In this document: in pieces, positions 1 to 64,000 of the stretch
Numbering within the stretch: the stretch's first letter is position 1
How the letters are laid out: each line of letters begins with the position of its first letter
Origin: Streptomyces avermitilis MA-4680 = NBRC 14893
Lineage (GTDB): Bacteria; Actinomycetota; Actinomycetes; Streptomycetales; Streptomycetaceae
Length of the DNA: 64,000 nucleotides
Assembly: GCF_000009765.2 (NCBI RefSeq)
Contig: NC_003155.5
Span: forward strand, 5,394,001 to 5,458,000
Reading direction: 5' to 3'
Notes under the pieces: generated by a model
The model's input: only the letters and a program-made list of their open reading frames with translations
The model's database searches: none
What the model was told of the DNA's origin: nothing
Translations under genes and position numbers: made by a program

Positions 1-934
1 TCGCCGAGAAGTCCGGGGAGACCAGGACGTGGTCGATCTGGGCGCCCAGGCGCAGACGGCCGCCGGCGGTCCTCGCGGGCCAGCTGGGCGTGCGGTCGGC
101 TCCGGCGAGGCGGGCGCCGTCGCGCAGTCCGGTGTCCAGGATGCGGCGGAAGGCTGCGTGGTCCTGGGAGGCGTTGAAGTCACCGGCGAGGATCGTGGGG
201 TCGTCACCGGCGACGGCGTAGTCCCGGATCCTGCCCAGTTCGCGGCGCCATACGTCGAGCTGCCCGGGCAGCGGGGGCATGGGATGTGCCAGTTGCAGCC
301 GTACGTCGTGGCCGCGCACGTCGGCGACGGCGCCCGGCATGCCCATGGTGCCGGGCACGCCCGCGGCGGCCCTGAGCGGGAACCGGCTGAGGATCACGGA
401 CCCGTCGGACCCGGCGCCCTCGACGGCCCGCCGGTAGGGATAGGTGCCGTCGCTCCCGCCGAAGGCCCGCTCCAGGGTCGCCGAGCAGCGGTACTCGCAC
501 TCCTCCACGAACACGATGTCGGGCCGTGCGCGGCGGACGGCGGCGACGAGGGAGTCGGTGCCGCGTCCGAACTGCACGTTGGAGGTCAGGACGCGCAGCT
601 CGGCGAGCGGGGTGCCGGTGGGTTCGCCGGTCTTCCCGTACGGCTCGATGAACCAGGCGAGGGCGCCGAGCACGAGGACGCCCCAGACCAGGCCGGTGCG
701 CCGGCGGGCGAGCAGAAAGAGCAGCAGGGCGAGGCCGGTGGGGGCGAGCAGCCAGGGCAGGAAGGCGAGCAGCTGCGGAACGGGGGTGATGCCGTCGCGG
801 CCGGTGGCCCGGCAGCCCATGACGACGCTCACGCCGGTGAGCAGCAGCGTGGCGAGCCAGGCGGCGAGGGTCCGGGCCGGAGACCGTCGGCGGACCTCGG
901 CCGGGCCGGTCCGCTCCGCGGTCGCAGTCTCCAC
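1..934 (-). CDS. Endonuclease/exonuclease/phosphatase family membrane protein (3' end outside window)
   Basis: The minus-strand frame opens at a GTG at 934 and runs off the left edge, so the C-terminus is missing. About 311 residues are visible. The N-terminal ~110 residues contain three hydrophobic segments (LAAWLATLLLTGVSVVMG and two after it). A metal-dependent phosphohydrolase domain follows: LRVLTSNVQFG, DIVFVEECEY, ILAGDFNAS and near the edge RLRLGAQIDHVLVSP, which are the usual Asn, Glu, Asp-x-Asn and Asp-His motifs. The start is favoured by an AAAGG ribosome-binding site 8 bases upstream. Membrane-anchored EEP proteins of this layout are common in Streptomyces. The substrate cannot be told from sequence (DNA, phosphoinositide and phosphodiester are all possible). 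Confidence 0.85.
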   Translation of the reverse strand, partial: METATAERTGPAEVRRRSPARTLAAWLATLLLTGVSVVMGCRATGRDGITPVPQLLAFLPWLLAPTGLALLLFLLARRRTGLVWGVLVLGALAWFIEPYGKTGEPTGTPLAELRVLTSNVQFGRGTDSLVAAVRRARPDIVFVEECEYRCSATLERAFGGSDGTYPYRRAVEGAGSDGSVILSRFPLRAAAGVPGTMGMPGAVADVRGHDVRLQLAHPMPPLPGQLDVWRRELGRIRDYAVAGDDPTILAGDFNASQDHAAFRRILDTGLRDGARLAGADRTPSWPARTAGGRLRLGAQIDHVLVSPDFSA

Positions 935-1142
935 GTGCCGGCCTTTCGCTCGTGGGTCGGGTACCCCGTACCCCAGGGAGTGCCCGAATCCTCCCTCAAA
1001 GACGGGGTGCGTGGGGGAAAGGTTGCGAGGTGCCCCCGGCGGTAGGACCGGGTTCGCCCCCGCCGCCCCTACCCGTCCCCTCCCGTCCCTGGGGGCTGCC
1101 GCCCCCGGACCCCCCCCGCCTTCGGCCAGGACGGCCTCGTCC

Positions 1143-1934
1143 TCACACGCCGGACAGGCTGAAGAGGAACTCCCCCAGGGCCGCGTTGAACTCCTCCGGG
1201 CGCTCCAGGTTCGGCAGGTGTGCCGCGCCGTCGATCACCCGGAGCGTGGCGCCCGGGAGCGCCGCGTGCATCGCCGCCGCGTCCGCGACCGGCGTGAACG
1301 TGTCGTCGGCGCCCACCACGACCAGGGCCGGGACGGAGACACGGGTGAGCAGGTCGCGGTAGTCCGGGCGCTGGGCCCGCCCCCGCAGGGCCGCCGCGGC
1401 GCCCTCGGGGTCCGTGCCCGTCATCATCCGGTGGACGTGCGCCTGGACGTCGGCGTCCGCGTACGGCGCGACCATCCGGTGCAGCACCTCGTCCGCGTAC
1501 CCCCGCATCCCCTCGCGCAGCAGCCGGTCCGCCATGGCGCCCCGGGCCCGCTTCCCGGCCTCGGTCTCCGCGGTCGGGAAGGTGTCCGCGAGGACCAGCC
1601 CCGCGATCCGCTCCGGGAAGAGCCGGTAGCACTCCATGGCGATCTGGCCGCCCATCGACAGACCGGCCAGGACGAAGCGGTCCGCCTTCAGCTCGTCCAG
1701 CAGGGCGGCGATGTCCTCGGCGAAGACGGAGAGCGGGGTGATGCCGGGGACGACCGGGGACGCGCCGTAGCCGCGCAGGTCCGGGGCGATCACGCGACGG
1801 GACGGCGCGAACGCGGCGAGCTGGGGGGCCCACATCGTGCGGTCGAAGGGGTGGCCGTGGACCAGGACAAGCGGCAGCGAGGTGTCACGCTGGGTGCCTT
1901 TGTCCTCGTATGCGAGGAAGGGTGCCATGGCCAT
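1143..1934 (-). CDS. Alpha/beta hydrolase
   Basis: A 263-residue soluble alpha/beta hydrolase with a full catalytic set. The oxyanion strand LVLVHGHPFD lies near residue 22, the nucleophile elbow GLSMGG puts Ser at ~93, the acid is in VVVGADD (~210), and His is in GAAHLPNLERP (~239). The length and the LPNLERPEEFN ending fit the 3-oxoadipate enol-lactonase/haloperoxidase-like group. The chosen ATG at 1934 has AGGG upstream; a second ATG lies two codons in. It is divergent from a MocR-type regulator only 75 bp away, so that regulator may control it. The substrate is unknown. Confidence 0.9.
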   Translation of the reverse strand: MAMAPFLAYEDKGTQRDTSLPLVLVHGHPFDRTMWAPQLAAFAPSRRVIAPDLRGYGASPVVPGITPLSVFAEDIAALLDELKADRFVLAGLSMGGQIAMECYRLFPERIAGLVLADTFPTAETEAGKRARGAMADRLLREGMRGYADEVLHRMVAPYADADVQAHVHRMMTGTDPEGAAAALRGRAQRPDYRDLLTRVSVPALVVVGADDTFTPVADAAAMHAALPGATLRVIDGAAHLPNLERPEEFNAALGEFLFSLSGV

Positions 1935-1954
1935 GACCCTAGGCTCGCCCAACT

Positions 1955-1989
1955 CCTCGGTGCAATAAGATCTTTGCCCTCGGTGCAAT
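1955..1989. promoter_or_regulatory. Direct repeat in divergent promoter region, candidate MocR operator
   Basis: The 12-base sequence cctcggtgcaat occurs at 1955-1966 and again at 1978-1989, 23 bp apart start to start. It lies in the 75-bp gap between the divergent hydrolase and MocR-type genes. MocR/PdxR regulators are known to bind tandem direct repeats, so a binding site is a reasonable inference. No experiment supports it here. Confidence 0.4.
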
Positions 1990-2009
1990 CCGGCGAAGGG
2001 GGACCCGGC

Positions 2010-3363
2010 ATGGCGGAGGACTACCGGCGGATCGCCGACCGGATCGCCGCGGACATCGCGTCCGGACGGCTCGAGCCCGGCAGGCGGCTGCCCCCGCAGC
2101 GGGTGTTCGCGCGCCGCCGCGGCATCGCCGGGTCGACCGCCGGACGCGTGTACGGCGAACTCGTACGCCGTGGCCTGGTCGTGGGGGAGGTCGGACGCGG
2201 CACGTTCGTACGGGCGTCCCCGCTGCCCTCGGGCCGTGCGCTCGCCGAGCCGGCGACCACCGCGCCGGTCAACCTGGAGCTCAACTACCCTTCCGCGCCC
2301 GGTCAGTCGGAGCTGCTGGCGGCCGGTCTCGCCCCGCTGCTGCGCCCCGACGTCCTCGCCGAGGCGACCCGCACGGCGTCCGCCGCGGGCACCCGGGCCG
2401 CCCGCGAGGCCGCGGCCGGACTCCTCGCCACGGAGGGCTGGCGACCGGCCCCGGACCGGCTGCTGTTCGCGGGCAACGCCCGCCAGGCCATCGCGGGCGC
2501 CCTCGCGTCGCTGGTTCCGCCGGGCGGCCGACTCGGCGTCGAGTCGCTCACGTATCCGCTGGTCCGGGAGATCACGGCGCGGCTGGGCGTCGAGCCGGTC
2601 CCGCTGCCCATGGACGAGCAGGGCCTTTGTGCCCGACGCGCTGGCCGCCGCCCACCGTTCGGCGCCGCTCGCGGCCGTGTACGTCCAGCCGACGCTCCAC
2701 AATCCGACATCGGTGACCATGCGGGCGGACCGGCTGCGCGAACTGGCCGACACCGTGAGGGACTTGGGGCTGCCGGTCGTCGAGGACCGCATCTGGTCGT
2801 TCCTCCAGGAGGACGGCGACCCGCTGGCCGCGTACGCCCCCGAGCGCACGTACGTCGTCGACGGACTGTCCAAGCGGGTCGCGCCGGGGCTCACGGTCGG
2901 GTTCCTCGTGGTGCCGGAGGACCCGGAAGGGCCGGAGGAGGGGGCGGGGCGGGACGAGGCCGCGGCCGCCGGGGCGCTGCGGTCGGGCGGGTGGACGGCG
3001 GGGCGGTTCGCGCTGGAGGCGGCGGTGCGGTGGAGCGGGGACGGGACGGTCGCCCGGCTGGTCGCCGCGAAGCGGGCGGACGCGGCCGAGCGGCAGCGGC
3101 TGGTCGGCGAGCACCTTGCCGGGTTCACCGTTCGGGCCGATCCGCGGGCGTACTACGCCTGGTGGGAGCTGCCCGAGCCGTGGCGGGCGGACACGTTCGC
3201 GGCGGCGGCGGCACGGCGGGGGATCGCGGTGACACCGGGGCCCGCCTTCGGGGCCGGCCAGGGTGCGGCGGACGCCGTCAGGCTCGGGCTCGCGTCGGTT
3301 CCGCCGCCCGAACTGGCGCGGGCGCTGCGGACGCTCGCCGGCGTCGCGTGTACACGCCCGTGA
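2010..3363 (+). pseudogene. MocR-type GntR regulator with aminotransferase domain, frameshifted
   Basis: The first frame starts at ATG 2010 and encodes a GntR winged helix (YRRIADRIAADIASGRLEPG to GRGTFVR) and the start of a fold-type I PLP domain. It continues correctly to PMDEQG and then breaks. The rest of the domain lies in the +1 frame from about 2628 (VPDALAAAHR, VQPTLHNPTSVTM, VVEDRIWSFLQ, and the PLP lysine in VVDGLSKRVAPGLT) to the stop at 3363. A single extra T in the TTT at 2626-2628 explains the break; removing it restores about 450 residues. It is either a recent pseudogene or a one-base sequence error. The 3' end overlaps the convergent membrane-protein gene by 86 bp. Confidence 0.8.
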
Positions 3364-4177
3364 GCCAGGCGGCCAGGGCGACCGTCAGGCCGAGGGCCAG
3401 CAGCAGCCAGCAGACCGTGCGCAGCGTCTCGGTCAGGGCGTCGTAGATCGCGCCCGCGGCCGGGCGGGAGGCGCCGGGCGGCAGATCCGCGAGGGTCAGC
3501 CGGCGGCCCACGGCGACCGCGCCGGCGAGCGACGCTGCGCCGAGGGCCGTACCCAGGCCGGTCGCCAGCACCGCGCGGCGCCGGCACACCGCCGCGAGGA
3601 TGCCCGTGAGGGCGAACACGACCGTGGCGACAGGCAGCCAGAATCCGGCGATCTCGAGCACGTGGAACCCCTTCCGGAGCGTGGCCAGGTCCCGGGTCCC
3701 GAGCAGGGTGATCTCGGTGTGTTCGACCGGGATGCGGTCCGCGAACGGCACCTGGTCCTCGACGAGCTGACGCTTCATCCGCTCCGTGGCGGGCGCGAGG
3801 TCGATGGTGACCGGGCGGTCGCCGTCGCTGCGCAGGGCGCGCATCACGGCGTCGTACGCGGCGAGGTTGGCGGTTCCCCAGGCGGTGCGGAAGGCCTCGG
3901 TGCCGGTGAACGAGCGCACCGCGTCGTGCACGAAGGAGCGCACCGGCTCCTGGAGCGGCGAACCCACGTGCACCTCCCGCATGATGCCGTCGGTGACGGC
4001 CGCGGCGACCGCCTCCCGCACCTCGGCGTCGGCGGCGAGCGGCGCGGTCGTCGCCTCGTACCGGGCGCTGTCCTCGATGCCGTACGTCGCCCAGGCCGCG
4101 AGCGCGCCGAGCGGCGCGAGCAGGCAGGCGAGGCCGATGAACACGGCCGACAGGGCGCTCCGTACGCGTAGAGACAC
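3278..4177 (-). CDS. Integral membrane protein, function unknown
   Basis: A 299-residue protein with a hydrophobic N-terminal segment (residues ~8-29), then a ~150-residue extracytoplasmic region. Three more membrane spans follow, around residues 180-205, 208-228 and 255-280. The tail is rich in Arg, Ala and Pro. The long outer loop after one N-terminal span is typical of conserved actinobacterial membrane proteins with no assigned function. Codon bias is clear throughout. It converges with and overlaps the end of the MocR-type gene, so the two may interfere. No catalytic motif is recognisable. Confidence 0.8.
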   Translation of the reverse strand: MSLRVRSALSAVFIGLACLLAPLGALAAWATYGIEDSARYEATTAPLAADAEVREAVAAAVTDGIMREVHVGSPLQEPVRSFVHDAVRSFTGTEAFRTAWGTANLAAYDAVMRALRSDGDRPVTIDLAPATERMKRQLVEDQVPFADRIPVEHTEITLLGTRDLATLRKGFHVLEIAGFWLPVATVVFALTGILAAVCRRRAVLATGLGTALGAASLAGAVAVGRRLTLADLPPGASRPAAGAIYDALTETLRTVCWLLLALGLTVALAAWLTGVYTRRRRASAAPAPVRAAEPTRARA

Positions 4178-4568
4178 CCTTCCAGCGAAGCCCGCGCGGC
4201 CCGTCGCGGCGACCGGTTCGACTGCAAATGGGTGCGTATGACAAGCCGAACGGGGGGCAGGCCGGGGTGGCAGGACGCCACCGGGGTCCGCAGGTGCCCG
4301 CGGCCCCGTCGATTCCGGGCTCCGGTGGAGGGCTCACCCGAACGGGTGTTTCCTGGAGGTGGGGAACGGAGGGCGATCAGCTCCCGGGACCTGGTCCCGG
4401 GTGGTGGGTGAGTGAGGGAGACACGCGGGGCTCCGGCACAGTCGTGCCGGGGCCCCGCGCGCCAGGTCCGGGCCGTCGGGTTCGGGGCCGGGTTCGCGCC
4501 GTCGGGTCCGGGCCGTCGTCCGGCACGCGCCGGGTTCGCGTCGTCGGGTCCGCGCCGGGTCCGGGCCG
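4178..4568. other. Intergenic region with hairpins and GC-rich imperfect repeats
   Basis: No convincing gene is present. There is a tight palindrome cccgggacc-t-ggtcccggg at 4383-4401 and a longer hairpin at 4425-4458 (listed separately). From ~4459 to 4570 come imperfect short repeats of gggccgtcgggtt/cgccgggttcgcg type, which look like low-complexity expansion rather than coding DNA. Confidence 0.6.
4425..4458 (-). terminator. Hairpin downstream of the 4569-5099 gene
   Basis: Arms 4425-4439 and 4444-4458 form a 15-bp stem with one G-T pair and a 4-base loop. It is about 110 bp beyond the stop of the minus-strand gene ending at 4569. There is no T-run, as is usual for Streptomyces terminators. 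Confidence 0.45.
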
Positions 4569-5099
4569 TCACGTCGCCGGGTGGCCCTCCGTGCTCACCG
4601 GGGTGCTCACCGGGCGGCCCTGCGCGTTCACCCGGTGGCCCTGCGCGTCCTCGTGCGTGTAGAAGCGGTAGAACGCCACCGCGAACACGCCCGCCGCGAC
4701 CGCCAGCGACATGAACACGGACCGCAGGACGGACGCGCCGGTCTGGCTGTAGATGAAACCGAACGCGCAGCCCGCGAACGCCGTCCACAGCAGCGCGTGC
4801 ACTTCGCGCCGCAGATGCGAGGCCGTCTTCGCCACGCCCATCCAGGCCGCCGCGAACACGAAGGCGCACACGAAGCCGAACAGGATGTTCCAGCCCGTGA
4901 TCGGTCCGGTGTCGCGGTTGATGGCCGCGGCCCAGAAGCCGTAGACGAGCCCGAGCACGACGGGCACCGCCCATCTCGCGGTCGCGTGGACGCGCTCGTC
5001 GAAGATGTCGGGCGTGCCCGGTGCCCCGGAGATGGCTGTGCGTGGTGTCCCCGACAGGGGTGTGCGTGGTGTCCCTGACGCGGGTGCCGCATGAGCCAT
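4569..5099 (-). CDS. Small integral membrane protein, function unknown
   Basis: A 176-residue protein. The first ~35 residues are a low-complexity Thr/Pro/Gly tract with a repeated GTPRT unit. Four hydrophobic segments follow (WAVPVVLGLVYGFWAAA, ILFGFVCAFVFAAAWMGVA, ALLWTAFAGCAFGFIYS, SVFMSLAVAAGVFAVAF). The tail again carries short Pro/Thr/Val repeats. The ATG at 5099 has a purine-rich upstream run with GGAG. It is divergent from the PP2C phosphatase gene at 5204. No enzymatic motif was found. Confidence 0.8.
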   Translation of the reverse strand: MAHAAPASGTPRTPLSGTPRTAISGAPGTPDIFDERVHATARWAVPVVLGLVYGFWAAAINRDTGPITGWNILFGFVCAFVFAAAWMGVAKTASHLRREVHALLWTAFAGCAFGFIYSQTGASVLRSVFMSLAVAAGVFAVAFYRFYTHEDAQGHRVNAQGRPVSTPVSTEGHPAT

Positions 5100-5203
5100 G
5101 GGAGCACTCCTCTCTCCTCGCCCCCGCACTCCAGGGCACACCCCGCGGTGACGGCTGGCAAGTCGGGATGCGGCACGGACCGGCCCGTGTTTCGCTGGGC
5201 CCC

Positions 5204-6463
5204 ATGAACAGGCGGTCCGGCGCAGGTCAGCAGCGCCGTGCCCGGCGTTCTTCGCTCGATCCGCGGCCCCCCGGCGCCGGGGGGCCGGACGCCGTTCAGC
5301 GGCAGAAGCTGCTGCGCGTGCGCGGCCGCAGCGTCGCCTGGATCCCACCGGTGGCCCTGCTCGCCGCGATCGCCGCGTTCGACTGGAACACCACGGGCGA
5401 GTTCCGGGTCATCTCCTGGGTCGTGCTCGTGCCCGGTATCGCCGCCGCGATCTGCGGCGTGTGGGGCACGCTGGTGATCGCCGCGCTCGCGCTCGGCACG
5501 TTCGTGCTCGAGGACAACTCCTGGCCGCACCAGTACCAGACCGGACTGCCCGACTTCATCCTCGTCGTCGCGGGCGGGGCGCTGGCCGTCCTCGCCTGCG
5601 TGGTGCGCGTCCGCGGCGAGCAGCGGATGCTGCACATGCGGGACATCGCCGAGACCACCCGCAGCACCGTGCTGCGCCCGCTGCCGCCCGGCTGGGGCGA
5701 CCTCGAACACGCCGCCGTCTATCTCGCCGCCGACAGCGAGGCCCGCGTCGGCGGCGACTTCTACGACATCCAGCCCGGCCCGCAGGGCACGCGGCTCCTC
5801 CTCGGCGACGTCCAGGGCAAGGGGCTCGGCGCGGTGGCCGCGGCGGCGGCACTCCTCGGCACCTTCCGCGAGTCGGCGTACCACGAGCCCGACCTCGGCA
5901 CGGTCGCCGCCCACCTGGAGGTACGGATGGCGCGGCACGTCCGGTACTGCGCGGCGGTCGGCCGGGACAATGACGCCGACGCCGACCGTTTCGCCACGGT
6001 GGTGCTGGTCGGCTTCCCGGAGACGGACCCCTCGTACGTGGAGGTCGTCAACTTCGGGCACGAGCCGCCGTTGGTGGTCACCCCCGAAGGGGTACGGTCC
6101 CTGCCGGCCGGCGAAGGCCTCCCCGCGGGCTTCGGCGAGCTGGCCCACGGGGCGACACCGCCCACGCTCCGGGTGCCGCTCACTCCCGGTGAGACGCTGC
6201 TGCTGGTCACGGACGGGGTGACGGAGGCGCGCGACGCGGCCGGGGAGTTCTACCCGCTGCGGGAACGGGTGGCCGGCGCGGTCGCCGCCGACCGGCGCGT
6301 CGCCGAGCCCGCGCGCCTGGTGCGCTACGTCCGTGACGGCACGCTGCGCCACTGCGGCGGCCGCCTCGACGACGACACGACGATCTTCGCGGTACGCCGG
6401 CACCGCCGCGAGGAACGTTCCGCACGCAGCCCCTTCACGTCCGTTCCGCCCGGCGCCCCCTGA
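5204..6463 (+). CDS. Membrane PP2C-type (SpoIIE/RsbU-like) protein phosphatase
   Basis: A 419-residue protein: a basic N-terminus, four hydrophobic segments (~residues 43-135), then a SpoIIE-type phosphatase domain. Metal-binding motifs are visible: GGDFYD at 183-188, GDVQGKGLGA at 201-210, NFGHEPPL, LVTDGVTEARD and the C-terminal RLDDDTTIFAV. Such enzymes dephosphorylate Ser/Thr, classically on anti-anti-sigma factors. No STAS or anti-sigma gene is adjacent, so the target is unknown. The chosen ATG at 5204 has no clear ribosome-binding site; an in-frame ATG at 5168 is possible. An OmpR/kinase pair follows 75 bp downstream. Confidence 0.92.
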   Translation: MNRRSGAGQQRRARRSSLDPRPPGAGGPDAVQRQKLLRVRGRSVAWIPPVALLAAIAAFDWNTTGEFRVISWVVLVPGIAAAICGVWGTLVIAALALGTFVLEDNSWPHQYQTGLPDFILVVAGGALAVLACVVRVRGEQRMLHMRDIAETTRSTVLRPLPPGWGDLEHAAVYLAADSEARVGGDFYDIQPGPQGTRLLLGDVQGKGLGAVAAAAALLGTFRESAYHEPDLGTVAAHLEVRMARHVRYCAAVGRDNDADADRFATVVLVGFPETDPSYVEVVNFGHEPPLVVTPEGVRSLPAGEGLPAGFGELAHGATPPTLRVPLTPGETLLLVTDGVTEARDAAGEFYPLRERVAGAVAADRRVAEPARLVRYVRDGTLRHCGGRLDDDTTIFAVRRHRREERSARSPFTSVPPGAP

Positions 6464-6538
6464 AGCGCAGTCCTTACGAAACGCGGACGTCGGGCCGCGC
6501 GGACCGCACCGCCCCGGACCCGGTGCGACGCTGGACGT

Positions 6539-7288
6539 ATGCAGCAGCCGTACGAATTCCGGGGGGCCGAGGCGGTGGAGCGGGGCGCCGGAGCCGGAGC
6601 CCGCGTGCTCGTCGTCGACGACGACCCCACCGTCGCCGAGGTCGTCTCCGGCTACCTCGACCGCGCCGGGTACGTCGTGGACCGGGCCGAGGACGGCCCC
6701 ACCGCGCTCGCCCGCGCCGCGGCGCACTGGCCCGACCTGGTGGTGCTGGACCTGATGCTGCCCGGGATGGACGGCCTGGAGGTGTGCCGGCGGATGCGCG
6801 GCCGCGGGCCCGTGCCGGTCATCATGCTCACCGCCCGCGGCGACGAGGACGACCGCATCCTCGGGCTCGAGGTGGGCGCCGACGACTACGTCACCAAGCC
6901 CTTCAGCCCGCGGGAGCTGGTCCTGCGGGTGGAGTCCGTCCTGCGCCGCACCCGGCCCGTCACCGCCCCGCGCCCCCTGCACGCGTCCGGTCTCGCCCTC
7001 GACCCCGCGGCCCGCCGCGCCACCAAGGACGGCGAGGAACTCGCCCTGACCATCCGTGAGTTCGACCTCCTCGCCTTCTTTCTCCGCCATCCCGGCCGGG
7101 CGTTCAGCCGCGAGGACCTGATGCGCGAGGTGTGGGGCTGGGACTTCGGCGACCTGTCGACGGTCACCGTCCACGTACGCCGGCTCCGGGGCAAGGTCGA
7201 GGACGACCCGGCGAGACCCCGTCTGATCCAGACGGTGTGGGGCGTCGGATACCGCTTCGGCACCACGCCCCGCCAGGAGGCGGTCTGA
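6539..7288 (+). CDS. OmpR-family response regulator
   Basis: A 249-residue regulator with a receiver domain (VLVVDDDPTVAE acidic pair, phospho-acceptor Asp in LVVLDLMLPG, switch residues in MLTARG, Lys in YVTKPFSPREL). A C-terminal winged helix follows (LTIREFDLLAFFLRHPGRAF, VTVHVRRLRGKVED, WGVGYRFG). The stop at 7286-7288 is two bases before the ATG of the sensor kinase, so the two form an operon and a two-component system. The input signal is not evident. Confidence 0.97.
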   Translation: MQQPYEFRGAEAVERGAGAGARVLVVDDDPTVAEVVSGYLDRAGYVVDRAEDGPTALARAAAHWPDLVVLDLMLPGMDGLEVCRRMRGRGPVPVIMLTARGDEDDRILGLEVGADDYVTKPFSPRELVLRVESVLRRTRPVTAPRPLHASGLALDPAARRATKDGEELALTIREFDLLAFFLRHPGRAFSREDLMREVWGWDFGDLSTVTVHVRRLRGKVEDDPARPRLIQTVWGVGYRFGTTPRQEAV

Positions 7289-7290
7289 CC

Positions 7291-8415
7291 ATGCACGACA
7301 TGCTGCTGATCGCCCTTTTCGCCTTCCTCGGCGCCGCGGCGGCCGGGCTGTGCGGGGCGGGGGTGCTCGTGCTGATCCGGCGGCGGTCGCTCACCGTGTC
7401 CCTCGCCGTGGTCTCCGCCGTCGCCGTGACCGCGATGCTCGCCGGGACGCTGGCCGTGGCGTGGGCGATGTTCCTCTCGGCGCACGACCTGACCGTCGTC
7501 ACGACCGTCGTCGCGATGGCCGCCGTCGTCTCCCTCGCCACCGCCCTGCTCCTCGGCCGCTGGGTCGTCGCCCGCAGCCGTGAACTCGCGCTCGCCGCCC
7601 GCTCGTTCGGCGACGGCGGCGACTTCGCCGCCCCCGACGGCCCGGCGACCGCCGAACTCGACGCCCTCGCCCGCGAGCTGGCGGCCACCAGCGCGAGGCT
7701 CGCCGAGTCCCGCGACCGCGAGCGCGCCCTGGAGTCCTCCCGGCGCGAACTCGTCGCCTGGATCTCCCACGACCTGCGCACCCCGCTCGCGGGCCTGCGC
7801 GCGATGTCGGAGGCGCTGGAGGACGGGGTGGCCGCCGACCCCGACCGCTACCTCCGCCAGATCCGCACGGAGGTCGAGCGCCTCAACGACATGGTGGGCG
7901 ACCTCTTCGAGCTCTCCCGCATCCACGCCGGCACCCTCGCCCTCTCCCCCTCCCGCATCTCCCTGTACGACCTCGTCGGCGACGCCCTCGCGGGGGCCGA
8001 CCCGCTCGCCCGCGAACTCGGCGTACGCCTGGTCGGCGACCGCGTCGAACCCGTACCGGTCGAGGTGGACGGCAAGGAGATGAGCCGGGTCCTGGGGAAC
8101 CTGCTGATCAACGCGATCCGCCGGACACCCGCCGACGGCACGGTCGCGATCGCCGCCGAGCGCTCGCCGGGCGGTGTCGTCCTGTCCGTCACCGACGGCT
8201 GCGGCGGCATCCCCGAGGAGGACCTGCCGCGCGTCTTCGACACCGGCTGGCGCGGCACCCACGCGCGTACACCCCCCGCGGGGGCCGGGCTCGGGCTCGC
8301 CATCGTCCGCGGCATCGTGGAGGCCCACCAGGGGCAGGCCGCCGTACGCAACATCCCCGGCGGCTGCCGCTTCGAGGTGACACTCCCGACGGCGCGGGCA
8401 CAACCCCAGCCATAG
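7291..8415 (+). CDS. Sensor histidine kinase paired with the upstream OmpR regulator
   Basis: A 374-residue kinase. It has an N-terminal membrane segment (residues ~4-27), two further spans (~33-55, ~65-85) and a HAMP-like linker. The H-box contains WISHDLRTPL, with N-box LLINAIRR and G-boxes CGGIPEEDLPR and GAGLGLAIVRGIVEAH. The outer region between membrane spans is very short, so sensing is probably within the membrane. The ATG at 7291 follows the regulator stop by 2 bases, giving translational coupling. Confidence 0.95.
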   Translation: MHDMLLIALFAFLGAAAAGLCGAGVLVLIRRRSLTVSLAVVSAVAVTAMLAGTLAVAWAMFLSAHDLTVVTTVVAMAAVVSLATALLLGRWVVARSRELALAARSFGDGGDFAAPDGPATAELDALARELAATSARLAESRDRERALESSRRELVAWISHDLRTPLAGLRAMSEALEDGVAADPDRYLRQIRTEVERLNDMVGDLFELSRIHAGTLALSPSRISLYDLVGDALAGADPLARELGVRLVGDRVEPVPVEVDGKEMSRVLGNLLINAIRRTPADGTVAIAAERSPGGVVLSVTDGCGGIPEEDLPRVFDTGWRGTHARTPPAGAGLGLAIVRGIVEAHQGQAAVRNIPGGCRFEVTLPTARAQPQP

Positions 8416-8497
8416 CCGGGCGTTTGCTCGCTCTCCGTCGCCCCTTCGCAGGCGCAGCGGTTACCGTGCAGACGTACGTGATCGATGGGGAGGAACG

Positions 8498-9640
8498 ATG
8501 CCCGGAACCGTGCTGCTGCTCGCGGCCTCGCCGGCGGGCAAGGGGTGCCTGGTGGACGCGGCCTCCGTGCTCCCGGTGCTCGCGGCCGTCGCCCCGTCGG
8601 TCCTGTCCGGCACGGACACGGCGAACGTGGTGGAGCTGGCGGACCCGCTGGAGCCACAGGCGGTCCTCACCCGGCTGCGCGCCGCGGCGACCGCCCCCGG
8701 CCCGCTCACCGTCTTCCTCGCCGGTCAGCTCCAGCTCGACCGCCGCCAGCATCTGCCGCATCTGGCCCTGGCCCGTACGACGCCGTCCACGGTCCGCTAC
8801 ACGGGTTTCCCCTGGCACTGGATCCGCGAGGAACTGCGACTGCGCCCGCCGGGCACGACGACGCTGTTCGTGGACCTGCACGCGGACGCGGAGACCTGGC
8901 AGCACCTGCGCACCGGTCCGCTCGACGCGGGCCGGGCCGCCGCGCTCTACGGACGCGTCGCCCCGCCCCCGCCGCGCCGCACGGTGGCGCCGCCGGCGTA
9001 CATGAAGGCGGTCGCGACGATCCTGCGCAGCGGTCACCGTCCCGAGCCGGGGGTCCTGCACGAGCAGGCGCTGGGCCGCGTCGCCCACGAGGGTGGTCAC
9101 GCGGACATCGTGCTGACGCCACCCGGCGGGGGCGCGGCCCTTCCCGGCGGCTTCGTCCCCGGGCCCGCGTACCCGCCCGAACAGCCTCGCCCGCGCACTC
9201 CGGACGGGCCGGCCGCGGCGGACGTCCACGCCACGATCGCCGCCGCCGTGCGGGCCGGGCGGCACGGTGAGGCCGACGCGCTCGCCGCGCAGTGGGAGCA
9301 GACGGCCGCGAGCACGCACGGCGCCGCCTCCGAAGAGGCACTGCACTGGCGGGAAGTACGCGCGGATCTCGCGATGTTCGCGGGCGACGCGGCCCGCAGC
9401 TGCCGCGCCTGGCTGACCGTCGCCGGCACCCGGCTGGCCGCCGGACAGGCCCCCGCGGACCCCGCCGTCGAGGCGGCCGTCGACCGGGCACACCACCAGT
9501 GGGGCCGGATCGACGACCCGGCGCGGGCCCGTGAACTCGGGCCCGCGCTGGCCGACCTGCGGCTGCGCGTACCGGGCCGCCGCGAGGGCGCCCTGGACCA
9601 TGTCCAGCAGCATCTGCGGCAGCTCCAGACGCAGGGCTGA
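8498..9640 (+). CDS. Hypothetical protein, possible degenerate caspase-fold N-terminus with helical C-terminus
   Basis: A 380-residue cytoplasmic protein with a good GGAGGAACG ribosome-binding site. The N-terminal ~140 residues alternate hydrophobic strands in a caspase-like order: VLLLAASPAG, LTVFLAGQLQLDRRQHL and TTTLFVDLHAD. In active caspase-fold proteins the last two would carry a His-Gly motif and a Cys; here they read AGQ and DLH, so activity is unlikely. The C-terminal half is Ala/Arg-rich helices of TPR-like spacing. Assignment of the fold is inference. It could equally be an unrelated Rossmann-like domain. Confidence 0.7.
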   Translation: MPGTVLLLAASPAGKGCLVDAASVLPVLAAVAPSVLSGTDTANVVELADPLEPQAVLTRLRAAATAPGPLTVFLAGQLQLDRRQHLPHLALARTTPSTVRYTGFPWHWIREELRLRPPGTTTLFVDLHADAETWQHLRTGPLDAGRAAALYGRVAPPPPRRTVAPPAYMKAVATILRSGHRPEPGVLHEQALGRVAHEGGHADIVLTPPGGGAALPGGFVPGPAYPPEQPRPRTPDGPAAADVHATIAAAVRAGRHGEADALAAQWEQTAASTHGAASEEALHWREVRADLAMFAGDAARSCRAWLTVAGTRLAAGQAPADPAVEAAVDRAHHQWGRIDDPARARELGPALADLRLRVPGRREGALDHVQQHLRQLQTQG

Positions 9641-9679
9641 ATCAGCGGGTGTGACCCGACGTGATTCAGCGGGTGTGAC

Positions 9680-11680
9680 TCAGCTGGTGAAGATGAGGTA
9701 CTTCCAGCTGCCGTACGTCGTCGAGTTCACGTTGTCGCCCGACGAGTTGTTGATGTACGCGGACCGGAGCCGGAAGCGGATGCCCGTCGACGGGGTGCCC
9801 TCCAGGGTGACCGAGGACTTGCCCGAGGCGCTCAGCGCGAAGTACTCCGACGCCGTCTCGTGCCAGGCGCCGTTGTAGTACGCCTGGACCGTCAGCTTCT
9901 GCTTGCGGTTCGGGTACGCCGTCATCGTGGTGTTGACGACGGGGTCCTTGGACTTGTGGAAGTAGGAGTACGTGTGGCCCCAGGCCGACTTGGTCTTGTA
10001 GAAGCCGCTGAGCGACGTGGAGACCTTGACCTTGGCGCCCGCCGTGCTGGCCGCCGTCTTCGGCGCGTAGCGCGCGTCGCCCGCGAACTTGGCCGTGACC
10101 TTGGTGTCACGGGTCAGGTCGAGGGTGACGGACAGGTTGCCGTCGGCGTTGACCGTGCCGGACTTCACCAGCTTGCCCGGCTTGTCGGAGCCGTACGGGT
10201 CGGCCCAGAGCTCGACCGCGCGGTTCTTGTAGGTGGTCCCCAGGTGCGCCGTGAACTTCACGTCGCTGCCGTACGCGTACACCTTGCCGTCGTTGTTCAG
10301 CGTCAGCGTGGGCGTGCTGCGCGAGACCTCCACCGAGCCCGTGGCCGTGGCGCCCGAGTGACTCGCGTCGCCCGCGTACGTGGCGGTGTAGGTGACCTTG
10401 CCGCCGGCCGGCGGGGTGTCGCCGAACGTGTACGAGCCGTCGGCCGCGACCGTCGCCGTGCCGACGGGCTTGCCGCTCGGCGACTCCATGTCGGTGCGGG
10501 TGACGGACACCGTCGCGCCGGCCGGCAGCGCCTCGGCGGACGTCAGGGTGCCGCTGACGGACAGGGCCTTGCCGCGGGTGGCCTTGACCGGCGCGACCAT
10601 GGTCAGGCTGGTGGCCGCCTTGGTCGGGTCGTCGAAGACGCGCAGCGAGTAGACGTCCTTGTCGTTGTACGACACCGCGAACAGGCGGCTGCCGTCCGGC
10701 GACCAGGCGAGTCCCGAGCCCGCGAGCGTGTCGGCGCCGCTGCTGGTGCCGGTGTTGGGGAGGTCGTACTGCCGTACGGGCGTCGAGACACCCGGCTTGA
10801 AGACGTGGACGTCGGGGTCGTACCAGGAGAAGGTGCCCGCCGCGACCGTGCCGTCCGGGGCGATGTCCACCGCGTTCGGGTAGGTGTTCGTCTGGTACCT
10901 GCCGTCCGCCGACAGGTCCGAGATCTTGTACACGGCCTGGTAGTACGGGGCGCCGCTGGCCGTGACGACGTCCTTGCCGTCCGGGGTGACCGCGAGGTCG
11001 GACAGGTTGCCGCCGCCGGTGTTGCCCGGGTCGAAGGCGTGCGCGGTGAGCGTGGCCGTGCCCGACGAGACGTCGTACACGCCGAGCACCACCGGGCTCT
11101 GGCCCGGCGCGCCCGCGACGAGTGTGCCCGGGGCGCCCGCGGAGGAGCCCAGGATCGGCGCGTCGTACCAGGTGCGGTTGGTGTCCTGCTTGAGCGTGAC
11201 CACGGGGTCGGCGCCGGACAGGTCGAGCGAGCCGATGTTGCCCTCGCCCGAACCGCCGTAGCCGAACCAGAGCTTGTCGCCCGCGAGGGCCGGGTACTCC
11301 GGGCCGGTGCCGGCGCCCGTCGGGTACCTCTCGGCCTCGGTGGCCGTCGCGGTGTCGATGGCGACGATCGCGTCGGCGCCCGGCACCGCCGCGTAGAGCG
11401 TGCCCGAGTCGGCGGACAGTTCGAGGCCGCGCGCGCCGGGCAGCGAGTCGACGGTCCCGAGGACCGTGCCCGCGTAGTCCGTCGCGACGACCTTGCCGCC
11501 GGCCGGGTCGCTGATGAAGACGCGCTGGTGGACCCCGTCCACCACGACGTCACCGGTCGAGCGGACCGGGAGGAGCGTGCTGCTGTCGGCCAGCGCGGGC
11601 GCGGCCGATCCGACCGCGAGCGCGGCCGAGCTGAAGAGGACCGCGAGCGCCGTCGCGGTCGGCAGGGTGCGGATACGCAC
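9680..11680 (-). CDS. Secreted beta-propeller protein with Ig-like repeats
   Basis: A 666-residue secreted protein. The GTG at 11680 gives a signal peptide (VRIRTLPTATALAVLFSS to GSAAPALA). Residues ~35-310 are propeller blades of WD/YVTN type (VVATDYAGTVLGTVDSLPG, GLELSADSGTLYAAVPG, LAWSPDGSRLFAVSYN). Bacterial Ig-like domains follow (VTYTATYAGDASHSG, KVTAKFAGDARYAPKTA). The C-terminal region is Tyr/Ser-rich and ends in a predicted strand domain (FRLRSAYINNSSG). It is likely extracellular or cell-surface binding. No catalytic residues were seen. A longer in-frame ATG start at 11776 exists but would place ~32 residues before the signal peptide. Confidence 0.88.
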   Translation of the reverse strand: MRIRTLPTATALAVLFSSAALAVGSAAPALADSSTLLPVRSTGDVVVDGVHQRVFISDPAGGKVVATDYAGTVLGTVDSLPGARGLELSADSGTLYAAVPGADAIVAIDTATATEAERYPTGAGTGPEYPALAGDKLWFGYGGSGEGNIGSLDLSGADPVVTLKQDTNRTWYDAPILGSSAGAPGTLVAGAPGQSPVVLGVYDVSSGTATLTAHAFDPGNTGGGNLSDLAVTPDGKDVVTASGAPYYQAVYKISDLSADGRYQTNTYPNAVDIAPDGTVAAGTFSWYDPDVHVFKPGVSTPVRQYDLPNTGTSSGADTLAGSGLAWSPDGSRLFAVSYNDKDVYSLRVFDDPTKAATSLTMVAPVKATRGKALSVSGTLTSAEALPAGATVSVTRTDMESPSGKPVGTATVAADGSYTFGDTPPAGGKVTYTATYAGDASHSGATATGSVEVSRSTPTLTLNNDGKVYAYGSDVKFTAHLGTTYKNRAVELWADPYGSDKPGKLVKSGTVNADGNLSVTLDLTRDTKVTAKFAGDARYAPKTAASTAGAKVKVSTSLSGFYKTKSAWGHTYSYFHKSKDPVVNTTMTAYPNRKQKLTVQAYYNGAWHETASEYFALSASGKSSVTLEGTPSTGIRFRLRSAYINNSSGDNVNSTTYGSWKYLIFTS

Positions 11681-11853
11681 GATGATTTCGAACCCCCAGG
11701 CACGAAATAGATAAGGAGGCCCGTCCGCGCGCGTCGTGTGCAGGTCGTCGTGCCCCCGCATGAGGTCGTCCTTCACTCCATGCGAAACCTGTGAGCCGCG
11801 TGTGACGGGTGAGCGAAGACTAAGTCATGCCACTGACAACCTGGTACGCGAGG

Positions 11854-12009
11854 TCAGGGGGTGGGGGCGAGCCGGGAGTGCGACGCCTCGTGGGCGGGCG
11901 GGGTGGCGGCCCGCGCGGGGCCCGCGTTCGCGGCCGCCACGAGCGCGGCCACGGCGATGACGGCCGCGGCGGCACTCCGGGAGTAGCGGGCGGCTGTTCG
12001 TCTGAACAC
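11854..12009 (-). CDS. Small secreted peptide precursor
   Basis: A 51-residue ORF. Start GTG 12009 is preferred because GAGG lies 5 bases upstream; an ATG at 12027 in the same frame has no ribosome-binding site. It reads as a basic N-terminus, a hydrophobic core (SAAAAVIAVAALVAAANA) and a likely signal-peptidase site after GPARA. That would release ATPPAHEASHSRLAPTP (17 residues). It is divergent from an XRE-TPR regulator gene 154 bp away. A signalling-peptide role is inference; many Streptomyces encode short secreted proteins of no known function. Confidence 0.5.
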   Translation of the reverse strand: MFRRTAARYSRSAAAAVIAVAALVAAANAGPARAATPPAHEASHSRLAPTP

Positions 12010-12035
12010 GGCGACCTCGCCTCGCATCAGCAGCG

Positions 12036-12053
12036 CATTAAGCAGGTTTAATG
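12036..12053. promoter_or_regulatory. Palindrome in divergent promoter, candidate operator
   Basis: CATTAA-N6-TTAATG is a perfect inverted repeat, AT-rich in a GC-rich genome. It lies between the small secreted peptide gene and the XRE-TPR regulator. Related TTAA-containing sequences occur at 12060 (cttaacg) and 12145 (cttaatg). It is a plausible binding site for the XRE protein. Confidence 0.4.
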
Positions 12054-12163
12054 TGCGGCTTAACGTAGGGGCTGTGGGAGCCGAACGGCAAGGGGGACAA
12101 GGGGAGTTGGAATAAAAGTCAAAGTCGGGCAGGTGTAACTCCACTTAATGGCATGCTTGATCC

Positions 12164-13507
12164 ATGGCGGACCGCGACGAGCCGGAGATCATCGGCCGCA
12201 GAGTGCAGCGGCTGCGTGCCGAGCGCGGGCTGACCCAACGGCAGTTGGCCGAGCCGGCCTACACGCCCGCGTACATCTCCACCCTGGAGGCCGGCCGCGT
12301 CCGCGCCTCCGAGCCCGCGCTGCGGCACATCGCCGACCGGCTCGGCGTCGCCTACGAGGAGCTGGCCACCGGCCGCCCCGCCCACCTCGCCACCGCGCTG
12401 CGGCTGCGGCTGACCGACGCCCAGCGGACGCTGGCGACGGGTGAGGCCGAGGCCGCGGCGGAGCAGTACGCGGCGCTGCTCGCCGAGGCCGTGGAGCACG
12501 GGCTCGCGGCCGAGGAGGCGGCCGCGCTGCTGGGTCTCGGCGAATGCGCGACGGAGGCCGGTGACCTGGTGACCGGGCGGCGGCGGTTCGAGGAGGCGGA
12601 GCAGCGCCTGGGCGACGCCCCGCTGCCGCTGCGCGTCCCCGCCATCCGCGGCCGGGCGGTCTCCCACTACCTGGCGGGCGAACTCCGCTACGCCGTCTAC
12701 CTGCTGGAGTCCACGCTCGACGAGCTGAACCGGACGGGACTGCACGACCCGGACGCGCTGCTGCTGCTCTACGCCAGCGTCATCGGCCCGTACATGGACA
12801 TGGGCGCCCACGCGCGGGCCGCGCAGGCGGCCGAGTTCGCGCTCGCGCTGGCGCCGCAGGTCGGCGACCCGGCGCTGGTCGCGCGGATGCACCGGTCGGT
12901 GGCCCGGACGATGCTCGCCGAGGGGCGCGCCGCCGAGGCCGACGCGTCCCTGGTCAAGGCGGCCGAGCTCTACCGGCAGCTACAGATCCGTACGGAGCTG
13001 GCCAACTGCCACTGGATGCGCGGCTACCTCCACGCCCAGAACGGCGAGCTGGAGCGCGCCGAGGGCGAGCTGCGGCAGGCGCACAGCATGCTCGCCGCCC
13101 AGCGGGCCGCGCTCTACAGCAGCCAGGCGGCCGTGGAGCTGGCGGACGTGCTGCACCGGCGCGGCAAGTCGGACGAGGCGGCGGCCCTCCTGCACGAGGT
13201 GCTCGGCGACCTCAGCCCCGAGCGGGGCGCGGTCCACTCGGCCGGCGCGCACCGCCTCCTCGGCATCATCGCGGAGGACGCCCACGACACGGAGGCGGCG
13301 GAGGAGCACTACGTACGCGCACTGAGCCTGCTGGAGCGGGCGGGCGCGGCGGGCGACCTGGCCGACCTGTGCCGGATGCTGGGCGACCTGCTGCGGCGCT
13401 CGGGACGGGTGGAGGCGGCCCTGGACGCGTACCGCACGGGCCTCGGCCACCGCACGGCCCCGGGCACGACGACCCTGGGCCCGGCCCCGGCACAGCCGCC
13501 GCTGTGA
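12164..13507 (+). CDS. XRE-family regulator with TPR domain
   Basis: A 447-residue protein. It has an N-terminal helix-turn-helix (residues ~10-65: IGRRVQRLRAERGLTQRQLA, YISTLEAGRVRASEPALRHI). A long array of TPR-like helical pairs follows (e.g. AAEQYAALLAEAVEHG, EAAALLHEVLGDLSPERGAV, AAEEHYVRALSLLERAGAAGD). This is the architecture of RRNPP-type peptide-sensing regulators and of many Streptomyces XRE regulators. It is divergent from a short secreted peptide gene with an AT-rich palindrome between them. There is no strong ribosome-binding site before ATG 12164. Confidence 0.92.
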   Translation: MADRDEPEIIGRRVQRLRAERGLTQRQLAEPAYTPAYISTLEAGRVRASEPALRHIADRLGVAYEELATGRPAHLATALRLRLTDAQRTLATGEAEAAAEQYAALLAEAVEHGLAAEEAAALLGLGECATEAGDLVTGRRRFEEAEQRLGDAPLPLRVPAIRGRAVSHYLAGELRYAVYLLESTLDELNRTGLHDPDALLLLYASVIGPYMDMGAHARAAQAAEFALALAPQVGDPALVARMHRSVARTMLAEGRAAEADASLVKAAELYRQLQIRTELANCHWMRGYLHAQNGELERAEGELRQAHSMLAAQRAALYSSQAAVELADVLHRRGKSDEAAALLHEVLGDLSPERGAVHSAGAHRLLGIIAEDAHDTEAAEEHYVRALSLLERAGAAGDLADLCRMLGDLLRRSGRVEAALDAYRTGLGHRTAPGTTTLGPAPAQPPL

Positions 13508-13821
13508 CATCCCGCTCACGGGCGACGCACGACTGCGACCGAGGTCACGACCACGGGCACGGCGTCACGACCAAGGTCACGACCTCGACCATGGGCACGG
13601 ACCACGGGGTACGGGCACACCACCGGCCCCCGCAACGCGATCCAAGCCGACGAGAAGTCACTGATGGGCAGGCAGCCGTCGGGCGCCTGTGCGGCCGTCG
13701 GACCCCTGTGAAGAACGCTGAGAGGCGTCGGGGCACGCCAGGGCGCGCGTGGACGTGCCCTTCGCGAAGGCGCCCGAGTTGTTCGGGCGCCCGCGGGTGT
13801 TCCGTGGCCGGTCGGAGCCGG
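13508..13821. other. Convergent intergenic region
   Basis: No gene is recognised. Near 13536-13590 the unit gtcacgacc recurs three times in a low-complexity tract. The right part holds the hairpin at 13769-13791. Confidence 0.5.
13769..13791 (-). terminator. Hairpin terminator of the 13822-14043 gene
   Basis: ggcgcccga / tcgggcgcc form a perfect 9-bp stem with loop gttgt, 30 bp beyond the stop of the minus-strand gene. Confidence 0.6.
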
Positions 13822-14043
13822 TCAGAGGCTGTGCATACGGGTGTAGGGGGTGAGGATGCGGGCCTGGCTGGAGCCGAAGTCGACGAGCATGGCGATGCCC
13901 TCCTCGACACCGACGATCGTCCCCAGACCGAACTGGTCGTGCGACACCCGGTCTCCGAGACCGAAGTGCTTGGCCTCGGGGGCGACCGGGGCAGCGAAGG
14001 GGCTGGTAGGCAGGTGGCGCCGGGGCGCGGAAGGCTTCGTCAT
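13822..14043 (-). CDS. Small protein with PcrA/UvrD-type Tudor-like domain
   Basis: A 73-residue protein. After a Pro-rich N-terminus it reads FGLGDRVSHDQFGLGTIVGV, then EEGIAMLVDFGSSQARILTPY. This matches the Tudor-like fold at the end of UvrD/PcrA helicases and related to CarD, where it contacts RNA polymerase. Here it stands alone. Such stand-alone proteins are widely conserved in Streptomyces. A role at RNA polymerase is plausible but inferred. Confidence 0.8.
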   Translation of the reverse strand: MTKPSAPRRHLPTSPFAAPVAPEAKHFGLGDRVSHDQFGLGTIVGVEEGIAMLVDFGSSQARILTPYTRMHSL

Positions 14044-14113
14044 CGTGACTCCAGTATGGGCCCTCGGCGGACATACGCCAGAGTCGGCGGCCGTCCGTTA
14101 TCACCTCGTGTAC

Positions 14114-15736
14114 TCACGGGAGCCCGGCGGGGGGTACTTCGAGGGTCTTGGACGAGACGCTCTCGGTGAGTCCGGCGGCCAGGTACGGGGCGGTGTCGGG
14201 GAGGTGCGCCGGGCGGGCCGGGCGCTTTCCCGCGGCCGGATATTCCGCGAAAAGGGCCACCGTGACGCTCAGGCGGCCGCCGGAGGTGGTCTGCCAGAGG
14301 GTCCGCGCGCCGGGGCCCGAGCCCGCGCCGCCGGAGAAGTGGCCCACGGCGCCGGCGGCGCCGGTGTACTTCGTCAGCATCTGTGCCTGCACCGACGCCA
14401 CGACCCGCCGCGTGTCCGGGCGCGCCGTGTAGCTCGTCCGGCCGCCACGCGTGATCTTCGCGACCGTGTACGGCTTCGCGTAGGTGCCGCCCGCCACCGT
14501 CGCCGCGTACGCGGAGGCCAGCCGGAGCGGGGACGGCGCGGCCGTACGGGAGAGGGCGGCGAGGGGGCCGGTGAACCGGACGGCCCTGAACGGGTCGAGG
14601 GCCGTACCCGCCTCCACCGCTCCGTTCACGGCGTCGTTGAACGGCTGACGGGCGTAGTCCGCGCCCCCGTACAGCACCCGCACCGCGCCGTCCCCCGGGA
14701 CCAGCGCCACGACGGCCGTGTGCAGCCGGGTGCCCTTGCGGGCCGCCGGGGCGCCGCGCACCTGCTCCGCCGTCGCCTGCTGCGCCGCCAGGTCGAACGT
14801 CGTGCGGACCGTGTAGCCGCCGCGGGCCAGCTGGTCCGCGGTGATGCCGAGCCGGTCGGCGGCCTCCGTCGCGGCCGCGTCGATCAGATACTGGCGCTGG
14901 CCGTCCGTGTTCCCCGGCGGATAGAACCGGAAGGCCGGGAACGCGGCGGCGAGACGCTCCTTCGCCGTGATCGTGCCCGACGTCCGCATGCCGTCCAGGA
15001 CCCACGACCAGCGCTTCTCCAGCGTCGCCGTCACCTTCGCGTCCGCGCCGGCGCGCTCGTAGTACGACGGCAGGTTGATGATCGCCGCGAGCGCCGCGCC
15101 CTGGGCGAGCGTCAGGTCCTTGGCGTCCACCCCGAAGTAGTTGCGCGCCGCCGACTCGATGCCTGCCGCGCCCCGGCCGAAGTACACGGTGTTGAGGTAG
15201 CCCTCCAGGATCGAGTCCTTGGAGCGGGTGCGGTCCAGTTTGACCGCGATCAGCGCCTCGCGGGCCTTGCGGGAGAGCGACTGCTCCGGGCTGAGCAGGG
15301 CGTTCTTCACATACTGCTGGGTGATCGTCGAGCCGCCCTGGCGCGCGCCGCCGCTCAGCGTGGACACCGCCGCGCGCACGACGGCGCTGGGTGAGATCCC
15401 CGAGTCGGTGCGAAAGGAGCGGTTCTCCGCGGCGATCACCGCGTCCTGGACATGGCGGGGGACCTCGGAGAGCGGGACGTCCTGGCGGTCCACCGGGCCG
15501 CGCCGGCCCAGGTACTCGCCGTCCGCGTCCAGGAAGACCGTGCTCTGGCTGACCGTCTCGGGGTGCGGCTCGGGGACGCCCGTCAGCAGGTACGCCACCA
15601 CGACCGCACCGCACAGCAGCATGATCAGCGCGAGCACCGCCGCGAGTGCGCGGCGGATCCAGCGCTCCCGGCGGCGACGGGTGCGGACGCGGCGGGGGAT
15701 CCGACGCCGTCGGCCCTGCTCCTCGGGGGCGCTCAT
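14114..15736 (-). CDS. Penicillin-binding protein with intact glycosyltransferase and degenerate transpeptidase domain
   Basis: A 540-residue protein with one membrane anchor (residues ~30-52). The glycosyltransferase-51 domain is complete: catalytic Glu in AAENRSF (~104), GGSTITQQYVKN (~134-145) and LEGYLNTVYFGRGA. The transpeptidase domain is short and worn. Where GSxxKP is expected it reads EAGTALDPF (~375-383), so both Ser and Lys are changed, and where KTG is expected it reads WQTTSGG (~481). No SxN motif was found. It is therefore probably a glycan-polymerising enzyme without cross-linking activity. It is the last gene of an overlapping operon with an L,D-transpeptidase, a sigma factor and an anti-sigma-like protein. 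The ATG overlaps the upstream stop by 4 bases. Confidence 0.88.
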   Translation of the reverse strand: MSAPEEQGRRRRIPRRVRTRRRRERWIRRALAAVLALIMLLCGAVVVAYLLTGVPEPHPETVSQSTVFLDADGEYLGRRGPVDRQDVPLSEVPRHVQDAVIAAENRSFRTDSGISPSAVVRAAVSTLSGGARQGGSTITQQYVKNALLSPEQSLSRKAREALIAVKLDRTRSKDSILEGYLNTVYFGRGAAGIESAARNYFGVDAKDLTLAQGAALAAIINLPSYYERAGADAKVTATLEKRWSWVLDGMRTSGTITAKERLAAAFPAFRFYPPGNTDGQRQYLIDAAATEAADRLGITADQLARGGYTVRTTFDLAAQQATAEQVRGAPAARKGTRLHTAVVALVPGDGAVRVLYGGADYARQPFNDAVNGAVEAGTALDPFRAVRFTGPLAALSRTAAPSPLRLASAYAATVAGGTYAKPYTVAKITRGGRTSYTARPDTRRVVASVQAQMLTKYTGAAGAVGHFSGGAGSGPGARTLWQTTSGGRLSVTVALFAEYPAAGKRPARPAHLPDTAPYLAAGLTESVSSKTLEVPPAGLP

Positions 15737-16407
15737 GATCCGTCTCCGCTCCGCGCGAGAACGGCGCCTCGCGCGTCGTACATCGTGACCCGTACCGTCG
15801 CGAACAGCCGCTTCCCGGCGGACTTCGGCTCCGGCGCGATCGCGTACCAGACGCTCCAGCCGGGACTGCCCGCCAGTGTGAGCAGCGTGCCCGCCGTCGT
15901 GCCGGACGGTGTCTCCACCTCGGCGCGGGCCGCCTGTCCCGTGCCCCGGTAGGTACCGGAGAGGAGGAAGCGGTCGTGCACCTCCTCCAGCCGGAGGGTG
16001 ACGGCGGGGCCGCCCGCTCCGCGGCTCTCCTCGGGCAGGGACACCCCGGAGCCCGCCGGCGTCGACCAGTGCTCCCCGTCCTTCGCCAGCCACAACTCCG
16101 CCCCGGGCAGCGGCTGTACGCGCTCGCCGGCCGCGACCACCCGCACGGCCTTGCCCGATACGGAGGCGGAGGGCGCCGTCGCGCCGTCGGGCGCGGTCGG
16201 GGTCAGGCGCCAGGAGACGTAGGCGAGCGGGGCGAGCACCAGCAGACAGCCGGTCACCAGCGCCGTCGTACGGCGTCTGCGCCGCCGGGCCCGGCCCTCC
16301 CGCTCGATCTCCGCCAGCGGGACGGGGGACGGCATGACGTCGTCCGCCATGCGGGCGAACGCCTCGCGCAGCTCGGCGTGGTGCGGGGGCGGGACCGTAC
16401 GGCTCAT
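15733..16407 (-). CDS. Membrane anti-sigma-like protein
   Basis: A 224-residue protein: a short cytosolic part (ELREAFARMADDVMPSPVPL) and an Arg-rich run, then one membrane span (TTALVTGCLLVLAPLAYVSW). The rest is a ~150-residue outer domain with alternating strands (VTLRLEEVHDRFLLSGTYRG, WSVWYAIAPEPKSAGKRLFA). It sits directly after the ECF sigma gene with a 4-base overlap and before the PBP gene, again overlapping. That position argues for a cognate anti-sigma factor. No zinc-binding anti-sigma motif is visible, so the assignment is mainly by context. Confidence 0.75.
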   Translation of the reverse strand: MSRTVPPPHHAELREAFARMADDVMPSPVPLAEIEREGRARRRRRRTTALVTGCLLVLAPLAYVSWRLTPTAPDGATAPSASVSGKAVRVVAAGERVQPLPGAELWLAKDGEHWSTPAGSGVSLPEESRGAGGPAVTLRLEEVHDRFLLSGTYRGTGQAARAEVETPSGTTAGTLLTLAGSPGWSVWYAIAPEPKSAGKRLFATVRVTMYDARGAVLARSGDGS

Positions 16408-16841
16408 CGGGGAACTCCGGAGAGGGGAAGGGCGCTGAGGGCCGCGAGGCCGCGCCGGGCGTACGACTTGACCGTGCCGACCGAGCAGCCCAGCGTCTCG
16501 GCGATCTCCGCCTCGGCCAGGCCCTCCCCGTGGCGCAGCACCAGCACCACCCGCTGCCGGGCGGGCAGCGCGGCCAGCGCCCGGGCGAGCGGGGCCGGTG
16601 CGGGCGCGGGGCGTCTGCGCCTCAGATGGGCGCGCACCAGCGTCCGCCGTACGTGGAAGTCGGCGTCGTCGCGCGGGATGCGCCGGCGGCGTGCGTACGC
16701 GTCGGCCAGCGCGGTCCGCGCCAGGTCCGCCGCCTCGTGCGGGTCGCCGGTGAGGAGGTGGGCGGTGCGGACCAGACGCGGCCAGGCGTGGGCGGCGTAC
16801 GCGGCGAAGTCCTCGCGTGGGGAGGGGGGTTGCGGGGTCAC
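16404..16841 (-). CDS. ECF sigma factor (SigE-family-like, short)
   Basis: A 145-residue protein. Region 2 begins at FAAYAAHAWPRLVRTAHLLT and includes DPHEAADLARTALADAYARR. Region 4 is ALPARQRVVLVLRHGEGLAE to GCSVGTVKSYARRGLAAL, a typical ECF -35 recognition helix. It overlaps the L,D-transpeptidase stop upstream and the anti-sigma-like gene downstream by 4 bases each, so all four genes are likely co-translated. The operon suggests it responds to cell-wall stress. Confidence 0.92.
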   Translation of the reverse strand: MTPQPPSPREDFAAYAAHAWPRLVRTAHLLTGDPHEAADLARTALADAYARRRRIPRDDADFHVRRTLVRAHLRRRRPAPAPAPLARALAALPARQRVVLVLRHGEGLAEAEIAETLGCSVGTVKSYARRGLAALSALPLSGVPR

Positions 16842-17662
16842 GTCAGTGCGCTGCCTGCCCGCCAGTCGTCCCAGTCCACGTTCCGGTCGCCGTAGCCGTT
16901 GCCCGGCGCGACCGTGTCCTTGGAACCGACGACCTTCACCACGTCACCGGGGATCACCTCGTCGTAGAAGCGCTTCGCCGTGCCGTCCGTGGCGAGGCCG
17001 ACACAGCCGTGGGTGACGTTCTGGCGGCCCGCGTACGTATGGGCCTTGGGATTCTGGTGGAGGTACGTGCCCGAGGCGGTGAGGTGGACGGCGTAGGAGT
17101 AGTAGTCCGCGTACGCGTCGCCGTAGCCGACGGTCCGCGCGTCCATGAAGACGCTGGTCGCCTTGTCGGAGACGACCATCGTGCCGTTCCAGGTGTCCAT
17201 GCCGGGGGCGCCCGCGCTGATCGGGACCGTGCGGGTCGCCCCGTCCTTCACGACCTTCATGGTGTGGGTGCGCACGTCTACCGTGGCGACGAGCGAGCGG
17301 CCGACGGTGAAGTGCCGGGTGATGCCCGCGCCGGCCCGGACGGTGACCGTCAACTGCCGTTCGGTACGGGCGCGTTCGGCCGCCGCTACCGGGTGGTCGA
17401 AGGTCACGGATACCGGCATGCCGACGCCCACGGTCCGGCCGTCGGCGATGTTGATGCGCGCGCCGCTCAGCCTCTCCAGAGCCTTGGGGGCGGTCTTGTG
17501 CGTGACCGCGGAGGCCGGCCGCCGGGCCGTGTCCGCCCGGGTGTCCGCACTCTGCGCCTGCGCGCCCGGCGAGCAGCCCGCGAGCCCGAGCGCGCACACG
17601 GCGGCGGCCCCCGGGGCGGGCGCGAGACGGCCGGTCCTGCTTCTGTCGGCTCTGGTGGTCAT
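16838..17662 (-). CDS. Lipoprotein L,D-transpeptidase (YkuD family)
   Basis: A 274-residue protein with a lipobox (LGLAGCS, Cys ~30), an Ig-like domain (~70-125, VTFDHPVAAAERARTERQL) and a YkuD catalytic domain. The active-site motif is complete: His in TYLHQNP (~202) and NVTHGCVGL with His ~218 and Cys ~220. It should make 3-3 cross-links in peptidoglycan outside the membrane. The ATG at 17662 is preceded by GGGGGGAAC. It is the first gene of the operon L,D-transpeptidase, ECF sigma, anti-sigma-like, PBP. It is divergent from a second ECF sigma gene. Confidence 0.95.
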   Translation of the reverse strand: MTTRADRSRTGRLAPAPGAAAVCALGLAGCSPGAQAQSADTRADTARRPASAVTHKTAPKALERLSGARINIADGRTVGVGMPVSVTFDHPVAAAERARTERQLTVTVRAGAGITRHFTVGRSLVATVDVRTHTMKVVKDGATRTVPISAGAPGMDTWNGTMVVSDKATSVFMDARTVGYGDAYADYYSYAVHLTASGTYLHQNPKAHTYAGRQNVTHGCVGLATDGTAKRFYDEVIPGDVVKVVGSKDTVAPGNGYGDRNVDWDDWRAGSALT

Positions 17663-17789
17663 CGTTGTTCCCCCCGCGGTGTGTTTCGATGTGCGGCGTA
17701 CGGGACCTGTACGCACGGCGAAGTCGGCCGGGTTGCAGGGGAATGCGGAAAACTCGTGGCGGGGGCCTGACGGAGGGCGTGGCAGGGGC

Positions 17790-18317
17790 ATGACGGAGGG
17801 CCGGGCGGGGGGCATGACCGAGGAAGAGTTCGACGCGTTCTACGCCACCGCGTTCCCTCGCCTGACCGGCCAGCTCTACGCCTTCACCGGGGACCACGGC
17901 GAGGCGCAGGACGTCGTGCAGGAGGCGTTCGTCCGGGCCTGGGACCGGCGCCGGGAGTTCCTCGCGGACGGGGCGCCCGAGGCGTGGATACGGACCGTGG
18001 CGATGCGGCTCGCGGTGAGCCGCTGGCGCCGGGCGCGACGCTGGCTGGAACTGGTGCGCCGTAATCCGCCGCCGGAGCACACACCCGGGCCGGGCCCCGA
18101 GCGCGCCCAACTGGTGGCGGCGCTGCGCAAACTGCCCGAGGTGCAGCGGATGGCGGTGGTGCTGCACCATCTGTGCGACCTGAGTGTCGAGCAGGTAGCC
18201 TCCGAAACCGGTGCTCCCGTGGGCACGGTCAAGGCCCGGTTGTCCCGGGGCCGGGCCGCACTGGCGCGGGAACTGGCCACCGGCGACGGGGAGAGGGAGG
18301 ACGACCGTGTCCGATGA
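17790..18317 (+). CDS. ECF sigma factor (SigE family)
   Basis: A 175-residue protein. Region 2 is FDAFYATAFPRLTGQLYAFT, DHGEAQDVVQEAFVRAWDRR and AWIRTVAMRLAVSRWRR. Region 4 is LPEVQRMAVVLHHLCDLSVE and GAPVGTVKARLSRGRAAL. Start ATG 17790 is chosen; a second ATG at 17814 with a GGGGGG run is equally possible. It overlaps the downstream membrane protein by 11 bases. It is divergent from the L,D-transpeptidase operon with a 127-bp gap. Confidence 0.93.
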   Translation: MTEGRAGGMTEEEFDAFYATAFPRLTGQLYAFTGDHGEAQDVVQEAFVRAWDRRREFLADGAPEAWIRTVAMRLAVSRWRRARRWLELVRRNPPPEHTPGPGPERAQLVAALRKLPEVQRMAVVLHHLCDLSVEQVASETGAPVGTVKARLSRGRAALARELATGDGEREDDRVR

Positions 18318-19092
18318 CCTCACCACGGAGCTGCGCGAGCTGGCCGAGTCCGGCGAGGCCCTGCCGGTCGTGCCGGGGGCGGAGATCCGCCGCCGGGCCG
18401 GAGCGCGCAGGCGCCGCCGTCGTACGAGTGCCGCGGTGGGCGGCGCGGCGGCCGCGCTGACGCTGGGGCTGGCGCTGGTCCTGAACCTCGGTGGTCCGGG
18501 GGCCGAGCGGAAGCCGTCGCCCGCCGGGCGCCCGACGAGTACGCCCAGCACCCAGGAGGCCCCCGTCGCGACCGTCCGGCTCGCCAGCCGGATCCTCAGC
18601 GTCGACGGCCGCACGCTGTTCGTCTCGCCCGGCACCGCCCGGAGGGACACGCCGACCGGGCGGCTGACCGTCGCGGCCAAGTACGAGGTCAAGCTGGTGT
18701 CCGGCGAGGACATCGGCTTCAAGGGAACGTACTCCTACAAGGTTCCCTGGATGGTCGAACTGCGGGCGGACGACGGTACGTCGGTGTACCTCGGAGGCCT
18801 GTCGTCCGATGAGAAGGCACCCGGCAACTACGACACCACCCGCGGCTGGATCGGCCTGCGCGTCGTCGACGCGAAGTGGCTGTACGGGCGGCTGGCCGTC
18901 GGTGACGCCGTGAACATCGACGGCACCGCCTCCCCGGCGGACTCGGCCACGCCGGACCCGGCCGGGGTGGACACGGCCACGACGGAAACGGCCACGGGGG
19001 GCCCGGCCGCGGCGGGGTCGGCCCCGGAGGCATCCGTCCGTATCTCGCCGACCACGGTGACCCCCTCCCCGACGGCACGTAACGGCACGTAG
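18307..19092 (+). CDS. Anti-sigma-like membrane protein with a pseudo-L,D-transpeptidase outer domain
   Basis: A 261-residue protein from GTG 18307, overlapping the sigma gene. The cytosolic part is ~45 residues ([20 protein letters not shown]), followed by an Arg run and one membrane span ([14 protein letters not shown]). The outer domain follows YkuD order: [35 protein letters not shown] and [20 protein letters not shown]. In active enzymes the last block is preceded by SHGC; here it is TTRGW (residues ~177-181), so His and Cys are lost. The upstream His is also replaced (VYLGGLS for the usual YLHG). The tail is Thr/Ala/Pro-rich. It may sense wall structure or L,D-transpeptidase substrates. 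This reading is by eye; a profile search would settle it. Confidence 0.85.
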
Positions 19093-19104
19093 GGGAACCT
19101 GTCG

Positions 19105-19407
19105 GTGCGGATGAGCGTCTCGCCAGCCATGGAAATACTTGGTTTCTTCGTCGTCTTCGCGCTTGTGCTGGCCGGTTTCGCCGGAGTGGAGAGCAAGATC
19201 GGCCGAGCCGACCGCAGAGTCGCCCGCGTGGAGAAGAAGCTCGACCTGATCCTCGACCACCTGGGGATCGACCATGTGGACCCGCGCATGGAGCGGGTCG
19301 ACGCCCTCCTGCGCGACGGCAGGAAGGTCGAGGCGATCAAGACCTACCGCGAACTCACGGGCGCGGGCCTGAAGGAGGCGAAGGAAGCGGTCGAGCGGAT
19401 GGGGTAG
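19105..19407 (+). CDS. Small membrane-anchored protein with L7/L12 C-terminal-like domain
   Basis: A 100-residue protein. It has an N-terminal hydrophobic segment (MEILGFFVVFALVLAGFAGV), a coiled segment (ESKIGRADRRVARVEKKLDL), and an end, GRKVEAIKTYRELTGAGLKE then AKEAVERMG, that matches the ribosomal L7/L12 C-terminal fold. The GTG at 19105 has AGGGGA 8 bases upstream; ATGs at 19111 and 19129 are alternatives. Such proteins are frequent in Streptomyces with no known role. Confidence 0.8.
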   Translation: MRMSVSPAMEILGFFVVFALVLAGFAGVESKIGRADRRVARVEKKLDLILDHLGIDHVDPRMERVDALLRDGRKVEAIKTYRELTGAGLKEAKEAVERMG

Positions 19408-19656
19408 GAGGGGGCGCGCGGTAGCCATCGTCCCGGCCCCCACGCGGGCAGTCTCCGTCCCGACGACACCACGGTCGACCTGCGCGGCGTCGAGTCGAGT
19501 CATGTCGTGCCGACGACCCGCTCCGGCGATCACAGCCGCCTCGTGGATCCCTTCCGCAAGTCCGCCGGGGCCCTCGCCCAGGCCACCGGGGCACCCGCAA
19601 CCACCTGAGAGAACACCTGGTCACAGCCACCCCGCCGACCTGAGTCCGCCGCTCGG

Positions 19657-20040
19657 CTAAAGGTCGCCCTTGATATACGAGCGAGCCGCCGCCATGACGT
19701 CCTTGTGGCGGTCCTCGGCGATGGCCTGGACCGGTGAGTCGTCCTCGAGCTGCGGGTTCATGCCGATCATCCAGGCGCGTGCCGTGTGCGGATTCTCGGC
19801 GAGCGCGATCATTCGGAACACCTGGTATGCCGCCCGTAGTCGCAGTTCGGAGTCGATGCGCGGGCTGTTCTGGCCACTGCACCACTTGCCGACCTGCTTG
19901 GGGTCCTCGATGCCTGCGACGAACGCGGCCAGCCGCTGGCCGAAGTTCTCCTGCAAGAAGCGCGCGATGTCGGCGACGTTCTTCTGCACGGTGTCGGCGT
20001 GGGCGGTGGACTCGGTTCCGGTCTCTCGCAGGGTTTCCAT
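19657..20040 (-). CDS. Xre/MbcA/ParS-like antitoxin candidate
   Basis: A 127-residue protein with a strong ribosome-binding site (GAGGAGACC before ATG). The middle (IARFLQENFGQRLAAFVAGI, DPKQVGKWCSGQNSPR) looks like a helix-turn-helix. The end (TARAWMIGMNPQLEDDSPVQ, AIAEDRHKDVMAAARSYIKG) matches the toxin-binding C-terminus of Xre/MbcA antitoxins that partner RES toxins. A RES-domain gene lies upstream on the same strand, but 700 bp away rather than adjacent. Pairing is therefore likely but not certain. Confidence 0.75.
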   Translation of the reverse strand: METLRETGTESTAHADTVQKNVADIARFLQENFGQRLAAFVAGIEDPKQVGKWCSGQNSPRIDSELRLRAAYQVFRMIALAENPHTARAWMIGMNPQLEDDSPVQAIAEDRHKDVMAAARSYIKGDL

Positions 20041-20258
20041 GGTCTCCTCGTTTCCCCGTCGCCGTCCGGCGCTTCTGGCGCCTCGGCCGAGGGTGGTGGG
20101 CGGCGCTGCCGTCGGGCCTGACTCAAGGAGATGAGTTTCAGGGATGCCGTGGCCGTCTCGCCGACACGATCGATCCCCGTGTCATCGATCCGGTGTCGGG
20201 GCGGGCACTCACGGCTTTCGGGCAGGCCGTACGTGATGGGTGGTCACGGATGCGCGGG

Positions 20259-20423
20259 CTACGGCGCTGCGAGTGGTCCGTGGGATTCCATGCCCATGAG
20301 GCGACGGCTGGGCACGCTGCTGCGCCAGAGGAGTTGATGGCGCGTCAGTATCTGTGGGGCGGGAACGAGTGTGATGACGGCCGGCAGCGGTGGGCCGACG
20401 GGTAACCGGTGAATGCTCAACAT
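20259..20423 (-). CDS. Possible small protein between RES toxin and antitoxin
   Basis: A 54-residue minus-strand ORF starting at ATG 20423 with an excellent GAGGAGAAGCA upstream. It begins MLSIHRLPVGPPLPAVITLV and ends SHGPLAAP. It resembles nothing I recognise. The ribosome-binding site is the main support; codon bias is only moderate. Confidence 0.3.
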   Translation of the reverse strand: MLSIHRLPVGPPLPAVITLVPAPQILTRHQLLWRSSVPSRRLMGMESHGPLAAP

Positions 20424-20740
20424 TGCTTCTCCTCAGTCGTGTTGAAGAAAGCCTACCCCTCGGAGGGTTGGTCACTCCACCGTTTTCCCCCCTTGAATCC
20501 CCCGTCAAATCCCCCCCGAATGGCGTGATGTGAAGCGTGAACAGGGGTTTTTCCGTGTCGGGTCGGCGATTCTGTGACGCATCCCGGGCAGACGTGTGAC
20601 AGAGCTCCGCCCGATCGGGCGACGGTGGTACCGCCGATCGCCGCGTCCGAGGCGGTTGCGGAGCGGTCAGGAGGAGCCGGGAGGGGTCCGGGGGGAGTCC
20701 GGGAGGCGTCCAGGAGGCGTCCGGAGGGGCCGACGGAGGC
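20424..20740. other. Intergenic region downstream of the RES gene
   Basis: No gene is recognised. A poly-pyrimidine/purine tract (ccccccttgaatcccccgtc and similar) lies around 20470-20520. Short GA-rich repeats (ggaggcgtcc type) occur at 20670-20730, just after the RES stop. Confidence 0.5.
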
Positions 20741-21433
20741 TCAGAAGAGCTTCAGCCCGAACTCCGCCGCGACCTTGCGCAGGGCGGTGTCCTCCAGCCG
20801 GATGGGGCGCTGTTCGGCCGTTTCGAGGTCGACGTCGCTCAGCACGGCCCAGCAGCGGTGTCCGCCGTATCCGGAGCGGTACGCGATGCCCTGGGCCAGG
20901 CGGTGGCCGGCCCGGTTGCGCTGGGCGACCGTCCAGGCCGCGATCTGGCGGGCGATCCGGCGGTCGCGTCCGTGGATGTGGTCGTCGGTGAGGGGGCTCG
21001 CCACACCCCACGCCTCGAACTCGTTGTGGAGTTCCTTCGAGAGGACCGCGCGGGTGGCCTCGGAGTCGACGTCGAGGAACCACGCGTCCTTGGCGGGCAC
21101 GAGCCTGATCAGGATGTGGTCGTCCCGCCAGCCCGAGCCCAGCCGGCCGAGCCCCATGTTGCCGGACTGGTTGTCCCAGTGGTTCCCGATGAGTCTGCGC
21201 ATCTTCGGCTGGACTCTGAAGCGGGTCAGGGCCTCGGCGTAGCAGCCTGCCGGGTCGGAGGCGCAGTAGAGCATCCCGTAGGTGGCGAGGCTGAAGCGGC
21301 CGGCGCTGGAACCCTGACTGGTCTCGGGTTCCAGCCGGTTGTACTCCACGGGGTGGCCCTTCTTGCCCAGGCGCCACACGCCGCGCTCCGGCGCGGGGAC
21401 GAGGGTGACGGGGGACTCGTCGGACGAGTGCAT
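20741..21433 (-). CDS. RES-domain protein, candidate toxin
   Basis: A 230-residue protein. The N-terminal half carries RES-domain features: RGVWRLGKKGHPVEYN, GRFSLATYGMLYCASDPAGC and YAEALTRFR, giving the Arg, Glu and Ser positions of the family. RES toxins degrade or modify NAD+ and are neutralised by Xre-type antitoxins. The C-terminal part (HDHIHGRD-like region, AQGIAYRSGYGGHRCWAVLS) is also typical. An Xre/MbcA-like gene follows on the same strand after a ~700-bp gap. It directly borders the caspase/WD40/lipase block. Confidence 0.8.
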   Translation of the reverse strand: MHSSDESPVTLVPAPERGVWRLGKKGHPVEYNRLEPETSQGSSAGRFSLATYGMLYCASDPAGCYAEALTRFRVQPKMRRLIGNHWDNQSGNMGLGRLGSGWRDDHILIRLVPAKDAWFLDVDSEATRAVLSKELHNEFEAWGVASPLTDDHIHGRDRRIARQIAAWTVAQRNRAGHRLAQGIAYRSGYGGHRCWAVLSDVDLETAEQRPIRLEDTALRKVAAEFGLKLF

Positions 21434-21612
21434 CAGGCCCTCACCTCCGATGTGATCACGGGTGCGGGCGTTGAGCCTCGTACGGTGTGGAGCGGTAAGT
21501 GGGCGGTGGTCACCGCCGACGGGGCGCGGTTCATACGTCCTCGCTGCTGAGCTGGTGGGTGCGATCGGTTCGCACGGTCAGGGGCCCGGAGTGCCGGGCG
21601 GTCGAAACGCTG

Positions 21613-21635
21613 CGCATGTTCCTCCGGAACATGCG
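21613..21635. promoter_or_regulatory. Perfect inverted repeat between RES and WD40 genes
   Basis: cgcatgttcc-tcc-ggaacatgcg has 10-bp arms with a 3-base spacer. It lies in the 300-bp gap 21434-21733, which has no gene. It could be the terminator hairpin of the WD40 gene (about 100 bp past its stop) or an operator for the RES gene 180 bp downstream. Confidence 0.4.
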
Positions 21636-21733
21636 GGCGATCATTCTTTCGCAGTGGGCGGACGCGGGTGTCCACTTCGGCGGGCCGGCGGGGGCGCGAG
21701 AGGGGGGCGCCGAGGCATTTGGGCGGCGCACAC

Positions 21734-24052
21734 TCACCTCAATCGCTCCAGGCGTACGTCGAACATGCATACGCCCGCGGTCCCGGCGGCCAGGAGAACG
21801 GGGTGCTCCGTGAACGGTTCGCCCGTCTGCCGGGCGGCCAGGGTGCTCAGCGGATTGCCGGTCACGATGCGCAGCAGATGGGTCCGGGCGGCGACGTCCC
21901 ACAGGTGGATGGTGCCGCTGGGGCCCGCCGCGGCCAGGCAGGGCCGGCCGGCCGGGGTGTGGAAGGACGCGAGCGCGGTCACGGCTCCGTCGCGGGCGTC
22001 GAGCGGGTCGCCGACGGGCTGCCGCGTGGTGGGATCCCAGAGGCGTACGGTGCCGTCCTCGCCGCCGGACGCGATCAGCGCGGCCTCGTCCGGATGCGGT
22101 GCGACCGTCGTCACGGCGTGCACGACCTGCTGGCCGCAGTGGACCGGCCCCCCTGACGCCCGCCGGGTGCCGGGATCCCAGAGCCGTACGGTCCCGTCGG
22201 AGCCGGCCGACACGATCAGCGCGTCCTCCCCGGTGCCGAGCAGCGTGACGTCACGGACGCTCAGCGCGTGGTCGTCCCAGTGGGCCAGCTCCAGCCGGTC
22301 GCCGAGGTGCCAGAGGCGTACCGAGCCGTCGGCGCCGCCGGTGGCCAGCAGGGTCGCCCCGGCGTGCGGGAAGGCGGTCATGGCCTGAACGGGCAGGCTG
22401 TGGTTGAGGAGTGTGCCGCGCAGGCTCGGGGTCACGGCGTTGCCCGCGTACAGGGACCAGAGCCGCACGGCGGCGTCGCTGTGGGCCGTGAGCAGGACCG
22501 GGTCGCCGTGCACGGTGGCCCAGGCGAAGGCCGTCACCGGGGGCTCGCCGGCCGGAAGGGACACATGGCGGCCCGTGCGTACGTTCCACAGCGCGGTCCC
22601 CGCCCCGTCGGCGACGGCTGCCAGCAGGGCGGGGACGACGGTCGGACCGGGCAGCGCGGCCGCGGTCACCGGCCGGCGCACGGGACGCCGGGGGCGGGTG
22701 CCGTGGCCGGCGAGCTTCCAGCGGCGCAGGGTGTGGTCCGCGGCGGCCGAGACCACCAGCTCCTGCCCCTCGCCCGGCAGCGTGGTCAGGGCGACCGGGG
22801 GATCCGTGTGTCCTTCGAGGGCGCCGCCGACCGGCCGGCCGGTGTCGGCGTCCCACACCCGCAGCGTGTGGTCGAGGCCCGCGGAGACGACGGTTTGCCG
22901 CCCGTCCACGGCCAGGGTGGTGAGGGCGATGACCGGTCCGTCGTGCGCCGGCCCCGCCGCGACCGTCTCGTGGCCCGTCGACACGTCCCAGAACCCGAGG
23001 TACCCCGAGTCGTCGCAGACGGCGTACCGGCCCCCGGACGGCAGGGCCACGACGGCCCGCACCTCGCCCTGGTGCTCCGAGATGTGGACGACGCCCCGCC
23101 CCGGCCGCCAGACGACGACCCGCCGCCCCTGAGCGATGACCAGCGCCGTGCCGTCGGCCGTGGCGAGGGGCGTCAGGATCGCCGGTGCCGGGTCGAGGGC
23201 CGGCAGCGGAGTGTCGGCCGGCTCGAAGGTGACGGGGTCCAGGGCGGTGAGGTGGCCGTCGCTGTGGGCCACGAGGAGGAACCGCGCGCCGTCCGCCGGT
23301 TCGAACAGGGCGAGGGCGCTGACCCAGGTGTGCGGGCGGCGTACGGGCTCGACGAGCTGCTGCCCGCGGGTGCTGTGCCAGACGCGTACGGCCCCGTCGG
23401 TGCCGCCGGACACCAGCAGGTCGTGCTGGAGCGGCAGCAGGTGCTGGATGGCGCCGCCGTGGGTGTGCAGCGGAGCTCCGGCCGGTGTGCCGTTCGCCTC
23501 CCACATGCGGATCGTGCCGTGGCTGTCCCCGCTGATCAGCAGGGTCCGGCCGGGGGCCGTCGTGGTGTGGGCCAGCGACTCGACGAGGGTGTCCGAGACG
23601 GCCAGGACGTTGTCCGGTGCCGTCCAGTCGCTCCACAGGGGGGTGATGCGCGAGCCGGCCAGCCGCCGCTCGGACACCGGCCGCGCGGTGAGCGAGAGAC
23701 GGCGGCAGGTGGCGGTGTGGTGGGCCAGGTGAAGGCTCGTCAGACGGGAGTCCGGGTCGGCGTCGCGGACGAACGGCTCGATGCCCGCCCAGGCCTCCAG
23801 CCAGTCCTGCTGCTGGGTGGCGCCCGTCTGCCGCAGCAGGATGCGGACGTTCCTGCTCGACTCCCAGGGAAGTATGGCCAGGGGCACATGGGTGTCGTCG
23901 AGCACGCGGCCCCGGGCGGCGTGCTGGGCGAGATGACGGCTGAGGTAGGGATGCGGCGGAATGGTCGGATCCTCGGCGACCAGCTCGGCCAGCGCCTTCG
24001 CGATCAGCCGGTGCGCGTCGTCCGGGGAGTCCCAGGCCCTGGCGTCGCTCAT
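21734..24052 (-). CDS. WD40-repeat protein partnered with caspase-NTPase
   Basis: A 772-residue protein. The first ~190 residues are helical (HRLIAKALAELVAEDPTIPP, LDDTHVPLAILPWESSRNVR) and resemble the linker found in STAND proteins. The rest is two seven-bladed-size sets of WD40 repeats (LLISGDSHGTIRMWE, LLVSGGTDGAVRVWH, VVSAGLDHTLRVWD, LLATGGADGSVRLWH, LIVSAGSDGTVRLWD, LIASGGEDGTVRLWD). Its ATG overlaps the caspase-NTPase stop by 4 bases (ATGA), so it is co-translated. In many bacteria the NTPase and WD40 parts are one chain. Here they are split, presumably forming one complex in which WD40 senses the trigger. Confidence 0.95.
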   Translation of the reverse strand: MSDARAWDSPDDAHRLIAKALAELVAEDPTIPPHPYLSRHLAQHAARGRVLDDTHVPLAILPWESSRNVRILLRQTGATQQQDWLEAWAGIEPFVRDADPDSRLTSLHLAHHTATCRRLSLTARPVSERRLAGSRITPLWSDWTAPDNVLAVSDTLVESLAHTTTAPGRTLLISGDSHGTIRMWEANGTPAGAPLHTHGGAIQHLLPLQHDLLVSGGTDGAVRVWHSTRGQQLVEPVRRPHTWVSALALFEPADGARFLLVAHSDGHLTALDPVTFEPADTPLPALDPAPAILTPLATADGTALVIAQGRRVVVWRPGRGVVHISEHQGEVRAVVALPSGGRYAVCDDSGYLGFWDVSTGHETVAAGPAHDGPVIALTTLAVDGRQTVVSAGLDHTLRVWDADTGRPVGGALEGHTDPPVALTTLPGEGQELVVSAAADHTLRRWKLAGHGTRPRRPVRRPVTAAALPGPTVVPALLAAVADGAGTALWNVRTGRHVSLPAGEPPVTAFAWATVHGDPVLLTAHSDAAVRLWSLYAGNAVTPSLRGTLLNHSLPVQAMTAFPHAGATLLATGGADGSVRLWHLGDRLELAHWDDHALSVRDVTLLGTGEDALIVSAGSDGTVRLWDPGTRRASGGPVHCGQQVVHAVTTVAPHPDEAALIASGGEDGTVRLWDPTTRQPVGDPLDARDGAVTALASFHTPAGRPCLAAAGPSGTIHLWDVAARTHLLRIVTGNPLSTLAARQTGEPFTEHPVLLAAGTAGVCMFDVRLERLR

Positions 24053-26319
24053 ACGGCGTCCCCCGACAGGTCGGTCAGCAGGTCCTGCCGGGGGTCCCGG
24101 AGGATCTCGGCCAGTGCTTCGTGGACCGGCCGGTACACGAACCGCTCGTCCTCGTGGTCGTGGGCCAGATATCCGGAGAGCCGGCGCAGCAGGCTGTCGA
24201 TCATCCGGTCCGGTTCCTCGATCGGCCGCCCGAGGAGGGCGCCCGCCATCGCCGGCCACACGTTCGACCAGGGGATGCCGGCGCCCAGCGCGAAGGCGCT
24301 GGCCCGCAGCAGTGCCAGCGCCACGTCCGCCGGAAGCCCCTCGTCGGCCGCCAGCCGCAGGTCGCGTCGCAGCAGGCCGATGGTGCCCGCCTGCAACAGG
24401 TCGAGCCACCGCGGGTCGGCGGCCAGGACCGCCGGATCGGTGGTCTCCCTCAGCTGCTCGCCCGCCAGCCGGGCGTCCAGGAACGAGGGCCACACCCGGT
24501 CGGCGACGGCTTCGGCGGCCCGGCGCGTGCTCTCGCTCCCGCAGTCCTTCGGGCCGATGAGCGCCTCGACGTAGGCGGCGATGTCGTCCCGGCTGCCGGT
24601 GTCGTCCGTGCGCAGGACCGACGCCGTGGGGAAGATCTCGCACAGCGCGGCGAGCAGGCCGGGTTCCTGGGTGACGGGCGGCCGGGTGAGGGCGGTGCGC
24701 GGGGCGGATCCCCGGGGGGCCGCCAGATGCGCGGGGGGCCGGCTGCTGCGTACCCCGATGAGCAGCCGGAGGTTGCGCCGCTGCCCTTCGGGTTCCGCGG
24801 GCTGCCGCGCCGGGCCGCGCTGGCCGGGCAGGGGAGCCGAGGGAGCGCAGTGGGCGTTCAGCGGGGCCAGCACGTCGCGGACGATCCGGAAGGGCTCGTA
24901 CGCCTCGTCGAGGCCGTCGACGACCAGGGTGAGCGTCTCGCCGGGCTCCGCCAGGTGGGTGTCCAGCTGGGTGCCCCAGAGGTCGACGGGATCGTCCGTG
25001 GGCCCCAGGGGGCGCGGTGCGACGCCGAGGCCGAGCAGGAGGTCGCGCAGGACGTCCGCGGCGGAGCGGTGCCGGGCCAGTACGGCGACGGACACCGAGT
25101 TCTCGGGTGGAACGGTCCGCGGCGAGGCCGACCTGACGGCGTCGGCGTAGTCGGCGTTCTCGCGGAACAGCGGATCGCTGAGGGTCACGGCCCGGCCGAG
25201 CACGGCCGACTTGCCGCTGCCGGCGGTTCCGGTCAGCAGGAGCACTCCCTCCGGGCGGGTGAGGAAGACGGCGAGTTCGCGGTTGAGGCGTTCGCGGCCG
25301 CTGAAGTACCAGCCGGGGTCGGCCTCCTGCGGGCGGCCGCTGGCCCGGTCGAGCCAGATGTCGATGTCCTCGGCGGGCGTGGCGACCTGGCGGCGCGCGG
25401 GCCCCACCAGCTGCCGTCTGGGCCGGTAGCCGGGATTGGGCAGGCAGGGGGTCAGCACGGTCTGGCCGCCGCCGTCGATGATGCGCCGCAGCCGGTGCCT
25501 GCGCCGCTCGGTGTCGCCCCGTAACTCGCTCTCGAATTCCGTCATCAGATCGCCGACGCTCAGCCAGGGCGTGGTGATCTGGGCGTTGGTCCGCAGCCGT
25601 CGCAGGACCTGGCGCATCACGGACGGGAAGCGCCCCACCTGGACCAGCTGGTCCTGGGCGCAGGTGGCGATGACGTCCAGGCTGCCCTGTTCGCGCCTGC
25701 TCTGCCGGATCTCCTTGTGCAGCTCGCTCAGTTCGCCGGCGATGGCCTCCGCGTAGCAGGTGTTGACGATGACCAGGACGTGCTCGGCCCGGGAGTCGAG
25801 GGCGGCGGCGACGATCTCGCTGGTGCGGATGGCCGTGGCCAGCTGACGCCGCAGCTCGGTCTTCGGCAGTTGCAGGAAGTGCGTACCGGAGGCGCCCAGC
25901 TTTCCGTGTCCGGTGACGAACAGGACCAACGCCTGGCCGCCCGTCTCGCGTACCCGGGCCTCGTGCAGGAACCTCTCCACGTCGTAGCGCTCGTGAAGCT
26001 CCGGCTGGACCACCCGGTGGAACGGCTCGTCGGCCTCGGGGTCGCACCACCAGTCGGTGACGACGGAGAGCTGTTCGTCAATACCGGCCGTGAAGTCCTC
26101 GTCCCCGTCCGGGTATTCACGGACGGCGACGGTCAACAGGGTGCGCTGCGGGGGTGGTTCGTCCCCCGTCCGCGCCCCGGGGTCCCCCGTCCGCGGCTCC
26201 GTGGCCCCCGTCCGCGAACCCGTGTTCCCGGCCTGCGTACTGGTGTTCCCCGCCGCCCGCCGTTCGTCCTCCGCCGGTGTCCCGTCGATCCTGACAAGCC
26301 CGCCCGCCCGCCGTCGCAT
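24049..26319 (-). CDS. Caspase-like peptidase fused to STAND-type NTPase
   Basis: A 756-residue protein. Residues 20-55 are a low-complexity Thr/Gly/Arg linker. Residues ~58-295 form a caspase (C14) domain with the catalytic pair His ~138 (LVLFVTGHGK) and Cys ~188 (VLVIVNTCYA). Then comes a NACHT/STAND NTPase with P-loop GTAGSGKS (364-371) and Walker B TLVVDGLDEA (~464-473). A helical end follows (FVYRPVHEALAEILRD). ATG 26319 has an AGGGAG very close by. The WD40 protein is co-translated behind it and an LCAT-like lipase starts head-to-head 19 bp away. The layout matches bacterial STAND/NLR-like defence proteins that trigger a protease on sensing infection. The function is inferred. Confidence 0.95.
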   Translation of the reverse strand: MRRRAGGLVRIDGTPAEDERRAAGNTSTQAGNTGSRTGATEPRTGDPGARTGDEPPPQRTLLTVAVREYPDGDEDFTAGIDEQLSVVTDWWCDPEADEPFHRVVQPELHERYDVERFLHEARVRETGGQALVLFVTGHGKLGASGTHFLQLPKTELRRQLATAIRTSEIVAAALDSRAEHVLVIVNTCYAEAIAGELSELHKEIRQSRREQGSLDVIATCAQDQLVQVGRFPSVMRQVLRRLRTNAQITTPWLSVGDLMTEFESELRGDTERRRHRLRRIIDGGGQTVLTPCLPNPGYRPRRQLVGPARRQVATPAEDIDIWLDRASGRPQEADPGWYFSGRERLNRELAVFLTRPEGVLLLTGTAGSGKSAVLGRAVTLSDPLFRENADYADAVRSASPRTVPPENSVSVAVLARHRSAADVLRDLLLGLGVAPRPLGPTDDPVDLWGTQLDTHLAEPGETLTLVVDGLDEAYEPFRIVRDVLAPLNAHCAPSAPLPGQRGPARQPAEPEGQRRNLRLLIGVRSSRPPAHLAAPRGSAPRTALTRPPVTQEPGLLAALCEIFPTASVLRTDDTGSRDDIAAYVEALIGPKDCGSESTRRAAEAVADRVWPSFLDARLAGEQLRETTDPAVLAADPRWLDLLQAGTIGLLRRDLRLAADEGLPADVALALLRASAFALGAGIPWSNVWPAMAGALLGRPIEEPDRMIDSLLRRLSGYLAHDHEDERFVYRPVHEALAEILRDPRQDLLTDLSGDAV

Positions 26320-26338
26320 GCTCCCTATTCTTCCCGTC

Positions 26339-27829
26339 ATGAACGAGCCGTCGCAGTCATATCCCGCGGGCCGCCTCGCCGTTGAACGGGCCGGTGGTCC
26401 GCCGGGCCTGTCCCCGAACACGACCCAGGACGCCGTCGTCGTGGTGCCCGGCATCATGGGCAGCGAGTTGTACGACACGGAGAAGGACGCCGTGATCTGG
26501 GGCCTGTCCCCCGGTCTGCTGCTGAAGGCGTGGACGACGCCCGCCGGACTGGGCGCGCTGCACCTCACCCCCGACGAACGGGAGGGGCGGCTGGGCCGGG
26601 TACGGCCGTCGCGGCTGCTGAGAACCGCCGGCTGGGCCCCCGTCCTCAAGGGCCAGGAGCCGTACACCGAGCTGGTCAGGACCGTCACCAGGAGCGTGGC
26701 CGCCCCGGAGGCGGTCCTCGAGTTCCCGTACGACTGGCGGCTGTCGGTGGCCACGAACGCCCGCTTCCTCGCGCAGGCCGCGCGCGAGCACCTGGAGCGG
26801 TGGCGCCGGCACCCCGCGCACACCGCGGCCCGCAGGCACCGGGTGGACGAGCGGGAGGGCCGGCTCGTCTTCGTCGCGCACTCCATGGGCGGGCTGCTGA
26901 CCCTCGCCGCGCTGAGCACCGGGCCCGACGGCGACCTCGCGGGGGACACCCGTGGGGTGCTCACGCTCGGCACGCCGTTCCAGGGTGCGGTCGCCGCGGC
27001 CGTCATCCTCAACACCGGCCGGGGCGCGCCGGTTCCGCTTCCGCGCGGCAGGCTCAGGAGTCTCGCGGTGACCATGCCGGGACTGCACGATCTGCTGCCG
27101 ACGTACCCCTGTGTGGCCGAGGGCGCGGACATCCGGGCGCTCAGCCCGGTGGACGTCGCGGACCTGGGCGGCGACAAGGATCTCGCCGTCCGGTCGGAGG
27201 CGTTCCACGAGGGTCTGCGCGGCCGTACGCTGCCCGGCCACCGTGCCGTCGTCGGGATCAGCCAGCCGACGATGCAGTCCCTGACGCTGCGGCAGGGCGT
27301 CGTCACCGCCTACGAGCACTGCTACCGGTACCACCGTGACGGCACGTTGCTGACGGACGGCGGCACCCCGCGCCGCTTCGACGTCGCGGGTGACGGAACG
27401 GTGCACAAGGAGTCGGCCTCCCTGACCCGGGGCGCCGTCCCGTTCGCCCTCCAGCACGGCACGCTGGCCAAGGGGGAGGCCGCGATGGAGGCGGTCACCT
27501 CGTTCCTGGCGGAGGACGAGCACCTGGGGCCCACGCAGGCGGCCGCGGGGATGGGACTGACGGTGCCGGACTTCGTCACCCCCGGCGCCGACTGGACGCT
27601 CCGCGTGCACGGTGCGGACAGTCCGGCGGGCCTGGAGTGCACGGTCGAGGAGGTGGGCACGGGGTCCGCCGTCCCGGTGCGCGCGGCCCTGTACGCCGAC
27701 GAGGACGAGCTCGCGGCGCGGGTCTCGGTGCCCGCGAGCGGCCTCTACCGCGTGACCCTGGACTCGGGCGACCGCACGCCCCTCACCCAGCTCGTCCTCG
27801 CGGGCCCGGACGATCTCGTCGCCGACTGA
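26339..27829 (+). CDS. LCAT-like alpha/beta hydrolase (lipase/acyltransferase) associated with caspase module
   Basis: A 496-residue protein. It has the LCAT-type N-terminus VVVVPGIMGSELYD (~33-46), EFPYDWRLSV (~128-137), nucleophile elbow FVAHSMGG (Ser ~182), GTPFQGAV, acid in AGDGTVHKES and His in FALQHGTLAKGE. The C-terminal ~100 residues form a separate strand-rich domain (GLECTVEEVGTGSAVPVRAA). No signal peptide is seen, so it should act inside the cell on lipids or acyl groups. It is head-to-head with the caspase-NTPase gene. ATG 26339 is used; an ATG at 26318 would overlap the divergent start codon. A membrane-damaging effector role is inference. Confidence 0.9.
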   Translation: MNEPSQSYPAGRLAVERAGGPPGLSPNTTQDAVVVVPGIMGSELYDTEKDAVIWGLSPGLLLKAWTTPAGLGALHLTPDEREGRLGRVRPSRLLRTAGWAPVLKGQEPYTELVRTVTRSVAAPEAVLEFPYDWRLSVATNARFLAQAAREHLERWRRHPAHTAARRHRVDEREGRLVFVAHSMGGLLTLAALSTGPDGDLAGDTRGVLTLGTPFQGAVAAAVILNTGRGAPVPLPRGRLRSLAVTMPGLHDLLPTYPCVAEGADIRALSPVDVADLGGDKDLAVRSEAFHEGLRGRTLPGHRAVVGISQPTMQSLTLRQGVVTAYEHCYRYHRDGTLLTDGGTPRRFDVAGDGTVHKESASLTRGAVPFALQHGTLAKGEAAMEAVTSFLAEDEHLGPTQAAAGMGLTVPDFVTPGADWTLRVHGADSPAGLECTVEEVGTGSAVPVRAALYADEDELAARVSVPASGLYRVTLDSGDRTPLTQLVLAGPDDLVAD

Positions 27830-27834
27830 TCAGG

Positions 27835-27871
27835 GTCGAGGGCCGCCAGGAACGTACCGGCGGCCCTCGAC
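27835..27871 (+). terminator. Terminator of the LCAT-like lipase gene
   Basis: gtcgagggccgcc (27835-27847) and its exact complement (27859-27871) flank an 11-base loop, just 6 bp past the stop. Confidence 0.75.
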
Positions 27872-27937
27872 GGAGCAGATGATTCCCCATGTGGTCGAAA
27901 TGTGATGGCCCGTGAAGTCCTCCTGTATTCAACGAGG

Positions 27938-27966
27938 TTGACAGTCCCCGCGGGGTGATCGAATAT
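27938..27966 (+). promoter_or_regulatory. Consensus housekeeping promoter of the sortase-substrate gene
   Basis: TTGACA at 27938-27943 and GAATAT at 27961-27966 are separated by exactly 17 bases. This is close to the HrdB-type consensus and ~130 bp before the ATG at 28101. A small dyad (gtccccgcgggg) lies in the spacer. Confidence 0.65.
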
Positions 27967-28100
27967 GTGCTCACGCTGTGACTCATGTGACCAGTGAGTC
28001 CGGTGTTTCTCTTCGACCACTCATCCCCGGTACGGCCCCCGGTGGCTTCGCGCTGCCCGCCGCCGTCGACCGGGACCCGGCACATGAAGATGGGGTCTGC

Positions 28101-29018
28101 ATGTCCATTGCGAGACGGGTCACCGTAAGCCGCCTGCTGGGGACAGGCGCCGCGGCGCTCACCCTCACCGCCGTCGCGTGCGGCTCGGCCTGGGCCACGG
28201 ATACGCCCGGCGGCGACGGCTGGGACAACTCCCACCGCGGCTACACGTCCGGGCAGGGCCCCGGCACGGTGACCGAGACCGACCGCTGCCAGTTCTCCCT
28301 GGACGGCACCGTCTTCACCGACTCGGTGCGGGTCGACGACCAGAACCTGAAGCCGACCGAGGACGGCAAGGTCCACATCAAGGTGCGGGCGGCCGAGGAC
28401 GCGACGAGCTGCACGGCCTCGCTGGCCGCGTACCGGGCCCACGGCGCGACCTTCGCGACCTCCGGCGTCCAGGTCTTCCACGACTTCGACTCGGTGACGG
28501 TGAAGCGGGGCGAGACCGACTCGCTGGACATCTCGGTGCCGGACGCGGGCTGCTTCGCGCAGATAGACCTGTACCGGGGCAAGGTCAAGTTCGACGGCGA
28601 GCTGGATGCCAAGGACGGCTTCGAGCACGGTGACGTGCCCAAGGGTCCGGACCGTCCGGTCATCAAGGACAAGCTGATCGCGGCGTGGAACGGCGGCGCG
28701 AAGGACTGCACCGCCCAGCCGCCGAGCACCCCGGAGTCGAAGCCGCCGGCCACGACGCCCCCGGCGTCCACGCCGTCCGCCTCGACCCCGCCGAAGGCGT
28801 CGACTCCCAAGCCCTCGACGACGCCCCCGTCCGACGAGAAGTCCAGCACCCCGCCGGCGGCCACCCCGAACGGCGGCTCGTCCACCCCGCCCGGTGACCT
28901 CGCCGAGACGGGTGGCGGCAACACCCTGCCGCTCGCGGCCGGTGCCGCGGCCCTCCTGGCGGTAGGCGCGGGAATCGTCGTGGCCGGCCGCCGCCGTACG
29001 GCGAAGTCCCGCTCCTGA
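28101..29018 (+). CDS. Sortase-anchored cell-wall protein (LAETG)
   Basis: A 305-residue surface protein. It has a signal peptide (MSIARRVTVSRLLGTGAAAL to GSAWA) and a ~180-residue folded domain with four Cys. A Pro/Ser/Thr-rich stalk follows (repeats of PPAST and KPSTTPP). The end is a class E sorting signal: LAETG, the hydrophobic run TLPLAAGAAALLAVGAGIVV and a basic tail. Sortase E anchors LAxTG proteins to peptidoglycan in Streptomyces. No sortase gene is in the window. A consensus promoter and a strong terminator frame it as a single-gene unit. Confidence 0.92.
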   Translation: MSIARRVTVSRLLGTGAAALTLTAVACGSAWATDTPGGDGWDNSHRGYTSGQGPGTVTETDRCQFSLDGTVFTDSVRVDDQNLKPTEDGKVHIKVRAAEDATSCTASLAAYRAHGATFATSGVQVFHDFDSVTVKRGETDSLDISVPDAGCFAQIDLYRGKVKFDGELDAKDGFEHGDVPKGPDRPVIKDKLIAAWNGGAKDCTAQPPSTPESKPPATTPPASTPSASTPPKASTPKPSTTPPSDEKSSTPPAATPNGGSSTPPGDLAETGGGNTLPLAAGAAALLAVGAGIVVAGRRRTAKSRS

Positions 29019-29037
29019 CCGACCCCGTCCCCATGCA

Positions 29038-29078
29038 GGGCCCGGCGCTCTTCCCCTGTGTATGAGAGCGCCGGGCCC
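29038..29078 (+). terminator. Terminator of the LAETG protein gene
   Basis: gggcccggcgctct (29038-29051) pairs perfectly with 29065-29078, loop 13 bases, followed by gttctt. It is 20 bp after the stop. Confidence 0.8.
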
Positions 29079-29149
29079 GTTCTTCATGTCCGGTGCCGGG
29101 CCGCTTCGCCGTCATGTGCCGGCTCTGTGCCCGGGGAACGCGGTGCTGG

Positions 29150-29887
29150 TCACCCCACCGTCGGAGACGGGGTCGTGGCGGGCGGGGGCGTGAAGCCCGC
29201 GGGCGGGGAGAGGACGACCGTCGGTTCTCCCGGCTGGGGAGCGGGCGGGGTGTGGTTGCTCTTGGCGTCCTTCGGCGGGGTCGTCTCCTGGAAGAGGACC
29301 GAGTCGAAGTCGACCAGGCCGGTCTGCTCCATGACCGTGATGTGGTCGAGGACCGTGTCGTTGGCCTGGTCGGCCAGCTGGCGGACCAGCGTGTTCTTGG
29401 TGGTGGCCCGGATGTTCGCGATGGCCGGGAAGATCTGGCCGTGGGTCACCCGAAGGATGTTGGCGAGGTCGGAGTCGAACTGCTTGCCGCTGTCCGAGGT
29501 CAGCGTCGCCACAAAGCCCTGTTGCTGCGGAGACGCCTGATTGGGCAGGGTGATGTTCAGCTGCTGGGCGATCTTCAGGCAGCTCTTGTCCAGATTGACG
29601 TGCCCGTTGATGAGGTGCTGCCCGGCGGTGCGGACGGACGCGATGGTGCCCTTCTTCACGGCCAGTTCACCGGCGGGGAACTCCCACAGCCCCGCCGCGC
29701 GCACCTTGACCACGAAGTCGCGGTCGGCCTCGGTCAGCGGCCCGGACTCGGTGTTGGCGATCACGCGCGACGGGGAGCTGGACGTGTTCTGAATCCCGAG
29801 CATGCTGGGGTAGGCGAGCGCCGACAGTGTCAGCATCAGGGCGCCACCGACGAAGAGGGTTCCCGCCGCGTTCCGTGAAATGCCCAT
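29150..29887 (-). CDS. DUF4142-type exported protein
   Basis: A 245-residue protein with an excellent AGGAGGTGCC ribosome-binding site. It has an N-terminal signal or anchor (TLFVGGALMLTLSALAYPSM) and then a helical domain with DUF4142 features: LTEADRDFVVKVRAAGLWEF, GHVNLDKSCLKIAQQLNI, VTHGQIFPAIANIRATTKNT. The end is Pro/Thr-rich (PPAGFTPPPATTPSPTVG). DUF4142 proteins are ferritin-like exported helical proteins of unknown activity. Confidence 0.88.
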   Translation of the reverse strand: MGISRNAAGTLFVGGALMLTLSALAYPSMLGIQNTSSSPSRVIANTESGPLTEADRDFVVKVRAAGLWEFPAGELAVKKGTIASVRTAGQHLINGHVNLDKSCLKIAQQLNITLPNQASPQQQGFVATLTSDSGKQFDSDLANILRVTHGQIFPAIANIRATTKNTLVRQLADQANDTVLDHITVMEQTGLVDFDSVLFQETTPPKDAKSNHTPPAPQPGEPTVVLSPPAGFTPPPATTPSPTVG

Positions 29888-30206
29888 GGCACCTCCTGGT
29901 AGGGGCCACCCGCTCGGGAGCGGGATGCCGTGTCTGACTGCGTGGTGGATCCGCACGGAGCGGTCCGACGTCCGGAGGTACGGCCGGGACGCGGGTGAAG
30001 AATCTTTGGAGCAGGCAAAATCCGTGCCGCGGGAAGTGTCCTGGGTCACATGGAGCGGCACGCGGCACGCGGTACGCGGTACGCAGCACGAGGCCCGTCG
30101 GCCCGCCACATGCGGGCCACATGCCCGCCACTGGTTGCCCCGCGCCCGGCGGAACGGCACCGTGGAGTGCGCTGTTGGTACCGGGACACTTCGGAGGCCG
30201 TCGCCC
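29888..30206. other. Intergenic region with GCGGYACGC tandem repeat
   Basis: This is the divergent gap between the DUF4142 and Usp genes. Around 30058-30090 the unit gcggcacgc/gcggtacgc recurs about four times. No gene is seen. Confidence 0.5.
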
Positions 30207-30692
30207 ATGAGCGTGATCGCCTGGATCGTCGAGGGAACCTGGCCCGCCTGCGTGGACGCGGCCCGGCGGTACGCGCCCGAACCGGCCGGCCTCGATCTGC
30301 TGTACGTCGGCGGCGGCGACGTACCCGGCATCGCGCACGGCGCCTTCGCCGGACTGCTCGGCCGCGGCCACCCCGAGCGCGACCCCGGCACCCGGCTCGA
30401 GGACCTCGGCGCCGCCTCGGCCGCCCGGCTCCTGGACGCGGCCGAGGAACGGCTCGGGCGCCCGTGCGGGCGGATGGAGCGGTACGGGCGCGTCGAGCGG
30501 GAGGTCGTGGCCGCCGCCGAGGGCGCGGAGCTGCTGATCGTGGCCCGTGACGGTGACCGTGCCCGGCTCGGCCCGCACAGCCTCGGCCCGGCGAGCCGGT
30601 TCGTCGTCGACCATGCCCCGTGCCCGGTGCTTCTGGTCTGGCCGGCCCCGGCGCCCGGCCTGGGGACGATCCCGCCACCGCCGCATCCCTGA
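30207..30692 (+). CDS. Universal stress protein-like protein
   Basis: A 161-residue protein. It begins IAWIVEGTWPACVDAARRYA and ends with RFVVDHAPCPVLLVWPAP, which is the closing strand of the UspA fold (usually S..V..HAPCPVLVV). The nucleotide-binding loop (normally GSRG) is replaced by ARDGDRARLGPHSLG, so ATP binding is uncertain. CGGAGG lies upstream of the ATG. It stands alone between an exported protein and a lipoprotein. Confidence 0.82.
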   Translation: MSVIAWIVEGTWPACVDAARRYAPEPAGLDLLYVGGGDVPGIAHGAFAGLLGRGHPERDPGTRLEDLGAASAARLLDAAEERLGRPCGRMERYGRVEREVVAAAEGAELLIVARDGDRARLGPHSLGPASRFVVDHAPCPVLLVWPAPAPGLGTIPPPPHP

Positions 30693-30934
30693 CGCGCTTT
30701 CCCGACGCGCTTCCCTGACACGCTTCCCCCGTCCCGGAGGCCGGCCGGCGTCCCGGAACGGCATTCCAGGGAAGGGGTGTTCCCGCAGGTCAAACGCATT
30801 TTTTCCGTTCGAGCGTCCCGTGTCCTCCGAAGATCGTTGCGCGGGTTGCGGCGGGCTCCGCAAGCTGTGACCTGTCAGCGGATCCGGGTCGGCCGGATCT
30901 CGTGGAACAGACCTGTGAACGGGGAAGAACACCC

Positions 30935-31672
30935 ATGCGCAAGCACCGCATCCGCACCGTCACCCTGGCCGCCGCCGCACTCGTGGCCGCCCTGTCGCTC
31001 ACCGCCTGCAACGGCTCCGACGACGCCTCCGGGGCCTCCTCGGCGGGCTCCTCCACCGGCGCCCCGGCGAAGGGCACCGACACGAACGGCACGGCGACCG
31101 GCGGTACCGGCGGTACCGGCAGCACGGGGAACAAGGGGACGGGGAACGGCGGTTCGTCGTCGGGCTCCGCCGACTCCGACGACTCCAAGTCCTCTTCGTC
31201 CTCTTCGTCGTCGTCCTCTTCGTCCTCGTCCTCCGGCGGCAGCGGCGACAAGAGCGGCTACGGGCAGAGTTGCGGGACCAACGACCTCACCTGGAGCTCC
31301 CGTTCGGAGTCGCAGGCCGGCGGTTACATCCTGGTCATGGCGAAAGCCAAGGCGGGCATCACCTGCGTCCTCTCCGGCGATCTGCCGGTCGTGGCGTTCG
31401 GCTCCGACGGCACCGAGGCGAGCAACGCCGAGCAGGTGGCCGGCGATCCGGTGACGCTGAGCGGATCCACGGTCGCGTACGCCGGTGTGAACCCGAAGAC
31501 CACGAACAACGACTACGGCAAGGAACTGACCAGCATCATCGTCAGTGCCAGCAACGACGACCCGAACCCCGTCTCCCTGAAGACCGGCGCCATCATCGTC
31601 GACAGGCCGATCGTCACGAACTGGCACACCTCCGCCGCGGACGCCGTCCCCGGCGACGGCACCGACGGCTGA
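30935..31672 (+). CDS. Lipoprotein with Ser-rich linker (DUF4232-like)
   Basis: A 245-residue lipoprotein with GGGGAAG upstream. It has a signal peptide and lipobox (LSLTAC), then a Gly/Thr/Ser linker with TGGTGGTGS repeats and a run of 15 serines. The C-terminal domain (GQSCGTNDLTWSSRSESQAG, ILVMAKAKAGITCVLSGDLP, GKELTSIIVSA) has the two-Cys pattern of DUF4232 proteins. It is on the outer membrane face. The ligand is unknown. Confidence 0.85.
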   Translation: MRKHRIRTVTLAAAALVAALSLTACNGSDDASGASSAGSSTGAPAKGTDTNGTATGGTGGTGSTGNKGTGNGGSSSGSADSDDSKSSSSSSSSSSSSSSSGGSGDKSGYGQSCGTNDLTWSSRSESQAGGYILVMAKAKAGITCVLSGDLPVVAFGSDGTEASNAEQVAGDPVTLSGSTVAYAGVNPKTTNNDYGKELTSIIVSASNDDPNPVSLKTGAIIVDRPIVTNWHTSAADAVPGDGTDG

Positions 31673-31771
31673 CGCCCCGCCCCGCGCCCCCCCGCACCCG
31701 TACCCGGGCCGACAGGGGGCTCCTGCGGCGCGTGCGCGTGGCGGTGCCGGGGGTGGCGTACCGGTCCCCGT

Positions 31772-31788
31772 ATGTTCGATCCGAACAT
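31772..31788. promoter_or_regulatory. 17-bp palindrome before the permease gene, candidate operator
   Basis: atgttcg-atc-cgaacat is a perfect inverted repeat 18 bp before the ATG. It is followed by a second small dyad tccga-caa-tcgga at 31788-31800. The position suits a repressor of the permease pair. It does not look like the usual Zur box, so the regulator is unknown. Confidence 0.5.
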
Positions 31789-31806
31789 CCGACAATCGGA
31801 GCGAGC

Positions 31807-32880
31807 ATGCAGAAAACGGATGAAATGGCCGAGGTGGTGGAAGTGTCGGCCGTGACCGTGCCGGCGCCCGGCGGAGCACCGGGGCGGCCCGCGACCCGCC
31901 GTCCGCGCACCGCCCGGTTCACGGCGATCGGCCTCTCGCTGGCCGCACTCGCCGTGGCCGCCGCCCTCACCGGCATCGGCCCACGGTGGCTCGACGCCCC
32001 GGCCGTCGGGGCCTGGCGCACCGTCTGCCTCGCCATCACCATCCAGGCGCTGCCCTTCCTGCTGCTCGGCACGGTGCTGTCCGGTGCGATCAACGCGTTC
32101 GTACCGGCGCAGGTGTTCACCAGGGTGCTGCCCAAGCGACCCGTGCTCGCCGTCCCCGTCGCCAGTGCCGCGGGTGTCGTCCTGCCGGGCTGCGAGTGCG
32201 CGTCGGTGCCGGTCGCGAACAGCCTGATCGGCCGGGGCGTCACCCCGGCCGCCGCCTTCGCGTTCCTCCTCTCCGCCCCCGCGGTCAATCCCGTGGTCCT
32301 GACCGCCACGGCCGTCGCGTTTCCCGGCAGCCCGGCGATGGTGCTGGCCCGGCTGCTCGCCTCGCTCGTCACCGCCGCGGTGATGGGCTGGCTGTGGCTC
32401 TGGCTGGGGCGCGAGGAGTGGCTGCGCGCCGCCGTCCGGCACACCGGACACCGGCCGGGGCACAGTCGCCGGACCGAGTTCCGCCTCGGTTTCCAGCACG
32501 ACTTCCTGCACGCGGGCGGCTTCCTCGTCCTGGGAGCCATGGCCGCGGCCACCTTCAACGTCGCGGTGCCGCGCTCGGTCCTGGACACGTTCTCCGGCTC
32601 GCCCTGGCTCTCCGTGCTCTTCCTGGCCGGGCTGGCCGTCGTCCTCGCGGTCTGCTCCGAGGCCGACGCGTTCGTCGCCGCCTCGCTCACCGGGTTCTCG
32701 CCCACCGCGCGGCTCACGTTCATGGTGGTCGGCCCGATGGTCGACCTGAAGCTGATCGCCCTTCAGGCGGGCACCTTCGGACGGGCCTTCGCCGTCCGCT
32801 TCAGCGCCGCCACCACCGTCGTGGCGGTCGGGTGCAGCGTGCTGGTCGGCGGCGCGCTGGTCGGGGGTGGTCTGCTGTGA
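31807..32880 (+). CDS. Permease of the UPF0718 (YraQ/YcgR) family
   Basis: A 357-residue membrane protein with ~8 spans. It carries the family signature VLPGCECASVPVANSLIGRG in its first half and the mirrored VVLAVCSEADAFVAASLTGF in the second, each with conserved Cys and Glu. These repeats suggest a metal- or thiolate-based transport site. The last bases overlap the start of the next gene (GTGA), a typical pairing with TIGR03943-family proteins. In other bacteria this pair is linked to zinc homeostasis, so metal transport is likely. Confidence 0.92.
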   Translation: MQKTDEMAEVVEVSAVTVPAPGGAPGRPATRRPRTARFTAIGLSLAALAVAAALTGIGPRWLDAPAVGAWRTVCLAITIQALPFLLLGTVLSGAINAFVPAQVFTRVLPKRPVLAVPVASAAGVVLPGCECASVPVANSLIGRGVTPAAAFAFLLSAPAVNPVVLTATAVAFPGSPAMVLARLLASLVTAAVMGWLWLWLGREEWLRAAVRHTGHRPGHSRRTEFRLGFQHDFLHAGGFLVLGAMAAATFNVAVPRSVLDTFSGSPWLSVLFLAGLAVVLAVCSEADAFVAASLTGFSPTARLTFMVVGPMVDLKLIALQAGTFGRAFAVRFSAATTVVAVGCSVLVGGALVGGGLL

Positions 32881-33671
32881 AGCGCCCCGCACAGGTGCTG
32901 CTGCTGGTCCTCAGCGGCCTCGGTCTGCTGCACGCCTCGCTCTTCAGCGACCTCTGCCTGCGCTACGTCAAGGAGGGCGTACGCCCCCTGCTGATCGCCT
33001 CCGGCGCGCTGCTCCTCGTCCTGGGCCTGGCGGCAGCGGCGTTCGACGGCAGACGCGCCGACGGCCGACACGCCCGCGACCAGGCACACGAGGGCCTCGA
33101 GCGCGAGCACGAGGGCCACGGGCACGAGTACGGGGGCCACGGGCACGACCACTCCGCCGCGCCCCGCATCGCCTGGCTGCTGTTCCTGCCCGCGCTGAGC
33201 CTGCTCTTCTTCGCGCCGCCCGCCCTCGGCGCGTACACCGCGTCGCGCGCGGGCGACCAGAGCGCGGTGGTGCAGGAGCAGAAGCGCTTCGACCCGCTGC
33301 CCGCGACCTCGCCCCTGCCGATGACCCTCACGGACTTCACCGCCCGGGTGCGGCAGGACCGCGAGCGGAGCATCAAGGGGCGGGACGTCCGTATGACCGG
33401 GTTCGTCACGCCCGGCAGACAGGGCGGCGGCTGGTACCTGACCCGGATCATCTTCACCTGCTGCGCCGCGGACTCGCAGTCCGTCAAGGTCCGCATGTAC
33501 GGCACCGCCGCGCTGCCGGCCAACACCTGGGTGTCCGTCACCGGCACCTGGCACCCCCGGGGAGCGCTGGGCACGAGGTCCGCCGAGGCGGCCCTGGACG
33601 TCCGGCGGACGACCAGGATCTCCCCGCCGGTCAACGCGTACACGGACGATCTTCCGCTCACACCGTCCTGA
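32877..33671 (+). CDS. TIGR03943-type membrane protein with His-rich loop
   Basis: A 264-residue protein from GTG 32877, overlapping the permease by 4 bases. It has two spans (VLLLVLSGLGLLHASLF, LLIASGALLLVLGLAAAAF) and then a His/Glu/Gly-rich loop (EHEGHGHEYGGHGHDHS) suited to metal binding. Another span follows (AWLLFLPALSLLFFAPPALG) and an outer domain with MTGFVTPG and IIFTCCAADSQSV, where paired Cys may bind metal. It works with the adjacent permease. The His-rich loop supports a zinc or similar metal substrate. Confidence 0.92.
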   Translation: MKRPAQVLLLVLSGLGLLHASLFSDLCLRYVKEGVRPLLIASGALLLVLGLAAAAFDGRRADGRHARDQAHEGLEREHEGHGHEYGGHGHDHSAAPRIAWLLFLPALSLLFFAPPALGAYTASRAGDQSAVVQEQKRFDPLPATSPLPMTLTDFTARVRQDRERSIKGRDVRMTGFVTPGRQGGGWYLTRIIFTCCAADSQSVKVRMYGTAALPANTWVSVTGTWHPRGALGTRSAEAALDVRRTTRISPPVNAYTDDLPLTPS

Positions 33672-33738
33672 CCGGCGTCCGGGGCCCGGCGTCCCGCGTC
33701 CGGGGCCCGGCCGGCATCCGGCACGGGAGCCGTGAGGC

Positions 33739-34410
33739 TCAGGCCATCCAGAAGAAGACGGCCGTCATGCGCTTCTCCTCCAGGTCGACGCCCCAGTAAC
33801 CGGTGGCGCTGTGCATCATGTTGGCCGTGTAGAGCAGCAGCCGGTTGTAGCGCTGCGGCACGCGTACGTCCTCGACGAAGGCGTCGGGCGAGACGTACCG
33901 CGTGCCCAGCGCTTCGACCAGATTGGTGTGCGGCGCCGTCACCATGTTCCCGCCGAGGACACCCCCCGGCAGGCTCTGCCGGTAGAAGCTCGTGCCGCAG
34001 TCCTTGGGGACGTTCGGGCTGAGATACAGCACCGCGGCATATCGGCACAGCGCCCGCGAATCCGTGTGCGGGCGTACCTCGCCCTCGTCCCTGCCGACGA
34101 CCTGAACGCAGTTGTGGTTGAGGGTGCCGCCGCCGGGGGCCGCTTCCTGCCAGAGTCTCCGAGCGCCGGTCGCCTTCTTCACCAGCCGCTCCACGCGGGC
34201 GAGTTCGCCCGGTTCGAGGCCGGGCATCGTCCGCAGGCCCGGCCAGCTCTCGGGCTTGTAGGGATGGCCTTCGGTCCATTCGTCCTTGGCGAGACAACGG
34301 GCCCGCACAGCGTCCACGTCCGGCAGGACGTCGTCGATGATCCAGTAGTCGCGCCCCCGGGTGGGTTTGCGATAGGGGAGAACCGGCAGTTGTGGGGGGC
34401 GAGACGGCAT
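33739..34410 (-). CDS. DUF6445-like protein, possible 2-oxoglutarate/Fe(II) oxygenase fold
   Basis: A 223-residue soluble protein. It has NHNCVQVVGRDEGEVRPHTD then SRALCRYAAVLYLSPNVPKD, and later NRLLLYTANMMHSATGYWG. The HTD and the distant His, with Arg-rich strands between, fit the HxD...H iron site of small oxygenases, though the call is by eye. A start at 34461 is possible but would add a poor N-terminus (MTRRGEIACPCG). It neighbours a SRPBCC gene in the opposite direction. Confidence 0.75.
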   Translation of the reverse strand: MPSRPPQLPVLPYRKPTRGRDYWIIDDVLPDVDAVRARCLAKDEWTEGHPYKPESWPGLRTMPGLEPGELARVERLVKKATGARRLWQEAAPGGGTLNHNCVQVVGRDEGEVRPHTDSRALCRYAAVLYLSPNVPKDCGTSFYRQSLPGGVLGGNMVTAPHTNLVEALGTRYVSPDAFVEDVRVPQRYNRLLLYTANMMHSATGYWGVDLEEKRMTAVFFWMA

Positions 34411-34590
34411 GCCGCCGAACTTACGACCGCATGGGCAAGCGATTTCCCCGCGCCTGGTCAATGTTCTGCCTGGTTGGTCAACCGGAGCTCAAAACCGGGC
34501 ACCGCGGCGGTCCCGGCCGGTGGCTGGGGCCGGTCGGGGAGGGAGACTGGAGGCACACCGGCCGGGCCGAAGGCTTTCACGGAGGCTTTG

Positions 34591-35163
34591 ATGCGCGTCA
34601 CCGCACTGCCGTACGTCGATGAGCACACGATGGTCGTGGCGGCGGAGGCCGAGGACGTCTGGCGGGGTCTTGGCGCCACTTTGGACCGGTCCTTCTCGGG
34701 TCCCGGCGCGGCCGGCTACGCGCGGCTCGTCGGATGCGCCGACCGTACGGCGGGCGGGCCGCGGCCGCTCGCGGAGGGCTCGACGCTTCCCGGGTTCCGG
34801 GTGGCCGCCGCCGCTCCGGGGCGGGAGCTGGTACTGATGGGACGGCACCGTTTCTCGTCGTACGCCCTGATCTTCCGTCTCGAAGCGGCCGGTCCCGGCC
34901 GGACGCGGGTGCGTGCCGAGAGCCGGGCCGCGTTTCCCGGCCCGGCGGGCGCCCTCTACCGGTGGCTCGTCATCGCGACGGGCGGACACGTGGCCGGGAT
35001 GCGGCGCCTGCTGTCGGGGGTGCGCCGCCGGTCCGAGCAGGGCGACGGGAGCCTTGGCGGCACCGAAGAGGCAGCCCGCTCCCGAAGGCGGGGCGCGGCC
35101 CGCCGCACCATGGGCACCCATGGGCGGCCGACGCCCATCCGCCCGGAGATCACGGAGCACTGA
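34591..35163 (+). CDS. SRPBCC-fold protein
   Basis: A 190-residue protein with GGAGG six bases before ATG. It has HTMVVAAEAEDVWRGLGATL at the start, then LPGFRVAAAAPGRELVLMGR and HRFSSYALIFRLEAAGPGRT, the alternating strands of START/SRPBCC ligand-binding proteins. The C-terminal ~40 residues are Arg/Gly-rich and disordered. An IS630 element sits 19 bp after its stop, so the native terminator may have been displaced. Confidence 0.8.
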   Translation: MRVTALPYVDEHTMVVAAEAEDVWRGLGATLDRSFSGPGAAGYARLVGCADRTAGGPRPLAEGSTLPGFRVAAAAPGRELVLMGRHRFSSYALIFRLEAAGPGRTRVRAESRAAFPGPAGALYRWLVIATGGHVAGMRRLLSGVRRRSEQGDGSLGGTEEAARSRRRGAARRTMGTHGRPTPIRPEITEH

Positions 35164-35179
35164 TGCCGTGCCCGGCCAC

Positions 35180-36266
35180 CTAGTGAGCTGGTTCGGAGAT
35201 GCGTGAGCAGTAACGGCAGATCCGGTCGAGGATCTGGTCGGCGGTCTTGGTCCACTTGAACGGCCGGGCCTCCTCGTTCCAGACCTTGATCCATTCCTCA
35301 AGCGCGGCCTTGAGGCTGTCCAGCGAGCAGAACACTCCGCGCTCCAGGCAGCGCCGCTCTAATTCGGCGAACCACCGCTCGACCTGATTGATCCACGACG
35401 AGTACGTGGGGGTGAAATGCAGGCGGAACCGGGGATGCGCGAGCAGCCACTTGTGCACCACCGGTGCCTTGTGGGCGGAGAGGTTGTCGCAGATCACGTG
35501 GACCGCCAGGCCGGGCTCGGTCTGGCGGTCGATCTCGTCGAGGAAGTCCCGGAAGTCCACGGCCCGGTGCTGCGCGGACAGCTTCGTGATCACCCTGCCC
35601 GTCGCGGTGTTCAGGGCGGCGAACAGATCGACCGTGCCATGCCGGACGTAGTCGAAGCTGCGCCGCTCGGGCACTCCGGGCAGCATCGGCAGCACCGGTG
35701 CCGTCCGTTCCAGAGCCTGGATCTGCGGCTTCTCGTCCACCGCGAACACCGCAGCGTTGGCCGGCGGGGCGAGGTAGAGGCCGACGACATCACGGATCTT
35801 GTCGATCAGAAGCGGGTCCGGAGAGATCTTGAAGGTCTCGGTCCGCCATGGCTGCAAGCCGAAGGCGTGCCAGATCCGCAGCACGCTCGCCGGGGAGATC
35901 CCCACGGCCCTGGCCAGCTCCCGCTTCGACCAGTGCGTCGCGCCCTTGGGGGTTTCCTCCAGCGCGCGCACCACCACCTCCTCCACCTGGGCATCGGTGA
36001 TGGTGCGCGGCACCCCCGGGCGCGGCTCGTCGGCCAGCCCGTCCAACCGGTCGCGCAGGAATCTCGCCCGCCACTTGGTCACCGTGCCCCGGTTGACGCC
36101 CATCCGCGCGGCCAACCGCGGTGTTACTGCCGCCGTCCGCGCAGGCCAGCACAATCCGTGCCCGTAACGCCAGGCCCTGAGCAGTCGTCCGGCGCCGGGC
36201 CCATCCCTGCAACATCCGCCGCTCGGCATCGGATAACACCAGCGGCGCAAGCCTGCTGTCGCCCAT
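35180..36266 (-). pseudogene. IS630-family transposase, one-base frameshift
   Basis: The N-terminus is in one frame (MGDSRLAPLVLSDAERRMLQ from ATG 36266 to CADGGSNTAV). The rest is in another (AARMGVNRGTVTKWRARFLR, VFAVDEKPQIQALERTAPVL, HVICDNLSAHKAPVV, FTPTYSSWINQVERWFAELE). The DDE catalytic Asp, Asp and Glu are present (VDEKPQ, CDNLSAH, QVERWF). An extra A in the AA at 36115-36116 explains the break. Some IS630 relatives use programmed frameshifting, but no slippery heptamer is apparent, so inactivation or a sequence error is more likely. The stop codon TAG is built from the flanking TA and the next base. Confidence 0.85.
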
Positions 36267-36368
36267 CCCCACAGCAGACCGCAAACCACCAGCCCCGTCA
36301 CCGACCAAGCCCCGATCCGAAACGGAACACGACTCAAGTGGCGACGGCAGAACTCAAAACCAGCTCAC
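35183..36368 (-). mobile_element. IS630-family insertion sequence with TA target duplication
   Basis: The 1186-bp element has 11-bp perfect terminal inverted repeats (gtgagctggtt at 35183-35193, complement at 36358-36368), flanked on both sides by the dinucleotide TA (35181-35182 and 36369-36370). TA duplication is the signature of IS630/Tc1-mariner transposition. It separates the SRPBCC gene from the HAD gene. The clean ends imply a fairly recent insertion. Confidence 0.9.
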
Positions 36369-36510
36369 TAGACTGAGCCGCTCAGACGCGGGGAAGCCCG
36401 CCGGCCTCGTACGGTCCCGCCGTGGGGGCCGCCGCCAGGTGCACTACGTCGACGCCTACGAACAGCCGACCGCACCCAGCGCTCCCGCAGGCCCCGCACA
36501 GGAACGGAAC

Positions 36511-37380
36511 ATGTCCACTTCTCCCTCCGCCCCCGCCGCACCGCACCCCCACCCGGGCGCGCCCGACATCAGGCTCATAGTCACCGACATGGACGGCACG
36601 CTGCTGGACGGCGCCGGCCGGCTCCCCGCCGCCCTGTGGTCCGTACTGGCCGAACTGCGCAGCCGTGGCGTGCTGTTCAGCCCCGCGAGCGGCCGCCAGT
36701 ACGCCACGCTGGCACGGCAGTTCGCGGACGCGGGTCAGGGCATGGTGTTCATCGCGGAGAACGGCACGTACGTCGTGCGCGACGGCGTGGAGCTCAGTTC
36801 CGATCCGCTGGACAGCGCCGTCGCCGCCCGGGTCGTGGGGGCGACGCGGCAGCTCGTGGCGGACGGCGCGGACGTGGGTGCCGTGGTCTGCGGGAAGAAG
36901 TCGGCGTACGTCGAGCGGACCGATGCGGCGTTCCTCGCCGAGGCGCGCAAGTACTACGCCCTGCTCCGTACCGTCCCGGACGTGACCGCCGTCGAGGACG
37001 AGATCATCAAGGTGGCGGTCTTCGACTTCGGGCCGGCGGAGCGTACGACCGCGCCCGCCCTGAAGCCGTTCGCGGCGACCCACCAGGTCGTCGTCTCCGG
37101 TGAGCACTGGGTCGACATCATGAACCTCACGGCCGACAAGGGCGCGGCGATCCGCCGCCTCCAGCAGGACCTGGGCATCACACCCGCCCAGACGATGGTG
37201 TTCGGCGACTACCTCAACGACCTCGGGATGCTCGACACCGCCGAGTGGTCCTTCGCCATGGCCAACGCCCATCCGGACGTCCTGCGCCGGGCCCGCCACA
37301 TGGCCCCGTCCCACACGGAGAACGGCGTCCTGCGCACGATCACCGACCTGCTGCGCCTGCCGCCGCTCGACGGCCGCTGA
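36511..37380 (+). CDS. Cof-type HAD-IIB hydrolase
   Basis: A 289-residue phosphatase. Motif I is LIVTDMDGTLLDG, motif II is FSPASGR, a conserved Lys lies in GEHWVDIMNLTADKGAAIRR, and motif IV is MVFGDYLNDLGML. The cap between is the large IIB type. It dephosphorylates small phosphorylated metabolites; the substrate cannot be told. ATG 36511 has GGAACGGAAC upstream; an earlier ATG at 36439 is less likely. The IS630 element ends 140 bp upstream, so its promoter may be altered. Confidence 0.92.
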   Translation: MSTSPSAPAAPHPHPGAPDIRLIVTDMDGTLLDGAGRLPAALWSVLAELRSRGVLFSPASGRQYATLARQFADAGQGMVFIAENGTYVVRDGVELSSDPLDSAVAARVVGATRQLVADGADVGAVVCGKKSAYVERTDAAFLAEARKYYALLRTVPDVTAVEDEIIKVAVFDFGPAERTTAPALKPFAATHQVVVSGEHWVDIMNLTADKGAAIRRLQQDLGITPAQTMVFGDYLNDLGMLDTAEWSFAMANAHPDVLRRARHMAPSHTENGVLRTITDLLRLPPLDGR

Positions 37381-37390
37381 TGTGACGAGC

Positions 37391-37419
37391 GCGGCCCTGC
37401 CCCACCGGGGCAGGGCCGC
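37391..37419 (+). terminator. Terminator of the HAD gene
   Basis: gcggccctgcccc / ggggcagggccgc form a perfect 13-bp stem with a 3-base loop, 10 bp after the stop. It may also serve the convergent gene ending at 37462. Confidence 0.8.
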
Positions 37420-37461
37420 GCTTCGTTTCCTTCTGTCCGCCACCGGTCCGGCGGCGCGGGC

Positions 37462-37839
37462 TCACTGGTCCGAGTAGCCGATGTCCCCGATGGTCCAGGC
37501 GCTCACGTCCGCCAGGGCGACGCGGTACATGCCGCCGGTGTCGGGGATGCCGAAGCTCCCCTGGAGGATCCGTGCGACGTGGAAGTGGAGGTGCGTGGGC
37601 CGGGCACCGCTCCGCGGCGGTTCACCGCCTCTGCCGGACGCGGTGAACACGGCGGAGAAGAACCCGAGCTTCTCGGAGTCCCGCAGCACTTCCGCCACGC
37701 GCTCTTTCCACATGGTCTCGGGGGCCAGCCGTCCGGTGATGACGGCTCCGGGGACCACCACGGTGAGGGACATCTGACTGCTTTGCTCCGACTCGACCAG
37801 GGCGGCGATGTCGACGAGCAGATCATCAGGGTGCGACAT
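37462..37839 (-). CDS. Hypothetical protein, possibly GvpU-like
   Basis: A 125-residue soluble protein. The segment PDDLLVDIAALVESEQSSQM followed by SLTVVVPGAVITGRLAPETM resembles the N-terminal half of gas-vesicle accessory protein GvpU (a short strand pair with G-x-L/I). The C-terminus has THLHFHVARILQGSFGIPDT. No other gas-vesicle gene is in the window. The resemblance is weak and the gene is best treated as of unknown function. Confidence 0.7.
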   Translation of the reverse strand: MSHPDDLLVDIAALVESEQSSQMSLTVVVPGAVITGRLAPETMWKERVAEVLRDSEKLGFFSAVFTASGRGGEPPRSGARPTHLHFHVARILQGSFGIPDTGGMYRVALADVSAWTIGDIGYSDQ

Positions 37840-37915
37840 GGATCAGGAGCCTACCGCCAGCGGCGTGGCGGTGGGCATCCGGAACCTCCCGTGGCGGGTC
37901 CGGGCGTGACGTCGT

Positions 37916-39448
37916 TCAGCGGCTGCTTCGCCCCTTGGCGGAGGAGGAAGAGGGGGCGGAGGAGCGGCGGCGGGCCTGGGCGGGGCGGCCACGGCGTCCA
38001 CGGCTGGAGGATCCCGAGCGCTCGGGGCGTTCGGCGGGCGGGGGCGTCAGGGTGACGGGCACGCCCGAGGGCGCCTGGGCCCCGGTGATGCGGCTCAGCT
38101 CGGCCTCGCCCGAGCGGACCTGGGTGGTCTGCGGGGTGATGCCGGCGTCGGCCATCAGGCGGGTCATCTCGCGGCGCTGGTGGGGCAGGACCAGGGTGAC
38201 GACGGTGCCGGACTCGCCGGCGCGGGCGGTACGGCCGCCGCGGTGCAGGTAGTCCTTGTGGTCGCTCGGCGGGTCGACGTTGACGACGAGGTCGAGGTTG
38301 TCGACGTGGATGCCGCGGGCGGCGACGTTGGTGGCCACCAGGACCGTGACGTGGCCGTCCTTGAACTGGGCGAGGGTCCGGGTGCGCTGCGACTGGGACT
38401 TGCCGCCGTGCAGGGCCGAGGCGCGGACACCGACGGACAGCAGGTTCTTGGTCAGCCGGTCCACCGCGTGCTTGGTGTCCAGGAACATGATCACTCGTCC
38501 GTCGCGGGCGGCGATCTCCGTGGTGGTGGCGTGCTTGTCGGTGTCGTGCACGTGCAGCAGGTGGTGCTCCATCGTGGTGACGGCGCCCGCGGACGGGTCG
38601 ACCGAGTGGACCACGGGGTCGTGCAGGTAGCGGCGGACCAGGAGGTCGACGTTGCGGTCCAGGGTGGCCGAGAACAGCATCCGCTGGCCGTCGGGGCGCA
38701 CCTGGTCGAGCAGGGCGGTCACCTGCGGCATGAAGCCCATGTCGGCCATCTGGTCGGCTTCGTCCAGGACGGTGATGGCGACGCGGTCCAGCCGGCAGTC
38801 GTCCCGGTCGATGAGGTCCTTGAGCCGTCCGGGTGTCGCGACGACGACCTCGGCCCCACCGCGCAGGGCGCTCGCCTGGCGGCCGATCGACAGCCCGCCG
38901 ACCACCGTGGTGAGCCGCAGGCGCAGCGCGCGGGCGTAGGGGGTGAGCGCGTCGGTGACCTGCTGGGCCAGTTCGCGGGTGGGTACGAGGACGAGTCCCA
39001 GCGGCTGCCGGGGCTCGGCCCGCTGTCCGTCCAGGCGGGCGAGCAGGGCGAGCCCGAAGGCGAGGGTCTTGCCCGAGCCCGTGCGCCCGCGGCCCAGGAC
39101 GTCCCGGCCGGCCAGCGAGTTCGGCAGCGTCGCGGCCTGGATCGGGAACGGCTCGGTCACGCCTTCGGCGCCGAGCGCGGTCAGCAGGCGCTCGGGCATG
39201 TCGAGAGCGGCGAACGCCTCGACCGCCGGCAGGGCCGGGGTGAGGGTGACCGGCAGTGCGAATTCCCCGCCGGTCGCGGCGGGACGGCCTCCGCGGCCGT
39301 TCCGTCCGGACTTGGCCGAGCGGGAGGGGGCGCCTTGGCGGCCACCCGTTCCCTGCGAGCGGAAGCGGTTGCCCCGGGCGGAGCCGCCGGAGCCCGCGTC
39401 CGTACGGGAGCGGCCGGAGCCATTGTTCGTGCGAGCTGTGCGGTTCAT
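37916..39448 (-). CDS. DEAD-box RNA helicase (RhlE/DeaD-like)
   Basis: A 510-residue protein. The Arg/Gly/Ser-rich N-terminus (~60 residues) is followed by the full helicase core: Q-motif EPFPIQ, GRTGSGKT, PTRELAQQ, VATPGRL, VLDEADQM, LFSATL, HGGKSQSQR, VATNVAARGIHV and HRGGRTARAG. The C-terminus is Ser/Arg-rich (RSGSSSRGRRGRPAQARR), typical of RNA-binding tails. It unwinds RNA structure, often in cold adaptation and ribosome assembly. It is transcribed in the same direction as the cold-shock gene 390 bp upstream. ATG 39448 has GGAAGG before it. Confidence 0.96.
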   Translation of the reverse strand: MNRTARTNNGSGRSRTDAGSGGSARGNRFRSQGTGGRQGAPSRSAKSGRNGRGGRPAATGGEFALPVTLTPALPAVEAFAALDMPERLLTALGAEGVTEPFPIQAATLPNSLAGRDVLGRGRTGSGKTLAFGLALLARLDGQRAEPRQPLGLVLVPTRELAQQVTDALTPYARALRLRLTTVVGGLSIGRQASALRGGAEVVVATPGRLKDLIDRDDCRLDRVAITVLDEADQMADMGFMPQVTALLDQVRPDGQRMLFSATLDRNVDLLVRRYLHDPVVHSVDPSAGAVTTMEHHLLHVHDTDKHATTTEIAARDGRVIMFLDTKHAVDRLTKNLLSVGVRASALHGGKSQSQRTRTLAQFKDGHVTVLVATNVAARGIHVDNLDLVVNVDPPSDHKDYLHRGGRTARAGESGTVVTLVLPHQRREMTRLMADAGITPQTTQVRSGEAELSRITGAQAPSGVPVTLTPPPAERPERSGSSSRGRRGRPAQARRRSSAPSSSSAKGRSSR

Positions 39449-39839
39449 GCGGAACCTTCCTCGATGCGGCACGTATCGAGGAATTCCGTCCAGCGGCGAA
39501 AGGCCGCATGAGGATTCGCAAGACTGAGCCGAAGTAAAAAAGCGAAACTGATCCGGGCCGGGAGTGGTGGTCCGGTTCGCCATGACAGGAGCGCCGCGCT
39601 GCGCGTTGATCAAAGAGCGGCGGGCGGTTGTTCGGGCGCGAGGGGCGGGGCGGGATTCCGTCCGGCCGGGGATGTGGTGCGGTCCGGCCGTCGGACGAGC
39701 AGTCGAGCTTGTCGTTCGCTCACTGCCCGCGCAGCCGGCCCGGACTCACTCGGGGTGAGTCGACGGCGCGCGGAAAAAGCAATGAGCCGGGGCTCGCACC
39801 CCAAGAGTGCGGGCCCCGGCCATGTAGTACGCGTCAGCG
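39449..39839. other. Long leader between cold-shock and helicase genes
   Basis: There is no gene. It contains the cold-shock terminator at 39786-39820, then a ~340-bp leader for the helicase with local AT-rich stretches (aagtaaaaaagcgaaactg near 39535). Long leaders are common in cold-induced mRNAs. Confidence 0.5.
39786..39820 (-). terminator. Terminator of the cold-shock gene
   Basis: gccggggctcgcac / gtgcgggccccggc form a 14-bp stem with one G-T pair and a 7-base loop, 20 bp after the stop. Confidence 0.75.
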
Positions 39840-40043
39840 TCAGGCGGGAACGATGTTCTCGGCCTGCGGGCCCTTCTGGCCCTGCGTGACGTCGAAGTTC
39901 ACCTTCTGGCCCTCCTGAAGCTCGCGGAAGCCGGAGGTGGCGATGTTCGAGTAGTGGGCGAACACGTCAGCGCCGCCACCGTCCTGCTCGATGAAGCCAA
40001 AACCCTTTTCCGCGTTGAACCACTTCACGGTGCCAGATGCCAT
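39840..40043 (-). CDS. Cold-shock protein (CspA family)
   Basis: A 67-residue OB-fold protein: [20 protein letters not shown] with RNP1 (KGFGFI) and RNP2-like DVFAHYSNI. It matches the usual family length. It binds single-stranded RNA and melts structure. Its ribosome-binding site is AAGGGAGATTCAAT. The 5' leader (40044 upward) has three ccggaaag repeats and a U-tailed hairpin. A DEAD-box helicase lies downstream in the same direction, a functional partnering often seen in cold response. Confidence 0.98.
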
Positions 40044-40143
40044 ATTGAATCTCCCTTAGGGGCAGTGCCCGGAGTCCGCACCTTGCAGACCCGGAGTCGC
40101 CGCGATGATTACGCCCGGAAAGCTTCCGGAAAGATCCGGAAAC

Positions 40144-40180
40144 AAAAAGAGTGCCCGTCGACGAAGGTCGGAGAGCACTC
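40144..40180 (-). terminator. Hairpin with U-tract in the leader of the cold-shock gene
   Basis: On the minus strand GAGTGC...GCACTC (40180-40149) with an inner CGAC-CTTC-GTCG stem is followed by TTTTT (40148-40144). It is either the terminator of the MerR-like gene (stop at 40404) or an attenuator in the cold-shock leader. Between it and the cold-shock ATG the unit ccggaaag occurs three times (~40110-40141). Confidence 0.55.
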
Positions 40181-40403
40181 AAAGTCTCTGGTAACCAAAA
40201 CTGCAACTGTTATCACGGTAGCACAGGTCGAGGTGGCGGCTCCGGGTGTCTGTGGGGTGTCTGGGTGCTCCGATCCGCCCGGTGCCTGGAATCTCACGGC
40301 GCACCGCATGCATTTCTTCAGTAGCCGCACTAGATATCTGGCCCCGGCGGGCGCACGCCATCCCAGGCGCGGGTGGGTGCGATCGCCGCTCGTGCCGTGT
40401 CGT

Positions 40404-40748
40404 TCAGGAGCTTTCGTCCGCGGTGGGCTGGTCGCTGCTTCGGCGCATTTCCTCGTTCAGGCGCAGGGCGTCTTCGAGCTGGTCCTCGAGGATGATGATG
40501 CGGCAGGCGGCCTCGACCGGGGTGCCCTGGTCGACGAGTTCGCGGGCGCGGGCGGCGATGCGCAGCTGGTAGCGGGAGTAGCGGCGGTGGCCGCCTTCCG
40601 AACGCAGCGGAGTGATGAGCCTGGCATCGCCGAGGGCGCGGAGGAAGGCGGGGGTGGTGCCGAGGATGGCGGCGGCCCGCCCCATGGTGTAGGCGGGGTA
40701 GTCGTCGTCGTCGAGGCTGTCGACGACGGGAGAGTTCTCAGCGGGCAT
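40404..40748 (-). CDS. MerR-type helix-turn-helix regulator
   Basis: A 114-residue protein. Its winged helix reads [40 protein letters not shown], as in MerR proteins. The short C-terminal helix ([20 protein letters not shown]) would dimerise. There is no effector domain. ATG 40748 has GAAGG upstream; the start at 40772 is weaker. It is close to the cold-shock gene on the same strand, a pairing common in Streptomyces. Confidence 0.93.
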
Positions 40749-41559
40749 AGCACCTTCGTTTCGGGGACGCATCGAGGGGCCCGGGTACGCTTTGGCACCC
40801 GGGCCCCGAAGGGTTCAACACCATCTACCGGCCTGTCACAGCGCCGGCCTTCTGTTTCCGCAACGACGCCCGAAGGGGCGGGGATGCGGGGATCGCGAAT
40901 GCGTGACCGGGGACCACCTTCCGTTCTGGGGCCTGCGGTACCCGGGTGGACACTGCCTCACCCGGGCGATCCTGATGGCGTTCGCTCCTATCTTCCGGGG
41001 CAATCTGGCGTTCTGTGCGCGGCCGCCGGGGCCGCGTTCTGCTGGACCTGCACGCGGGGCAGTTCGTGTCTGCCCCGCCCACTCGATGTCTGGCTACAGC
41101 AGAAACCCTAACGCCATCGAGATCCAATGTCTACTCTCGCCATGGCAGATTTTGCGCAGGCCTGGAAGGAGGAATCCTCCACGGCCTGACCTCGTCCGCT
41201 CAGCGTTCGTTGTGCGTGGTGCGGCTCCGGCGACGGCGCGCCGGGAAGCGGCCGCGGCCTCCGTCGCGATGGTCGTGCCGCTCGCCGGCGCCCGCCGTCC
41301 CGGGCTGGTCCTGCCGTGCGGCCGCTGGGGCCGTGCCGTGACCGTCCCGGCGGTCGGGCAGGAGGCTGCTGTAGGTGCGCACGGCGATCCTTTCGGCGTG
41401 CTGGGCGTTGAGTCGGTCGATCGCGCCGGAACGGCTGTTACGGGCGCAGGAGTACGGTGAGGGCTACCGAGGGCATGTCGTATGCCGGCTTCCGCGCCGG
41501 TCTCGTCCTCAGTCGCGCAGCAGACACGGGCCGCTCCGGTCCGGGGCAGGTTCCGCCCT
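40749..41559. other. 811-bp intergenic region
   Basis: No firm gene is found. A minus-strand 60-codon ORF at 41200-41382 (GTG, AAAGG upstream, begins MRTYSSLLPDRRDGHG) is possible but weak. A small dyad ggagga-a-tcctcc lies near 41166-41178. Part of this area (40990-41160) has lower GC than its surroundings. Confidence 0.4.
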
Positions 41560-41955
41560 ATGACATCCGAAGCCACGTACCGCCCGGACCGTGCCGAGGC
41601 CGACGACCGCCCCGAAGCCCACGACCGTCCCGAGGCCGAAGACCGTTCCCGGACCGAAGACCGTCCCCACGCTGTGGACCGTCCCCAGGGTGTGGACGGG
41701 CAGCCGGACAAGCAGGGCAGGGTGGAGGTCCGGCTCGTCTCCGAGGACCCCGCAGCGGCCCGGCGCGTCGCGGACGCGCTCCGGCTGCTCTTCTCCGGGG
41801 GCGAGCAGCGGAGTTATCCCGCGGGCGTCACGGGGACGGGTGCGCGGCTGCATCTCACGCTCGACGCCTCGCGGGCCGCGGGGCCGCTCCGCTCCTGGCT
41901 CGACAGCAGCAGGCCGCCCGCCGACCGGACGCACCAGGGCGAGACCGCCTCCTGA
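41560..41955 (+). CDS. Hypothetical protein with acidic Asp-Arg-Pro repeats
   Basis: A 131-residue protein. The first ~50 residues are a charged repeat of DRPEA/EDR/VDRP units (DDRPEAHDRPEAEDRSRTED). The C-terminal half is a compact domain (KQGRVEVRLVSEDPAAARRV, GVTGTGARLHLTLDASRAAG). The start is uncertain since no strong ribosome-binding site precedes ATG 41560. The function is unknown. A DUF5994 gene follows 80 bp later. Confidence 0.7.
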   Translation: MTSEATYRPDRAEADDRPEAHDRPEAEDRSRTEDRPHAVDRPQGVDGQPDKQGRVEVRLVSEDPAAARRVADALRLLFSGGEQRSYPAGVTGTGARLHLTLDASRAAGPLRSWLDSSRPPADRTHQGETAS

Positions 41956-42035
41956 CCGTCCCCGCACCTGATCCAGGTCGCAGCCCCTGACCCTGGCCGC
42001 ACTGTTCTCCACCTCACCACGGCTCAGGAGTTCTG

Positions 42036-42461
42036 ATGACACTGGCCCCGCCGTCGCCCGGCCCCTCCCCGACCGCTGTGCCCGGCACCTGCCCGACCGC
42101 TGTCCGCGTGCGGCTCGCGGTGCAGCCTCCGCATGGCCGGCAGGCCCGGCGCATCGACGGCGCCTGGTGGCCCCGCTCGTACGACCTGATGTCCGAACTC
42201 CCCGTGCTGCTCGGCGGATTGCCGCAGGTCTGGGGCCAGATCAGTAGCGTCGTCGTGAACGGCGGGGAGTGGTCCGCGCCGCCCGGCCGGATGCTCGTCG
42301 CCGACCACGTCGTACGTGTGCGCCGGACGGACTTGCCGCAGGCCCCGCCCACCGCCTGCCTGCTCGCGCCGGGCCGCGGCCGGTGGGACCTGCTGGTGGT
42401 GCCGCCCGGCGCGTCGGAGGCGCAGGCGCGGCAGCTCATGGCCGACGCTTCCGGATTCTGA
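42036..42461 (+). CDS. DUF5994-family protein
   Basis: A 141-residue protein. It has the family core VRVRLAVQPP, RRIDGAWWPRSYDLMSELPV and SSVVVNGGEWSAPPGRMLVA. A short C-terminal segment (DLLVVPPGASEAQARQLM) follows. These small proteins are abundant in Streptomyces and have no known activity. It starts 80 bp after the preceding ORF and 39 bp before the beta-lactamase gene. Confidence 0.88.
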   Translation: MTLAPPSPGPSPTAVPGTCPTAVRVRLAVQPPHGRQARRIDGAWWPRSYDLMSELPVLLGGLPQVWGQISSVVVNGGEWSAPPGRMLVADHVVRVRRTDLPQAPPTACLLAPGRGRWDLLVVPPGASEAQARQLMADASGF

Positions 42462-42500
42462 TGTTGGACGGAGGCGACGGACGCCTGTTCTCCTGAGGCC

Positions 42501-43490
42501 ATGACCGACGACATGACCGACGACATGGCTGGCGACACGGCTGGCGACACGACGTGGACCGCGCCGGGACCCGGCCGTCGCGCGGTACTGACCCTCGGCG
42601 CGGGGACGATGCTCGCCGCCGCCCTGTCCCGGGGCGGGAGGGCCTACGCCGCGACCCCCGGTGGAGGGGCGTCCGGGGCGCGGTCCGAACGGTTGTACGG
42701 GCGGCTGAGGGAACTCGAACGGGAGCATTCCGCCCGTCTGGGCGTGTTCGCCCGCGACATGGCCACGGGCAGAACCCTGCTGTACCGCGCGGACGAACGG
42801 TTCCCGGTCTGCTCCGTCTTCAAGACCCTGGCGGCCGCGGCCGTGCTGCGGGACCTCGATCACGACGGCGAGTTCCTCGCCCGGCGCATCCGGTACACGG
42901 AGCAGTACGTCAAGGACTCCGGCTACGGCCCGGTCACCGGCAGGGCCGAGAACCTCGCGGCCGGTATGACCGTCGCGGAACTGTGCGCCGCCGCCGTCAG
43001 CGACAGTGACAACGCGGCGGGCAACCTTCTCCTGCGCGAACTCGGCGGCCCCACGGCCATCACCGGCTTCTGCCGTTCGATCGGCGACGGGAGGACCCGG
43101 CTCGACCGGTGGGAACCCGACCTGAACTCGGCGGAGCCGTGGCGTGACACCGACACCACCAGCCCCCGCGCCATCGGAAAGACGTACGCGCGCCTCATCC
43201 TCGGTGACGTCCTCCCGCCCCAGGACCGGACCCGGCTGACGAACTGGCTGATCGCCAACACCACCAACACCGCGCGTTTCCGGGCCGGCCTTCCGGCGGA
43301 CTGGATCCTGGCGGACAAGACGGGCGGCGGGAACAGTTACGGGGTCGCCAACGACGTGGGTGTCGTATGGCCTCCAAACCGGTCACCGATCGTCATGACC
43401 GTCCTGACGACCAAACACGCGGCTGCCGGACCCAGCGACAGCCCGCTGGTGGCGAGGACCGCCGAGCTGCTGGCGGCGGAACTCACCTGA
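42501..43490 (+). CDS. Class A beta-lactamase
   Basis: A 329-residue enzyme with the full class A set: SVFK (Ser ~105, Lys ~108), SDN (~169-171), Glu in RWEPDLN (~205) and KTG (~273-275). The N-terminus carries a repeated MTDDM unit and then GRRAVLTLGAGTMLAAALS, a twin-arginine-like export signal. It hydrolyses penicillins or cephalosporins outside the cell. The start could be either ATG of the repeat. There is no regulator gene beside it; a NarL-type two-component system follows. Confidence 0.95.
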   Translation: MTDDMTDDMAGDTAGDTTWTAPGPGRRAVLTLGAGTMLAAALSRGGRAYAATPGGGASGARSERLYGRLRELEREHSARLGVFARDMATGRTLLYRADERFPVCSVFKTLAAAAVLRDLDHDGEFLARRIRYTEQYVKDSGYGPVTGRAENLAAGMTVAELCAAAVSDSDNAAGNLLLRELGGPTAITGFCRSIGDGRTRLDRWEPDLNSAEPWRDTDTTSPRAIGKTYARLILGDVLPPQDRTRLTNWLIANTTNTARFRAGLPADWILADKTGGGNSYGVANDVGVVWPPNRSPIVMTVLTTKHAAAGPSDSPLVARTAELLAAELT

Positions 43491-43546
43491 CCCGTGACCA
43501 CCCTGGCGACGGACGTGGCCCGGTGCGCCTGACAGGGTGTCGGGCC

Positions 43547-44674
43547 ATGGAACACCTCTTACGGCGGCTGAAGACCGCCAGCCCCTGGGTCGTGGACGCG
43601 GGGATCACGCTGCTGGTACAGATCGCGGTGACGATGCCGTTCGTCATCCCGCGCGGCCCCGAGCTGCCCGCGGCCACCTGGCCGGCGTACGGGCTCACCG
43701 CGCTGGGTGTGCTGCCCCTGCTGTGGCGCCGCCGGGCTCCGGTCGCGGTGCTCACCGCGATCTCCGGCGTCCAGATGCTGTACATAGCGACGCTGGACGG
43801 GCCGGGCCAGCCCCTGCCGTACGCGGCCCTGATCGCCGTGTACACGATCGCCGTCCTCTCCCCCCGGCGGCGGCGCCTGGCCGTCCTCACGGTGTCCGGC
43901 CCGCTGATCTTCATCGGCGTGCGGATGAACACCGGGGACGTACGTGAGCTGCTCTTCTCGCTCTTCTGCTTCTGCGGCGCCTACGCGCTCGGCCGCAGCC
44001 AGTTGCGCGCCACACGGGTCGAGGCCGACCAGGCCGCCGCCCGCGAACGGGCCCGCATCGCGCGGGAGATGCACGACGTGCTGTCGCACTCGGTGGCCCT
44101 GATGGTCGTCCAGGCCGAGGCCGGCCCCGTGTCGGTGCGTACGGCGCCCGAGCGGGCGGAGGCCGCGTTCGACGCCATCGCCGGGACCGGCAGGGACGCC
44201 ATGACGCAGCTGCGCCGGATGCTCGGCGTGCTGCGTGAGGACGGCTCCGGCCCGCGCCGGCCGCAGCCGGTCCTCGCGGAACTGGCCGCGCTGGTGCGGC
44301 GCGTGTCGGACAGCGGTGTCCCCGTCGCGTACGCCACCACGGGCGAGGTACGTCCGCTGCCGCCGGACATCGAGACCACGGCCTTCCGGGTGGTCCAGGA
44401 GGCGCTGACCAACGCGGTCAAGCACGCCGCCCCCAGCCGGATCACCGCCCGTCTGGACTACGGCCCGCGCTCCCTGACCATCACCGTGACGGACGACGGC
44501 CGCGGACCGGCGACCGGGGGCGGCGGCACCCCGGGACACGGCCTGATCGGTGTGCGCGAGCGCGCCGCGGCCCACGGCGGCACGGCCCGCACCGGCCCGG
44601 GGCCGGGCGGCCGGGGCTTCGAGGTCGAGGTCGCGCTTCCTCTCGTAGGATCTGCCCCGGGGGTGGCACAGTGA
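43547..44674 (+). CDS. Sensor histidine kinase (NarX/DesK type)
   Basis: A 375-residue kinase with about five N-terminal spans (residues ~15-150). The HisKA_3 H-box is REMHDVLSHSVALMVVQAEA. The ATPase domain has FRVVQEALTNAVKHA, ITVTDDGRGP and GHGLIGVRERAAAHGG. The next gene's GTG overlaps its stop by 4 bases. The signal is unknown but is likely membrane- or envelope-related given the multi-span input. No ribosome-binding site stands out at 43547. Confidence 0.95.
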   Translation: MEHLLRRLKTASPWVVDAGITLLVQIAVTMPFVIPRGPELPAATWPAYGLTALGVLPLLWRRRAPVAVLTAISGVQMLYIATLDGPGQPLPYAALIAVYTIAVLSPRRRRLAVLTVSGPLIFIGVRMNTGDVRELLFSLFCFCGAYALGRSQLRATRVEADQAAARERARIAREMHDVLSHSVALMVVQAEAGPVSVRTAPERAEAAFDAIAGTGRDAMTQLRRMLGVLREDGSGPRRPQPVLAELAALVRRVSDSGVPVAYATTGEVRPLPPDIETTAFRVVQEALTNAVKHAAPSRITARLDYGPRSLTITVTDDGRGPATGGGGTPGHGLIGVRERAAAHGGTARTGPGPGGRGFEVEVALPLVGSAPGVAQ

Positions 44675-45321
44675 CGATCAGTGTGGTGATCGCCGACGAC
44701 CAGGAACTGGTGCGCAGCGGCTTCGCGATGATCCTGGACGCCCAGCCCGACATCGAGGTCGTCGGCGAGGCGGGCGACGGCGCGGCCGCCGTGGCGGCCG
44801 TCCGCCGGACCTCCCCCGACGTCGCTCTGCTCGACATCCGCATGCCGGGCACGGACGGGATCGAGGCCTGCCGCCAGATGTGCTCCTCGTCCGGGGTGCG
44901 CGCCATCATGCTCACCACCTTCGACGCCGACGAGTACGTGTACGAGGCGCTGCACGCCGGGGCGAGCGGTTTCCTGCTCAAGGACGTGCGCCGCGACGAC
45001 CTGGTGCACGCCGTGCGGGTGGTGGCGGCCGGCGAGTCGCTGGTCGCCCCCTCGGTGGCCCGGCGGCTGATCGCCGACTACACCCGTCGCGGGCGCAGGA
45101 CCGCACCCGTCTCCGGCAGGCTGGACGTGCTGACCGCCCGGGAGCGGGAGACCTTGCTGCATCTGGCGCACGGACTGTCCAACGCCGAGATCGCGGCCGC
45201 GATGGTGGTCAGCGAGCACACCGTCAAGACGCATGTCGGCAACGTGCTGTCGAAGCTCGCCCTGCGGGACCGCGTCCAGGCGGTCATCTGCGCCTACGAG
45301 ACGGGGCTGGTCAGCATCTGA
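44671..45321 (+). CDS. NarL/LuxR-family response regulator
   Basis: A 216-residue regulator. The receiver has VVIADDQELVRSGFAMIL, phospho-Asp in VALLDIRMPG and LLKDVRRDDL. The LuxR-type HTH is LTARERETLLHLAHGLSNAE, then VVSEHTVKTHVGNVLSKLAL. The GTG at 44671 overlaps the kinase stop (GTGA). Together they form a complete two-component system; the serine hydrolase gene 113 bp downstream is a candidate target. Confidence 0.96.
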   Translation: MTISVVIADDQELVRSGFAMILDAQPDIEVVGEAGDGAAAVAAVRRTSPDVALLDIRMPGTDGIEACRQMCSSSGVRAIMLTTFDADEYVYEALHAGASGFLLKDVRRDDLVHAVRVVAAGESLVAPSVARRLIADYTRRGRRTAPVSGRLDVLTARERETLLHLAHGLSNAEIAAAMVVSEHTVKTHVGNVLSKLALRDRVQAVICAYETGLVSI

Positions 45322-45434
45322 CTCCCCCGTAGGAGGGATGCCGGAGTTCGCTCCTTCCGGCGATCCGCCGCGCGCCCCCGGACCACAGGATGGGAGTCGT
45401 CGCAGCAACCAACTCCCCTTCTGGAGCAGCAGAG

Positions 45435-46601
45435 ATGAACTCCTCCACCCGTATCGCCCTGTGCGCCGCACTGGCCTTCGCGGTCGTCACCGGGCCCGCC
45501 GCGTCAGCCTTCGCCGACGCCGGATCACCAGCGGCGGGCACCTCCGCCCGCGCCACCCAGGGTGCCGGGTCCCTGAACAGCACCGCCCTGCGGCAGGCCC
45601 TCGCCGGCCTTCCGGACGACGACGCGACAGCCGCCGTCGTCCGGGTGGCCGGCCAGGACGGCACCTGGCGCGGCGTCGGCGGCGTCCACGACACGGAGAC
45701 CGGCCGCGAGGCGATCGCCGACGGGCGGTTCCGCGCGGGCAGCGTGACCAAGGTCTTCACGGCCGCTGTCGTCCTCCAGCTGGTGGCCGAGCACCGGGTC
45801 GGCCTGGACCGGCCGGTCCAGGACTACCTGAAGGGCCTGTTCCCGGCGGACCGGCCGCCGATCACCGTCGCCCAGCTCCTCAACCACACCAGCGGCATCC
45901 AGCCCGCCGACGGCGCCGGGGACTCCTTCGCCGACCAGTACGCGCACCGCTTCGACAGCACCACTCCGCGGCAGCTGGTCGCCTCCGCCCTCTCCAAGCC
46001 ACTGGAGTTCACCCCGGGCACGCAGCAGGACTACCTCAACATCAACTACACCGTCCTCGGCCTGCTCATCGAGAAGGTGACCGGTACCAGCTACGAGCAC
46101 CAGGTGCAGCGCCGCATCCTCGACCCGCTGCACCTGCGCGACACGTATTTCCCCGGCGACGACATCCGCATCCGCGGCGCCCACAACCACGGCTACCAGG
46201 CCACCGCCGACGGGCTCGTCGACGTGACGGAGTGGAACGCCTCGGCCGGGTGGGCCGCCGGGAACATCATCTCCAGCACCGCCGACCTGGAACGCTTCAC
46301 CACCGCCCTGTTCGGCGGCAAGATCGTGCCGAGGGCTCAGTTCCGGCACATGCTGGAGGTTCCCGCGGGGATCCCGGGCGCCGTCCAGACCATGGGCATG
46401 AGCCGTATGGTGCTGCCCGACGGCACCGTGACGTACGGCAAGACCGGGGAGCGCTACGGCTACGCGACCGGCATCGGGGCGATCCTCGACGACCACGGGC
46501 GCATCCGGCGCACCCTCGTCTACTCGGTCAACTCCACCGACGCCAAGTCCAAGAACGGCAACGCCCGTGTTCTGCCGATCGTGCAGGCCTGGATGTCCTG
46601 A
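45435..46601 (+). CDS. Secreted serine hydrolase of the beta-lactamase/DD-peptidase fold
   Basis: A 388-residue exported protein. It has a signal peptide (IALCAALAFAVVTGPAASAF), catalytic SVTK (Ser ~103, Lys ~106), LLNHTSGI and the YLN triad (DYLNINYT). A C-terminal G-x-K-T-G-like GKTGERYGYATG is present. This suits a D-alanyl-D-alanine carboxypeptidase or class C-type esterase. It follows a two-component system and lies near a class A beta-lactamase, so a cell-wall theme is likely. Confidence 0.92.
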   Translation: MNSSTRIALCAALAFAVVTGPAASAFADAGSPAAGTSARATQGAGSLNSTALRQALAGLPDDDATAAVVRVAGQDGTWRGVGGVHDTETGREAIADGRFRAGSVTKVFTAAVVLQLVAEHRVGLDRPVQDYLKGLFPADRPPITVAQLLNHTSGIQPADGAGDSFADQYAHRFDSTTPRQLVASALSKPLEFTPGTQQDYLNINYTVLGLLIEKVTGTSYEHQVQRRILDPLHLRDTYFPGDDIRIRGAHNHGYQATADGLVDVTEWNASAGWAAGNIISSTADLERFTTALFGGKIVPRAQFRHMLEVPAGIPGAVQTMGMSRMVLPDGTVTYGKTGERYGYATGIGAILDDHGRIRRTLVYSVNSTDAKSKNGNARVLPIVQAWMS

Positions 46602-46656
46602 ACCGGCCCTCGCCCCCAGGTCGTGGACCTCGCGAGTGCCCTGCTTGGATCAGGCC

Positions 46657-46959
46657 ATGACTTCTGTGGGCTCACCGGACGGGACGCGAGACGCGGCGGA
46701 ACTCGCGGTCTGGTTCGGCGGGGTGTCCGTGGCGTGCTGGTTCTGCTGCCCGTTCTGGACGCTCGTCTGCTTTCTCGCGCTGCCGACGGGACTGGCCGGT
46801 CTCGTGCGGGCCCGCGTCGAGTACCGGGCGTCCACGCAGGGCCGGGCGAGCAGGCCGCGAGCCGTGGCGGGAGGGGTGCTGTCCCTGCTGGGGTCAGTGG
46901 CGGCGGTCGCCTACCTGATCTTCCTCGGCACCCACCCGGACCTGCCCGCCCAGGGGTAG
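46657..46959 (+). CDS. Small membrane protein
   Basis: A 100-residue protein with two or three spans (GVSVACWFCCPFWTLVCFLA, LPTGLAGLV, GGVLSLLGSVAAVAYLIFLG). Clustered Cys (CWFCC) sit in the first span. It has the arrangement of DUF4190-type small proteins. It converges on the DUF1152 gene with 11 bp between their ends. The function is unknown. Confidence 0.78.
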   Translation: MTSVGSPDGTRDAAELAVWFGGVSVACWFCCPFWTLVCFLALPTGLAGLVRARVEYRASTQGRASRPRAVAGGVLSLLGSVAAVAYLIFLGTHPDLPAQG

Positions 46960-46970
46960 CGGTCCGTAGG

Positions 46971-48080
46971 TCACGCCGCGGTCGTTCGGGCTTCGGCTGT
47001 GATGCGCCACAGCGGTGCCTCGTACTGTTCCGGGCGGCTGTTGATCAGCAGGTGACGGAGGCCGTCGCGTTGTGAGCCGTCGAGGCCGAGGGTCTCGGTG
47101 ATGTGGCGGAACGTCGTGTGGGTGGCTCCGCGGCTTCGGGCCGCGGCCTCGAACCGGCCCAGCTCGGCCAGGACCGCCTCGGGGGCCGGCTTCGCCGACG
47201 GCCGTTCGCCGAGCCGTGCCGCCTGGTCGCGCTCGTGGTCGATCTCCGAGCAGCCGCGGATTTCGCGGCTGTGCGCCTCGACCTCGTCGAGGCTCTCGGT
47301 CTCCATGATGGCGCGGGCCAGCCGGTTGCGGCCGACGGCCTCGTCCACGTCGACCTCATGGAGAGTCGGGCCTTCGTCCGTGAGCGGTACCGGCGGTCCG
47401 GCGTCGCGTACTTCGCAGGCGCCCCGTACCCCGCGGGCCGTGGCCGCGAGCATTCCGGCGGCGTCGGACGGGTGCCACTCCAGGACCGAGCCGATCGGCT
47501 CGACGTCCTTTGCCGTGAGCGTGCGGACCAGGGGGCCGAGGAGGCCACGCAGGTCGTCGAGCGGAAGTTCGCCGTCCAGTCCCGGGCCCGCGACCAGGAG
47601 TCGGACGGGTGCGTTCACCTGGCAGCACGCGGCGAGTGTCAGGGCGTCCGCGAGGGGGCTCCGCAGTGTCGGCTCGTCGCCTCGGGCGAGGATGTCGCCG
47701 CCCACGTCCAGGAGATCGATCGACTCCGGTGCGAAGTGGCTCACCAGCTCCTCGAGTTGGCGGGTGATGCCCTCGGCGCCGTGGTGCGGGTCGATCAGCG
47801 CGAAGGTGTGCGGGAGCTGCGCCGCCAGGCGCGGGAGGGTGGAGCCCGCCGGTGCGATCGGGCGGGCGCCGGCCGGCACCGCCCGGACCGCCGGGGTGAT
47901 CGCTTCGAGGCCGGTGAACTGGTCCGGGCCTCGCGGGCCCGGAACCGGGTCGATCGGCAGGCGGTCCCACGCGTACGTGAGGATCACCGCCCGGTCCCCG
48001 TCGCCGTAGAGGGCGGCGTCGACCGTTGCGGCCGCGACCGCGTCGCCCCCTCCCCCTGCTGCGACGATCAACCTCGTCAT
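46971..48080 (-). CDS. DUF1152-family protein
   Basis: A 369-residue soluble protein. It has the nucleotide-binding-like start MTRLIVAAGGGGDAVAAATV and then DLLDVGGDILARGDEPTLRS and PVRLLVAGPGLDGELPLDDL, as in DUF1152. The fold is Rossmann-like. The activity is unknown. The only in-frame start is ATG 48080. Confidence 0.9.
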   Translation of the reverse strand: MTRLIVAAGGGGDAVAAATVDAALYGDGDRAVILTYAWDRLPIDPVPGPRGPDQFTGLEAITPAVRAVPAGARPIAPAGSTLPRLAAQLPHTFALIDPHHGAEGITRQLEELVSHFAPESIDLLDVGGDILARGDEPTLRSPLADALTLAACCQVNAPVRLLVAGPGLDGELPLDDLRGLLGPLVRTLTAKDVEPIGSVLEWHPSDAAGMLAATARGVRGACEVRDAGPPVPLTDEGPTLHEVDVDEAVGRNRLARAIMETESLDEVEAHSREIRGCSEIDHERDQAARLGERPSAKPAPEAVLAELGRFEAAARSRGATHTTFRHITETLGLDGSQRDGLRHLLINSRPEQYEAPLWRITAEARTTAA

Positions 48081-48618
48081 GCAATCAGCCTACGGCGTCC
48101 GGGGCTGACCAGCGAGGGTTGCCCCCGGTCCGCCGACCGCGTCCCCGGTGACATGATCCCCAGGTCACGTACGGACCTGCTGATCACGCGCGGCCCAGGT
48201 CAGCGCGAGGACGACAACTCCCCGTGCGCTGATCGCGAGTTCAGCGGATCACGCGTCGACCGACCCGGAACAGCCATGTCACTCCTCATGGTGGGGGGAA
48301 GAGCCGACGCCATCGAAGCCCACGATCCTGACAACACCCGGTCAGAAGGCTGACAGAAGACCGATGTGGCCGGAACACGACGATCCGGTCCATGAGATGC
48401 CAGGGGACAAACCGGACGATACGATAAAAGCAGCCGCGTCACATCTCACGGGAAACGCCCCGGCGAAAAACGGGACGTACGGCCCATGTGGGGTGATGTG
48501 CGCACCGCGTGACGGCGCGAGGCTTTCCCGTATCGGTGTCCTGTGCGGCCGATGCCGCAGGTGACGGCGTCGTCACGCCTCACCGGCCGCACCGGTAGCG
48601 CCCAAGGAAGGTAGAACG
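48081..48618. other. 538-bp intergenic region
   Basis: No gene is recognised. It is less GC-rich toward 48340-48450 (gataaaagcagccgc), where the promoter of the downstream secreted protein may lie, though I cannot point to a clear -35/-10 pair. Confidence 0.5.
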
Positions 48619-48948
48619 ATGAACCGGACACGTCGTCTCGCAGCACTCACGTTCCTGGTCGTCCCCGCGCTCGGGCTGGGCCCCGCGGCTGCCGCGTACG
48701 CGTCGACCACCACCGCACCCGGTGCCGCGTCCCGCGCGACGTGCCACGTCGAAAGGGAGTCGAACGGCAAGTACCACCTCTGGGGTGTGGGATTCACCGG
48801 CGGCCAGAAGGTGACCTACTCGGGGTCCGCCTCGGGCACTGTCTCTACGGACAAGTCGGGAAGGTTCGACATCGGCGGTCTCAGCGGGAGCAAGTGGGTC
48901 GTCAAGACAGGGAAGACGACACTCACCTGCGCCAAGGTCAAGCACTGA
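48619..48948 (+). CDS. Small secreted protein
   Basis: A 109-residue protein with a good AAGGAAGG ribosome-binding site and a signal peptide (LAALTFLVVPALGLGPAAAA). The mature part (CHVERESNGKYHLWGVGFTG to KTTLTCAKVKH) is a compact strand-rich domain with two Cys, probably one disulphide. The function is unknown. A strong terminator follows. Confidence 0.85.
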   Translation: MNRTRRLAALTFLVVPALGLGPAAAAYASTTTAPGAASRATCHVERESNGKYHLWGVGFTGGQKVTYSGSASGTVSTDKSGRFDIGGLSGSKWVVKTGKTTLTCAKVKH

Positions 48949-48987
48949 GCATTCGTCGCAGATCCGGCCACATCCCGGAAACAACGC

Positions 48988-49012
48988 ACCCCCAGGTCAT
49001 CGACCTGGGGGT
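48988..49012 (+). terminator. Terminator of the small secreted protein gene
   Basis: acccccaggtc / gacctgggggt form an 11-bp stem with a 3-base loop followed by ttt. The core ccaggtc-NNN-gacctgg recurs at 50952-50976. Confidence 0.8.
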
Positions 49013-49253
49013 TTCGCATGTGCTCGTCCGCTCTTTGTCCGCTCTCAAGGGGACCCCTGTGGGCACGACGCCCCCACAAGCGGTGCGGGAACGAATTTCT
49101 TCCTCAACAGGCAACCCGGACAACAGGTTTGTCGGTCTCACAGATTGCTCACAGAACCGGCCTCGGCGCGTGGGGGCGCGTCCGTAACGTCGGCCGGTCG
49201 TGGGCTGTCCAGTCCGATGCCACTTGACCATGGCACTCGCAGACGAGGAACCG

Positions 49254-50921
49254 ATGACCAGTCAGAAACACCGCAGCCGCCCGAGACGTGTGGCGCTCGC
49301 CGCCGGAGCCGCGCTCACCGTCGCCGTCGCCGGGGCCGGGGCCGCTCCCGGAGCCGGGGCGGCGAGCACGGCCGCGAAGCCGAAGCTCAAGCTGATCGCC
49401 GCGTCGAACTCCGTGACGCTCGAGCGCTGGGAGGGGGAGCCCGGGGTCTATCTGGACCTCGGGACGTATGTCACGGTCGACGGCGCGCCGCTGGAGTTCA
49501 AGGTGACGCGGAAGTCGTACAAGGACCCTGTCGTCGCCCAGCAGATCATCCGCAACGGAACGAGCACGCAGAAGAAGGCACTGCCCGCCGGACTGGTGAA
49601 GGACTTCTCCGGTCTGCCCGGCTTTCTCGAGGTGTCGGTCAAGAACGCGGCCGGTGCGGTGGTGTCGAAGAGCAAGGGGACCTTCTGCCCCAACAACGCC
49701 TCCGGGCGCCTGCGTCCGGACGCCCCGGCGACCTCGCACTATCCGGAGAGCTGCGCCACCAATCCGTTCACGCTGGGCTCGGTGTGGGGCGTCGAGAAGG
49801 GATGGGCGTCCAACTCCAGCACCGTCGACTACGACACGCCGGTGGACCTGCCGACGGGCGAGTACACGGCCAAGGTGTCGGTGGCCAAGAAGTACCGCGA
49901 CCTGTTCGGCATCCCCAATGACCAGCCGACCATCAAGGTGACGGTACGGGAGCAGAGTGACGGGGGCGGAGAGGGGATGACCTCCTCGCGGTCCTCCGCC
50001 CACCACGGTGGCGCGCACTCCGGGCACTCCGCGCACTCCGCCCACCACTACGGTCCCCGTGGCGCCGACGACCCCACGCCGCCCGCGCTCTCCCACGCGC
50101 TGGAGGACCGCGGCACGGCACACCACCTGGGCGACGGCCGCGGGCACACCGACGGCTCGCGCATCGCGCCCGCGCTGAAGCCGGCCGCCAAGCGGCCCAC
50201 CGGCCGTGCGGGCGTCCCGGCGAACGTGCCGAAGCCGGACCTGCGTTCGCTGCCGGCCTGGGGCATCGCCATCACCGACGGCGAGGACGGGGACGTACCC
50301 GGCAAGGACTACCTCGCCTTCAGCGCGAACGTCTGGAACGCGGGCCCCGCCCCGCTCGTCGTGGACGGCTTCCGCAGCCCCGGCAAGGACCTGATGGACG
50401 CGTACCAGTACTTCTACGACGCGAAGGGCAAGCAGGTCGGGTACACGCCCACCGGCACCATGCAGTGGGACCCGCGGGAGGGCCACGAGCACTGGCACTT
50501 CACGGACTTCGCGAGCTACCGGCTGCTGAGCGCGGACCAGACCAAGCAGGTGCGCAGCGGCAAGGAGGCGTTCTGCCTGGCCAACACCGACGCCATCGAC
50601 TACACGGTGAAGAACGCCAACTGGCACCCGAACAACACCGATCTGTCGACCGCCTGCGGCGAGCAGAACTCGATCTCCGTCCGTGAGGTCCTCGACGTCG
50701 GCTCCGGCGACACGTACACCCAGTACCGTCCCGGCCAGTCCTTCGACATCACCGGCCTGCCGAACGGCACGTACTACATCCAGGTGATCGCCAACCCCGA
50801 GAAGCGGCTCCAGGAGACCAACCTGAACAACAACGTCGCGTTGCGCAAGGTCGTCCTGGGCGGTACGCCGGGCGCCCGTACCGTGACCGTGCCGCCGCAC
50901 GACCTGATCAACGCCCCGTAG
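49254..50921 (+). CDS. Secreted lysyl-oxidase-like copper protein
   Basis: A 555-residue secreted protein. It has a signal peptide (VALAAGAALTVAVAGAGAAP) and an N-terminal strand-rich domain (~50-250). A His/Ser/Gly-rich linker (SAHHGGAHSGHSAHSAHHYG) may bind metal. The C-terminal lysyl-oxidase domain carries the copper motif HEHWHFTDFASYRL and NGTYYIQVIANPEKRLQE. Bacterial LOX proteins oxidise lysine or amine groups outside the cell. ATG 49254 has GACGAGGAACC upstream. Upstream (48949-49253) there is only the terminator at 48988-49012 and a putative promoter region. Confidence 0.92.
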   Translation: MTSQKHRSRPRRVALAAGAALTVAVAGAGAAPGAGAASTAAKPKLKLIAASNSVTLERWEGEPGVYLDLGTYVTVDGAPLEFKVTRKSYKDPVVAQQIIRNGTSTQKKALPAGLVKDFSGLPGFLEVSVKNAAGAVVSKSKGTFCPNNASGRLRPDAPATSHYPESCATNPFTLGSVWGVEKGWASNSSTVDYDTPVDLPTGEYTAKVSVAKKYRDLFGIPNDQPTIKVTVREQSDGGGEGMTSSRSSAHHGGAHSGHSAHSAHHYGPRGADDPTPPALSHALEDRGTAHHLGDGRGHTDGSRIAPALKPAAKRPTGRAGVPANVPKPDLRSLPAWGIAITDGEDGDVPGKDYLAFSANVWNAGPAPLVVDGFRSPGKDLMDAYQYFYDAKGKQVGYTPTGTMQWDPREGHEHWHFTDFASYRLLSADQTKQVRSGKEAFCLANTDAIDYTVKNANWHPNNTDLSTACGEQNSISVREVLDVGSGDTYTQYRPGQSFDITGLPNGTYYIQVIANPEKRLQETNLNNNVALRKVVLGGTPGARTVTVPPHDLINAP

Positions 50922-50951
50922 GGGACCGCGGCGCCCCCAGGGGCACGCACC

Positions 50952-50976
50952 AGGCCCAGGTCGATGACCTGGGCCT
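50952..50976 (+). terminator. Terminator of the lysyl-oxidase-like gene
   Basis: aggcccaggtc / gacctgggcct form a perfect 11-bp stem with a 3-base loop, 30 bp after the stop. Confidence 0.8.
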
Positions 50977-51182
50977 TCGTCATGGGGCGGGGGACGAGCA
51001 TCCCTTCCGGTGCGGCGCGGCCGGTGGACTCATCAGTCCAAGGCCCTTTCCGTCCATCCGTGAACCCTTTTCACGGGCCTGAGCCGCGACGAACCTATGG
51101 GGCACCGGCCAGGCCGAGCGTCACCGCGGGGCGCGACGGCAGACCGGACACCGCAGCTCACCCCGGAAGGACGGAAACAGTC

Positions 51183-51380
51183 ATGCCTCGCACCCGAATC
51201 GCCCAGGCCGCCGCGGTCGCCTCCCTCGTCGTCGTGGCGTCTCTCGCCGCCCCGGCTCTCGCGTTCCCGTCCGAGGCGGACGCGGTTCCGGCCTCCTCCG
51301 TTCTCGCCGACGCCGGCTGGCAGATCGCCCCGGCGGACGCCGGCCGGCAGCTCGCCCCGGCGGAGGCCGGCCGGCAGTGA
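51183..51380 (+). CDS. Small secreted repeat peptide
   Basis: A 65-residue protein with GGAAGGACGGAA upstream. It has a signal peptide (IAQAAAVASLVVVASLAAPA, cleavage near ALA-FP). The mature ~37 residues end in tandem 9-residue repeats (ADAGWQIAP, ADAGRQLAP, AEAGRQ). It stands 127 bp before the tachylectin-SLT gene on the same strand. The function is unknown; the repeats suggest a binding or matrix peptide. Confidence 0.6.
   Translation: MPRTRIAQAAAVASLVVVASLAAPALAFPSEADAVPASSVLADAGWQIAPADAGRQLAPAEAGRQ
51306..51377 (+). repeat. 27-bp tandem coding repeat, 2.7 copies
   Basis: Units start at 51306, 51333 and 51360 (the last partial), each gcc/gcg-gac-gcc-ggc-tgg/cgg-cag and so on. They encode the C-terminal repeats of the small secreted peptide. 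Confidence 0.85.
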
Positions 51381-51507
51381 GCCGCCCGTTGCGCAGCGGC
51401 CGCCCACAGGTGATCGGCCGCGCCTTCGCCATGCCTTCGGGTCACGCCGGCGACCCACCGTTCGACGCCCGCTTGCCTGACCGTAACCACCCCAGGGGGA
51501 ACGAAAA

Positions 51508-52695
51508 GTGAAGAACATCCGGAAGACCGGCCGTGGAATCGCGGGCCTGCTGACCGCCGGCGCACTGAGCGCCGGGCTGCTCACGGCGACCGCCACCACG
51601 GCCGAGGCGGCCACCACCTGCTCGGGCGGCGTGAACATCTACGGCGTGCTCGACGACGGCAGACTGACGTTCAGCACCATCAACCCGGCCACCGGAAACC
51701 TCGCCAAGGTGCTCGTCGGACCGGATCTCGGCTTCGAGCCGAAGGCCATGGCGACCCTCAACTTCAACACCATTCTGGTGACCTCGACCTCCGGCGCCCT
51801 CTACCGCGTCGACGTCAAGACCAACAGCAGCAACCTCGCCCTGCTGAACGCGCCGGTGAAGATAGCCGACAGCGGCTGGACCCACGACAAGCTCACCTAC
51901 GACGGTCACGGCCACCTCTACGGCACCACCGCCGCCGGTCTGCTGCTGCGCTACAACGTGACCGAGGACAAGCCCGCCGGCTCCCAGCACATCGGCGCGC
52001 GCACCGAGATCGACACCGGGTTCGTGCTGAAGACCCTCACCGCCACCGGCGACGACCGGCTCAGCGCCACCACCGAGGACGGCAGGCTGCTCGACTACAC
52101 GATCGCCGGCGCGGGTTCCTGGAAGAGCAACGCCCTGAAGACCTCCGGCTGGTCCGGCTTCAACCAGCTCGTCTCGCCCGGCGGCGGCCTCTACTACGGC
52201 CGTCTGGCCACCGGTGCCATGTACTGGTACAAGGACGCCAACCCGACCGACGGCTCCGGCGCCGACATCTCGTACCACCTCGACGACCCGGTCAACACCA
52301 GCGGCTGGACGCAGAAGCTGCTGTCCGCGCAGCCGGGCACCTATACCTGCACCACCACCGCGGACACGGTCGACCGCGACAACATCACCGAGGTCAAGGC
52401 CGCCGGCCGGCAGCTGATGAACGACAAGGACTCCGCCTGGGCCACCTCCGCGCAGTGGAACTGCTTGGAGACGCTCTGGAACCACGAGAGCAACTGGCGC
52501 TGGAACGCGACCAACCCGTCCTCGGGCGCCTACGGCATCCCGCAGTCCCTGCCCGCCTCCAAGATGGACGTCGCGGGCGACGACTGGAAAGAGAACCCGC
52601 TCACCCAGATCAAGTGGGGCCTGAGCTACATCGACGGCCGCTACGGCTCCCCGTGCGACGCGTGGGCCTTCTGGCAGGCCAACAACTGGTACTAG
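51508..52695 (+). CDS. Secreted tachylectin-propeller protein with SLT-type muramidase domain
   Basis: A 395-residue secreted enzyme. It has a signal peptide (GIAGLLTAGALSAGLLTATA) and residues ~36-265 form a tachylectin-2-type propeller (IYGVLDDGRLTFSTINPATG, PGGGLYYGRLATGAMYWYKD). The C-terminal ~100 residues are a lytic transglycosylase-like domain (CLETLWNHESNWRWNATNPS, SGAYGIPQSLPASKM), with Glu in the NHESNW motif as catalytic acid. The lectin part likely binds amino-sugar polymers and directs wall cleavage. It converges with a paralogue that shares the lectin part. Confidence 0.92.
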   Translation: MKNIRKTGRGIAGLLTAGALSAGLLTATATTAEAATTCSGGVNIYGVLDDGRLTFSTINPATGNLAKVLVGPDLGFEPKAMATLNFNTILVTSTSGALYRVDVKTNSSNLALLNAPVKIADSGWTHDKLTYDGHGHLYGTTAAGLLLRYNVTEDKPAGSQHIGARTEIDTGFVLKTLTATGDDRLSATTEDGRLLDYTIAGAGSWKSNALKTSGWSGFNQLVSPGGGLYYGRLATGAMYWYKDANPTDGSGADISYHLDDPVNTSGWTQKLLSAQPGTYTCTTTADTVDRDNITEVKAAGRQLMNDKDSAWATSAQWNCLETLWNHESNWRWNATNPSSGAYGIPQSLPASKMDVAGDDWKENPLTQIKWGLSYIDGRYGSPCDAWAFWQANNWY

Positions 52696-52713
52696 AACCA
52701 GGACACCGCACAA

Positions 52714-52752
52714 GGGTGACGCCCCCTCCACGAGGGGGCGTCACCCTTTTTT
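52714..52752 (+). terminator. Strong intrinsic terminator of the tachylectin-SLT gene
   Basis: gggtgacgccccctc (52714-52728) pairs perfectly with 52732-52746, followed by tttttt. It is the clearest intrinsic terminator in the window. Confidence 0.92.
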
Positions 52753-53002
52753 GCGGGGAGTTGCCGGAGTTGACCACGCCGTCGAGGGTGACCTGTACGC
52801 CGTAGGGCTGCTGTGCGCTCCGCCGCGCGTTCCGCCATAGGCCCGCCGGTGCGTGCCGCCGTACGCCCCGCCACAGGCCGCGACCGCGAGGCTGTACGTC
52901 GAGCAGCTCGCCTCCGCGGCGAAGTCGGAGGTGACGGCGCCCGCCCGAAACGGTCACCGTCGACGCGGGATTCCGGCGGTCCTCCGCACGGTCGGAACAC
53001 GA
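52753..53002. other. Convergent intergenic region with worn coding traces
   Basis: Two minus-strand frames each give short protein-like stretches (FRAGAVTSDFAAEASCSTYS and YGVQVTLDGVVNSGNS) but no single open gene. It may be a decayed secreted-protein gene. Confidence 0.35.
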
Positions 53003-53032
53003 GAGGGCCCCGCCGTAACCGGCGGGGCCCTC
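53003..53032 (-). terminator. Terminator of the tachylectin-CHAP gene
   Basis: gagggccccgccg / cggcggggccctc form a perfect 13-bp stem with loop taac, 28 bp beyond the minus-strand stop. Confidence 0.85.
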
Positions 53033-53059
53033 AGGGGCGGGAGCGGGGGAGAGAGGGGA

Positions 53060-54325
53060 TCAGTCGACGGGGGAGGTGAAGCCCGCGATGTCGCCCGCGT
53101 TCAGCGGGTTGTTGTTGGTCTTCCAGTTGTAGGTGGTCTTCTTCACCATGTCGCTCTCGTTGCCGCCGACCGTGGTGACGTAGTCGCCGTCGACCGCGAC
53201 GACCAGGTTGACGTGGTTGGCGTTGCCGCCGCCGCTGTAGCCGTAGACAACGGCGTCGCCGACCTTCGGGGTGCTGTGCAGGGTGCCGTTGTTCTGCCCG
53301 TAGGTGTAGAGGCTGCCGGCCTCCGGGGTCACGCCGCTGGTCTTGGCCCCCACGTTGGCCCACACGTAACGGACGAACTCGGCGCACCAGGCACCCGGGT
53401 AGTGGAAGTCGAAGTCGTTGAAGTCCTTGCCGACCTGGGCGTTGGCGACCTTGGCTATCTTCTCGCCGGTGGTGGCGGAGGGCGCCGGGGGCACGTAGGC
53501 GCAGTTGTTCGCGTAGGCCGACAGCAGGCTCTGGGTCCAGCCGGAGGCGTCCACCGGGTCGCTGGAGTGGTACGCGATGTCGGAGCCGTCACCGTCGGTC
53601 GGGTCGACGTCGTGGTACCAGTACATGCCACCGTTGGTACGGCCGTAGTACAGGCCACCGCCGGGGGAGGTGAGCGAGTCGACCGCGGACCAGCCGTCGC
53701 TCTTGAGCGTGGCGCGCGTCCAGTCGCCCACACCGTCGATCTTGTAGCTGTACAGCTGGCCGCCCGAGGTCGAGGCGATGATGCGGTCGTCGCCGGCCGC
53801 GGCGAGGGTCTTGAGGACGAAACCGGTGTCGATCACCACGTGCTGGCCGATGTGCGCCGAACCCGAAGGCTTGGCCTGGGACACGACGTACTGGTGGAGC
53901 TGGCCCTCGACCGTGCCGTAGAGGTGGCCTGCGCCGTCGTACACCATCTTGTCGAACGTCCAGCCGCCGTCCCAGATCTTCACGACGCCGGCCACGGTCA
54001 GCGAGGTGTTGTTCGTCTGCACGTCGACGCGGTAGAGGTCGCCGGTGGTCGAGGTGACCAGGACCGTGTTGAAGTTGAGGGTCGCCATGGCCTTCGGTGT
54101 GAAGCCGAGGGCCGGGCCGATGAGCGTCTTGGTGCGGTCGCCGGTGTTCGGCTCGATCTGCGTGTACGTCAGCCGGCCGTCCGACAGCGTGCCGTAGATC
54201 GACACGTCACCGGTGCACGAGGCGGCGGCCTGCGCGGCCCCGCCGGTGACCGTGACCAGTCCGAGGGACATCGCGCCGACGGCGAGGGCGGCGGAGGTAC
54301 GGCGGACGGCGTTGCTCAGCTTCAT
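53060..54325 (-). CDS. Secreted tachylectin-propeller protein with CHAP amidase domain
   Basis: A 421-residue secreted enzyme. It has a signal peptide (TSAALAVGAMSLGLVTVTGG) and a propeller ~35-275 (IYGTLSDGRLTYTQIEPNTG, PGGGLYYGRTNGGMYWYHDV). The C-terminal CHAP domain has catalytic Cys in GAWCAEFVRYVWANVG and His in GNANHVNLVVAVDGDYVTTV. It cleaves peptidoglycan peptides. It shares the lectin part with the convergent SLT enzyme but has a different blade, an example of domain swapping. ATG 54325 has GCAGGAGATCCC before it. Confidence 0.93.
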   Translation of the reverse strand: MKLSNAVRRTSAALAVGAMSLGLVTVTGGAAQAAASCTGDVSIYGTLSDGRLTYTQIEPNTGDRTKTLIGPALGFTPKAMATLNFNTVLVTSTTGDLYRVDVQTNNTSLTVAGVVKIWDGGWTFDKMVYDGAGHLYGTVEGQLHQYVVSQAKPSGSAHIGQHVVIDTGFVLKTLAAAGDDRIIASTSGGQLYSYKIDGVGDWTRATLKSDGWSAVDSLTSPGGGLYYGRTNGGMYWYHDVDPTDGDGSDIAYHSSDPVDASGWTQSLLSAYANNCAYVPPAPSATTGEKIAKVANAQVGKDFNDFDFHYPGAWCAEFVRYVWANVGAKTSGVTPEAGSLYTYGQNNGTLHSTPKVGDAVVYGYSGGGNANHVNLVVAVDGDYVTTVGGNESDMVKKTTYNWKTNNNPLNAGDIAGFTSPVD

Positions 54326-55473
54326 GGGATCTCCTGCGGCATGGAAGTCGAGCGGGCGAAGGCACATCCCTGGCCCAGACAGCTGCCCTGCAGGTACAGC
54401 TGTGAAGGTTGTCGCGGGTGTGACGCCCGGTGGCAGGAGCTACTTTCGCCGCAGTGGGCGGGGGTGGAAAGAGAGACCGCGTGGACGCAAGCGGCCCTGG
54501 CCCGTTGCGTCCTGACGAGGTGTGGGCGCGCCCTGGCCGGCCTGCCGCCGAGGCACGACACAGGGCGCAAGAGCGCGCCCGCTTCGTCGAACGAGCCCTC
54601 GCGCTCCCGCGCGCCTCTGACCAGCGCTCACGGAATGTCTGCCACCGGCTGAAACTTGGACGACTTGTGGAGGCGCTGACCGGCGCGGTCATGAGTCGAG
54701 ACCACGCAGACCGAGGTGATCACCCAGGTCGAGCTGCGCATGCGGGCCACGGGCCCAGGAACCCGGCGACCCGTCTTCTACTGGGACGAGGGCGGCACCT
54801 TCACCTACGACCGCACGCTGTCGTACGCGTGGATCGCGGATCCCGGAAGCGAATGCTCTTCGCGAGTGCATCGGCCTTGATGTCGCGATCTGGAAACGTC
54901 CCTCCCGCTTGGCGGGCAAATCCTTGAAGCCCTGACCATCAGGGAAACGGAGCAAGTTGTGAAGATCTTTCCAGGCGCGTCGGGGCGTCAGCGGCTGGCG
55001 GCCGGAAGCGATTGACCTTCGCTGAAGATGCCCTGAGATGCCCCGGCTTCGCGAGCGAGGCCGGGGCGTGGGCACCGTGATGTGCCCTGGTTGGCAGCGG
55101 CTTGACGGCGTGACACCCCGCCGTCGGACGGACTCGGAGGCGATCCGCAGGTTTCGAATTGGTAAAGAGGGGTTCCGCCTAGCGAATCTTTGTTGAATTC
55201 TTAAGATCCACAAATGAGGGGAGTTTGTGAAGATCGCTGGCCGTCGTACGTGCACGTTCAGGCAGGGGTCTGGACAAGGCCGGTGACGCGGTGATGGTTC
55301 GACGTAGGCGTTTGCTGCAACCCGACGGGGGTTCAGCGCGACGCTCCCACACCGCTCTATGCAGTACCCGACGCCGCGAGCTGCCTGCTTCAGGAACAGG
55401 CAGCTCGCATTTCAGGGGCGCCGTTTTCCAGTTCGCGCTTGTTCGCGGACTGGCTGAAGGGGAGGAAACCACC
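54326..55473. other. 1.1-kb gene-poor region upstream of the polysaccharide operon
   Basis: No intact gene. A short protein-like stretch (RRPVFYWDEGGTFTYDRTLS, about 54757-54816) lacks a proper frame context and looks like a remnant. The region holds a hairpin gccccggc/gccggggc at 55040-55067, an AT-rich stretch at 55155-55230, and an 11-bp direct repeat ttgtgaagatc at 54957-54967 and 55225-55235. Confidence 0.5.
55376..55408 (+). promoter_or_regulatory. 12-bp hairpin in the leader of the nucleotide-sugar dehydrogenase gene
   Basis: gcgagctgcctg / caggcagctcgc flank a 9-base loop, 65 bp before ATG 55474. There is no T-run, so it is either a weak terminator of something upstream or a structured leader. 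Confidence 0.5.
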
Positions 55474-56733
55474 ATGCACGTTTGCGTGCTCGGGCAGGGC
55501 TATGTCGGCCTGCCCCTGGCCCTGAGGGCCGCCGAGGCCGGACACACCGTGACCGGCTACGAACCGGACCGGAAGCGTTGCGAGCAGCTGGCCGCCGGAT
55601 CGTCCTACATCGAGGACATCGAATCCACGCGGCTCCAGCGAGTGCTGCGTTCGGGCGCCTACACCGCCAGCTCGGATCCGAAGGACCTCAAGGGCTTCGA
55701 CGTTGCGGTCATCACCGTGCCGACCCCGCTGACCGACCGTGCCCCGGATCTCAGCTGCGTACGAGAAGCCGGCGGCGTACTGGCCGAGTGGCTGGAGCCG
55801 GGCGCCACCGTGGTGCTTGAGTCGACTACGCATCCGGGCACCACCCGTGACTTGCTCATCCCCCTGCTGGAGGAGGGCTCGGGCCTGGTCGCCGGGCAGG
55901 ACTTCCATGTCGGCTTCAGCCCCGAGCGCATCGATCCCGGCAACGCCGACTGGCGGCTGGAGAACACGCCCAAGATCGTCGCCGGGCTCACGGATGCCTG
56001 CCTGCGGCAGGTGAAGGCCTTCTACGACTCGGTCACCGAAGTCACCGTCCCGGCCTCGGGGCTGGAAGAGGCCGAGCTGGCCAAGGTGTTCGAGAACACC
56101 TACCGGCACGTCAACATCGCGCTTGTCAATGAACTCTCGCGGATGGCTCACACACTTGGCGTGGACGTGTGGCACACCCTGGAGTTGGCCGCGACCAAGC
56201 CGTTCGGGTTCACCAAGTTCCTGCCTGGACCGGGCGTCGGCGGACACTGCCTGCCCATCGACCCTGTCTACCTCAGCCACCACGTCAAGGCACGGCACGG
56301 GCAGACCTTCCGGCTCATCGAGCTGGCTCAGGACATCAACGAAAGTCAGCCCGACTATGTGGTGCGTCGCTTGCAGGACTCGCTCAGCCGTCGCTTTCGC
56401 CGCAGCGTCCACGGTGCTCGCATTCTCGCCCTGGGTGCCGCATACAAGCCGGGAACCGCGGACGCCCGCCAGTCGCCGGCCGTCCAGGTCATCGACCGGC
56501 TGCGCACCATGGGCGCGGACGTCACCGTCGTAGACCCCTACTTGTCGGACGGCGGCTCCAGGGAGATCCCCTTCGCCGCTGTGGAGGACGGCACGAGCGT
56601 CGCCGACTTCGATGCGGTGGTCCTGCTCACCCCGCATGGCGAGTTCGACCTCACTCAGCTCGCCGCCGAGGCCGCATACGTGCTCGACACCCGTGGCGTC
56701 ATGGCGACAGCCCCGCACGTCGAGCGGCTGTAG
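55474..56733 (+). CDS. Nucleotide-sugar (UDP-glucose/ManNAc type) 6-dehydrogenase
   Basis: A 419-residue enzyme. It has the NAD motif VCVLGQGYVGLPLALRAAEA, VITVPTPLTDR, PERIDPGN, ENTYRHVNIALVNELSRMA and catalytic Cys ~259 in GPGVGGHCLPIDP. The C-terminal domain includes ILALGAAYKPGTADARQSPA. It oxidises a UDP-sugar to the uronic acid. The ribosome-binding site is GGGGAGGAAA. It is the first gene of an apparent operon with two tiny proteins and a hyaluronan-synthase-like glycosyltransferase, so it should supply the uronate precursor. Confidence 0.95.
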   Translation: MHVCVLGQGYVGLPLALRAAEAGHTVTGYEPDRKRCEQLAAGSSYIEDIESTRLQRVLRSGAYTASSDPKDLKGFDVAVITVPTPLTDRAPDLSCVREAGGVLAEWLEPGATVVLESTTHPGTTRDLLIPLLEEGSGLVAGQDFHVGFSPERIDPGNADWRLENTPKIVAGLTDACLRQVKAFYDSVTEVTVPASGLEEAELAKVFENTYRHVNIALVNELSRMAHTLGVDVWHTLELAATKPFGFTKFLPGPGVGGHCLPIDPVYLSHHVKARHGQTFRLIELAQDINESQPDYVVRRLQDSLSRRFRRSVHGARILALGAAYKPGTADARQSPAVQVIDRLRTMGADVTVVDPYLSDGGSREIPFAAVEDGTSVADFDAVVLLTPHGEFDLTQLAAEAAYVLDTRGVMATAPHVERL

Positions 56734-56753
56734 AGCACAGAGGGACCAACGCC

Positions 56754-56918
56754 GTGGGGATGAGGGAGCGAGATCCCGTCCCGGCCGAGATCCAGGGCGC
56801 CGTGGGGCCGCTGACGGCCCACGACGTGTACGACGTCACGGAGGTCGCCGACGAGGCGGCCCATGTGCCGGTCATACGCGGTGCCATGCCGGCCCGCGAC
56901 GACATCGGGCGTCTTTGA
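56754..56918 (+). CDS. Small acidic protein in polysaccharide operon
   Basis: A 54-residue ORF from GTG 56754 with GAGGGACC upstream (ATG 56760 possible). It reads RERDPVPAEIQGAVGPLTAH then DVYDVTEVADEAAHVPVIRG, hydrophilic and acidic. It lies between the dehydrogenase (20 bp) and a small membrane protein (20 bp). The function is unknown; the spacing and codon bias support a gene. Confidence 0.55.
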   Translation: MGMRERDPVPAEIQGAVGPLTAHDVYDVTEVADEAAHVPVIRGAMPARDDIGRL

Positions 56919-56938
56919 CGCTCGGGAAAGAGGTAAAC

Positions 56939-57112
56939 ATGTACGGACAGAATGGTGTGGGTGCCGCGATCGGTACGGCCACCGGGGGAGCGGCGTTGGC
57001 CGCCACGGGCGGCACGGCTCTGGGCTGGATCGTGCTGGGGGCCATGCTCCTTGTGGTCAGCGGCGTGGCGGTCTTCCGCCTGGCGACCCGCGGTAAGCGA
57101 GTGATCGCTTGA
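56939..57112 (+). CDS. Small glycine-rich membrane protein in polysaccharide operon
   Basis: A 57-residue protein with GAAAGAGG upstream of ATG 56939. A Gly/Ala/Thr-rich start (NGVGAAIGTATGGAALAATG) precedes one strong span (ALGWIVLGAMLLVVSGVAVF) and a basic tail. It resembles sorting-signal tails but has no LPxTG motif. The next gene's TTG overlaps its stop. It may be a subunit or regulator of the glycosyltransferase. Confidence 0.65.
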   Translation: MYGQNGVGAAIGTATGGAALAATGGTALGWIVLGAMLLVVSGVAVFRLATRGKRVIA

Positions 57113-58428
57113 GCACTTCATCACGGGCCCGATTCACCGTGGTGACCGCTGTGGTGGTGGCGGCTCTGGCCGCTGCCACCGTGGTGGTGCACCTCCAGTC
57201 GAAGAGCCCGATCCTGACGTTCTACTGGTGGCTGGGCACGATGGTGATCGTGCTCTGCCTGGTCTCTTTCCTGAAGGGCCGGTCCTTCACGCACCTGCCC
57301 GTGGCCCCCGGTCGAACGGTGGCCATCATCCCCGCCTTCGAGGAGCCCACGGACAACCTGCACCGAACGGTGTGGTCGCTGCTGGCCCAGACGCATCCGA
57401 TCGACGAGATCCACGTGATCGACGACGGCTCGAAGCAACACCCCGTGGAGCCCTTCGAACACCCCCGGGTCTTCTGGCACCGGCAGGAGAACAAGGGCAA
57501 GCGCGGAGCGCAGGTCACGGTGCTCCGCCACCTTCAGGCGGAGGGCAAGCACTTCGACTTCGTTCTCACCATCGACTCGGACGGCGAGCCTTTCCCGGAT
57601 GCACTGGAGCAGCAGCTCCGGGCCATGAGCAATCCGAAGATCCAGGCCACCACGGGGATGATCTACATCCGCAACTTCGAGGAGACCTGGGTCTCCAGGG
57701 CTGCGGACATCGACATCGGTACCTCGTGCGTGATGATGCGGTCCTCGCGCTCCATGCTCGGAGCGCTGGAGACCACGTCGGGCGCACTCGCTCTCTACCG
57801 GGCCGAGCTGCTCTACGACCACCTGGATGCCTACGAGGTGGAGTGCGGAACGGGCGACGACCGTTGGCTGGCGCTGCGGGCCCTCATGCGCGGTGAGGTC
57901 GTGGCCGTCAACGAGGCCGGCGTGATCACTGACATGCCGACCACGCTGAAGAAGACCTACCGGCAGCGCCTGCGCTGGGCCCGGTCATGGTGGTGGATGC
58001 TGCCGTTCGTCTACTCCCGGCTGTCCCTGAAGCAACTCATCTCGCCGACCTTCGGTCTGCTCCAGCTCGTCATCACCCCTGTGATGCTGGCCTGGACACT
58101 CGTGATGACGCTGATGACCCTGGGCGGCCGGTACCACAACCCCGGCGTGGCCCTGGTCTACCTCGGGGTCTACCTCGTGGTCCGGTACGGCCAGTCGGGT
58201 CTGTACGTACTCATGCGGCCGGACATGACCACGCGCCAGCGGTGGCGCTCGTGGCTCGTCGGAACCCCGACGGCCGTGTTCATGAACATCGTGCTCCTGT
58301 GCCCCACCCGCTACTGGGCTCTGTTCAAGCTCCGCGACAACGCGTGGCAGTCCCGAGGACTGACGGCCAAGACGGCCCTGCCGAAGGGCCGCCACTACGC
58401 CGAGGCGAAGGATCTGACGAACGCGTGA
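57109..58428 (+). CDS. Processive family 2 glycosyltransferase (hyaluronan-synthase-like)
   Basis: A 439-residue membrane enzyme with two N-terminal spans (~8-28, ~35-55). The GT2 core has IIPAFEEPTDNLHRTVWSLL, IDEIHVIDDGSK, DxD in FVLTIDSDGEPF, GTGDDRWLALRALM and the processive QxxRW (RQRLRWARSW). Further spans follow. It likely polymerises and exports a glucuronate-containing chain. The start is TTG 57109 (TTGA overlap with the previous gene). The pairing with a UDP-sugar dehydrogenase is the classic hyaluronan-type combination. Confidence 0.93.
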   Translation: MSTSSRARFTVVTAVVVAALAAATVVVHLQSKSPILTFYWWLGTMVIVLCLVSFLKGRSFTHLPVAPGRTVAIIPAFEEPTDNLHRTVWSLLAQTHPIDEIHVIDDGSKQHPVEPFEHPRVFWHRQENKGKRGAQVTVLRHLQAEGKHFDFVLTIDSDGEPFPDALEQQLRAMSNPKIQATTGMIYIRNFEETWVSRAADIDIGTSCVMMRSSRSMLGALETTSGALALYRAELLYDHLDAYEVECGTGDDRWLALRALMRGEVVAVNEAGVITDMPTTLKKTYRQRLRWARSWWWMLPFVYSRLSLKQLISPTFGLLQLVITPVMLAWTLVMTLMTLGGRYHNPGVALVYLGVYLVVRYGQSGLYVLMRPDMTTRQRWRSWLVGTPTAVFMNIVLLCPTRYWALFKLRDNAWQSRGLTAKTALPKGRHYAEAKDLTNA

Positions 58429-58736
58429 GTGCCGACAAGGTGATCACGAGCGAGCCGCCGAGGCCCTTCACCGCCGCCTGACACAAGGCCCAGCCGAGTC
58501 GACCGGGCCGACGGCCGCACCCGCTCGGCGTCTGTTTGCCGACGGGCGGGTGCTGGTCCCCATGCCGTCGCGACGGACAAAGCCTGCCTTGGACCCCGGC
58601 GCCTCGCAAAGGCGATCCAGGCCGCACGGAGGACGAGGGCACGTACGCGCACGGCAACCGGGTTCCTGGTGACGTCCGGCGACTGGTCCTCCCGCATTCG
58701 TCCGGCACGCGACGAGTGATCACAGCGGACAGCAAA
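58429..58736. other. Intergenic region before tRNA-Gly
   Basis: About 310 bp between the glycosyltransferase stop and the tRNA terminator. No gene or clear terminator is seen. Confidence 0.5.
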
Positions 58737-58763
58737 AAGGCCCGGGTCTGCGACCTGGGCCTT
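58737..58763 (-). terminator. Terminator of tRNA-Gly
   Basis: On the minus strand a 12-bp stem (one mismatch) with loop GCA is followed by TTTTT (58738-58734). It shares the ccaggtc core with the terminators at 48988 and 50952. Confidence 0.8.
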
Positions 58764-58771
58764 CGTTGTGG

Positions 58772-58842
58772 AGCGGGTGACGAGAATCGAACTCGCGCTC
58801 TGAGCTTGGGAAGCTCATGTTCTACCATTAAACTACACCCGC
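58772..58842 (-). tRNA. tRNA-Gly (anticodon CCC)
   Basis: On the minus strand the acceptor arms are GCGGGTG and CACCCGC, the anticodon stem is TGAGC/GCTCA with loop TTCCCAA (anticodon CCC), and the T arm is GCGAG-TTCGATT-CTCGT. The discriminator is U at 58772 and CCA is encoded at 58771-58769. Confidence 0.95.
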
Positions 58843-59114
58843 GTAAGACGCCGGTTGAGCCGGTGTCTGAATGCTCGCTCACTGTACCTCATGCCCGGCC
58901 CCTGGCGCTGAAGCCATGGGGTCGGTGCGCGTTCCGGGTGGTGGACGCGGCTGCGGGGGGCCGGAGTTGGGGCGTACGGTGGAGGTGCTGAAGAGGGCTT
59001 GGGCGGGGGCGGAGTGCCGCTTGGAGAGCCATCCTTTTGATCCCGTAATGTGGCTTTCGTCGTCAGTCACGTCAGTGAGACGAAGGCTCTTGGGGAAGGG
59101 ACTCTGAGGACTTG

Positions 59115-59279
59115 ATGGAGCGCACCGTCGTCCGTTGTGCCGAGGGGCACGTGTTCAGCACCGCTTCGTTCCCGATGCAGAAGGCCGACAGGCTCGGCCC
59201 CGGCCGGCTCATCCGGTGTCCGCGCTGCGCGCGGATGCGGCACGCCGTGCCGGTCGCCCTGGAGAGGCAGCAGCGGTAG
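59115..59279 (+). CDS. Small zinc-ribbon-like protein
   Basis: A 54-residue protein starting [20 protein letters not shown] with Cys-x3-His, and later [15 protein letters not shown] with CPRC. The pattern Cys, His, Cys-x2-Cys suggests a zinc ribbon. GAGGACTTG precedes ATG 59115. It sits just upstream of dcd, an arrangement I associate with Streptomyces chromosomes. The function is unknown. Confidence 0.75.
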
Positions 59280-59353
59280 CAGCGGCAGAGAGAACAGGGC
59301 GCGCGGGTCGTCACGATTGTGGCCGGTCCGCGCGCCTTGCGTATCCTCGGGAC

Positions 59354-59929
59354 GTGCTTCTCTCAGACAAGGACATCCGGGCCGAGATCGACGCCGGACG
59401 GGTCCGTATCGACCCGTACGACGAATCCATGGTGCAGCCCTCGAGCATCGATGTGCGGCTCGACCGCTACTTCCGGGTGTTCGAGAATCACCGCTATCCG
59501 CATATCGACCCTTCCGTCGAGCAGGCCGATCTGACGCGTCTCGTCGAGCCCGAGGGCGACGAGCCGTTCATCCTTCATCCCGGGGAGTTCGTCCTCGCCA
59601 GTACCTACGAGGTCATCTCCCTCCCCGACGACCTCGCGTCCCGGCTGGAGGGGAAGAGTTCCCTCGGGCGGCTCGGGCTGGTCACCCACTCCACCGCCGG
59701 GTTCATCGATCCCGGGTTCTCCGGGCACGTCACGCTCGAGCTCTCCAACCTCGCCACCCTTCCGATCAAGCTCTGGCCGGGCATGAAGATCGGGCAGCTG
59801 TGCATGTTCCGGCTCAGCTCGCCCGCCGAGTTCCCCTACGGCAGTGACCGCTACGGTTCCCGCTACCAGGGGCAGCGCGGACCCACCGCCTCCCGGTCCT
59901 TCCTCAACTTCCATCGGACCCAGGTGTGA
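59354..59929 (+). CDS. dcd: dCTP deaminase
   Basis: A 191-residue enzyme of the exact family length. GTG 59354 starts [20 protein letters not shown]; the core has [15 protein letters not shown], the catalytic block [20 protein letters not shown] and the C-terminal [16 protein letters not shown]. It converts dCTP to dUTP, feeding dTMP synthesis. A TATCCT at 59342-59347 lies 7 bp before the GTG with TTGTGG 19 bp further up, so the mRNA may be leaderless. The phosphoribosyltransferase follows. Confidence 0.98.
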
Positions 59930-59949
59930 GCGGGAGCGTCGAGAACGCC

Positions 59950-60459
59950 ATGAGTGACGTACGCGAGAACCTCACCTACGAGCGGTTCGGCACCGCTGTC
60001 CGTGAGCTGGCCCAGGCCATCGCCGACGACGGGTACGAGCCCGACATAGTGCTCAGCATCGCCCGGGGCGGGGTGTTCGTCGCCGGCGGGCTCGCCTACG
60101 CCCTGGACTGCAAGAACATCCACCTGGTGAACGTGGAGTTCTACACGGGGGTGGGGACGACGCTGGAGATGCCGGTGATGCTCGCTCCCGTCCCCAACGC
60201 CATCGACTTCTCCGACAAGAAGGTGCTGATCACGGACGACGTGGCCGACACCGGGAAGACGCTGAAGCTCGTGCGCGACTTCTGCGTCGACGCCGTCGCC
60301 GAGGTCCGCAGCGCCGTGATCTATGAGAAGTCCCACTCCCTCGTGAAGTGCGAGTACGTGTGGAAGCGCACGGATGAGTGGATCAACTTCCCGTGGAGTG
60401 TCTTGCCCGTAGTACGGAAGTCTGGCGAGCCCGTGACGCCTTCTAAGGAGGCCATCTAG
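59950..60459 (+). CDS. Phosphoribosyltransferase
   Basis: A 169-residue type I PRTase. PRPP-binding motif: VLITDDVADTGKTLKLVRDF. The hood and flanks read DIVLSIARGGVFVAGGLAYA and KCEYVWKRTDEWINFPWSVL. It is probably a hypoxanthine/guanine- or xanthine-type salvage enzyme. GTG 59926 overlapping the dcd stop is an alternative start; ATG 59950 (MSDVRENLTYERFG) fits the family better. It lies at the border of the accessory region that begins just after its stop. Confidence 0.92.
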   Translation: MSDVRENLTYERFGTAVRELAQAIADDGYEPDIVLSIARGGVFVAGGLAYALDCKNIHLVNVEFYTGVGTTLEMPVMLAPVPNAIDFSDKKVLITDDVADTGKTLKLVRDFCVDAVAEVRSAVIYEKSHSLVKCEYVWKRTDEWINFPWSVLPVVRKSGEPVTPSKEAI

Positions 60460-60617
60460 GTTCGATCGTGCGTTCGGCACTGCATGTGGTGACCCCACGA
60501 GTGTCAGTGCCAACCGATATGCTTCTGCCGTCCACTTCCGGTCCATCCCGAGCTTCGGACCTAAGAGCCGAAGGCCCCTCTAGCCAGGGGTTCGCACGAC
60601 CGGACTGGAAGTGTGAC

Positions 60618-60749
60618 ATGGCAGATCTGCGAAAGCCGGAAGAGCCGGACCGTGATCCTGGACGGGGCCCCACCAAGGCCGAGATCTTGATCGCGATCCT
60701 CACGGCAATCTCGGCGCTCGCAGGCTGTGTGGAGCAGCTCGCGCGGTAG
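60618..60749 (+). CDS. Small hydrophobic-tailed protein
   Basis: A 43-residue ORF with GGAAG before ATG 60618: MADLRKPEEPDRDPGRGPTK then AEILIAILTAISALAGCVEQ. A charged start and one short span. It is just inside the accessory region. The function is unknown. Confidence 0.45.
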   Translation: MADLRKPEEPDRDPGRGPTKAEILIAILTAISALAGCVEQLAR

Positions 60750-60910
60750 TGCCGCGCAGCGAGGTGGTGCCGGAAGACAGGGCCCAAGCGAAACGGGCCC
60801 GACCGTCTGATACTCGGCCGGACCCGCTTCGATAACTCCATGCACGGGCCCGGGCCTGGTCTAGCCACCAGGGCCGGGCCTCCGTGCTGGAGGGCTTGGA
60901 GTCTGGGTTA

Positions 60911-60934
60911 TTTGACCAAACTCATTTGGTCAAA
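60911..60934. promoter_or_regulatory. Perfect 10-bp inverted repeat in accessory region
   Basis: tttgaccaaa-ctca-tttggtcaaa. Two related gcttggcca units follow at 60938-60946 and 60956-60964, so this may be a multi-site binding region (regulator, replication or transfer protein). Confidence 0.55.
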
Positions 60935-60975
60935 CGCGCTTGGCCAACCCAGTTTGCTTGGCCACTATATCTACC

Positions 60976-61015
60976 CTAGCCCCGGCTAGCTCTAGTCGGC
61001 CCTAGCGGTTCCTAG
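60976..61015. other. Cluster of five CTAG tetranucleotides
   Basis: CTAG at 60976, 60986, 60992, 61002 and 61012, mostly spaced 10 bp. CTAG is rare in GC-rich actinobacterial genomes. Confidence 0.7.
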
Positions 61016-61167
61016 CCGTTCCTGGCGGTATTCAGGCACTGGTAGCGGCTACCCGCCCGATGTTTCCGCTGGTCAGAGACCCTGAGATGACGCTACGGGG
61101 GCCTCAGTGCCCGGTAGCGATAAGTGCCTATCTCTGCACTCTTAGTTACCGCGGGTCGAATATCACT

Positions 61168-61210
61168 CCCGTCCCACCACTTGCCCCGTCCCACCACTTG
61201 CCCCGTCCAC
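61168..61210 (+). repeat. 17-bp tandem repeat
   Basis: cccgtcccaccacttgc occurs at 61168-61184 and 61185-61201, then a partial third copy cccgtccac. Confidence 0.85.
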
Positions 61211-61502
61211 CGTCGCCCCAGGCAGTCTGTACGCGCACCCCCTGCTGCCTGCCATGCGACGGCGCTCTATCAGATGCGGTCTGGCATGTGGGACGGGTGT
61301 GGAATCAGGTTCGGTCCGGTGCATCGGCCCTGGTGCCCAGTGCCTGAATCGGCGATCACCTTGGGGCATGTGGTGGCGCGGGGCCGGGGCCGGGGCGGCG
61401 CGGGCCGAAGGCAGGAGCGAAGCCCCGAGTCCCGAGCCCGGCGCCGGCCCACTGTGCGGGCTGGTGGTGTGCATCTCGGGTGCGGCGGCTGGGCCGTGTC
61501 TC

Positions 61503-62401
61503 TCAACTTCGTAGCCAGGTGATGACGGCCGCCAGTACGGCTGCAGAGCGATAGACGATCACGAGTGTCATATCGGGTGGCCAGGCCCCGCCACTGCTTG
61601 AGCAGGTTGAAAGATCGTTCCACGAGGTTCCTACGCTTGTAGGTCTCGGTGTCCATAGCGCGGGAGGCGTCCGCCGCTGCAGCCCTTTCTCTTGCGGTTG
61701 GCCTGCTGATCGGCGCGTTCAGGGATCACGGTGCGGATGCCACGGGCCGCGAGGTCCGCGCGGACCTGCTTCGAGGAGTACGCCTTGTCTGCGAGCAGGG
61801 CGTCCGGTGTAGTGCGCGGCCTGCCGCGGCCGAGTCGCGGAACCCGGATGTCGCCCAGCAGAAGGGGCAGGACCTGCGCGTCGTGGACCTGGCCCGGAGT
61901 GACTACGACGGCCAGCGGGCGGCCGTTGCCGTCCACGGCGTGATGGATTTTGGTCGTCAGGCCCCCGCGGGACCGGCCTATGGCGTGGCCCGCCGGCTCA
62001 CTCCTGGTGGCAGGAACTTCGGTCTTGCTGCGGCAGGTGGCGGCGCCGGTGTCCTTCTCCGGCCGGACCGTGTTCGTGGCGTGCTGGTGGGCCCGGTTGA
62101 TCGTCGAGTCGACCGAGACCGTCCAGTCGACTCTGTGGATCGAGTCCGCCTGGGCGGTCAGCTGCGCCAGAACCGTGTCCCAGGTGCCGTCCGCTGCCCA
62201 CCTGCGAGGGCGCTTCGACACCGTCTGCCATGGACCGAACGCTTCGCGGGGCAGATCTCTCCAGGGGATTGCGGTGCGGTACCGGTAGATGATCCCTTCG
62301 ACGATGCGCCGGTGATCGGCGAACGGACACCCTGCCTTCCCCGTGTTGTGGGGAAGGCAGGGCACCAGGCGAGCCCACTGTTCGTCAGTCAGCAGGCGCA
62401 T
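61503..62401 (-). pseudogene. Decayed IS5-family transposase
   Basis: The minus-strand frame from ATG 62401 reads MRLLTDEQWARLVPCLPHNT, then IIYRYRTAIPWRDLPREAFG, DWTVSVDSTINRAHQHATN and LADKAYSSKQVRADLAARGI to GGRLPRYG. An extra G shifts the frame, continuing as DTETYKRRNLVERSFNLLKQ and WRGLATRYDT, where a second shift occurs before the natural end (VYRSAAVLAAVITWLRS, stop at 61503). DDE residues can be found, but at least two frameshifts make it inactive. No clear terminal inverted repeats were found. Its 5' end abuts the methyltransferase stop. Confidence 0.85.
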
Positions 62402-62415
62402 GCGCCCGCTCGTGG

Positions 62416-63267
62416 TCACCGAGGCTGGTAGGCGGTGGCCAGCACGGAGACGGTGACCTGGTCGGACAGGAAGCCGTCATCGTCGAGGTCTGCACGGCTC
62501 ACATGGCGGGCGCTCGGCGTCATCGCCACCAGGTCCAGGGCATCCTGCCTGGACAAGGTCGCGGGGTATTCCACCTCTTCGGTGACGGCGGCCTCGAAGA
62601 AGGGGTCCAGCGCCTGGTGCAGGCGCTGTTCCTTGGCCGGGTCGATCGTGACCATCGCAGGCAGCCGGTCGCGCAGCTCGGCCAGGTGCCGTCCGGTGGG
62701 ACGGACCACGATCAACCGGCCGGTCGGGCGCAGCACGCGGTGGAACTCGGCCGGGTTGCGCGGGGCGAACACGTCCAGCACGACATCGGCCACCCCGTCG
62801 GCCAGCGGGAAGGGACGGAAGACGTCCCAGGCCACCGCGGCGCCTCGGTCGTGGGCACGGGCTGCCGAGCGCAGCGCGCGCACCGATGTGTCCAGACCCA
62901 GACCACGGGCGCCGGGCAGCCGGTCGAGTACGCCGGCCAGGTAGTAGCCCGTGCCGCATCCCACGTCCACAATCGTGGCCTGCTCAGGCGCGGTATCGAT
63001 CGCCAGGCGGGCCCCGACGTTGCGGATGGGCGCGTAGGTGCCGGTGGACAGGAACCGGCTCCGGGCCTGGACCATGGCTGTGTCATCGCCGCTGGTGGCG
63101 CGTGTGCCCGTCAGCAGGCCGGCGTAGCCGTGGCGGGCGATGTCGAAGGTGTGGCCGACCGGACAGCGCAGTGCGCCGCGGAGGAGGTACAGATGGCGCG
63201 TGCGGCACGTCGGGCAACACAGCAGGTCGAGGGACAGTGCGAGGGCAGGGGGAAGCGACACGGGCAC
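62416..63267 (-). CDS. RlmA-like 23S rRNA (guanine-N1) methyltransferase
   Basis: A 283-residue enzyme. It has the zinc finger LLCCPTC (~15-21) with RCPVGHTFDIARHGYAGLL (~34-52), as in RlmA/TlrB. The SAM domain has IVDVGCGTGYYLAG (~99-112), GLGLDTSVRALRSAARAHDR, VADVVLDVFAPRNPAEFHRV and LIVVRPTGRHLAELRDRLPA. RlmA(I) and RlmA(II)/TlrB methylate G745/G748, and the latter contributes to macrolide resistance; which type this is cannot be told by eye. It is preceded by a 200-base leader with a short ORF and hairpin. It lies within the accessory region. Confidence 0.9.
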   Translation of the reverse strand: MPVSLPPALALSLDLLCCPTCRTRHLYLLRGALRCPVGHTFDIARHGYAGLLTGTRATSGDDTAMVQARSRFLSTGTYAPIRNVGARLAIDTAPEQATIVDVGCGTGYYLAGVLDRLPGARGLGLDTSVRALRSAARAHDRGAAVAWDVFRPFPLADGVADVVLDVFAPRNPAEFHRVLRPTGRLIVVRPTGRHLAELRDRLPAMVTIDPAKEQRLHQALDPFFEAAVTEEVEYPATLSRQDALDLVAMTPSARHVSRADLDDDGFLSDQVTVSVLATAYQPR

Positions 63268-63387
63268 GAGGCACTCCTGGCAAGGGCGAAGGGAAGAGAC
63301 CGTGCCTGCACGCGCGCTCAGAGCGTCACTGCCTCAGGAAGGAACGAGCAGTGTCGGGAACGTGATTCACGCAGCAGGCACACCAAG

Positions 63388-63415
63388 GAGGGCGACGCCG
63401 TCCGGCATCGCCCTC
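63388..63415 (-). promoter_or_regulatory. Terminator-like hairpin in the methyltransferase leader
   Basis: A 12-bp stem (gagggcgacgcc/ggcatcgccctc, one G-U pair in RNA) with loop of 4, then CUUGGUGU. It lies between a 9-codon leader ORF and the coding start, which suits transcription attenuation. Confidence 0.5.
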
Positions 63416-63427
63416 AGCGCCTTCCTG

Positions 63428-63457
63428 TCACAGGAAGCAGCAGTGCGGGGTGCTCAT
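63428..63457 (-). CDS. Possible 9-residue leader peptide
   Basis: ATG 63457 encodes MSTPHCCFL then TGA. Its last codons sit in ctgcttcctgtgacaggaag, a tight dyad able to pair with downstream aggaagg. The ribosome-binding site is weak. It would act as a translation-sensing leader for the methyltransferase gene. Confidence 0.35.
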   Translation of the reverse strand: MSTPHCCFL

Positions 63458-63565
63458 GAATGCCACGTCATGAGTTTACGAGCATCGGCGAAGCCCCTGA
63501 CGCCCCCACGGAGTTGGGAGACACGACCGAGGCCGAAATCCCCGAAGGATGGGGACAAGAAGGGG

Positions 63566-63664
63566 ATGACCACGGACGAGTGGATCAAGATGCATCTTCG
63601 CCGTGCACCTGAGCGTGACGAGGAATGGGTGCGCCGTGCGCTCGTCTTGCAAGGGCGTGCGTGA
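63566..63664 (+). CDS. Small conserved-looking protein at element edge
   Basis: A 32-residue ORF: MTTDEWIKMHLRRAPERDEE then WVRRALVLQGRA. An in-frame ATG at 63470 would give 64 residues. It reads like the short proteins found beside integrases on Streptomyces mobile elements. It converges on the recombinase end 3 bp away. The function is unknown. Confidence 0.45.
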   Translation: MTTDEWIKMHLRRAPERDEEWVRRALVLQGRA

Positions 63665-63667
63665 TCG

Positions 63668-64000
63668 TCAGCGCCACACAGGCTCGATGAGGCTGGGGTC
63701 GAACCTTCGCCGGCCTTTGCCTGCTGGGTGGATGATCACGGCTGACAGTCTGTGCAGCACAATCTCCTGCTGCCGTTCGATCGGCAGACCGAAGAACTCG
63801 TCCAGAGTCAGGTTCGCAGCGTCGCCCTTGGCCTCGGACTGCTTCAGTTCCTTGTAGAACCGGGCGCGCTCCAACTTCAGTTCATCGCGCTGTCGCTCCT
63901 TTCCGGGAAGGAGCTGCAAGAGCGTGGTCACAGTGATCTGCTTCGACCGCTCGGCGTTCACTAGCTGGGTGATGTCGTCGTTGACCTGCTCCAATTCGGC
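63668..64000 (-). CDS. Large serine recombinase/integrase, C-terminal end (5' part outside window)
   Basis: The minus-strand frame enters from the right edge; its first visible Met at 63994 need not be the start. It reads QLVNAERSKQITVTTLLQLL, a coiled-coil-like QRDELKLERARFYKELKQSE and the tail LDEFFGLPIERQQEIVLHRL and SAVIIHPAGKGRRRFDPSLI. This is typical of the C-terminus of large serine recombinases used by phages and integrative elements. It supports an integrated element extending to the right of this window. Confidence 0.75.
   Translation of the reverse strand, partial: AELEQVNDDITQLVNAERSKQITVTTLLQLLPGKERQRDELKLERARFYKELKQSEAKGDAANLTLDEFFGLPIERQQEIVLHRLSAVIIHPAGKGRRRFDPSLIEPVWR

Follow-up and report, generated by a model that had tools for sequence, protein, structure and literature searches.

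In the present study, we analysed a window of 64,000 nt (NC_003155.5, 5,394,001 to 5,458,000), and all coordinates given here are positions within it. On the plus strand lies a sigma factor gene (SIG), overlapped by the gene of a one-pass membrane protein (ASL), the open reading frame of which begins with GTG. The two genes carry the following features:

17814 to 18317, plus strand: SIG, ECF sigma factor of the SigE family (TIGR02983; 186.2 bits against a cut-off of 141.55 in the NCBIfam profile search), with its start picked by conservation
18307 to 19092, plus strand: ASL, membrane partner (one pass, 261 aa), its outer domain a dead L,D-transpeptidase (YkuD)
18307 to 18426, plus strand: cytosolic segment of ASL, residues 1-40, from conservation and helices in the model
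18427 to 18489, plus strand: putative transmembrane segment of ASL, about residues 41-61, by inspection; the RRRRRR stretch before it is inside-positive
18568 to 18921, plus strand: outer domain of ASL with YkuD fold, residues 88-205, from profiles and predicted structure
18793 to 18795, plus strand: Gly163, replacing the catalytic His (YVH of active L,D-transpeptidases), from the LdtMt3 profile alignment and a column tally
18847 to 18849, plus strand: Trp181, replacing the catalytic Cys (SHGC to TRGW), from the same alignment and tally

ASL and its sigma factor gene

The first 11 nt of ASL are also the last of SIG, and this arrangement recurs in relatives: among 44 scanned loci, selected as long matches to the ASL sensor, a SIG orthologue stood directly upstream in all 44, and in all 42 distinct loci the sensor start codon overlapped the sigma gene. 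The partnership with an ECF sigma gene, which an earlier note on this DNA had claimed, thus holds throughout the sample. From the description of TIGR02983, we take SIG to belong to the same sigma family as sigma-E. In the distinct counts, L043, L044, L047, and L048, being second copies of L148, L147, L149, and L153, are counted once, and the near-copies L046 and L166 are both counted; L015, L016, L017, and L020 are ordinary L,D-transpeptidases.

The short, basic cytosolic segment is the best conserved part of ASL, with a mean pairwise identity of 63% versus 37% for the YkuD domain over 31 Streptomyces rows (four divergent rows, L154, L181, L182, and L238, are omitted from these means); the linker and tail of the relatives are long and variable. 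In the predicted structure, the cytosolic part forms helices at residues 3-14 and from residue 24 through the RRRRRR stretch (block pLDDT 60-73), and pLDDT is low across the putative transmembrane segment, which was assigned by eye from the sequence. In Pfam, searched to E 10, no anti-sigma family matched ASL. In NCBIfam, searched to E 1, there were just two matches, both far below cut-off, namely the CU044_5270 family (19 bits versus 100, residues 26-92) and the SCO2400 family (14.7 versus 55), and a class I domain was not recognised. The cytosolic part of some 40 residues would fit at best a short class II-like domain of the type found in CnrY, a protein acting in metal signalling. Judged from gene order and conservation, ASL is probably an anti-sigma factor of this short class II-like kind.

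A YkuD outer domain without catalytic residues

Both profiles and predicted structure place the outer domain in the L,D-transpeptidase (YkuD) fold. Pfam YkuD (PF03734) matched residues 89-204 with 34 bits (cut-off 23.4, E 5.3e-8). Against PDB sequences, every hit of a profile of 8 orthologues up to E 0.002 was an L,D-transpeptidase, with LdtMt3 (6d51, E 6e-12) and LdtMt2 (E 5e-11) at the head, and a profile of 41 relatives found 30 distinct chains at E 0.01, all of them L,D-transpeptidases (best E 1.3e-16). For the window protein itself, Foldseek matched the predicted structure to L,D-transpeptidases (E 3e-8), and VIA-align superposed it on LdtMt1 with a Z of 13.2 over 109 residues at 2.4 A. 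Averaged over blocks of ten residues, pLDDT is 71-97 in residues 81-160 and 181-210, falling to 68 at 161-170 and 51 at 171-180, and the loop preceding the former Cys is therefore poorly defined in the model. The active-site SHGC aligns with T178-R179-G180-W181, so that the protein has the profile and fold of the L,D-transpeptidases and lacks both the catalytic Cys and the upstream His. The earlier note had read this domain as a dead L,D-transpeptidase with precisely these two replacements and had proposed profile and structure searches as a check, a different fold counting as refutation; the YkuD fold was recovered by both, and the loss recurs in relatives. We therefore regard a YkuD fold minus its catalytic residues as confirmed.

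The catalytic Cys was missing throughout the 41 distinct relatives whose outer domain could be aligned, L181 (discussed below) being taken out. At its place the 34 Streptomyces relatives have Trp (23), Val (4), Leu (4), Ala (2), or Pro (1), and the family f3 has Asp (3), Glu (2), Gly (1), or His (1); in locus L173 a Cys stands one residue ahead of the catalytic place. The His column holds Gly, Ala, Val, Leu, or Tyr in the Streptomyces relatives and reads as Tyr in f3, going by YxAPW versus LHAAPW of active enzymes in an alignment that is gapped there. By comparison, 73 of 73 further loci matching only the YkuD part (L049-L121, out of 80 loci in a homologue search) retain the Cys as [ST][HW]GC. 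This genome yielded 13 YkuD domains, and the 12 apart from ASL retain the Cys too. With 41 of 41 relatives lacking the Cys and the domain open, a sequencing slip or a decaying gene was rejected as the source of the dead site. A recent origin of ASL by copying of the adjacent L,D-transpeptidase was likewise rejected, since the two fall into separate clades of a tree (75 rows by 128 columns) with few resolved forks. Sensors of the YkuD type occur in 31 of 150 genomes, i.e., 33 matching genomes minus G069 (an ordinary L,D-transpeptidase) and G078, the genome of L181 (DUF4232 outer domain).

One might suppose that the domain is a relic spacer under weak constraint, with signalling passing through the cytosolic and transmembrane part or through proteolysis of the stalk. 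Its low identity relative to the cytosolic segment, the varied residues at the catalytic places, and the long, variable linker and tail are in keeping with this, and only 26 of the 41 relatives match YkuD individually at E 0.01, the other 15 no longer doing so, as relaxed constraint would also give. Yet the domain is alignable and open in all 41, their joint profile finds L,D-transpeptidases better than that of the 8 orthologues (E 1.3e-16 versus 6e-12), and Trp is the preferred residue at the Cys place in Streptomyces. A189 is furthermore invariant in all 42 alignment rows, Y193 is kept in 38 and W191 in 37, but active L,D-transpeptidases share this DAxW(L/F)Y motif, and its conservation therefore shows fold, not function. 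Altogether, we consider a mere spacer quite unlikely.

The divergent operon and its promoter

On the minus strand, an operon diverges from SIG, with the following features:

17708 to 17737, minus strand: ECF-type promoter element TGCAACC-N17-CGTACA, pointing into the operon, its -10 about 45 nt from the LDT start
16838 to 17662, minus strand: LDT, intact L,D-transpeptidase, a lipoprotein by inspection, first gene of the operon
16404 to 16841, minus strand: SIG2, the second ECF sigma factor, SigE-like and weak in region 2, overlapping LDT by 4 nt
15733 to 16407, minus strand: ASL2, second one-pass partner, with a beta-rich outer domain, overlapping SIG2 by 4 nt
14114 to 15736, minus strand: peptidoglycan polymerase of family GT51, its transpeptidase domain degenerate and shortened, overlapping ASL2 by 4 nt

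LDT (YkuD 55 bits and Big_10 34.5 bits in Pfam) retains YLHQNP...NVTHGC, and THGC is kept in 12 of 12 distinct divergent neighbours of this kind. That the divergent operon opens with an intact L,D-transpeptidase, as the earlier note had it, is accordingly borne out here and in relatives; the second sigma/partner pair and the polymerase with a dead transpeptidase half had escaped that note. Such neighbours raise another reading, in which ASL would be a non-catalytic scaffold or allosteric partner of the active LDT, merely co-transcribed with SIG and no anti-sigma factor at all. A divergent active enzyme stands in 12 distinct loci, and inactive paralogues regulating active enzymes are known (PMC5201418). 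However, SIG adjoins ASL in every scanned locus and LDT only in part of them, the SIG-ASL pair of f3 stands with no LDT found nearby, and the cytosolic segment is the part that conservation favours. We hold this reading to be highly improbable.

SIG2 falls slightly below the TIGR02983 cut-off (139.5 versus 141.55 bits), with just 13.1 bits for Sigma70_r2 of Pfam. ASL2 matched no Pfam family over cut-off, and the strongest hit of a fold search, at E 0.015, missed the threshold of 0.001; in the model its outer domain looks Ig-like. SIG2 and ASL2 form a single fused chain in 16 distinct relatives versus 5 with separate genes (21 judged; L168 and L170 are omitted), and because of this fusion, pairs of this type, paralogous to SIG-ASL, can act as one unit. 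In a profile comparison, the cytosolic parts of ASL and ASL2 showed no significant match (hhalign probability 4.8), and the fused pair is therefore no proof of the mechanism of ASL.

The last gene has a clear polymerase half (Transgly 195.2 bits, ENRSF retained) and a Transpeptidase match of 15.2 bits, below the cut-off of 22.1; it thus carries the GT51 domain of class A PBPs without their transpeptidase motifs. None of 22 orthologous sequences, 19 of them distinct, retains SxxK, SxN, or KTG, nor does L235, which brings the distinct count to 20 of 20; 4 of the 6 GT51 proteins in this genome keep SxxK and KTG. Of the 31 genomes with a YkuD-type sensor, 18 had the dead-transpeptidase form, as compared with 1 of the 119 others, on the assumption that both genome searches drew the same 150 genomes.

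The exact element TGCAACC-N16-18-CGTACA occurs at 3 places in the 9.1-Mb genome, one being 17708-17737; as for the other two, that at L232 falls within a coding sequence, and that at L234 stands some 20 nt ahead of a gene judged HesB/ErpA-like by eye. In its looser form, GCAACC-N15-19-CGTAC, it points into the operon in 26 of 33 Streptomyces loci, and it occurs just 27 times in 1.2 Mb, both strands counted. It is present in 25 of 27 loci having LDT, SIG2/ASL2, or GT51 there and in 0 of 5 loci having none (L235 and L238 are excluded from the promoter count). In all 7 loci of f3, the GCAACC -35 precedes SIG itself in forward orientation, followed by CGT[CT] as -10. Promoters resembling the 17708-17737 element are carried by sigma-E targets (PMC6767563, Table 1), and for this reason other SigE-family factors may read it as well. 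At 12 sensor loci, 7 of f3 and 5 of Streptomyces, no LDT, SIG2, ASL2, or module-type GT51 was found nearby (the contigs of L155 and L167 end early), which implies that the cassette is not the sole target.

In one locus, L181 (genome G078), the sigma factor and the cytosolic part are kept and the outer domain of the sensor is DUF4232; the YkuD sensor is therefore not obligatory. This domain is identical to that of the divergently encoded lipoprotein in 143 of 144 residues (99%), within a 458-nt inverted repeat of 99%, and the lipoprotein gene sits under the same promoter type. Such mirroring of sensor and divergent gene product had gone unseen in the earlier note. One reading of it is feedback, in which ASL would sense the product of the divergent operon or compete for its ligand, and so gauge the amount or occupation of LDT, not the wall as such. 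In line with this, outer domain and operon product share one fold in the YkuD/LDT case, and in 6 loci (L042, L148, L162, L168, L169, and L170) the operon contains the ASL2 outer domain as a stand-alone copy whose start resembles a signal peptide. On the other side, L181 is a single case, ASL and LDT are too far apart in the tree for a recent copy, and none of the 4 comparable SigE-family sigma neighbours in 7 regions of this genome is mirrored within the stretch examined (the neighbour at L241 is lipoprotein-like, not a one-pass partner). We find feedback of this kind rather unlikely; mirrored neighbours as a general rule for SigE-family pairs were rejected on the same 0 of 4.

A candidate sensor of wall state

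The whole is best explained, in our tentative opinion, with belief and doubt nearly balanced, by a pseudo-L,D-transpeptidase sensor of anti-sigma type that would control a penicillin-blind wall cassette. The cytosolic helices of ASL would hold SIG and inhibit it, and the dead YkuD domain, incapable of turnover, would meet the state of the wall outside. Its most likely ligand would be a peptidoglycan stem or nascent strand used by the active LDT, or LDT itself, and the trigger might be the loss of the usual D,D-cross-linking or the accumulation of LDT donor stems. SIG, once released, would recognise GCAACC-N16/17-CGTAC as promoter and transcribe the divergent operon, the output of which would comprise an active L,D-transpeptidase, presumably making 3-3 cross-links, a glycan polymerase, and the second sigma/sensor pair. 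With the penicillin-binding half of the polymerase itself dead, the cassette would operate without a beta-lactam-sensitive D,D-transpeptidase. One point against this explanation is that the old pocket could be filled by the Trp that stands where the Cys was.

Carbapenems acylate the catalytic Cys of L,D-transpeptidases. The sensing of drug occupancy, as the earlier note had suggested, seems unlikely because the Cys so acylated is gone from ASL, with the bulky Trp instead in 23 of 34 Streptomyces relatives. Substrate in the form of wall peptide, the other signal suggested there, is retained as a candidate.

A wider proposal, which we regard as doubtful though worth stating, is that of a dead-enzyme wall-emergency module, in which the pseudo-enzyme would read peptidoglycan substrate, SIG would fire the penicillin-blind cassette, and the second sigma factor would be membrane-tethered, as in 16 of 21 relatives. 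The inverted copy in L181 further suggests that the sensor outer domain, which has the fold of the effector, could be rewritten from the effector gene, and sensor and effector would then share one ligand.

Wall-stress sensing by Streptomyces ECF sigma factors is mostly unknown. According to passages of PMC6767563, most tested sigma-E target promoters remain vancomycin-inducible without sigma-E, and further stress-sensing ECF factors were inferred there. The module is a concrete candidate, having a testable input (a non-catalytic L,D-transpeptidase fold) and output (LDT and a GT51 without a working penicillin target). If true, an enzyme fold has been converted to a wall receptor, and a harmless soil genus has a genetically encoded path to beta-lactam-indifferent wall synthesis.

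We found no paper on a YkuD-bearing anti-sigma factor in the literature searched, and comparison with known systems has to proceed piece by piece. ASL resembles mycobacterial LdtMt1/2/3 in its fold over residues 83-210 (Z about 12-13), keeping the TPTG strand and the IxLxxxDAxWxY motif; unlike them, it lacks the catalytic Cys and His, shows no Ig-like accessory domains, has an N-terminal cytosolic segment and a membrane anchor, and is encoded with a sigma factor. It may be compared with class II (CnrY-type) anti-sigma factors for its cytosolic part of fewer than 50 residues and the two helices predicted there, no sequence match having emerged. Fused ECF48/52/53 proteins such as SCO4117 join sigma and outer sensor on one membrane chain, as SIG2-ASL2 does in 16 relatives, but as described in passages of PMC8999054 they bear a zinc-finger domain and different outer domains, ASL2 having no family match over cut-off. 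SigP/RsiP/PbpP of B. thuringiensis likewise groups an ECF sigma factor with a membrane partner and a protein of wall synthesis at a single locus, where the state of the wall or a drug controls the sigma factor (passages of PMC8092216). Sensing there falls to a PBP of its own, which depends on the active-site Ser; in the case of ASL, the sigma partner itself contains the enzyme fold, stripped of its catalytic residues. Finally, the sigma-E regulon of S. coelicolor has a GCAACC-like -35 in part of its targets, with L,D-transpeptidases and PBPs among them; in contrast to what is proposed for SIG, sigma-E is described in those passages of PMC6767563 as controlled by CseBC with no anti-sigma factor, and its -10 is mostly CGTCT-like, where the element here has CGTACA.

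The dead L,D-transpeptidase domain of ASL

The one-pass membrane protein ASL and its SigE-family ECF sigma factor, SIG, are encoded in the window as follows.

17814-18317, + strand: SIG, ECF sigma gene, its last 11 nt overlapped by the ASL start
18307-19092, + strand: ASL, 261 residues, GTG start

From a short N-terminal segment, ASL runs through an arginine run, a hydrophobic stretch (residues ~41-61) and a Ser/Pro/Thr linker into a domain at residues 88-205, which Pfam assigns to YkuD (34 bits against a cut-off of 23.4), and ends in a low-complexity tail. Searched against PDB sequences, a profile of eight orthologues met, at E 0.002 or better, L,D-transpeptidases only (6d51, E 6e-12), and a profile of 41 relatives gave a stronger result (E 1.3e-16; 30 of 30 chains were L,D-transpeptidases). 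The AlphaFold model, for which seven named Streptomyces orthologues were used besides the window protein, also resembles these enzymes (Z 13.2 over 109 residues at 2.4 A; Foldseek E 3e-8), residues 161-180, before the former Cys, being a poorly defined stretch. In the alignment to LdtMt3, SHGC is replaced by T-R-G-W, with Trp181 at the Cys place and Gly163 at that of the upstream catalytic His. The earlier note, which had proposed an L,D-transpeptidase fold without these two residues, is thus borne out by the Pfam, profile and predicted-structure matches and by this alignment. Directly 3' of ASL we also observed a small protein (window 19105-19407, +) whose start is hydrophobic and which has a domain like the C-terminal one of ribosomal L7/L12 (PF00542, 30.8 bits); L12-type matches occur downstream in loci L042 and L043 too.

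In the window's genome, the catalytic Cys is kept by all 12 YkuD domains found besides that of ASL (n = 13). A search of 150 Streptomyces genomes with ASL at E 1e-9 gave matches in 33, of which 31 carry a YkuD-type sensor once G069 (an ordinary L,D-transpeptidase) and G078 (locus L181, another outer domain) are set aside. Together with three further named records and seven loci of f3, a second family of the same order, the set comes to 41 distinct sensors whose outer domain can be aligned, and none of them (L181 taken out) has Cys at the aligned catalytic place: the 34 Streptomyces sensors have W (23), V (4), L (4), A (2) or P (1) and the seven f3 sensors D (3), E (2), G (1) or H (1), while L173 is exceptional in having Cys one residue earlier. 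In f3 the His place is read as Tyr, by setting YxAPW against LHAAPW of active enzymes, the column alignment having a gap there. By contrast, [ST][HW]GC is kept in 73 of 73 loci matching the YkuD part of ASL only. The sensor domain has drifted far, with 26 of 41 matching YkuD singly at E 0.01. In the tree, the sensors of Streptomyces group together (97% SH-aLRT), separately from the neighbouring L,D-transpeptidases, which make up a set of their own (99%), and L181 is a long lone branch.

Drugs acylate L,D-transpeptidases at the catalytic Cys, and structures of the adducts exist. Because this residue is gone from ASL, the sensing of drug occupancy, also suggested in the earlier note, is unlikely; substrate occupancy, its other suggestion, may still apply. 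The Trp in the old site may fill the pocket, with another surface in use, or it may reflect weak constraint on the YkuD domain.

The sigma partnership, the divergent operon and its promoter

All 44 loci scanned (chosen as long ASL matches) have a SIG orthologue immediately 5' of ASL, and in all 42 distinct loci the sigma gene's end contains an ASL start codon. Conservation within ASL is highest in the first 40 residues, with a mean pairwise identity of 63% versus 37% for the YkuD domain (31 Streptomyces rows). A class I anti-sigma domain would not fit into so short a segment; among anti-sigma models, Pfam gave no match for ASL, and two NCBIfam matches were both far below cut-offs. Some further SigE-family sigma genes of the genome are followed by one-pass proteins with unrelated outer domains and a basic cytosolic part, short in L186 and L190 and about 115 residues in L187.

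Divergent from SIG are four opposite-strand genes joined by 4-nt overlaps.

16838-17662, opposite strand to SIG/ASL: LDT, L,D-transpeptidase
16404-16841, opposite strand to SIG/ASL: SIG2, second sigma factor
15733-16407, opposite strand to SIG/ASL: ASL2, one-pass partner of SIG2
14114-15736, - strand: GT51 peptidoglycan polymerase (polymerase domain 195 bits), transpeptidase half dead and shortened

LDT had been taken for intact, and rightly so: its active-site motifs, YxHxNP and THGC, are kept, as in 12 of 12 distinct neighbouring L,D-transpeptidases. SIG2-ASL2 is a single chain (sigma, TM, outer domain), i.e., one membrane-tethered sigma factor, in 16 distinct relatives (L046, L149, L150, L151, L153, L163, L164, L166, L171, L174-L177, L179, L180 and L235) and two genes in five, window included, with L168 and L170 left out of the tally.

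To judge by its motifs, the GT51 gene adds a second dead transpeptidase to the locus. The penicillin-binding half scores 15 bits, under the cut-off; T-A-L-D or similar stands at the SxxK place, KTG is gone, and ~100 residues expected to bear SxN are absent. None of 22 orthologous sequences (19 distinct) retains the three motifs, nor does L235; an ordinary PBP met in L157 has them, as do four of the six GT51 proteins encoded in the window's genome. Another GT51/PBP of that genome (L227, 8601536 +) reads SAFL in place of SxxK and KAG in place of KTG, its length being otherwise ordinary. At E 1e-120 the GT51 protein was found in 19 of 150 genomes, 18 of them also having the YkuD-type sensor; in the remaining one the gene lies on a 4.7-kb contig. 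This amounts to 18 of 31 sensor genomes versus 1 of 119 others, taking both searches as covering the same 150 genomes.

In 26 of 33 Streptomyces loci, the stretch between SIG and the operon holds GCAACC-N15-19-CGTAC, pointing towards the operon. Of the 27 loci with LDT, SIG2/ASL2 or GT51 found nearby, 25 have it (the misses, L149 and L182, are apparently one base off in the printed sequence); it is absent from all five loci that have none of the three (one of these, L167, near a contig end) and present in L181, which has a different divergent gene. Altogether, 1.2 Mb of locus sequence, both strands counted, contains only 27 occurrences. The stricter TGCAACC-N16-18-CGTACA occurs three times in the whole genome, once at window 17708-17737. 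All seven f3 loci have the GCAACC -35, followed by CGT[CT], in front of SIG itself. On account of placement, operon co-occurrence and rarity, SIG is the first candidate reader of the operon promoter. In Table 1 of PMC6767563, S. coelicolor sigma-E targets have GCAACC or GGAAC, mostly with CGTCT, and therefore promoter use by SigE-family members may overlap.

Mirrored outer domains and the proposed working

In L181 (G078), the orthologous SIG, cytosolic and TM parts go with a DUF4232 outer domain in place of YkuD. The divergent gene has this promoter too, and its product is likewise a DUF4232 protein, whose start resembles that of a lipoprotein. Both domains share 143 of 144 residues and lie in an inverted repeat of 458 nt (99%; 3530-3987 and 5123-5580), as if the sensor's near-exact copy had been re-written from that gene. 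The ASL2 outer domain also occurs free, with a signal-peptide-like start, within the operon of L042, L148, L162, L168, L169 and L170.

L042 4579-5127, - strand: ASL2 outer domain as a free copy, same operon

Together with YkuD/LDT, these make three cases of a sensor outer domain sharing its fold with an adjacent-operon product. Four other comparable sigma neighbours of the window's genome gave no mirrored copy; mirroring is, on these sequences, no general rule for all sigma/partner pairs.

The scheme that we regard as most likely is a sensor whose receptor is a retired L,D-transpeptidase and which releases SIG. ASL would keep SIG at the membrane, and its dead YkuD receptor would encounter LDT's own target, or LDT itself; freed SIG would switch on LDT, the GT51 polymerase, whose penicillin target no longer works, and a further sigma factor, either tethered or partnered. 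Fold, dead site, gene partnership, operon content and promoter position are what the comparisons establish; the binding of SIG, its inhibition, the ligand, the signal's direction and the resulting cross-links are what we infer from them. L,D-transpeptidases make 3-3 cross-links, bypassing PBPs, according to PMC6767563; a GT51 protein without its D,D-transpeptidase half beside LDT therefore reads as a penicillin-indifferent wall cassette.

Comparison with known systems

The two helices modelled in the ASL cytosolic part would be in keeping with a CnrY-like class II segment as described in PMC7406223, a resemblance only. Actinobacteria are known to have sigma-TM fusions (ECF48/52/53); unlike fused SIG2-ASL2, these carry a zinc-finger domain (PMC8999054). 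A PBP acting as beta-lactam sensor is also known, namely PbpP (PMC8092216). Our searches of an open-access library yielded no account of an anti-sigma factor that bears YkuD. Membrane partners of ECF sigma factors, sigma-TM fusions, the PBP sensor PbpP and pseudoenzymes are each known singly; what is new at the ASL locus is their combination.
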